Shown here piece by piece: positions 1-20,809 of a stretch of 20,809 bases of DNA (position 1 is the stretch's first letter; every line of letters begins with the position of its first letter). Where the stretch lies: the IMG/VR virus record IMGVR_UViG_3300035661_002661, positions 1 through 20,809 of that record; one strand, given 5' to 3'. The notes under the pieces are model-generated. The model did not search any database, had not been told where the DNA came from, and worked only from the letters and a program-made list of their open reading frames with translations. Source of the DNA: a virus. Position numbers and translations under genes: made by a program.

Positions 1-125
1 GCGTCAATTTCTTTCTTTTCCATCTCAAGTGAAATAAGTGCCATTAATAATTCATCAGTCTTAATTTCTAGAAACTCTTTTTTGCTGTTTAAAAAATTAT
101 CTACTAACATATCTTTTTCTTCCAT
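1..125 (-). CDS. Hypothetical protein, N-terminal part (runs off left edge)
   Basis: Forty-one codons of an open frame beginning MEEKDMLVDNF and continuing past the left edge. The start is supported by a strong SD (AGGAG) six bases before the ATG. The visible part is charged, predicted helical and lacks a signal peptide or membrane segment. It lies immediately downstream of the 174-aa gene in the same transcription unit. Too little is visible to assign a function. Confidence 0.6.
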   Translation of the reverse strand, partial: MEEKDMLVDNFLNSKKEFLEIKTDELLMALISLEMEKKEID

Positions 126-142
126 TTACTCTCCTATTTTAT

Positions 143-195
143 TAAAGTGTTCTAAAGTGTTGCTAAAGTGTTTCTAAAATGTTATTAATGTGTTC
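143..195. repeat. Short tandem repeat, about 11-bp unit, five degenerate copies
   Basis: Units of 10-11 bases based on TAAAGTGTTYC occur five times head to tail (143, 153, 164, 175, 186), the last two degenerate. The array covers the gap between two minus-strand genes and runs into the 3' end of the 174-aa gene, whose last codons lie inside it. It is one of several short tandem arrays in this window. Confidence 0.7.
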
Positions 196-687
196 TAATG
201 ATGCTTCCATATCTTCTTCACAATCATGTGTCCAGAATACAAAGTCATTTACTAACATCATTTCTTTATTAGTCCCTATGGGTTTTGTGATACTATTTGA
301 AAGATTAATCATAACACGAAAACGAGAATAATCAACATTAACAAATGTAATATATGATGGGTTAATCCAATGATGACCTTCATATAATGGACTAATCCAT
401 TTATTTTTTGTCATAACCTTAATAACTTTAGACTTTTGTAGTGCAAATTCATCAACATCCCAACTATCATCGTAGCGATAATCTGAAATAATTTGTTTTC
501 CATTTTGCGTATGAATTTCAATATTGTTTGATAAATTAAAAATTATACGATTTTTAATGTTTGTAAATGTTACATTTGTTACATTATCCATATTTAAAAT
601 AGCTTTATTATTATCTATCTTAATAAAGCTATTAACTTTTCTTTCTTTACTTACTTCTCTACTCACTTCTTTACTCAGTTTTTTCAT
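163..687 (-). CDS. Hypothetical protein with internal domain duplication
   Basis: A 174-aa protein I do not recognise. The start is fixed by an SD (GAAGGA) nine bases before the ATG. The N-terminus is short and basic (MKKLSKEVSREVSKERK). The rest appears to be two copies of one roughly 75-residue unit. A beta-rich stretch VTNVTFTNIKNRIIFNLSN (about 36-54) matches PSYITFVNVDYSRFRVMINLSN (about 110-131, with one extra residue). Each is followed by an aromatic/acidic segment (DYRYDDSWDVDEFALQK and DFVFWTHDCEEDMEASLE) and a short helix. There is no signal peptide or membrane segment. It follows the primase gene in the same orientation, so it may be a phage early or middle protein; that is inference only. 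Confidence 0.8.
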   Translation of the reverse strand: MKKLSKEVSREVSKERKVNSFIKIDNNKAILNMDNVTNVTFTNIKNRIIFNLSNNIEIHTQNGKQIISDYRYDDSWDVDEFALQKSKVIKVMTKNKWISPLYEGHHWINPSYITFVNVDYSRFRVMINLSNSITKPIGTNKEMMLVNDFVFWTHDCEEDMEASLEHINNILETL

Positions 688-709
688 AATATTTTTCCTT
701 CTTGTATAT

Positions 710-1717
710 TTACATCTGTAATGTTAGTTTAGTAATAGCTATAATACCTTGATAGATGTTACTGGTTATTAAATTGTCAATACTCTCTACTGTCATTCCT
801 TCTTTTAACATATCATTAAAATCCTTCTGTGTTATATAGTCAGGATATATAAAAACTTTATATCCCATTTTTGCATATTTTAAAGCTTTTTCTCTACCCG
901 TAGCATCATTATCAAAACAAAATACTGGTTTTGATAGTTCCTTTAAACGTTCTGAATCAATATCACTTCCAAGACAAGCAATAGAATTTAAAGATGTTGA
1001 AAGTGCATTAAATATAGCTTCAAATATGTAAACAGTATCTTTTCTGTTTACATCAAAATAATTCCATACCTTATAGCCAGTATTTTCTTCAGGAATATAT
1101 GTATAAAATATTTTATTATGTATGCTACGACTATAGAAACCATACCATTTCTCATTTTCAACTAGTGGTATAACAATATAATCTTTTAAATTTACTTCTT
1201 TTCCTTTTCCTAATGATACCATTCCTTTACTTAGAAACAACTTAATCTTATGATGTTTTAAAATTTCTCTTGTAAAACCTCTTGATTTAATGTAAGAAGC
1301 TACTTCAGAGTTTGGGCTTATTAATTCTTTTGGTCGTTCAAAAGTAAAGAGTTTATTAGTTTTCTCAACTTTTTTAACTTCCTCTATTTTTATTGCTGAA
1401 TCTATAGAGATAGGTTTAAATGAATTTAGAGTGTTTAGAGTGTTTATGCTTGTTTCTTGTATATAAGGGGCAAGTAAGTGTGTGTGTTGCTTTTTCAAAT
1501 ATGAATACATAGTAAACGTAGCATTACAGTTCATACATTTAATAGAATCATTCTCATATGATGATTTTTTATATAAATGTAAACGTTTTAGTTTTTTGCG
1601 TTTCTTACTATCACCACAAACATCACAACGAGCATTATAATCATTATCTCTATGTACACCAAGATCTTCAGAACTATGGCACATCTCCCAATATTTTACA
1701 TTAATAGCATCAAGCAT
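710..1717 (-). CDS. 61: DNA primase, T4 gp61-like
   Basis: A 335-aa protein close in length to T4 gp61 (342 aa). Residues C31, C34, C61 and C64 form a CxxC...CxxC zinc-binding domain (CDVC, CMNC). The catalytic TOPRIM fold follows: E233 in VYIFEAIFNALS, then D269/D271 in FCFDNDATGREKA, then KDFNDML near 298-304. Primases of this type make short RNA primers for lagging-strand synthesis together with the gp41 helicase, which is also in this window. The ATG overlaps the preceding gene's stop (TAATG), implying translational coupling. Residues 92-99 contain a small NTLNTL repeat from a tandem DNA repeat. The family assignment rests on motifs and context and is strong. Confidence 0.92.
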   Translation of the reverse strand: MLDAINVKYWEMCHSSEDLGVHRDNDYNARCDVCGDSKKRKKLKRLHLYKKSSYENDSIKCMNCNATFTMYSYLKKQHTHLLAPYIQETSINTLNTLNSFKPISIDSAIKIEEVKKVEKTNKLFTFERPKELISPNSEVASYIKSRGFTREILKHHKIKLFLSKGMVSLGKGKEVNLKDYIVIPLVENEKWYGFYSRSIHNKIFYTYIPEENTGYKVWNYFDVNRKDTVYIFEAIFNALSTSLNSIACLGSDIDSERLKELSKPVFCFDNDATGREKALKYAKMGYKVFIYPDYITQKDFNDMLKEGMTVESIDNLITSNIYQGIIAITKLTLQM

Positions 1718-1911
1718 TACATATCTTCAGATGATTTTTCTAGTGATTCTAGTGTTTCTAGTGCTTCTAATGTCTGTATGCACATATGAATATTGTAAGA
1801 TATATCATCTATTTGTGCTCGTTCTTTACAATCTGCATTATATTTTTCATTGTGAAGAAGATCTTCAACTTTTGAAAAATGTTCTTTTAGTTCTGATATA
1901 TTTTTTAACAT
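1717..1911 (-). CDS. Small hypothetical acidic protein, first gene of primase operon
   Basis: A 64-aa charged, predicted all-helical protein without recognisable domains. Its start has an SD (GGAGAGATAAA before ATG) and sits about 20 bases downstream of the predicted start site of a consensus phage promoter. The C-terminus contains four LE-type triplets in a row (TLEALETLESLE), encoded by a 9-bp tandem DNA repeat at about 1740-1773, so the tail length may vary between isolates. It is translationally coupled to the primase. Function unknown; a helper of primase or of replication is only a guess from position. Confidence 0.75.
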   Translation of the reverse strand: MLKNISELKEHFSKVEDLLHNEKYNADCKERAQIDDISYNIHMCIQTLEALETLESLEKSSEDM

Positions 1912-1939
1912 TTTATCTCTCCTGCTTTTTCTTTACCGT

Positions 1940-1961
1940 ATTATACCACAAAATCCCTTAA
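1940..1961 (-). promoter_or_regulatory. Phage early/middle promoter P1
   Basis: Minus-strand match to TTAAG-N5-TTGTGGTAYAAT, with an extended -10 of TGG-TATAAT. An additional AAGTGTCTT sequence extends upstream to 1970. The predicted start is near 1933, giving a leader of about 20 bases to the ATG at 1911. Confidence 0.8.
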
Positions 1962-1981
1962 AAGACACTTAAAATCACCTT

Positions 1982-1989
1982 TATAAATA
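1982..1989 (+). promoter_or_regulatory. T4-type late promoter (TATAAATA)
   Basis: An exact copy of the T4 late -10 consensus TATAAATA on the plus strand, 40 bases before the ATG of the only nearby plus-strand gene. It lies back-to-back with the minus-strand promoter P1. In T4 this box is read by the late sigma factor gp55 with the gp45 clamp as activator; the clamp is present in this window. Confidence 0.7.
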
Positions 1990-2028
1990 ATATATAGAGC
2001 ACCTAAAGGTAAGAGGTAACAATGAGCA

Positions 2029-2238
2029 ATGAACAAATATACTAATATTATAGCAATAAAACGTGCATTTAACATTTTATCAAGAAAACAAATAATAAAA
2101 GAAACTGAGATACTTACAGAAGAAGAGAAAGAAATAATACAAAAATATCCAAATCAAAATGAGTTAGAAGGTCTCTATAAATTATCTACTAATAACTTTT
2201 CTTCATTTAGAGAAATGATATTAGGACAAGGTATTTAA
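2029..2238 (+). CDS. Small hypothetical late protein
   Basis: A 69-aa, charged, helical protein (MNKYTNIIAIKRAFNILSRKQ at the start) with no recognised domain. It is one of only two plus-strand genes and is preceded by an exact TATAAATA late box, so it is probably a late gene. Start choice is uncertain. The SD-like AAGAGG at 2011-2016 is better spaced for an ATG at 2022, which opens only a seven-codon frame, and is 12 bases from the ATG used here. The stop codon shares the palindrome TTAA with the stop of the convergent RNase H gene (2235-2238), so the two genes overlap tail to tail by four bases. Confidence 0.65.
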   Translation: MNKYTNIIAIKRAFNILSRKQIIKETEILTEEEKEIIQKYPNQNELEGLYKLSTNNFSSFREMILGQGI

Positions 2239-3314
2239 AACCAATCATCTAGACTAATTTTATATTCTGTTATATCACAAAATGCATCAACATTATTTGC
2301 CAGTTGTTTTAGTGAATTTGACTTAAAAAACTCTACTATTTTATCTGAATTTACACTATTTTGTGTAGCTCTAACATCTTCAAATTGTTCTAATATATTA
2401 TCTTCAATATCTTTTGGTATATACTTAAATTGTACCAACATTCTATTACGTCTAAACCCTTCTTTCCATATTTTATTTTTTCTAAGATTTTTAAGTAAAC
2501 CAGTAGCTACAAATTGTTTTGCACTAACTTCTCCAAATCCTGGTGCTTTAAATATATTAATAACTCCATACTTATCAACACCAGTATAAGCTTCCATAAT
2601 ATTGTTAGCATCTGAATGTTTCATAAAATTATAAACAGTATGCTCTAATATATTATTAGTTTTTAAATAATTAATAAAATCAACTGTAAATTCAGAGTCT
2701 TCTTTAATAGTGGGTATACCATCAATTTTATCACCAAGTAAAATATGTTCTATTCTCCATTTGATTAGTTCTTCTGGTGTTAAATTCACATATTGTTTTA
2801 GTATAGGACGGTATAGTTGTACATTATTATATTCTAATAATTGTCTAAAGTCTTTATCTTCTGTAATTAATAATATACGTTCTTCTTTGTGATATTTTTT
2901 AGCTAATACAGCCATAATATCATCACCCTCTGCTTTATCTACTTTTAACACTATAAATGGAAAATATTTAGTTATAATATCAACAGTTTCATTAATTACT
3001 TCATAAAACTCTGACCATATAATTGAAGTTTGGTCACGAACATCTGCACGTTTATGTTTGTATTTTGGATAGAAGTCCTTACGCCAGCTAGAACTATCTA
3101 AGCAACACACAATCTCTTCGTTATCACGAAGAGAAAAATGTTCTTTTACATATTTAAGGTTATTAAACAATAGATGTAGAAAAAATGGTTTTAGTTCTTG
3201 GGTGTTATGTTTTTTACCTTTTGAGAGTTTTGGTAAGTCACCATTGCGTTCTGCATTACTAATAGCAGCGAATACCATACGGTGTGTTAAATTGCTAAAA
3301 TCTATTAATATCAT
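2235..3314 (-). CDS. rnh: RNase H / 5'-3' exonuclease, T4 Rnh-like (FEN family)
   Basis: A 359-aa member of the flap-endonuclease/5' nuclease family that removes RNA primers from Okazaki fragments. Metal-binding acids are in place: D5 (LIDFSNL), D73 (CCLDSS), E129/D131/D132 (KAEGDDIM), D153/D155 (TEDKDF) and D195/D198 (LGDKIDGIP, start of the helix-hairpin-helix). The YKHKR arch residues are near 85-89. It is longer than T4 RNase H (305 aa), with the extra length mainly in the C-terminal half. It ends SLDDWF, resembling C-terminal clamp-binding peptides of T4 proteins. The start has SD AAAGGA. It lies directly downstream of gp32, as rnh and 32 are near neighbours in T4. Confidence 0.92.
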   Translation of the reverse strand: MILIDFSNLTHRMVFAAISNAERNGDLPKLSKGKKHNTQELKPFFLHLLFNNLKYVKEHFSLRDNEEIVCCLDSSSWRKDFYPKYKHKRADVRDQTSIIWSEFYEVINETVDIITKYFPFIVLKVDKAEGDDIMAVLAKKYHKEERILLITEDKDFRQLLEYNNVQLYRPILKQYVNLTPEELIKWRIEHILLGDKIDGIPTIKEDSEFTVDFINYLKTNNILEHTVYNFMKHSDANNIMEAYTGVDKYGVINIFKAPGFGEVSAKQFVATGLLKNLRKNKIWKEGFRRNRMLVQFKYIPKDIEDNILEQFEDVRATQNSVNSDKIVEFFKSNSLKQLANNVDAFCDITEYKISLDDWF

Positions 3315-3355
3315 TTATTTCCTTTGTTGTTTTGAATAATATATCTACATTAATA

Positions 3356-3369
3356 CCTCTCGAAAGAGG
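3356..3369 (-). terminator. UUCG-loop hairpin between gp32 and RNase H
   Basis: On the minus strand CCTCT-TTCG-AGAGG forms a perfect 5-bp stem with a UUCG loop, starting 11 bases after the gp32 stop. There is no clear U-tract, so it may be a partial terminator, an mRNA-processing site or a 3' stabiliser that lets gp32 be made in excess of RNase H. T4 uses UUCG hairpins in intercistronic positions. Confidence 0.45.
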
Positions 3370-3379
3370 CACTATTTAG

Positions 3380-4282
3380 CTATAAATCTTCTAGCCATTT
3401 ATCTTCATCTTCTTCATTAGATGCATTAGATGTATTAGATGTATCAACTTCAGATGTCTTTTTAACAACTTCAGCCTTAGTTTCAGTCTTAGCTTCAGCC
3501 TTAGTTTCTTTATCTTCAGAAACTTTACCACTTAAGAACTTATTAAAGCGTTCACTTAACACTTCATATGATTCATAGAACTCTGGTTGTAAGAACTCAC
3601 TTAGTTTGTATGTAGATGAATCAATAAATTTAACAGCTGTTTCTTTATCAGCAAATAAAGATGTCGTAGTACTATTTACTTCACTACCATCATAGGTAAA
3701 AAATTCACCTTGTTTTTTAATTTTAAGTTTAATGTTATTTCCATTTAATGGATTAAACAATGCTTTAGCTTCTTCTCCCATTGAAATTTCTTCGTCTGAT
3801 GGTTTCAACCAAGCAAGAATTTTATCTTTCATTTTTGTACCAAATTCCCATAGAAATACTTTACCATCGTTTTCAGGATTAGCAGGGTCTTTAACAACCA
3901 TAATATTGGCAATGAATTTAGTTTGACGTTTATAAATTTTAGCTTCTTTTTCTGCTTCAGTTGTCCCTTCAGCCATTAGCTTAAGATAATGGTCTTTTAC
4001 TGGACAATCCATATTGATTGATTCAGGAGAATTAGCGATAAACCAAAGTGGTTTTTTAGGATTTACTGCATTATATTTCTTAATAGAATAGTGAAACATT
4101 TTTACAAATGGTTTACCATCAGCACCAGGAGCATCAGGGAGTAGACGAATAATAGCAGCACCATCTCCATTTTCATTTTTAGAAAGTTTCCAGAAACGAG
4201 TATCACGTTCCCACTTTTTAGAGACACCAGCGTTAGCTTGTAAGTTTTTAGATAAGTCTTCCCAAGAGAAATCAAAGTTCAT
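3380..4282 (-). CDS. 32: Single-stranded DNA-binding protein, gp32-like
   Basis: A 300-aa protein matching T4 gp32 (301 aa) in length and in blocks such as FHYSIKK (63-69), CPV (93-95), FIANIMVVKDPANPENDGKV (123-142) and the region around 145-165. It coats ssDNA at the fork and nucleates replisome and recombination assembly. The C-terminus is the expected acidic protein-interaction tail (EEDEDKWLEDL), preceded by a low-complexity KAEAKTETKAE linker. Two oddities stand out. C93 is the only cysteine in the protein, so the T4 His-Cys3 zinc site cannot form. The N-terminus (MNFDFSWEDLSKN) lacks the basic KRKST-type cooperativity motif of T4. The ATG has only a weak upstream SD; its leader carries repeats suggestive of autogenous control. 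Confidence 0.93.
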   Translation of the reverse strand: MNFDFSWEDLSKNLQANAGVSKKWERDTRFWKLSKNENGDGAAIIRLLPDAPGADGKPFVKMFHYSIKKYNAVNPKKPLWFIANSPESINMDCPVKDHYLKLMAEGTTEAEKEAKIYKRQTKFIANIMVVKDPANPENDGKVFLWEFGTKMKDKILAWLKPSDEEISMGEEAKALFNPLNGNNIKLKIKKQGEFFTYDGSEVNSTTTSLFADKETAVKFIDSSTYKLSEFLQPEFYESYEVLSERFNKFLSGKVSEDKETKAEAKTETKAEVVKKTSEVDTSNTSNASNEEDEDKWLEDL

Positions 4283-4471
4283 GTTATACCTTTTATAATT
4301 ATTTTAAAATGTTTTTAACCAAAATGGCAGGGTAGCAGTGTGTAATATTTTAACAGTTTTTAACAGTTTTAGTAATATTTCAAGAACAATAGTATCTTAA
4401 CACGATTAGAACGATATTAAGCCTCGTATTGTATAGTATATTTATTACTTAGTGTTTAGTGTTTAGTATGT
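4283..4471 (-). promoter_or_regulatory. gp32 leader with repeated TTAAA tracts (possible autogenous operator)
   Basis: This 189-base intergenic gap is large for this genome. Read on the minus strand it contains two tandem copies of AAAACTGTTA (4351-4370 on the plus strand), flanked by direct repeats of GTAATATTT (4342 and 4372). TTAAA-type tracts recur up to the start codon. T4 gp32 represses its own translation by binding an unstructured AU-rich leader next to a pseudoknot, so an equivalent operator is plausible. No consensus P-type promoter is present, although AATAAATA (one mismatch to the late box) occurs near 4439-4446. Confidence 0.4.
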
Positions 4472-5182
4472 TTAGTTAGATTCTGTTTTTGTAGCAATGA
4501 ATATTGTAAGTCCAGCAATATTTTGGCTAACAAATCTAATTATAACATTACCGTTTGGAGATTTTGCAATTTTAACATCGTAGTTACCGGATGGTAGTTT
4601 TCGGATATTAGCAACACTTAACAATACACTACATTCATCAACAACTATACTATCAGAAAATATTAGTTGAAAATCATTTGATTCTGATTTACTATTAATT
4701 GATGAATTTGCAACAGTTACTAACACTTCATCATTTTTTGAAATAACAGTAAAATTTTCGAGTGAAAGTAATGCACTTACTCTTTTTATTTTATCAAGTT
4801 CATTTGCAGTAATAGTAAATGTACTAGCTGATGGTGTTTCTTCTACTTTTGCTAACATAGTAGATCTAGCTCTAAAACTATCTTCAAGAACATCTAAATC
4901 AGTTGTAACGTATCTACATTTAATATCTTTTGATTTAATAGTTAAAACGCCATCATCGTTGGTAATATCAGCATCACCAGCAATGTTTAGTAAATCCATA
5001 AACTCTCGTACTTTAATAACTCCAAATTCTTCAAATTCTTCTTCACCTAATTTGTCTAACTCAACAAATGCAATTATTGTTTTTGAAGCATCACGAATAC
5101 CCGTAATAGGGTAAGTAAAAATAACTGAAGGACTAATATCCTTTAGTTGATTAACGACTGTTTGTGTATTTTTGTTTAACAT
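4472..5182 (-). CDS. 45: DNA polymerase sliding clamp, gp45-like
   Basis: A 236-aa protein, near the 228 aa of T4 gp45, with the alternating strand/helix pattern of trimeric processivity clamps. It shows FMDLLNIAGDADITNDDGVLTIKS in the first domain, LDKIKRVSALLSLENFTV at the second-domain helix and LPSGNYDVKIAKSPNGNVII near the C-terminus, where T4 has MQPGNYKLLLWAKGKQGAA. The clamp tethers the polymerase and, in T4, also activates late transcription from TATAAATA promoters, three of which are seen here. It sits just downstream of the 79-aa gene and upstream of gp32. The start is the first ATG, behind an A/G-rich tract. Confidence 0.87.
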   Translation of the reverse strand: MLNKNTQTVVNQLKDISPSVIFTYPITGIRDASKTIIAFVELDKLGEEEFEEFGVIKVREFMDLLNIAGDADITNDDGVLTIKSKDIKCRYVTTDLDVLEDSFRARSTMLAKVEETPSASTFTITANELDKIKRVSALLSLENFTVISKNDEVLVTVANSSINSKSESNDFQLIFSDSIVVDECSVLLSVANIRKLPSGNYDVKIAKSPNGNVIIRFVSQNIAGLTIFIATKTESN

Positions 5183-5195
5183 TTTTTTTCCTTTA

Positions 5196-5435
5196 TTATT
5201 TGTTTATTTCAGAAATTACGTGTTCAAAGTATTCATTAACTAAGTGTTTTGCAATACGCTTTGCAGCACACGTTGGTAGTTTCCTACGAAATCTAAGAGA
5301 AGTAAGAGCAGTATATTGTTGTTTAATAACTGATAAGTTATTCTTTGGAATAACACCTGATGACAATTCTTCACTATAACTAAGTATTTTAGAACGCATA
5401 CCTTCTGCTATATCATTTGGAATATTACTATACAT
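5196..5435 (-). CDS. Hypothetical protein, first gene of clamp operon
   Basis: A 79-aa protein with a basic C-terminal half (LRFRRKLPTCAAKRIAKHLVNEYFEHV), predicted helical, with no recognised domain. The start follows an SD (AAAGGA) and lies about 20 bases from the predicted start site of a consensus promoter. Thirteen bases separate it from the gp45 gene, so the two are almost certainly cotranscribed. The basic helices could suit nucleic-acid binding, but that is a guess. Confidence 0.75.
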   Translation of the reverse strand: MYSNIPNDIAEGMRSKILSYSEELSSGVIPKNNLSVIKQQYTALTSLRFRRKLPTCAAKRIAKHLVNEYFEHVISEINK

Positions 5436-5461
5436 TTTAGTCCTTTATTTCTTGATTTCGG

Positions 5462-5483
5462 ATTGTACCACAAAGACCCTTAA
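5462..5483 (-). promoter_or_regulatory. Phage early/middle promoter P2
   Basis: Minus-strand TTAAG-N5-TTGTGGTACAAT at the fixed spacing. The further-upstream AAGTGTCTT block seen in P1, P4, P5 and P7 is replaced by AAGTCAAAA. The predicted start is near 5455, about 20 bases before the 79-aa gene's ATG at 5435. Confidence 0.78.
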
Positions 5484-5500
5484 TTTTGACTTAACTTTTT

Positions 5501-7027
5501 CTATAGTTGTATAACTTTTTCATCAATTTCATATTCGTTATCCATATATTCTGCTAATCTTTCCTCAAAATGCTTAAAGAAATAGTTTTTATGAAGTGTT
5601 GATTTCATTTGTATAGTTAAATCATCTATTATATCCCAAATATTGACAGTATTTTTACTTGCATGAAGTCTAAGTAAACGCCCAATACTCTGGTTTAATT
5701 TTATACTACTTTTACCACCACTTGTTAGAAATAGATGATGAAGGTTTTTAATGTTTATGCCAGTACTTAAAATGCTAGATGTACCAAACAATATACAGTT
5801 ATTATTCTTCTCTAGTAGTTGTCTAATTTCTTCCCTATCTTTTGATTTTGATTCACCAATAATATAATATATACCATAGGGGTTATCTGCTTTCATTAAT
5901 TCTTTAATACCAATATCAGTATTATATTTTAATCTAAAAGTATCTAAACACATTTGTTTTCCGTGTTCTTTTCTATCAAATAGCACAATAGTGTTACCAC
6001 CACCAACAGTATTTGATATTTTATTAATAATTTTAGATAGCACTATATTACGTTTTGGATGTTCAGTAATATATTCTACTTCTTGTTGATATTTTTTGCC
6101 TTTAAGTTCTTTTCTATCTGCTAGTGAATATTCTAAAAACAATGCTTTAATAAGAACATTAGTTGCTAACCCTCTATCAATTAGTTGTCTTGTTGTAATG
6201 TAGCGTTTTTCTTCACCAAGACAGGATAAAATAGTAACTTTATGAATAGCCTCTTTAGGTAGTGTGCCAGTAAAACCAAAGCGATATCTTGCACTTGTAG
6301 CTACTGGAAATATAACCTTTTCAAATGTTTCTGCTTTTACTGTATGACATTCATCAGCAACAATACAGTCTACTGAATTAAATAAGTGACTACTAGTTTG
6401 CAATGATTGCCACGTACTAATAGTAATAGACTTATCAAAGTGTTTTATTTTGTTATCTCCACCGATTAAATGGACATATTCATCTATATCTTCCCAACCA
6501 TAATCTTTAAAATCAGAATATAGTTGTGTAGTAAGCATAATTGTCGGTACTATTACTACACTTTTTAAATTATTTTTTAACATCCATCGTAATATTATAT
6601 ATATGGTAAGAGATTTACCACTACCAGTAGCCATTAGGTTTATTTGGCGATAATTAACAATACTTTCAAAAGCCGATTGTACTTGATAATCGTAAGGGTC
6701 GAAGGGGAGATTTAGAGATTTTATAAACTCTGTAAATTGATTTAATGTTGGAATAGAATCAGAATATTTTGTTGGGTTGTATGTATAATTTATACCTTCT
6801 GACTTACACGAATTAATAAGTGTATTTGCTAAGCCCTTAGGAAAAATTACATAATTATCTCGTAATTGGAAGAACTTTTTTCTTCCATCACTAATACCTG
6901 CTCTAAATGATGGCATAAACTGATAGCCAGGATAGAAAAATGAAAGCTGTTTAGTAACAAACTTTCGTTCTTCTAATGTAGCATCATCTATATAACAAAT
7001 AGCCTCATCTTTATCATAGATTGTCAT
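5501..7027 (-). CDS. uvsW: UvsW-like RNA-DNA / branched-DNA helicase
   Basis: A 508-aa SF2 helicase of the UvsW type. Walker A ATGSGKS is at 133-139, motif Ia VPTIMLTTQL at 160-169, DECH at 225-228 and motif III FTGTL near 252-256. Motif V (SILSTGINIKN) is near 418-428 and motif VI QSIGRLLR at 446-453. The N-terminal about 100 residues match the extra nucleic-acid binding domain of UvsW in position (FYPGY, FRAGISDGRKKFF). In T4, UvsW unwinds R-loops and D-loops, remodels stalled forks and helps the switch from origin-primed to recombination-primed replication. SD TAAAGGAGAGATATG is present at the start. It follows gp52 by 19 bases and probably shares promoter P3, whereas T4 uvsW is expressed late. 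Confidence 0.92.
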   Translation of the reverse strand: MTIYDKDEAICYIDDATLEERKFVTKQLSFFYPGYQFMPSFRAGISDGRKKFFQLRDNYVIFPKGLANTLINSCKSEGINYTYNPTKYSDSIPTLNQFTEFIKSLNLPFDPYDYQVQSAFESIVNYRQINLMATGSGKSLTIYIILRWMLKNNLKSVVIVPTIMLTTQLYSDFKDYGWEDIDEYVHLIGGDNKIKHFDKSITISTWQSLQTSSHLFNSVDCIVADECHTVKAETFEKVIFPVATSARYRFGFTGTLPKEAIHKVTILSCLGEEKRYITTRQLIDRGLATNVLIKALFLEYSLADRKELKGKKYQQEVEYITEHPKRNIVLSKIINKISNTVGGGNTIVLFDRKEHGKQMCLDTFRLKYNTDIGIKELMKADNPYGIYYIIGESKSKDREEIRQLLEKNNNCILFGTSSILSTGINIKNLHHLFLTSGGKSSIKLNQSIGRLLRLHASKNTVNIWDIIDDLTIQMKSTLHKNYFFKHFEERLAEYMDNEYEIDEKVIQL

Positions 7028-7046
7028 ATCTCTCCTTTATTGTACA

Positions 7047-8390
7047 TTACTTTAATACTTTCTCAATAGCACTAATATCATTTAACCACATATCATTTAT
7101 ACTTGTATTTTTAACTGTTTCTAGTTCAGCTTTAATCTTAGCAACTTCTTTTTTAAGTTCTTCAATTTTCTCTAATGTTAGTGAGTATAATGGCATACTA
7201 ATGTAAACATCATAGCTATCATCTACTTTTTTAATTTGTTCAATAGTATCAATTTGCTTAATAACATCAGCTTTTGACATTCTCTCAATAACAATTGTTT
7301 TATCTAATACCGACTTGATAAAAAATGCTCTTGAAGTAGCTAATAATAATTTAGCTTCAAGTTTTTTAATAATTGAATCTTTCCTATCATTATATTTTGA
7401 TAATCTCCAGTTTATAAAATATTTACAATATTCTTCAATATTATTATATATTACTAGTTGATTATTTTCGTTAAACATAGTTATATTTTCATTCATGTTT
7501 TCTGATAGATTTAAAATTTTTACAACTTTTTCAGTAGTATTATACTCGTCCCAAAAATTACCAGGCACAGTTATAGTAAAGTTGAAATTATTTGAACTAC
7601 TATCATCAATATAAGACTTTATTACTTTATCTTTTATTAACTTATCAAGGTGAAATAGATATGCTTCTAACCCCATAAATGGTTTTATTTCTGTAATATT
7701 TATTGTATAAGTATTAATTTTTTGATACTTTCCTACAAAAGACGCAGTATTTTCATTCATACTAACTAACCCTGAAAACCCATTAATATGGGGCAATAAT
7801 AGCTTATTAACTTCAGATGGTGTCATAGGGATATTACTAATTGAATTTTTTAGATACTTTATTACATTAGTTATTTTCCTAGGCATTATTAGTGATGCAA
7901 AACCACTACCAATACTGTATTGGAACATACCCAATGGTATTAATGTTGGCATCATTATAGACTCTATTTGAGTACCTTCAAAAAACACTTTATCATATAT
8001 ATCAATATCATCTTTTTTAAAATATAGATCAAAAATTTTTGATTTTTTGGTATATACATATCTGCTAGCACCAATAGCTTCAGGGTTAAACTTAGAGCCA
8101 AACTGCCCAATACCTTCTAATAATGGAAGATTATTTCCACTACCTTCATAACTCACATTTAAACCGCTTAATACACTTTCTAATGATGTATTGCCATGCA
8201 AATACTCAGTAGCAATAGCTATCTCTGATGCTTTATTACTAATTTTGGACTCTTTGTCACCATTATTTTGCATAACATATAAACATTTTCTTTGAGTATT
8301 TTTTAACCCATCAATGCCAGGCAAAACCCTGTAATTAGTGTACAAGTTTGCATCACGAACTTGGTTGTTGAAAAAATCTGTAATATTCAT
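7047..8390 (-). CDS. 52: DNA topoisomerase II medium subunit, gp52-like
   Basis: A 447-aa protein (T4 gp52: 442 aa) homologous to the GyrA/ParC DNA cleavage-rejoining domain. The active-site tyrosine is Y111 in GASRYVYTK, the same ASRY[IV]YTK context as T4. Upstream are the winged-helix LPGIDGLKNTQRKCLYVM and LPLLEGIGQFGS motifs. The C-terminal 130 residues form the expected long coiled-coil with RKDSIIKKLEAKLLLATSRAFFI. It works with the ATPase subunit encoded just upstream (8510-10399) to relax and decatenate DNA at replication forks. The start has SD AAGGAATGTT and its own promoter P3. Confidence 0.93.
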   Translation of the reverse strand: MNITDFFNNQVRDANLYTNYRVLPGIDGLKNTQRKCLYVMQNNGDKESKISNKASEIAIATEYLHGNTSLESVLSGLNVSYEGSGNNLPLLEGIGQFGSKFNPEAIGASRYVYTKKSKIFDLYFKKDDIDIYDKVFFEGTQIESIMMPTLIPLGMFQYSIGSGFASLIMPRKITNVIKYLKNSISNIPMTPSEVNKLLLPHINGFSGLVSMNENTASFVGKYQKINTYTINITEIKPFMGLEAYLFHLDKLIKDKVIKSYIDDSSSNNFNFTITVPGNFWDEYNTTEKVVKILNLSENMNENITMFNENNQLVIYNNIEEYCKYFINWRLSKYNDRKDSIIKKLEAKLLLATSRAFFIKSVLDKTIVIERMSKADVIKQIDTIEQIKKVDDSYDVYISMPLYSLTLEKIEELKKEVAKIKAELETVKNTSINDMWLNDISAIEKVLK

Positions 8391-8415
8391 AACATTCCTT
8401 ATTTTTTAATATCGG

Positions 8416-8437
8416 ATTATACCACAACTTCTCTTAA
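8416..8437 (-). promoter_or_regulatory. Phage early/middle promoter P3
   Basis: Minus-strand TTAAG-N5-TTGTGGTATAAT; it carries TTAAGAG rather than TTAAGGG and is the weakest match to the distal block. The predicted start is near 8409, about 20 bases before the gp52 ATG at 8390, implying that gp52 and uvsW are transcribed from here. Confidence 0.75.
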
Positions 8438-8496
8438 TCTCTACTGAATTTCTTAGCAATTCTGTTATTAATTAATTTATAGTGTTTATATTGGTT

Positions 8497-8526
8497 ATAT
8501 TGGGTTTTTTTAAGTTAACCCAATAT
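8497..8526 (-). repeat. Inverted repeat across the stop of the topoisomerase large subunit gene
   Basis: Perfect 10-base arms (ATATTGGGTT and AACCCAATAT) separated by 10 bases span the gp39 stop codon. A hairpin here could end or attenuate transcription entering the gp52 unit, which has its own promoter P3 just downstream. There is no following U-tract, so terminator activity is uncertain. Confidence 0.45.
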
Positions 8527-10399
8527 CTAATATTGCATCTGATGCAGTAAGTTTTTGTTTTCTAAAATCAACAGTTTTATTACTCATCCAATTGTATATT
8601 GTTTCTTCAGTATCATCTGTGTATTCCAAAGTATCTAGGAATTTGTCAACCCCATATTTGTTGAATAACTCTTCAACAGTATTAGACATAAAACCAGATA
8701 ACCCTTTATAATATTTTATATTATATTTTGATAGATTTTTTCCTTCTGCCCACAAGCTATATTCTTTAAAATCAATAAAATGTTCTACAACACTTCCTTT
8801 AGTATCAAAAGCAATCATTAGTGGAAGTCTAAGTGTTTTCAATCTTCCTTGCTTAATTAATTCTGGTGAAAATTTATTAAAGAATGTAATCAACAATGAA
8901 CTTATTATCTGTCCACCATCATCACTGTCTGTACATATAACAACATTCTCGTGTGTAAATGCATCTATAGACTTATTGCTTAGATTCATATCTAGAATAC
9001 TTACTAATGCTTGTATAACCTTATTATTTGCTATTTGTTGGTTACTACCATTTTCAACAGATAATGGTTTACCTAGCAAACTGTAAAAGCTACAATCTGT
9101 TCTTGTTATTCCACTATTGAGATTCATTAATAATGCTTGTGCAGATAACCCTTCTGACAAAATTAAATTCTTCATTTCTTTTGTAGCAGGTATAAATTTC
9201 TCTACACGTTCTTTTGTTTTCCCTTTAACATTTTTTAGTGCAGCTCGTTTTTCCATTTCTTGTTGGATACGATACAATTCAATAATTGGTTCTTTTATAT
9301 TTACATTTTTAAACATTTTTTCAGCAAAGCTTGTATAATCAAGAGTAGGTAAACCAAGCTGAGTAAAAGTATTTGTTAGTTTAGTTTTCATTTGATTACT
9401 AAATGAAAGATTTTTCATTCCACGTAATACTAATACTACTCCTAATTTTTGTTTAACAGCAGGATTTGTAATTTTACTAAACCCTTTCTTTAATCGTTCA
9501 GTAAATTTAGTTACAATATTATTAGAAACATAATCCATAATATTACCACCATCACTAATATTGAGACCATTAGCAAAATGAACGAATTTATACTCTTCTG
9601 ATGGAAAAACACCAATTGACATAGTTTCAGTTTCGTATAACACTTCAAATGCTGTTGAATAATGTTTCATATAATCTCTAAATGTGTCAACCTTAATCAT
9701 TCTACCATTAAAAGTAAACGTAATATTTGGAAACGTCATAGCTAAATTAATCAAACGAGTATAAATTACACCAATATGAATATCATCCATATGGCTTACA
9801 CTATAACGAACATAGTCAGGGATAAACTCTACAGTAGTACCATGAGTTACTGATTTTGGTGCATCATCAACTTTGTGAGAAATGTCTCTCATATTATTTT
9901 TGCAAATTAATATACCACGTTTACCATCTTGAGTTACAGAAGTAGCCTTAAAACTTGTACTTAAAATATTACAAATAGCACTACCAACACCATTAGCACC
10001 TAATGTTTCACGATCTTCACCATTTTGATCACCAAAATTAGAACCAGTTTTTAATGATGTAAATGCACCAACATAAGCATCATCTTCTACTGGTACACCA
10101 CGTCCGTTATCTTTAACAATGACTACGTTATCTTTAATAACAACATCAATTTTGTTACATATTTCAAAACGAGTTCGTAGTGCTTCATCACAACTATTAT
10201 CAATAATTTCTGATACTGCCTTGATTAAGCCTTCAGTATATGATACAGTTGTTGCTTCCATTTTCAAAGTATCTTTATTGTATATATAACCAGTGTTATC
10301 TGTTGGTGACATTGAACCATAATATATACCTGGACGCAAAAGAACATAATCAATATCACTATCAATTGTTCGTATTTCATTTTTAATGTAATTAGACAT
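8510..10399 (-). CDS. 39: DNA topoisomerase II large subunit (ATPase + TOPRIM), fused gp39/gp60
   Basis: A 629-aa GyrB-type subunit. GHKL ATPase motifs: E64-N68 in SEIIDNSCDEA, DNGRGVP at 97-103 and LGANGVGS at 133-140. The transducer domain follows, then TOPRIM with SEG at 415-417 and D491/D493/D494 in CTDSDDGGQI. In T4 these functions are split between gp39 and gp60, with gp60 read by translational bypassing; here they are continuous. The acidic TOPRIM loop is two residues shorter than T4's TDADHDGLGSI. I start at ATG 10399 because it has SD GAAGGA five bases upstream; an upstream in-frame TTG at 10402 lies inside that spacer. It acts with gp52. Confidence 0.94.
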   Translation of the reverse strand: MSNYIKNEIRTIDSDIDYVLLRPGIYYGSMSPTDNTGYIYNKDTLKMEATTVSYTEGLIKAVSEIIDNSCDEALRTRFEICNKIDVVIKDNVVIVKDNGRGVPVEDDAYVGAFTSLKTGSNFGDQNGEDRETLGANGVGSAICNILSTSFKATSVTQDGKRGILICKNNMRDISHKVDDAPKSVTHGTTVEFIPDYVRYSVSHMDDIHIGVIYTRLINLAMTFPNITFTFNGRMIKVDTFRDYMKHYSTAFEVLYETETMSIGVFPSEEYKFVHFANGLNISDGGNIMDYVSNNIVTKFTERLKKGFSKITNPAVKQKLGVVLVLRGMKNLSFSNQMKTKLTNTFTQLGLPTLDYTSFAEKMFKNVNIKEPIIELYRIQQEMEKRAALKNVKGKTKERVEKFIPATKEMKNLILSEGLSAQALLMNLNSGITRTDCSFYSLLGKPLSVENGSNQQIANNKVIQALVSILDMNLSNKSIDAFTHENVVICTDSDDGGQIISSLLITFFNKFSPELIKQGRLKTLRLPLMIAFDTKGSVVEHFIDFKEYSLWAEGKNLSKYNIKYYKGLSGFMSNTVEELFNKYGVDKFLDTLEYTDDTEETIYNWMSNKTVDFRKQKLTASDAILDIGLT

Positions 10400-10424
10400 C
10401 AATATCCTTCATTTTTAATACCGG

Positions 10425-10446
10425 ATTGTACCACAAAACCCCTTAA
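10425..10446 (-). promoter_or_regulatory. Phage early/middle promoter P4
   Basis: Minus-strand TTAAG-N5-TTGTGGTACAAT, with the distal block AAGTGTCTC extending to 10455. The predicted start is near 10418, about 20 bases before the topoisomerase large-subunit ATG. Confidence 0.8.
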
Positions 10447-10509
10447 GAGACACTTTAACTTTCTAGGTATATATTTAGTTTAATAATATAACTATCTGGT
10501 ATAATTTTA

Positions 10510-10596
10510 CTATCCTTTAATAATATATGTAAAATATGCAAATACTAATGTTATAAAAAATATTGCAAGGAGTATTTTATCTTCTCTATTTAGCAT
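10510..10596 (-). CDS. Small membrane protein (28 aa)
   Basis: A 28-residue frame starting MLNREDK, followed by one hydrophobic segment (ILLAIFFITLVFAYFTYII) and a short KG tail. It starts two bases after the stop of the paralogue-family gene at 10598-10957, in the usual packed arrangement. The SD is weak (only GAG upstream). Single-span miniproteins between accessory genes are common in large phages; another of 49 aa lies just upstream in this cluster. Function unknown, inner-membrane location inferred. Confidence 0.5.
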   Translation of the reverse strand: MLNREDKILLAIFFITLVFAYFTYIIKG

Positions 10597-10597
10597 A

Positions 10598-10957
10598 TCA
10601 TAACTCTGTTAATTGTTCTGGGAGAGTGCCATCAAATCTATAACAATATTTCCAATGACAACCATCAGTAGATCTGAACATACCATCAAATACTTTTTCA
10701 AATTTTGATAACATACAACGATTAGCATTTTCGTTACAAAATAAACACCATTCGTTTTCGGTTGGTTCCCATACCTCTACGAGGTTATACCTGTGGTTAG
10801 TAGAACAATAACCAGTTTCAGAAAAATAGCGAATAGTACCATCCTCACACATACCAACAACCTTGTAGGTATAATGGGTACAATCATTTCTGTCCATACA
10901 CAAAATTCTGATTGGTTTTCCATCACTCGTATATTTTTTATCCATTGATACAGTCAT
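10598..10957 (-). CDS. Paralogue family A, member 1 (hypothetical phage protein)
   Basis: A 119-aa protein, one of three full-length paralogues here (others at 18948-19313 and 19310-19678). The shared architecture is an N-terminal KKYTS-G-RIL strand (MTVSMDKKYTSDGKPIRILC), DG-I-YF in the middle, NLVEVWEP, EWCLFCNE, a KF---FDGMF segment and a C-terminal W--C-RFDGTLPE. Aromatics and cysteines at fixed sites suggest a compact beta-rich fold, possibly with structural cysteines. Similar small proteins are common in phage accessory regions and have no established role. Its ATG overlaps the stop of the upstream 49-aa membrane protein gene. SD GGGAAGAAAAAG is present. Confidence 0.85.
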   Translation of the reverse strand: MTVSMDKKYTSDGKPIRILCMDRNDCTHYTYKVVGMCEDGTIRYFSETGYCSTNHRYNLVEVWEPTENEWCLFCNENANRCMLSKFEKVFDGMFRSTDGCHWKYCYRFDGTLPEQLTEL

Positions 10958-11103
10958 CTTTTTCTTCCCTTTCTTCCTTTAAATTTTCTTTCAAATAAAT
11001 CACTAATATACAAATAAGCAATATAAAGTATAATTATTGCTAAAAATGTAACTTTTACAATATCAGATATTGTAAAAATAAAAACTGTATTTGGCATTGT
11101 CAT
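10954..11103 (-). CDS. Small membrane protein (49 aa)
   Basis: A 49-residue frame beginning MTMPNTVFIF with SD AGGA six bases before the ATG. A hydrophobic stretch (VTFLAIIILYIAYLYI) is followed by a strongly basic tail (ERKFKGRKGRKR), predicting a single inner-membrane span with the tail in the cytoplasm. Its TGA overlaps the ATG of the next gene (ATGA), supporting a genuine coupled gene. Function unknown. Confidence 0.6.
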   Translation of the reverse strand: MTMPNTVFIFTISDIVKVTFLAIIILYIAYLYISDLFERKFKGRKGRKR

Positions 11104-11111
11104 ATTAATTC

Positions 11112-11495
11112 CTATTGTCTATTTTGATGTGTTTTAAGTACATCAGTTAATTTTTCTCCATTGTAACAAGCGAAAGCACCATTATTTTTGAACCAACTAT
11201 ATACTTCTATTGATGTCTTGGTTGTTTTATGAATTGCTTTTTGGGGAATCCATCCCCTAATAGAAAGTAAAGATTCATTCATTTCAATACCTATTTTTGA
11301 CAATGCTTCTCTTGCATTGTCTTTTATTTGGTATGTATTATTTGTTTCCATAAGGATTGCTTTATCTGTTTTATATAAAATTTTACTGTACCCTAAAGAA
11401 ATAACACTCTTTTGGTTTGAGGGTTGATTGTATTCATTACTGCCAGTATAATTATCATAGAAATCACTAGCTTGAAAATCATTAAAGTAACTCAT
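11112..11495 (-). CDS. Hypothetical protein with KAIL...WIPQKAI motif
   Basis: A 127-aa protein. The N-terminal 30 residues are polar and probably disordered (many N, Y, D, S). The core reads KAILMETNNTYQIKD...RGWIPQKAIHK...YSWFKNNGAF, a strand pattern resembling a small domain frequent in phage proteins, in which an ILVE segment is followed by a WIPKS-like segment. I recognise only this loose pattern, not a named family. Start supported by SD AGGA. It sits in the accessory operon between a 54-aa gene and a small membrane protein gene. Confidence 0.75.
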   Translation of the reverse strand: MSYFNDFQASDFYDNYTGSNEYNQPSNQKSVISLGYSKILYKTDKAILMETNNTYQIKDNAREALSKIGIEMNESLLSIRGWIPQKAIHKTTKTSIEVYSWFKNNGAFACYNGEKLTDVLKTHQNRQ

Positions 11496-11503
11496 TCTGC
11501 GTC

Positions 11504-11668
11504 CTATTGAATTTTTATTTTAACAATTTTACAGTCTGTATTTTCTTCAAGCTCTTTAAGAGCAACTATTGTTTTATCTACATCTGCTTTTGTTGTAAAC
11601 ACTTGATTAAAAACTGTTGGTTGAGGTACTTCAAGAGTATACATCATACATATAAGTAAATATCCCAT
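11504..11668 (-). CDS. Small hypothetical protein (54 aa)
   Basis: A 54-residue frame, MGYLLICMMYTLEVPQPTVF at the start, then an amphipathic helix (ADVDKTIVALKELEENTD) and a final strand (CKIVKIKIQ). The upstream AAAGGAG lies 11 bases from the ATG, a little far. The ATG overlaps the stop of the YopX-like gene, consistent with operon membership. The compact strand-helix-strand layout suggests a small alpha/beta domain; no family recognised. Confidence 0.55.
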   Translation of the reverse strand: MGYLLICMMYTLEVPQPTVFNQVFTTKADVDKTIVALKELEENTDCKIVKIKIQ

Positions 11669-11669
11669 T

Positions 11670-12020
11670 TTATTTGTTCTCCTTTAAAAGTTCAATATTT
11701 TCATAGATATTTCCGATTACTTTAACCACCAAATCAATTACAATATCACGATCAAGTTCTCTTCTTATATATGATTTATCATATCGTCCTGCCATCTCAA
11801 AATGACATCTATCTTCATTCCATATAATTTCAAGAATATCGCTGAGTGCATTTTTAACAAGATCCCCCTCATAAATCTTAACACCCTTTTCATATTTTAA
11901 TCCTGTGTATTGCATAAGAACTGTGCTTTTAGAGATTTCTTCTCCATTTATTTTTAATATGTTTCTACCTGAATGCATTATTGAATCTGTAGTCCACGCT
12001 CTAAACTTAATCTCTCTCAT
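11670..12020 (-). CDS. YopX family protein
   Basis: A 116-aa protein with the standard YopX signature (Pfam PF09643). It shows the N-terminal MREIKFRAW, central LMQYTGLKYEKGVKIYEGDLV and C-terminal VKVIGNIYENIELL. The family is a small beta-barrel-type fold widespread in Firmicutes and proteobacterial phages and prophages, with no settled biochemical role. Its ATG overlaps the TGA of the 20-codon relic frame upstream, and its SD lies within that frame (AAGGGAAATTAA). Confident family call, unknown function. Confidence 0.9.
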   Translation of the reverse strand: MREIKFRAWTTDSIMHSGRNILKINGEEISKSTVLMQYTGLKYEKGVKIYEGDLVKNALSDILEIIWNEDRCHFEMAGRYDKSYIRRELDRDIVIDLVVKVIGNIYENIELLKENK

Positions 12021-12079
12021 TTAATTTCCCTTGCTTTATACTTAGAAGTATATTTCTTTCCAATTTCTACTTTCATCAT
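12017..12079 (-). CDS. Truncated N-terminal relic of paralogue family A (20 aa)
   Basis: The frame MMKVEIGKKYTSKYKAREIK matches the first 12 residues of family A (MKIEMGKKYISNG at 19313, MKIEMNKKYTSNR at 19678) and then ends in TGA overlapping the YopX gene's ATG. Its own ATG overlaps the stop of the upstream 60-aa gene (ATGATGA). It could be a deletion relic kept because it carries the SD and coupling signal for yopX, or a functional leader peptide. I regard it as the 5' stump of a lost fourth family member. Confidence 0.5.
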   Translation of the reverse strand: MMKVEIGKKYTSKYKAREIK

Positions 12080-12258
12080 AAATCCTTTAAATCTTTTTCA
12101 ATATAGTAACGTGTGTTAGGCGCACTACGCATAATAAGAACTTCAATATACGCGTTATTTTTATCAGCAATCTGATTATATTTAATAGTCATATTTTCCA
12201 CATCTAAAACATTAACAAGAAGTCTATCATCGTCTTTACTTTTTATTATTGGATTCAT
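12076..12258 (-). CDS. Small hypothetical protein (60 aa)
   Basis: A 60-aa protein, MNPIIKSKDDDRLLVNVLDV at the start, ending APNTRYYIEKDLKDL. The alternating strands in the middle and final helix suggest a small alpha/beta fold. The ATG lies immediately after the 24-aa micropeptide's stop. The SD is weak, so coupling from the micropeptide is likely. No family recognised. Confidence 0.65.
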   Translation of the reverse strand: MNPIIKSKDDDRLLVNVLDVENMTIKYNQIADKNNAYIEVLIMRSAPNTRYYIEKDLKDL

Positions 12259-12333
12259 CTATAAAACCCTTTGTGATAATTTGTAAATCGTGATATCTAC
12301 TCTTGCTATTATTTTTAACAATTTTCTTTTCAT
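12259..12333 (-). CDS. Micropeptide family B, member 1 (24 aa)
   Basis: MKRKLLKIIARVDITIYKLSQRVL: a basic amphipathic micropeptide. It closely matches the 27-aa frame at 20425-20508, sharing RVD-TIYKLSQ-VL. Most DNA differences in the shared part fall at third codon positions (GTT/GTA, TAT/TAC, TTG/TTA, ACA/ACG), the pattern expected of selection on protein sequence. The ATG overlaps the stop of the zinc-ribbon gene (ATGA). Function unknown; too polar for a simple membrane span. It could be a small protein that binds a host factor. Confidence 0.7.
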   Translation of the reverse strand: MKRKLLKIIARVDITIYKLSQRVL

Positions 12334-12545
12334 AACTGATGTCCTTCTTCATATTTTGTTTTGAGGGCGATGTAGTCGCTTGATGCGGTTTTGCCACATT
12401 TTATGCATTCCATTGTAGGAATTACGTACTTATGGAAAAATTCATCATCATATCCGCATCTTTCTGCTGTATATCCACAGTATTCACACTCATAAATAGC
12501 GGTGAAATCTCTTCTATTTTGACTTAATATTTCTTTAATTCTCAT
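12330..12545 (-). CDS. Small zinc-ribbon protein
   Basis: A 71-aa protein with two CxxC knuckles, CEYC at 20-23 and CIKC at 47-50, separated by a GYDDEFFHKYVIPTME segment, and an N-terminal KEILSQNRRDFTAIYEC. This is a zinc-ribbon of a type recurrent in phages (RRDFTAIYEC-CG- -E-GYDD-- FH--VIP-M-C--CGK). The role is unproven; nucleic-acid or protein binding is typical of zinc ribbons. SD GGAG is five bases before the ATG and lies inside the end of the upstream gene (overlap of four bases). Confidence 0.85.
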   Translation of the reverse strand: MRIKEILSQNRRDFTAIYECEYCGYTAERCGYDDEFFHKYVIPTMECIKCGKTASSDYIALKTKYEEGHQL

Positions 12546-12748
12546 CTCATCTCCAATGCTTCTGCAAATATCTCTTTGATATCATTTTCGTCAAATCTAA
12601 AACCGTAAGCAAAATACAAATCTGCAATCTCATTAATTGCGTTTGCTATTTCTTGCTTCCAAATGTTTGATGATAACAACAGCTCTTCGTATTCTTTTTC
12701 GTCTTTTTCTCTATCTAAAATATCGTAATCGTAATGTTCTAGTTTCAT
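12542..12748 (-). CDS. Small acidic hypothetical protein (68 aa)
   Basis: A 68-aa acidic, predicted all-helical protein (MKLEHYDYDILDREKDEKEY then WKQEIANAINEIADLYFAYG). No family recognised. Clear SD (GGAGAAATAACCCT before the ATG). It overlaps both neighbours by four bases (ATGA junctions), indicating one tightly coupled transcript. Confidence 0.75.
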   Translation of the reverse strand: MKLEHYDYDILDREKDEKEYEELLLSSNIWKQEIANAINEIADLYFAYGFRFDENDIKEIFAEALEMR

Positions 12749-12975
12749 AGGGTTATTTCTCCACTATTTAATTTATCTACAAGCAATTTTGCACAATTTT
12801 CTGACATATATGTTACTTCAGGAAATTCCATATTTGACATAAATTCATAATTCCAATTATTATAATAATGACTAAAAAATATACAATATTTTAATTGTAA
12901 ATCAGCTTCCCAATCTGCAGCCCAGTAATTCTCGTGTTCTTTTACAAATTCTTTTATTTTATTAATTTTTCCCAT
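12745..12975 (-). CDS. Hypothetical protein (76 aa)
   Basis: I start at ATG 12975 (MGKINKIKEFVKEH) rather than 13005. The upstream ATG has no SD and lies inside the preceding gene, whereas an AGGAG precedes 12975 with a rather long 13-base gap. The protein is aromatic-rich (NYWAADWEADLQLKYCIFFSHYYNNWNYEF) and ends in a helix. It resembles the small W/Y-rich proteins common in phage accessory loci, but I cannot name a family. Confidence 0.7.
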   Translation of the reverse strand: MGKINKIKEFVKEHENYWAADWEADLQLKYCIFFSHYYNNWNYEFMSNMEFPEVTYMSENCAKLLVDKLNSGEITL

Positions 12976-12983
12976 CTTAATTT

Positions 12984-13187
12984 TCAGTCTCCTAATATGA
13001 AGCATTGTGGTTCAATAATGGTAGTAGCTATTGAACTATATCTATATAGTCCACTACACACGTAGTATTCTCTGCCTATATTTTCTTCTGCTAGTTTTTC
13101 AGCGTATTTTATTGCTTCATCTATTGTACTAAATGTACCAAATGCTTTGTTGTAATCAATACTATAAACTAAATAAAATTTTTTCAT
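12984..13187 (-). CDS. Paralogue pair C, member 1 (67 aa)
   Basis: A 67-aa protein starting MKKFYLVYSIDYNKAFGTFS. It aligns along its first 55 residues with the next gene upstream: K-F---VY---D-KA---FS-ID-AI-Y-E-LA, then YYV-S--Y-RS--A. The layout is strand-strand-helix-strand, like a small domain that pairs a 'VY' strand with an amphipathic helix. SD GGAG is seven bases before the ATG. The gene overlaps its paralogue by 26 bases, consistent with origin by tandem duplication. Function unknown. Confidence 0.8.
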   Translation of the reverse strand: MKKFYLVYSIDYNKAFGTFSTIDEAIKYAEKLAEENIGREYYVCSGLYRYSSIATTIIEPQCFILGD

Positions 13188-13398
13188 TTTGGTGCTCCTT
13201 ACTTTTTAATATAGGAAATTCTAAATCTGTTTCAATAGCATTTAAACTACGACCGTATATTCTGCTAGTTACATAATAATTTTCACTTGTATTACTTTTT
13301 GCTAAGTTCTCAAAATATCTAATAGCATCATCAATCATACTAAATGAACAAAGTGCCTTATCATCTCCAACTCTATAAACTTTAAAAAAGTTTTTCAT
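13162..13398 (-). CDS. Paralogue pair C, member 2 (78 aa)
   Basis: A 78-aa protein, MKNFFKVYRVGDDKALCSFS at the start, paralogous to the gene just downstream (see member 1), with a divergent hydrophilic C-terminal tail (SKEHQNEKILFSL). SD GGAG precedes the ATG by six bases. The shared VY strand, the FS-IDDAIRYFENLAK helix and YYVTSRIYGRS are conserved; the tails differ. A duplicated pair retained intact suggests that both copies are used. Confidence 0.8.
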   Translation of the reverse strand: MKNFFKVYRVGDDKALCSFSMIDDAIRYFENLAKSNTSENYYVTSRIYGRSLNAIETDLEFPILKSKEHQNEKILFSL

Positions 13399-13416
13399 TC
13401 TTTTCTCCTTCTTAAC

Positions 13417-13692
13417 TTATTTGTAAGATGCTAAAATCTTTTTTAGTGCTGTTTCAATATGAGAATCTTTTAAACCCTCACTAAGTACTAAACTATGTAA
13501 ATCAATTCCAGATACCTGTTTATTGTATTTTTTAGATAAATCATATATTTTCCATATGAAAGCTATAAATTGGTCATTTTTATATGAAATTGACTCTCTT
13601 AGTTTATTGAACTCGTTAGGATTATTACAAAAATCTCGTAGTCCTTTAATTGCAATGTCCAAATGGTTGTATGTTGTTTTGCTCATTTTCAT
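13417..13692 (-). CDS. Hypothetical protein, first gene of accessory operon 1
   Basis: A 91-aa, mostly helical protein (MKMSKTTYNHLDIAIKGLRD at the start) with no recognised family. Its 5' leader, SD (GAAGGATAGAAA) and start codon lie in a 67-bp stretch repeated perfectly at 20502-20568 before micropeptide B2, so this gene is the promoter-proximal member of the block running to about 10.5 kb. The second ATG two codons in (MSKTT) is an alternative start. Confidence 0.75.
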   Translation of the reverse strand: MKMSKTTYNHLDIAIKGLRDFCNNPNEFNKLRESISYKNDQFIAFIWKIYDLSKKYNKQVSGIDLHSLVLSEGLKDSHIETALKKILASYK

Positions 13693-13752
13693 TTTCTATC
13701 CTTCTTTTCTTTATCCCGGATTGTACCACAAAGTCCCTTAAAAGACACTTGT
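13686..13752. repeat. 67-bp perfect direct repeat, copy 1
   Basis: Identical to 20502-20568. It contains the start codon, SD, leader and complete promoter P5 of a minus-strand operon. The two copies have identical orientation and are 6,816 bp apart. Confidence 0.95.
13720..13741 (-). promoter_or_regulatory. Phage early/middle promoter P5
   Basis: Minus-strand TTAAG-N5-TTGTGGTACAAT, with the distal AAGTGTCTT block extending to 13750. It drives accessory operon 1. The predicted start is near 13713, about 20 bases before the 91-aa gene's ATG. Confidence 0.82.
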
Positions 13753-13758
13753 TAAGGG

Positions 13759-13766
13759 TATAAATA
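13759..13766 (+). promoter_or_regulatory. T4-type late promoter (TATAAATA)
   Basis: Exact TATAAATA on the plus strand, 20 bases before the ATG of the 152-aa plus-strand gene and back-to-back with P5. This repeats the arrangement at 1940-1989, where a middle-type promoter and a late box also diverge. Confidence 0.72.
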
Positions 13767-13785
13767 AAATAAAAAGGGTAAATTA

Positions 13786-14244
13786 ATGATATCAAAAAGT
13801 ATATTGGATCAATTAACAAAATTAGCATACCCAGGTATCACACTATATTTTATGGAATTGAAGCATACTATGGATAAAAATACAGTATCTGATATTAACG
13901 GTGAGCTATCTAAAGCATTAGCATCAAAAAATATTATTGATATAGGTAACATTGTTGTTAGTATATATAAAAATAGTAAGTATGATGGTGAAATTGTAAA
14001 CAATAAGGGTAAGTTAAGCTTAGTAAGCAATGGTAAGGTATATGATATTAGTATTATTAATAATGGTAGTGTATTAAAAATATCAGATACTCTTAATAGA
14101 AAAACTACAATTATTGAATATAAAGCATCACCACAGAAAACTACAAGTATTAGTCTACAAGACCAACTATTAAAACAATTAGAAATTAAAAAAATGACAG
14201 ATAAAGAAGTTATTGATTTTATAAAGAAGATATCAGTAAGTTAA
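13786..14244 (+). CDS. Hypothetical late protein (152 aa)
   Basis: The second plus-strand gene, preceded by an exact late-promoter box and an AAAAAGGG SD about seven bases before the ATG. The protein begins MISKSILDQLTKLAYPGITL. The N-terminal third is helical. The centre is a run of beta strands and turns (DGEIVNNKGKLSLVSNGKVYDISIINNGSVLKISD). The C-terminus is helical (LQDQLLKQLEIKKMTDKEVIDFIKKI). No signal peptide or membrane span is visible. I do not recognise it. Late timing suggests a virion, assembly or lysis role, but nothing in the sequence specifies which. Confidence 0.75.
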   Translation: MISKSILDQLTKLAYPGITLYFMELKHTMDKNTVSDINGELSKALASKNIIDIGNIVVSIYKNSKYDGEIVNNKGKLSLVSNGKVYDISIINNGSVLKISDTLNRKTTIIEYKASPQKTTSISLQDQLLKQLEIKKMTDKEVIDFIKKISVS

Positions 14245-14474
14245 GTGAGTTAAGTAGGGTTAAATATAAGATTTGTTAATAGAAGACGAGGCGTATCTAT
14301 AAAATACATCAATCGATGATTTTATAGTAGAGGCTCTCCGTTTAATAATATCTAAGGCTGTTAACCATACTAAATATTAAGCTACCTACGTAATCTATGT
14401 GTAATCTACGTCTAGGATTCTATATAAGAGGTATTCTCTTATAATTAGTTTAACCACAATTTCGGTGGGGTATT
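14245..14474. other. Hairpin-rich non-coding segment between convergent genes
   Basis: About 230 bases with no credible frame. It holds an extended hairpin at 14297-14327 (9-bp stem CTATAAAAT/ATTTTATAG, one-base bulge, inner 4-bp CATC/GATG stem, AATC loop). A second perfect 8-bp hairpin lies at 14423-14443 (TATAAGAG/CTCTTATA). Between them is a degenerate TAATCTA direct repeat, and a small CCAC/GTGG hairpin follows next to a T-rich run at 14454-14480. No tRNA T-loop or acceptor pattern is visible. It may combine terminators for the convergent genes with a phage-encoded structured RNA. Confidence 0.5.
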
Positions 14475-14480
14475 TTATTT
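14454..14480 (+). terminator. Possible terminator of the 152-aa late gene
   Basis: CCAC-N7-GTGG followed by GG and TATTTTATTT on the plus strand. The stem is short (4 bp), and the T-run is interrupted and overlaps the 3' end of the convergent gene, so the call is tentative. Confidence 0.35.
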
Positions 14481-14678
14481 AATAATATTAGACTTTAATG
14501 TGTTAAAAAATCTGTCATAAATGTGTTTACCATATTCATCATTAAATACTTCTGCAACGGCTTTAGCAAAATCATCGACTGATAGACTTTCATCTACTTC
14601 GTAAATAGCTTTAGAAATCTTTTTAGATAAATCTAATGCTTTGCTTTTGTTCATAAATTCACTATAAGATTTAATCAT
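14475..14678 (-). CDS. Small protein with capsid-targeting-like N-terminus
   Basis: A 67-aa protein starting MIKSYSEFMNKSKALDLSKK. The opening MIKSYSEFMNKS resembles the capsid-targeting sequence of T4 internal proteins (MKTYQEFIAEA), which directs small basic proteins into the prohead. The expected Glu before the gp21 protease cut ((I/L)-x-E) is not present at the equivalent place, which weakens the case. The rest is helical (VDDFAKAVAEVFNDEYGKHIYDRFFNTL). SD AAGGAAAATTACT. It follows the 296-aa gene by 14 bases. A head-core or internal protein role is inferred. Confidence 0.7.
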   Translation of the reverse strand: MIKSYSEFMNKSKALDLSKKISKAIYEVDESLSVDDFAKAVAEVFNDEYGKHIYDRFFNTLKSNIIK

Positions 14679-14692
14679 AGTAATTTTCCTTA

Positions 14693-15583
14693 TTAAATAC
14701 GAATTTTCATTTTTGATATTAATTTTTGTAAACGACTCATATCAATATCTATATGTGTACAAGATTTATCTTTTTGGCTATATGTAGTGCCAACTGGACA
14801 TTTTTTATTTTTAATGTAACGAATTTTTGCTTTACGTTTCCATTTTGGTTGTCGTCTTTTCATTTTACCAGCAGTTCTTTCAGAACCAGTTTGATGAATG
14901 ATAGCTGCTTCTGACAACATTTCCCCTCTTGTATCGGACACATAAAATCTAATTTGCATAAGTTTTGAAAACTCACTTGCAAATTTTGTAGGAATTCCTT
15001 TTGATGATTTCCATGCTGCTACTGCTGAGTTTTTAACCCATAGTGCTTTATCAGCATTACCTGAATTTTTATATCCTGCAGCCCTAAAGTCATCGGGACC
15101 TATCATAAAAGCAAGATTAGAAAGTGATAATGCTATTCTATTTTGGTTTGACAAGTTTAGTTTATTACCATTATCAGATACTTTTAATATACGTTTGTTT
15201 CCTAGACTATCTTTAAAAGTAACTATAATATTTTCAAAATTTTCTGTAACTTTTTCCTCATCACCATCAGAATCTTCATCTTCATCACTATCTTCAGAAT
15301 CTTCATCATCTTCAAGATCAGCATCAGCTAAAACTAGTGCATAAGCATGAGCAAGCAAGATATCCTTTTCTTCATCAGTCATATCAGAAATTATTTCTTT
15401 AAGTTCTTTATCTACTGATGGTAAATCTTTAGAATCTTTTATACCTTTAGCACCTTCAGCACCTTCATCATCTTCAGTATCTTTGATGTTATCAGTACCA
15501 TCAGTACCTTCATCATCTTTACTAAATTTGTATTCTTTTTCTTCTTTCTTTTCAGAAAGGATATAATTACTAAACAAACCCAT
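14693..15583 (-). CDS. Putative internal head / prohead core protein (296 aa)
   Basis: The protein begins MGLFSNYILSEKKEEKEYKF, and LSE at 9-11 fits the T4 prohead-protease rule (I/L)-x-E, with a second LSE/A at 223-226. Residues 20-115 are extremely acidic low complexity (runs of D, E, S). Residues 115-230 look folded (ENIIVTFKDSLGNKRILKVSD; NKALWVKNSAVAAWKSSKG-like helix). The tail from 238 is highly basic (KMKRRQPKWKRKAKIRYIKNKK) with CPVGTTYSQKDKSC. This charge segregation suits a packaged DNA-binding or core protein. SD AAAGAGGTGG. A late-box variant (AATAAATA) lies upstream. No homologue recognised; the role is inference. Confidence 0.7.
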   Translation of the reverse strand: MGLFSNYILSEKKEEKEYKFSKDDEGTDGTDNIKDTEDDEGAEGAKGIKDSKDLPSVDKELKEIISDMTDEEKDILLAHAYALVLADADLEDDEDSEDSDEDEDSDGDEEKVTENFENIIVTFKDSLGNKRILKVSDNGNKLNLSNQNRIALSLSNLAFMIGPDDFRAAGYKNSGNADKALWVKNSAVAAWKSSKGIPTKFASEFSKLMQIRFYVSDTRGEMLSEAAIIHQTGSERTAGKMKRRQPKWKRKAKIRYIKNKKCPVGTTYSQKDKSCTHIDIDMSRLQKLISKMKIRI

Positions 15584-15610
15584 AAAACCACCTCTTTGTT
15601 ATGTTATGAT

Positions 15611-15618
15611 TATTTATT
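15611..15618 (-). promoter_or_regulatory. Possible late promoter variant (AATAAATA)
   Basis: One mismatch to TATAAATA, about 28 bases before the ATG of the putative head protein. Background AT content makes single-mismatch hits frequent, so this is weak on its own. Confidence 0.3.
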
Positions 15619-15626
15619 TTGACAAC

Positions 15627-17054
15627 TTACCACTCTATGTCTAGTCCGTCAAGCCCACCAAGCCCACCAAGCCCACCAAGCCCACTACCAAAACTACCTA
15701 AATTATTACTAACACCAAAACGATTATTTGCGTTGTTTAAACTATTGTTATTATTAGTATCATTGTTTGTGTTAGTTAATGAATAATATCTCATTTTGGG
15801 ATAATCAATACCAATGATAGTATTGCCCATATTACCAGTATTACGATTTTTCTGAAAGGTTATTAAAATTTGGTTTAAATCATCCATTTCTTTATTTCGT
15901 ATAATAGAAAAGAATGTATCAGCAGTCATAGCTATACCAAGAGAATCAGCAACACTTTCGATACCAGAACTAGTATTACCATACCCACTACGATTTAATT
16001 GTGCAGCTGTTACAATAGGGAGATTGTATTTTTTAGCAAAGCCATGTAGTTCTTCTGATATAAGTTTGTATAATGTATAACTACCAACAGTAGCTGGTAC
16101 TCTAGTTGATTTCATTAGTGTTAAGTAATCAACAAATATAATATCAGGAATAAAGTCCTCTTCATTATATAATTCACCCATCATTGATTCTAATTTAAGA
16201 ACATCAAAACTTCCAGCAGGGTGTTCTTTAATAATTAAAGTTCCTAGACTATCTTTAACACTATTATATGCATTGGTGAATGTATCGTTATCAATTGATT
16301 TGAATGTGTTAATATCAATATCTAGTACATTAGCATCAATACGCTTAGCTACTTCAAGTTCACTCATTTCTAGAGTTAAAAATAATACTTTCTTACCTTG
16401 AAGTAACAAATTAGCAGCACAATGTGCCATAAAAAGAGACTTACCACCATGAGAGACACTTGCTACTACATTTAATGTTTTTGGTCTAAAACCACCAAGC
16501 ATATCGTCTAAATCTTTAATACCTGTTTCAAGACCAAAAATTTTCTTCTTATAATATTCTAGACGTTCATTGATATTATTATAATTATGACCAACGTCAG
16601 CATCAAAATTTATTTTTAGGGCATCACCAATAGCACCATAAACTGGTGCTAAATCAGTATTTTTTTGTATTGCTTCTGCTCCACCTAAAATAGCTTTGAC
16701 AAATTCTTGTTTTTGAACATATTCTTGACTTTTATCAATAAGAAAATCAAAATTACTTATTTTTTCATTTTTCATTATTGCTTTAAAGTGTTCAATTGTA
16801 GATTTTTGAAGTTTTTCTATTTTTATGTCTTTTAGTGATATGCCTATCTCTTTTGGTTTTGGTGCATCTTGATATTTACTATAATAATTTTTAATACTAC
16901 TATATATTTCTTGATTTTCAATATTATTAAAATGTTCTACTTTTAAATGAGAGAACACCTTACTAAAATATATTGGGTTTGTTAATAATGATTGTATAAT
17001 TGTATTCTCAATATTGTTTTCAATACTATTAGAGTTAGTAGAGCTAGATTCCAT
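15627..17054 (-). CDS. 41: Replicative DNA helicase, gp41-like (DnaB family)
   Basis: A 475-aa protein, the same length as T4 gp41. The N-terminal helical domain is followed by the RecA-like motor. The P-loop is VASVSHGGKS at 197-206 and the catalytic Glu is E229 in FLTLEMSE. Walker B is IIFVDY at 305-310, the sensor Gln Q352 is in AAQLNRSG, and the C-terminal FQKNRNTG is at 400-407. It forms a ring that unwinds the lagging strand and partners with the gp61 primase in this window. The P-loop departs from consensus, with S where T4 has Ala six residues before the GKS Lys. The C-terminus is an N-rich then Gly/Leu repeat tail (GLGGLGGLGGL) encoded by a 9-bp tandem repeat. SD AAAGGA; promoter P6. 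Confidence 0.92.
   Translation of the reverse strand: MESSSTNSNSIENNIENTIIQSLLTNPIYFSKVFSHLKVEHFNNIENQEIYSSIKNYYSKYQDAPKPKEIGISLKDIKIEKLQKSTIEHFKAIMKNEKISNFDFLIDKSQEYVQKQEFVKAILGGAEAIQKNTDLAPVYGAIGDALKINFDADVGHNYNNINERLEYYKKKIFGLETGIKDLDDMLGGFRPKTLNVVASVSHGGKSLFMAHCAANLLLQGKKVLFLTLEMSELEVAKRIDANVLDIDINTFKSIDNDTFTNAYNSVKDSLGTLIIKEHPAGSFDVLKLESMMGELYNEEDFIPDIIFVDYLTLMKSTRVPATVGSYTLYKLISEELHGFAKKYNLPIVTAAQLNRSGYGNTSSGIESVADSLGIAMTADTFFSIIRNKEMDDLNQILITFQKNRNTGNMGNTIIGIDYPKMRYYSLTNTNNDTNNNNSLNNANNRFGVSNNLGSFGSGLGGLGGLGGLDGLDIEW
15652..15687. repeat. 9-bp tandem repeat in the gp41 C-terminal tail
   Basis: AGCCCACCA is repeated four times (last unit with one change), adding a Gly-Leu-Gly triplet per unit in frame. 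Slippage here would change tail length without a frameshift. Confidence 0.85.
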
Positions 17055-17071
17055 ATTTGTCCTTTAAATAT

Positions 17072-17093
17072 ATTATACCACAAGTATCCTTAA
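17072..17093 (-). promoter_or_regulatory. Phage early/middle promoter P6
   Basis: Minus-strand TTAAG-N5-TTGTGGTATAAT, starting 18 bases before the gp41 ATG and giving an unusually short predicted leader of about 10 bases. The distal block is TAAGGGTAT instead of AAGTGTCTT. Confidence 0.75.
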
Positions 17094-17111
17094 AATACCC
17101 TTAAGAGATTA

Positions 17112-18050
17112 TCAAAGAGTATTTAAAGTATTGTATATCTTTTTAGCATAATCAATAATAGTATTATAATCTTTATCTCCAGTATGTGTAAATGATAAAA
17201 TATGATGATGACCACCAATATTACTAATTAACTCAGTATTAATAGCACTTATAACCTGCCTAGTAATATCTTTACAATCTTCTTCTGTTACACTTTTGTT
17301 TATTTTTAGTAATATCTTACCAAATGAAAATACTTGTACTATGAATTTAGTTTTATATTTTAATTGTGTCCAATTTTGGTGTCTATCACCAAAAATCATT
17401 GTTATTGTATCACTACTAACAACAAGTTTTTTGGTTTCTAGTTCTTTAAAATATAAAGCAACGTCCTTCTTGATAGCATTATAATCTTTATCGTGACGTT
17501 CAGTAAATTCATATCTATATAAAAACTGAGAATGAAATGATTTAATGCCATAATTCCAAAATAGTGAATTATATTTCATACCATCACTAAAGTACATAGA
17601 GTCAGTATTCCACATATCAAAAGCATTGACGGCATCAATAAACTTATTATCTATAGAATGATAGTCAGCAAGTATTTTAACAGATGCATATTTACTAGAA
17701 TATAAAACTAATAAATTATCTAATACTGATATGCTAGTTTTTGTAGATGGAACATTTAAAGTATTCTCAGTTTCAAAATGGTGGTCAGCCCATACAAATT
17801 TAGTGTTTGGAAAGGTGTTACATAAGTAGATAAGATAAGATAAAGTTTCTTCTGTCAATACTAAATCAGAAATAACGATATATGTATACTTATGGAAGTA
17901 TTTCTTACAGTTTTTTAGTGTTTCTAATACTTCAGAATAATTTACTGATATACTTTCACTATCTTTGTGTACATGTTTAAGTAAAATGTGACATGATGTT
18001 CCATCTAAATCGTTATGAGCAATAGATAATACTGATAACCTTTTGTTCAT
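17112..18050 (-). CDS. DHH-family phosphoesterase
   Basis: A 312-aa protein with the DHH/DHHA1 layout: HNDLDG at 12-17 (motif I), VISDL at 59-63 (motif II), DHH at 89-91 in VWADHHFE (motif III) and a C-terminal IGGHHHILSF corresponding to the GGH substrate motif. Members hydrolyse phosphodiesters in ssDNA (RecJ), short oligoribonucleotides or cyclic dinucleotides (NrnA/GdpP types). Size and lack of other domains fit the NrnA-like group best. For a phage, nucleotide salvage from RNA fragments or removal of defence second messengers are both possible. ATG 18050 is chosen for its SD (AAAAGGA); an upstream GTG at 18071 would overlap the preceding gene. Confidence 0.88.
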   Translation of the reverse strand: MNKRLSVLSIAHNDLDGTSCHILLKHVHKDSESISVNYSEVLETLKNCKKYFHKYTYIVISDLVLTEETLSYLIYLCNTFPNTKFVWADHHFETENTLNVPSTKTSISVLDNLLVLYSSKYASVKILADYHSIDNKFIDAVNAFDMWNTDSMYFSDGMKYNSLFWNYGIKSFHSQFLYRYEFTERHDKDYNAIKKDVALYFKELETKKLVVSSDTITMIFGDRHQNWTQLKYKTKFIVQVFSFGKILLKINKSVTEEDCKDITRQVISAINTELISNIGGHHHILSFTHTGDKDYNTIIDYAKKIYNTLNTL

Positions 18051-18060
18051 TATTTTCCTT

Positions 18061-18411
18061 TTATATTTCACAGTTATTTATAAAGTTAATCTTTTTAAAA
18101 TTATCATTTAATGATATTCCAATTAACTCTGGAATGGAATTAATAAATTCAGATAAGTTAATAGTACAATCAAATACTACTATATCAAAAGATTTTATGT
18201 CATTAACGTTGTTGGTCACAAAAAGAGGACTAGTATATCTAAAGTATAGTTCCATACAAGCAACTAATAAATTATCTTTTTTAAAATCTTCCATAACTTG
18301 CTGTAAACAATTATATACTCTAAATGAAGTAAGGTCTTTACTATAATATATTACCCTTGGTGGTTCAAAAATAGGCACTATTTGGGTGTTATCAATAGAT
18401 TTTAGGTACAT
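18061..18411 (-). CDS. Hypothetical protein (116 aa)
   Basis: A 116-aa protein starting MYLKSIDNTQIVPIFEPPRV. Alternating strands and helices (VIYYSKDLTSFRVYNCLQQVMEDFKK; FDIVVFDCTINLSEFI) suggest a small alpha/beta fold. Strong SD (AGGAG, five bases from the ATG). It is followed within 11 bases by the DHH gene and is probably cotranscribed with it. No family recognised, no membrane segment. Confidence 0.75.
   Translation of the reverse strand: MYLKSIDNTQIVPIFEPPRVIYYSKDLTSFRVYNCLQQVMEDFKKDNLLVACMELYFRYTSPLFVTNNVNDIKSFDIVVFDCTINLSEFINSIPELIGISLNDNFKKINFINNCEI
18075..18082 (-). promoter_or_regulatory. T4-type late promoter (TATAAATA) before DHH gene
   Basis: Exact TATAAATA on the minus strand, 25 bases before ATG 18050 and inside the 3' end of the preceding gene. 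It matches the box used by the two plus-strand genes. If active, the DHH enzyme would also be made late. Confidence 0.45.
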
Positions 18412-18436
18412 ATAGACTCCTATTTATTTTATAAAA

Positions 18437-18556
18437 CTAACTCAAAGTAAAGTGTAAATGACTAAAAAGCCATATTGATGATTGTATAACAGCCCAACCT
18501 ACTACTGCTCCAATTAATCCTATCGTTATAAACATTCTTCCTAAGTCTGGAACCAT
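18437..18556 (-). CDS. Small membrane protein (39 aa)
   Basis: MVPDLGRMFITIGLIGAVVG begins a 39-residue protein with a single hydrophobic helix (MFITIGLIGAVVGWAVIQSSIWLF) and a short HLHFTLS tail. SD AAAGGG lies six bases before the ATG. The D-GRM---IG-IGAVVGW pattern is familiar from small membrane proteins in phage accessory regions. The function is unknown; inner-membrane insertion is predicted. Confidence 0.65.
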   Translation of the reverse strand: MVPDLGRMFITIGLIGAVVGWAVIQSSIWLFSHLHFTLS

Positions 18557-18620
18557 CTATAACCCTTTCAAGTGTTCTGAAATATATATAATATTATATA
18601 TAAATCATGATAATGATAAA

Positions 18621-18654
18621 ATAAACCTAGATACTATTAAATTATTTCTAGGTT
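18621..18654 (-). terminator. Rho-independent-type terminator of accessory operon 2
   Basis: On the minus strand AACCTAGA-N15-TCTAGGTT (perfect 8-bp stem) is followed by TATTTTATC. It lies 25 bases after the stop of the 83-aa gene, at the end of the block that begins at promoter P7. The loop is long and the U-run interrupted, so strength is uncertain. Confidence 0.5.
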
Positions 18655-18678
18655 GATTCCTCTTAAATTTTCTTCAGT

Positions 18679-18930
18679 CTATTCTCCGTAATAATATCTG
18701 TGACGAACATATTCATCTCGATAATGCCATGCTAACATCTCACATCCGAAAAGTTTTATAGATACAAATATCTTCCAAGATGTTCCTTCAACATTACATG
18801 GTTCAATGTATAACGTAGTTGAAAATATGAAAGGAATATAATATTCTTCCTCTTTTGAATCAGGGTAGCCTTCTATTGGTATATTTGTGAATTTTGTTTT
18901 TAATAACTTCATATGTGTATGTCTCTTCAT
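18679..18930 (-). CDS. Hypothetical protein (83 aa)
   Basis: An 83-aa protein ending in an aromatic and histidine-rich tail (MLAWHYRDEYVRHRYYYGE). The middle is beta-rich (YYIPFIFSTTLYIEPCNVEGTSWKIFVSIKLFGCEM). Start choice is unsure. ATG 18930 has only a distant GGA, and an in-frame ATG at 18912 (MKLLKTKF) follows AAGAGA. Last gene of accessory operon 2, just before the predicted terminator. No family recognised. Confidence 0.65.
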   Translation of the reverse strand: MKRHTHMKLLKTKFTNIPIEGYPDSKEEEYYIPFIFSTTLYIEPCNVEGTSWKIFVSIKLFGCEMLAWHYRDEYVRHRYYYGE

Positions 18931-18947
18931 GTTAATTTTTATTTCGT

Positions 18948-19313
18948 TTATCCTTTTATGTCTTTTAAATATTCTGGCAACGTGCCATCAAATTTATGAC
19001 AGTGATTCCAAATTGTATTACATATGCTTTGGAATTTTCCATCATTAGTCATTGCATTAAATTGATCTAAAACGGTTCGGTGTGGTTTTAGTTCATTACA
19101 GAACAAACACCATTCACCTTTTTGTGGTTCCCACAACTCTACGAGATTATATATAGGATGAGCTGGACTTTTTCCATCTTCTGTAAAATAAAGTATAGCT
19201 CCATCATCACGCATTCCAATAACTTTATATTCAATGGCATGAGGTCTATCTGTACATAATATATGAATTGATTCACCATTACTTATATATTTCTTTCCCA
19301 TTTCTATTTTCAT
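18948..19313 (-). CDS. Paralogue family A, member 2
   Basis: A 121-aa member of the family described at 10598-10957, in the order MKIEMGKKYISNG, IHILCTD, DDGAILYFTEDG, NLVELWEP, GEWCLFCNE, a -VLDQFNAM- segment, then WNHCHKFDGTLPEYL. It lies next to member 3, with ATG and TGA overlapping (ATGA), so this pair probably arose by tandem duplication. The conserved cysteine after EW and the WxxC near the C-terminus are kept. Function unknown. Confidence 0.85.
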   Translation of the reverse strand: MKIEMGKKYISNGESIHILCTDRPHAIEYKVIGMRDDGAILYFTEDGKSPAHPIYNLVELWEPQKGEWCLFCNELKPHRTVLDQFNAMTNDGKFQSICNTIWNHCHKFDGTLPEYLKDIKG

Positions 19314-19678
19314 TTTACATCTTCTCTCGTATGTTCTGGCAAAGTACCATCAAATTTAGCACAATATTTCCATGCGTTGTAGTTGTCACTCTTAAATGTT
19401 CCACATTCAGTCATTCCTACAAATTTATCTAAAACTGCCGTTTTATACTTCTCATTATCCCAGAACAAGCACCATTCTCCACGTTGTGGTTCCCAAACTT
19501 CTACTAAATCCCACATTTCTTGTTTATCATCAGCGTTTATTCTATTTTCTGTAAAATATTTTACAGAACTATCTTCATACATTACAACTACTGGATAATC
19601 TGAATCATACCCATCTACACATAAAATTCTTACCTTACACCTATTAGATGTATATTTCTTGTTCATTTCTATTTTCAT
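19310..19678 (-). CDS. Paralogue family A, member 3
   Basis: A 122-aa family member starting MKIEMNKKYTSNRCKVRILC. I use ATG 19678, which has SD AAGGA six bases upstream; the longer frame would need a TTG at 19684 inside that SD spacer. The conserved blocks are present (KYFTEN, DLVEVWEPQRGEWCLFW, TAVLDKFVGMTECGTFKS, AWKYCAKFDGTLPEH). Here the Cys of CLFC is CLFW. It directly follows the -1-frame extension of the gene at 19690-20015. Confidence 0.85.
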   Translation of the reverse strand: MKIEMNKKYTSNRCKVRILCVDGYDSDYPVVVMYEDSSVKYFTENRINADDKQEMWDLVEVWEPQRGEWCLFWDNEKYKTAVLDKFVGMTECGTFKSDNYNAWKYCAKFDGTLPEHTREDVK

Positions 19679-19689
19679 AATCAATCCTT

Positions 19690-20015
19690 TTAATACTTTT
19701 CTATATTCACTTCATTTTGTTCATTGATTCTACAGCGAATTTCATTAGTTCTTCTGCATTCTGAATGAGAGTGTTCAGCTGTTAAAAGAAAATTATGAAA
19801 GTGCTCAACATTATTAAGAGTTGATTTCCCTCGAAGAGTTTGAACTGGTTGTAGTTTTTTTCAATAAGTTGAGTAAAAATATCTTTACAAATCTTTATCC
19901 ACAAATCACCTTCTGGTGTATTTTTATAACTTTCAGGAAGTTTAATTCTTAATTTTTCATCAGAAGTTATCGTAATTTTAAATTTATTTCCACTAGAATC
20001 AATTTCAATATTCAT
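19690..20015 (-). CDS. Hypothetical protein spanning a -1 frameshift site (108 aa if joined)
   Basis: The zero frame gives 77 aa (19782-20015), MNIEIDSSGNKFKITITSDE at the start. After residue 54 its sequence turns hydrophobic and unstructured-looking (LLIMLSTFIIFF). At GA-A-AAA-AAC (heptamer 19854-19860) a -1 shift opens a 54-codon frame running to a TAA at 19690: LQPVQTLRGKSTLNNVEHFH, then NFLLTAEHSHSECRRTNEIR and a polar end. This extension reads like real protein and fills the gap to the next gene exactly. Either programmed frameshifting makes a 108-aa product, or an A-run indel has broken the gene. Start is coupled to the upstream gene (ATGA). Confidence 0.65.
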
Positions 20016-20149
20016 TTTCTGTCCCTTTTATCTGCTATTTTTTGACCAACATACAATACAACAAATACAATTGCTATTAATGATACAATAGCAATGAACT
20101 TTTCAAAATCTATAATAACTCCTCTTACACAACACATAATGTTAAACAT
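20012..20149 (-). CDS. Small membrane protein (45 aa or shorter)
   Basis: A frame of 45 residues from ATG 20149 (MFNIMCCVRGVIIDFEKFIA). The plausible protein core is IDFEKFIAIVSLIAIVFVVLYVGQKIADKRDRK: one membrane helix and a basic cytosolic tail. An excellent SD (AAGAGGAG) lies inside this frame, five bases before an ATA codon, so translation may start at that AUA rather than at either ATG (20149 or 20137). The TGA overlaps the next gene's ATG. Function unknown. Confidence 0.55.
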   Translation of the reverse strand: MFNIMCCVRGVIIDFEKFIAIVSLIAIVFVVLYVGQKIADKRDRK

Positions 20150-20167
20150 TTTAATTGTGTTGGTACT

Positions 20168-20347
20168 TTAAGATTTATTAAAGTGTTTATGTTGTTTAAT
20201 TGTTTTATTGCCATTTTGTGGGTCAAGTATAGAATTACTAACTCCTTGCCCAGAGTGTGCCTCTGCTTTTAAGCTACCTAAAATACTTAAAGTAGGTACA
20301 ACGTAGGCTACTTTTTTAATAAACTCTCTTCTATTTGTTTTACTCAT
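20168..20347 (-). CDS. Small protein with Tat-type signal peptide (59 aa)
   Basis: A 59-aa protein whose N-terminus MSKTNRREFIKKVAYVVPTL carries the twin-arginine consensus (RRxFIKK). A moderately hydrophobic stretch follows (VAYVVPTLSILGSL) and a likely signal peptidase site after KAEA. The mature part would be only about 29 residues (HSGQGVSNSILDPQNGNKTI and a basic end). SD AAAGGAG is six bases before the ATG. Bacteria encode similar miniature RRxFLKK...AYVxPT proteins. The Tat system exports folded proteins, so such a short mature region is curious. The product may act in the periplasm or occupy the host Tat machinery; both are inference. Confidence 0.75.
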   Translation of the reverse strand: MSKTNRREFIKKVAYVVPTLSILGSLKAEAHSGQGVSNSILDPQNGNKTIKQHKHFNKS

Positions 20348-20374
20348 TTTGAACTCCTTTAGAAATCTTTAACT

Positions 20375-20428
20375 CTAACTTTCCGATGATATAAACAAAA
20401 TAATCTTGTTCATTTCTACTTTTATCAT
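20375..20428 (-). pseudogene. Possible decayed N-terminal relic of family A (17 codons)
   Basis: The frame MIKVEMNKIILFISSES opens with the KVEMNK motif that begins family A proteins and then loses it. It follows the micropeptide B2 stop directly (ATGA overlap). The parallel locus at 12017-12079 has the same stump close downstream of the matching micropeptide, separated only by the 60-aa gene. I read it as a remnant of a deleted family member, with low certainty. Confidence 0.3.
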
Positions 20429-20508
20429 AACACCTTTTGTGACAATTTATAAATTGTTACATCAACTCTTGCTAATATTCTTAAACATCTTCTTTTTAAC
20501 TTTTTCAT
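20425..20508 (-). CDS. Micropeptide family B, member 2 (27 aa)
   Basis: The 27-residue peptide opens MKKLKRRCLRILARVDVTIY and ends KLSQKVL; it is paralogous to the 24-aa frame at 12259-12333. It is strongly basic at the N-terminus. It is the first gene after promoter P7, with SD GAAGGA and a start codon inside the 67-bp duplicated leader, so it should be well expressed. Substitutions between the two copies are mostly at third positions. No family known to me. Confidence 0.72.
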   Translation of the reverse strand: MKKLKRRCLRILARVDVTIYKLSQKVL

Positions 20509-20568
20509 TTTCTATCCTTCTTTTCTTTATCCCGGATTGTACCACAAAGTCCCTTAAAAGACACTTGT
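20502..20568. repeat. 67-bp perfect direct repeat, copy 2
   Basis: Identical to 13686-13752, covering promoter P7, leader, SD and start codon. The boundaries end abruptly on both sides (A/T difference at the gene side, T/G at the upstream side). Confidence 0.95.
20536..20557 (-). promoter_or_regulatory. Phage early/middle promoter P7
   Basis: Same sequence as P5, with the distal AAGTGTCTT block to 20566. It drives accessory operon 2 starting with micropeptide B2; the predicted start is near 20529. Confidence 0.82.
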
Positions 20569-20577
20569 GTAAATATA

Positions 20578-20604
20578 CCCTACACACCCTACATACCCTA
20601 CATA
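20578..20604. repeat. 9-bp tandem repeat upstream of promoter P7
   Basis: CCCTACAYA is repeated three times (20578, 20587, 20596), followed by a further partial copy (CC). It lies between the phosphatase stop and P7, immediately upstream of the promoter's distal block, where it could act as spacer or binding site. Confidence 0.75.
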
Positions 20605-20606
20605 CC

Positions 20607-20809
20607 TTATTGTTTTCCTATAATTTTGTCAAATACTGTTAAATTCGGAGAATATCTCGTATAATCATAAATATCTGTCTTTCCTGTTCTATAATCATAT
20701 CTTGAACCATTAAAATTTACCAAACATTCTACTGCTAATCCTACACCTGCAGAACGTGACTGACCTGCTTTACAATGAATAAGAAATTTTTTATCTTTAT
20801 TCTTTTTAA
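20607..20809 (-). CDS. CX5R protein phosphatase (tyrosine/dual-specificity type), C-terminal part
   Basis: The last 66 residues of a protein entering from the right edge. FLIHCKAGQSRSAGVGLAVE contains the cysteine-phosphatase loop C-K-A-G-Q-S-R-S, with nucleophile Cys and phosphate-binding Arg intact, followed by the usual helix. The tail (YDYRTGKTDIYDYTRYSPNL) is tyrosine-rich and polar. The family removes phosphate from Tyr, Ser/Thr or other phospho-substrates, and similar genes occur in large phages. Substrate unknown. The gene ends just before the 9-bp repeat and promoter P7, so it belongs to a separate upstream unit. Confidence 0.85.
   Translation of the reverse strand, partial: KKNKDKKFLIHCKAGQSRSAGVGLAVECLVNFNGSRYDYRTGKTDIYDYTRYSPNLTVFDKIIGKQ

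Follow-up and report, generated by a model that had tools for sequence, protein, structure and literature searches.

A frame break at an A7 run in a small orphan gene of a Eucampyvirinae-like phage is probably an ordinary length change rather than a programmed frameshift

The window, i.e., the whole 20.8-kb virus record analyzed here, derives from an uncultured T4-like phage related to Campylobacter phages (Eucampyvirinae-like). Replication genes in the window, including those for the DnaB-like helicase gp41 and the large subunit of topoisomerase II, share 37 to 41% identity with their counterparts in Campylobacter phages of the Eucampyvirinae, and gp41 is nearer to some environmental contigs (43 to 45% identity). 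The phage is AT-rich, and the minus strand holds nearly all genes of the window. Repeat and alignment analyses recovered seven minus-strand copies of a promoter-like element, TTAAGGGN(3)TTGTGGTAYAAT, at 1926 to 1970, 5448 to 5492, 8402 to 8446, 10411 to 10455, 13706 to 13750, 17058 to 17102, and 20522 to 20566. The copies lie mostly just upstream of gene starts, e.g., those of gp39, gp52, and gp41, and the element probably represents a promoter that is specific to the phage and has an extended -10 box. The copy at 20522 to 20566 lies upstream of a cluster of small accessory genes near the replication genes, and the gene considered here, whose reading frame appears broken, belongs to this cluster.

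Other minus-strand products of the window include three paralogous proteins of 119 to 124 aa (10598 to 10957, 18948 to 19313, and 19310 to 19684), which are 45 to 50% identical, share the motifs WEP..(G)EWCLF and FDGTLPE, and have no family match; the third has no homologue in related records. A 319-aa protein (17112 to 18071) carries motifs resembling those of DHH-type phosphoesterases (HNDLDG, ADHHF, and GGHHH) without a Pfam match and is common to the environmental relatives L031 to L040 at 25 to 28% identity. The gene at 20607 to 20807 is cut by the window end; its product corresponds to the C terminus of a protein resembling dual-specificity phosphatases, with the motif HCKAGQSRS (Pfam DSPc E value of 7e-5, below the curated cutoff). 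A 59-aa protein (20168 to 20347) starts with MSKTNRREFIKKVAYVVPTLSILGSLKAEA, which by eye resembles a twin-arginine-type signal peptide and would be unusual for a phage.

The zero-frame open reading frame (ORF) at the locus runs from 20015 to 19782 on the minus strand, encodes 77 aa, shares an ATGA overlap with the gene upstream, and is preceded by a good Shine-Dalgarno (SD) sequence. Its codons 52 to 54 are GAA AAA AAC, which confirms the in-phase A-AAA-AAC reported in a preliminary description of this DNA: an X-XXY-YYZ heptamer in zero-frame phase at 19854 to 19860, within an A7 run at 19861 to 19855. The genes scanned contain just one other coding run of at least seven. A -1-frame TGA directly adjoins the A run, and the -1 frame (19690 to 19860, minus strand) therefore opens exactly at the heptamer. 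It stays open for 56 codons (19860 to 19693), slightly longer than the 54 originally counted, and ends, as had been described, just before the SD of the next gene (AAAAGG), with its TAA at 19692 to 19690. An independent gene in the -1 frame is ruled out, as this frame contains no ATG, GTG, or TTG. This length exceeds chance expectation: in the genes of the window, only 0.2% of out-of-frame positions are followed by an open frame of 53 codons.

Codon scoring was trained with the remaining genes of the window, and a version using a slightly different training set agreed. The zero frame was coding-like up to the heptamer (codons 1 to 53), while codons 55 to 77 (NYNQFKLFEGNQLLIMLSTFIIFF) look out of frame. 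Over the 23 codons past the site, the score was -7.3 bits in the zero frame, which is lower than in any of 1196 in-frame windows, and +11.4 bits in the -1 frame, which is higher than in any of 193 out-of-frame windows. A single switch fitted best at codons 52 to 56, and the frame switch thus lies at the A run or no more than a few codons away. The protein-like character previously ascribed to the -1 frame holds for its first ~25 to 33 codons, which are clearly coding-like; its last ~20 codons are ambiguous and compete with a coding-like zero frame. Such an abrupt switch of coding frame inside one gene is what is expected of a gene broken by an indel. Codon statistics and operon spacing both back the earlier view that the two halves very probably constitute one gene.

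Homologues were sought with the joined 108-aa form and with zero/-1/zero forms. None was found by tblastn against phages (E values up to 10) or plasmids, by peptide patterns and a degenerate DNA pattern in the viral_contigs collection, in the genome_contigs collection, or in 27 related contig and phage records searched in full. Weak phage matches at E values of 7 to 9 were taken as chance, one of them being antisense to an annotated gene, and three genome_contigs matches were likewise dismissed, since their agreement was largely confined to a single 8-mer, which in L028 is surrounded by stops. Pfam, NCBIfam, and PDB yielded nothing for the joined protein or its variants. PHROG 32272 matched the joined forms only, with an alignment spanning the junction (E values of about 0.003 to 0.006), but this match was not counted because shuffled controls reached an E value of 0.0088; the family was also not found in the related records. 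The environmental contigs with the closest gp41 lack the frame-broken gene. The neighboring 124-aa gene is likewise missing from related records, which suggests that this is an ordinary orphan accessory zone of the phage.

The lack of a supporting homologue for the joined protein, in which LQPVQTLRGKSTLNNVEHFHNFLL is joined to the N-terminal half, and a PHROG match no better than that of shuffled sequences would both suit a reading in which the gene consists of the 77-aa ORF alone and the -1 frame is open by chance. Nevertheless, with the zero-frame tail scoring below every in-frame window and the -1 frame above every out-of-frame window, we regard this reading as very improbable.

The heptamer had been presented as a canonical programmed -1 frameshift site, which would yield a 108-aa fusion beside the 77-aa protein. 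Its in-phase position exactly where the -1 frame opens and the extension of that frame to just before the next SD are in keeping with this proposal. In addition, A-AAA-AAC supports >0.1% shifting in Escherichia coli without stimulators (PMC4066793) and is used by IS1 (PMC12428005), so that low-level shifting is physically possible. With stimulators, the related A-AAA-AAG ranks with the most slippery motifs in E. coli, and some proven frameshift cases have no stimulator (PMC4066793). That the heptamer and the switch coincide does not separate the explanations, however, as a length change in the A run at this codon position leaves an in-phase heptamer automatically. Furthermore, the intact genes of the window contain 43 in-phase X-XXY-YYZ heptamers in 5644 codons, i.e., approximately one per 130 codons, and 13 of their in-phase sites are A-AAA-AAN, including one A-AAA-AAC (17916) and two A-AAA-AAG. 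In a phage this AT-rich, the heptamer alone is weak evidence. No SD-like element was present 6 to 17 nucleotides upstream of the heptamer, and the downstream RNA fold was not unusually stable (z = -0.70). The weak TCAAC/GTTGA stem noted earlier does exist, 29 nucleotides from the heptamer (19824 to 19820 and 19809 to 19805), but is not significant. No homologue was found in which conservation of the site and of both frames could be assessed.

When coding stretches were sought across the region, the zero frame was picked up a second time beyond its stop, suggesting a possible return to this frame. The stretch (19707 to 19781, minus strand) reads QLNTLIQNAEELMKFAVESMNKMK and ends in TGA at 19709 to 19707. 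A zero/-1/zero model scored 70.1 bits versus 59.3 bits for a single shift, a gain of 10.8 bits, the return to the zero frame fitting best near codon 86. None of 28 intact genes gave a comparable gain within its own tail; the largest was 7.2 bits, in a gene overlapping its neighbor, and every larger gain arose where the reading continued beyond the stop, in most cases into the following gene. Arg and Cys abound in the -1 tail (ECRRTNEIRCRINEQNE), while the zero-frame tail has the look of an ordinary helix. Beyond codon 78, the -1 tail nevertheless scores within the normal range of coding windows, and a second frame change downstream of the A run is therefore not certain; the model scores make it likely, with fair support.

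This second change bears directly on the choice of explanation, as a -1 slippery site cannot account for a return to the zero frame, whereas two opposite frame changes within ~100 bases are the pattern of indels or assembly errors. Together with the frequency of such heptamers in intact genes and the lack of a stimulator, it tells against the canonical programmed site originally proposed. Programmed shifting is possible on the evidence of the heptamer itself, with nothing beyond it pointing the same way, and we consider it unlikely that such a shift, lacking any known stimulator, controls the proportion of short to long forms of a small accessory protein in this Eucampyvirinae-like phage. If it did, a small accessory gene would provide an unusual example of phage recoding other than in tail chaperones.

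Phase variation or transcriptional slippage would place the variability in the A run itself, whose length would differ between genomes or transcripts such that a fraction of the population would produce the long form. A homopolymer does lie at the switch point, and slippage on A runs rescues broken frames in bacteria, but selection is seen to act against slippage chiefly at nine As and productive use at eight was described as a special case (PMC1088944), while this run has only seven. The second frame change would also be left unexplained, and such variation appears less likely still than programmed shifting.

We therefore favor, with reasonable confidence, one or two ordinary length changes, by mutation or by sequencing or assembly error, that broke one small orphan gene; homopolymer indel or natural inactivation, mentioned in the preliminary description as the alternative, is the better reading, and the second frame change fits it. 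An ancestral gene of ~100 to 108 codons in the accessory cluster would have lost its frame through the gain or loss of one base within or beside the A7 run, a likely place for such an event given that only one other coding run is as long, and a second length change probably lies ~75 to 100 bases further on. As written, the sequence would be translated into a 77-aa protein whose last 24 residues are out of frame, and the gene is thus probably inactive in its present form. Indels are inferred as the cause, and in this single consensus they could be natural mutations or sequencing or assembly errors alike. Against this reading, the other genes of the window have no frame break, which indicates that the sequence is not generally error prone, and no unbroken homologue, which the indel explanation would predict, was found in the collections searched. 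A survey of frame transitions in prokaryotes attributed singletons without homologues mainly to gene overlaps, sequencing errors, and indels (PMC3711429). An ordinary indel would be of little importance, except as a caution on reading the heptamers of this AT-rich phage.

Among known systems, the lambda gpG/gpGT tail assembly chaperone frameshift resembles the arrangement originally proposed in that a -1 shift would extend the product of a phage gene, but the present gene has no tail gene nearby and lies among small accessory genes close to replication genes. The insA-insB' programmed -1 frameshift of IS1, at A6C, uses the same heptamer. It concerns a transposase, has been proven by experiment, and is conserved in IS1, with a downstream pseudoknot reported, whereas the phage gene does not encode a transposase and has no significant structure downstream. 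The GeneTack singletons, orphan genes with a break caused by an indel or sequencing error (PMC3711429), likewise have a frame transition at a homopolymer and no homologues; the phage gene differs from them in its in-phase slippery heptamer and in its two likely frame changes.
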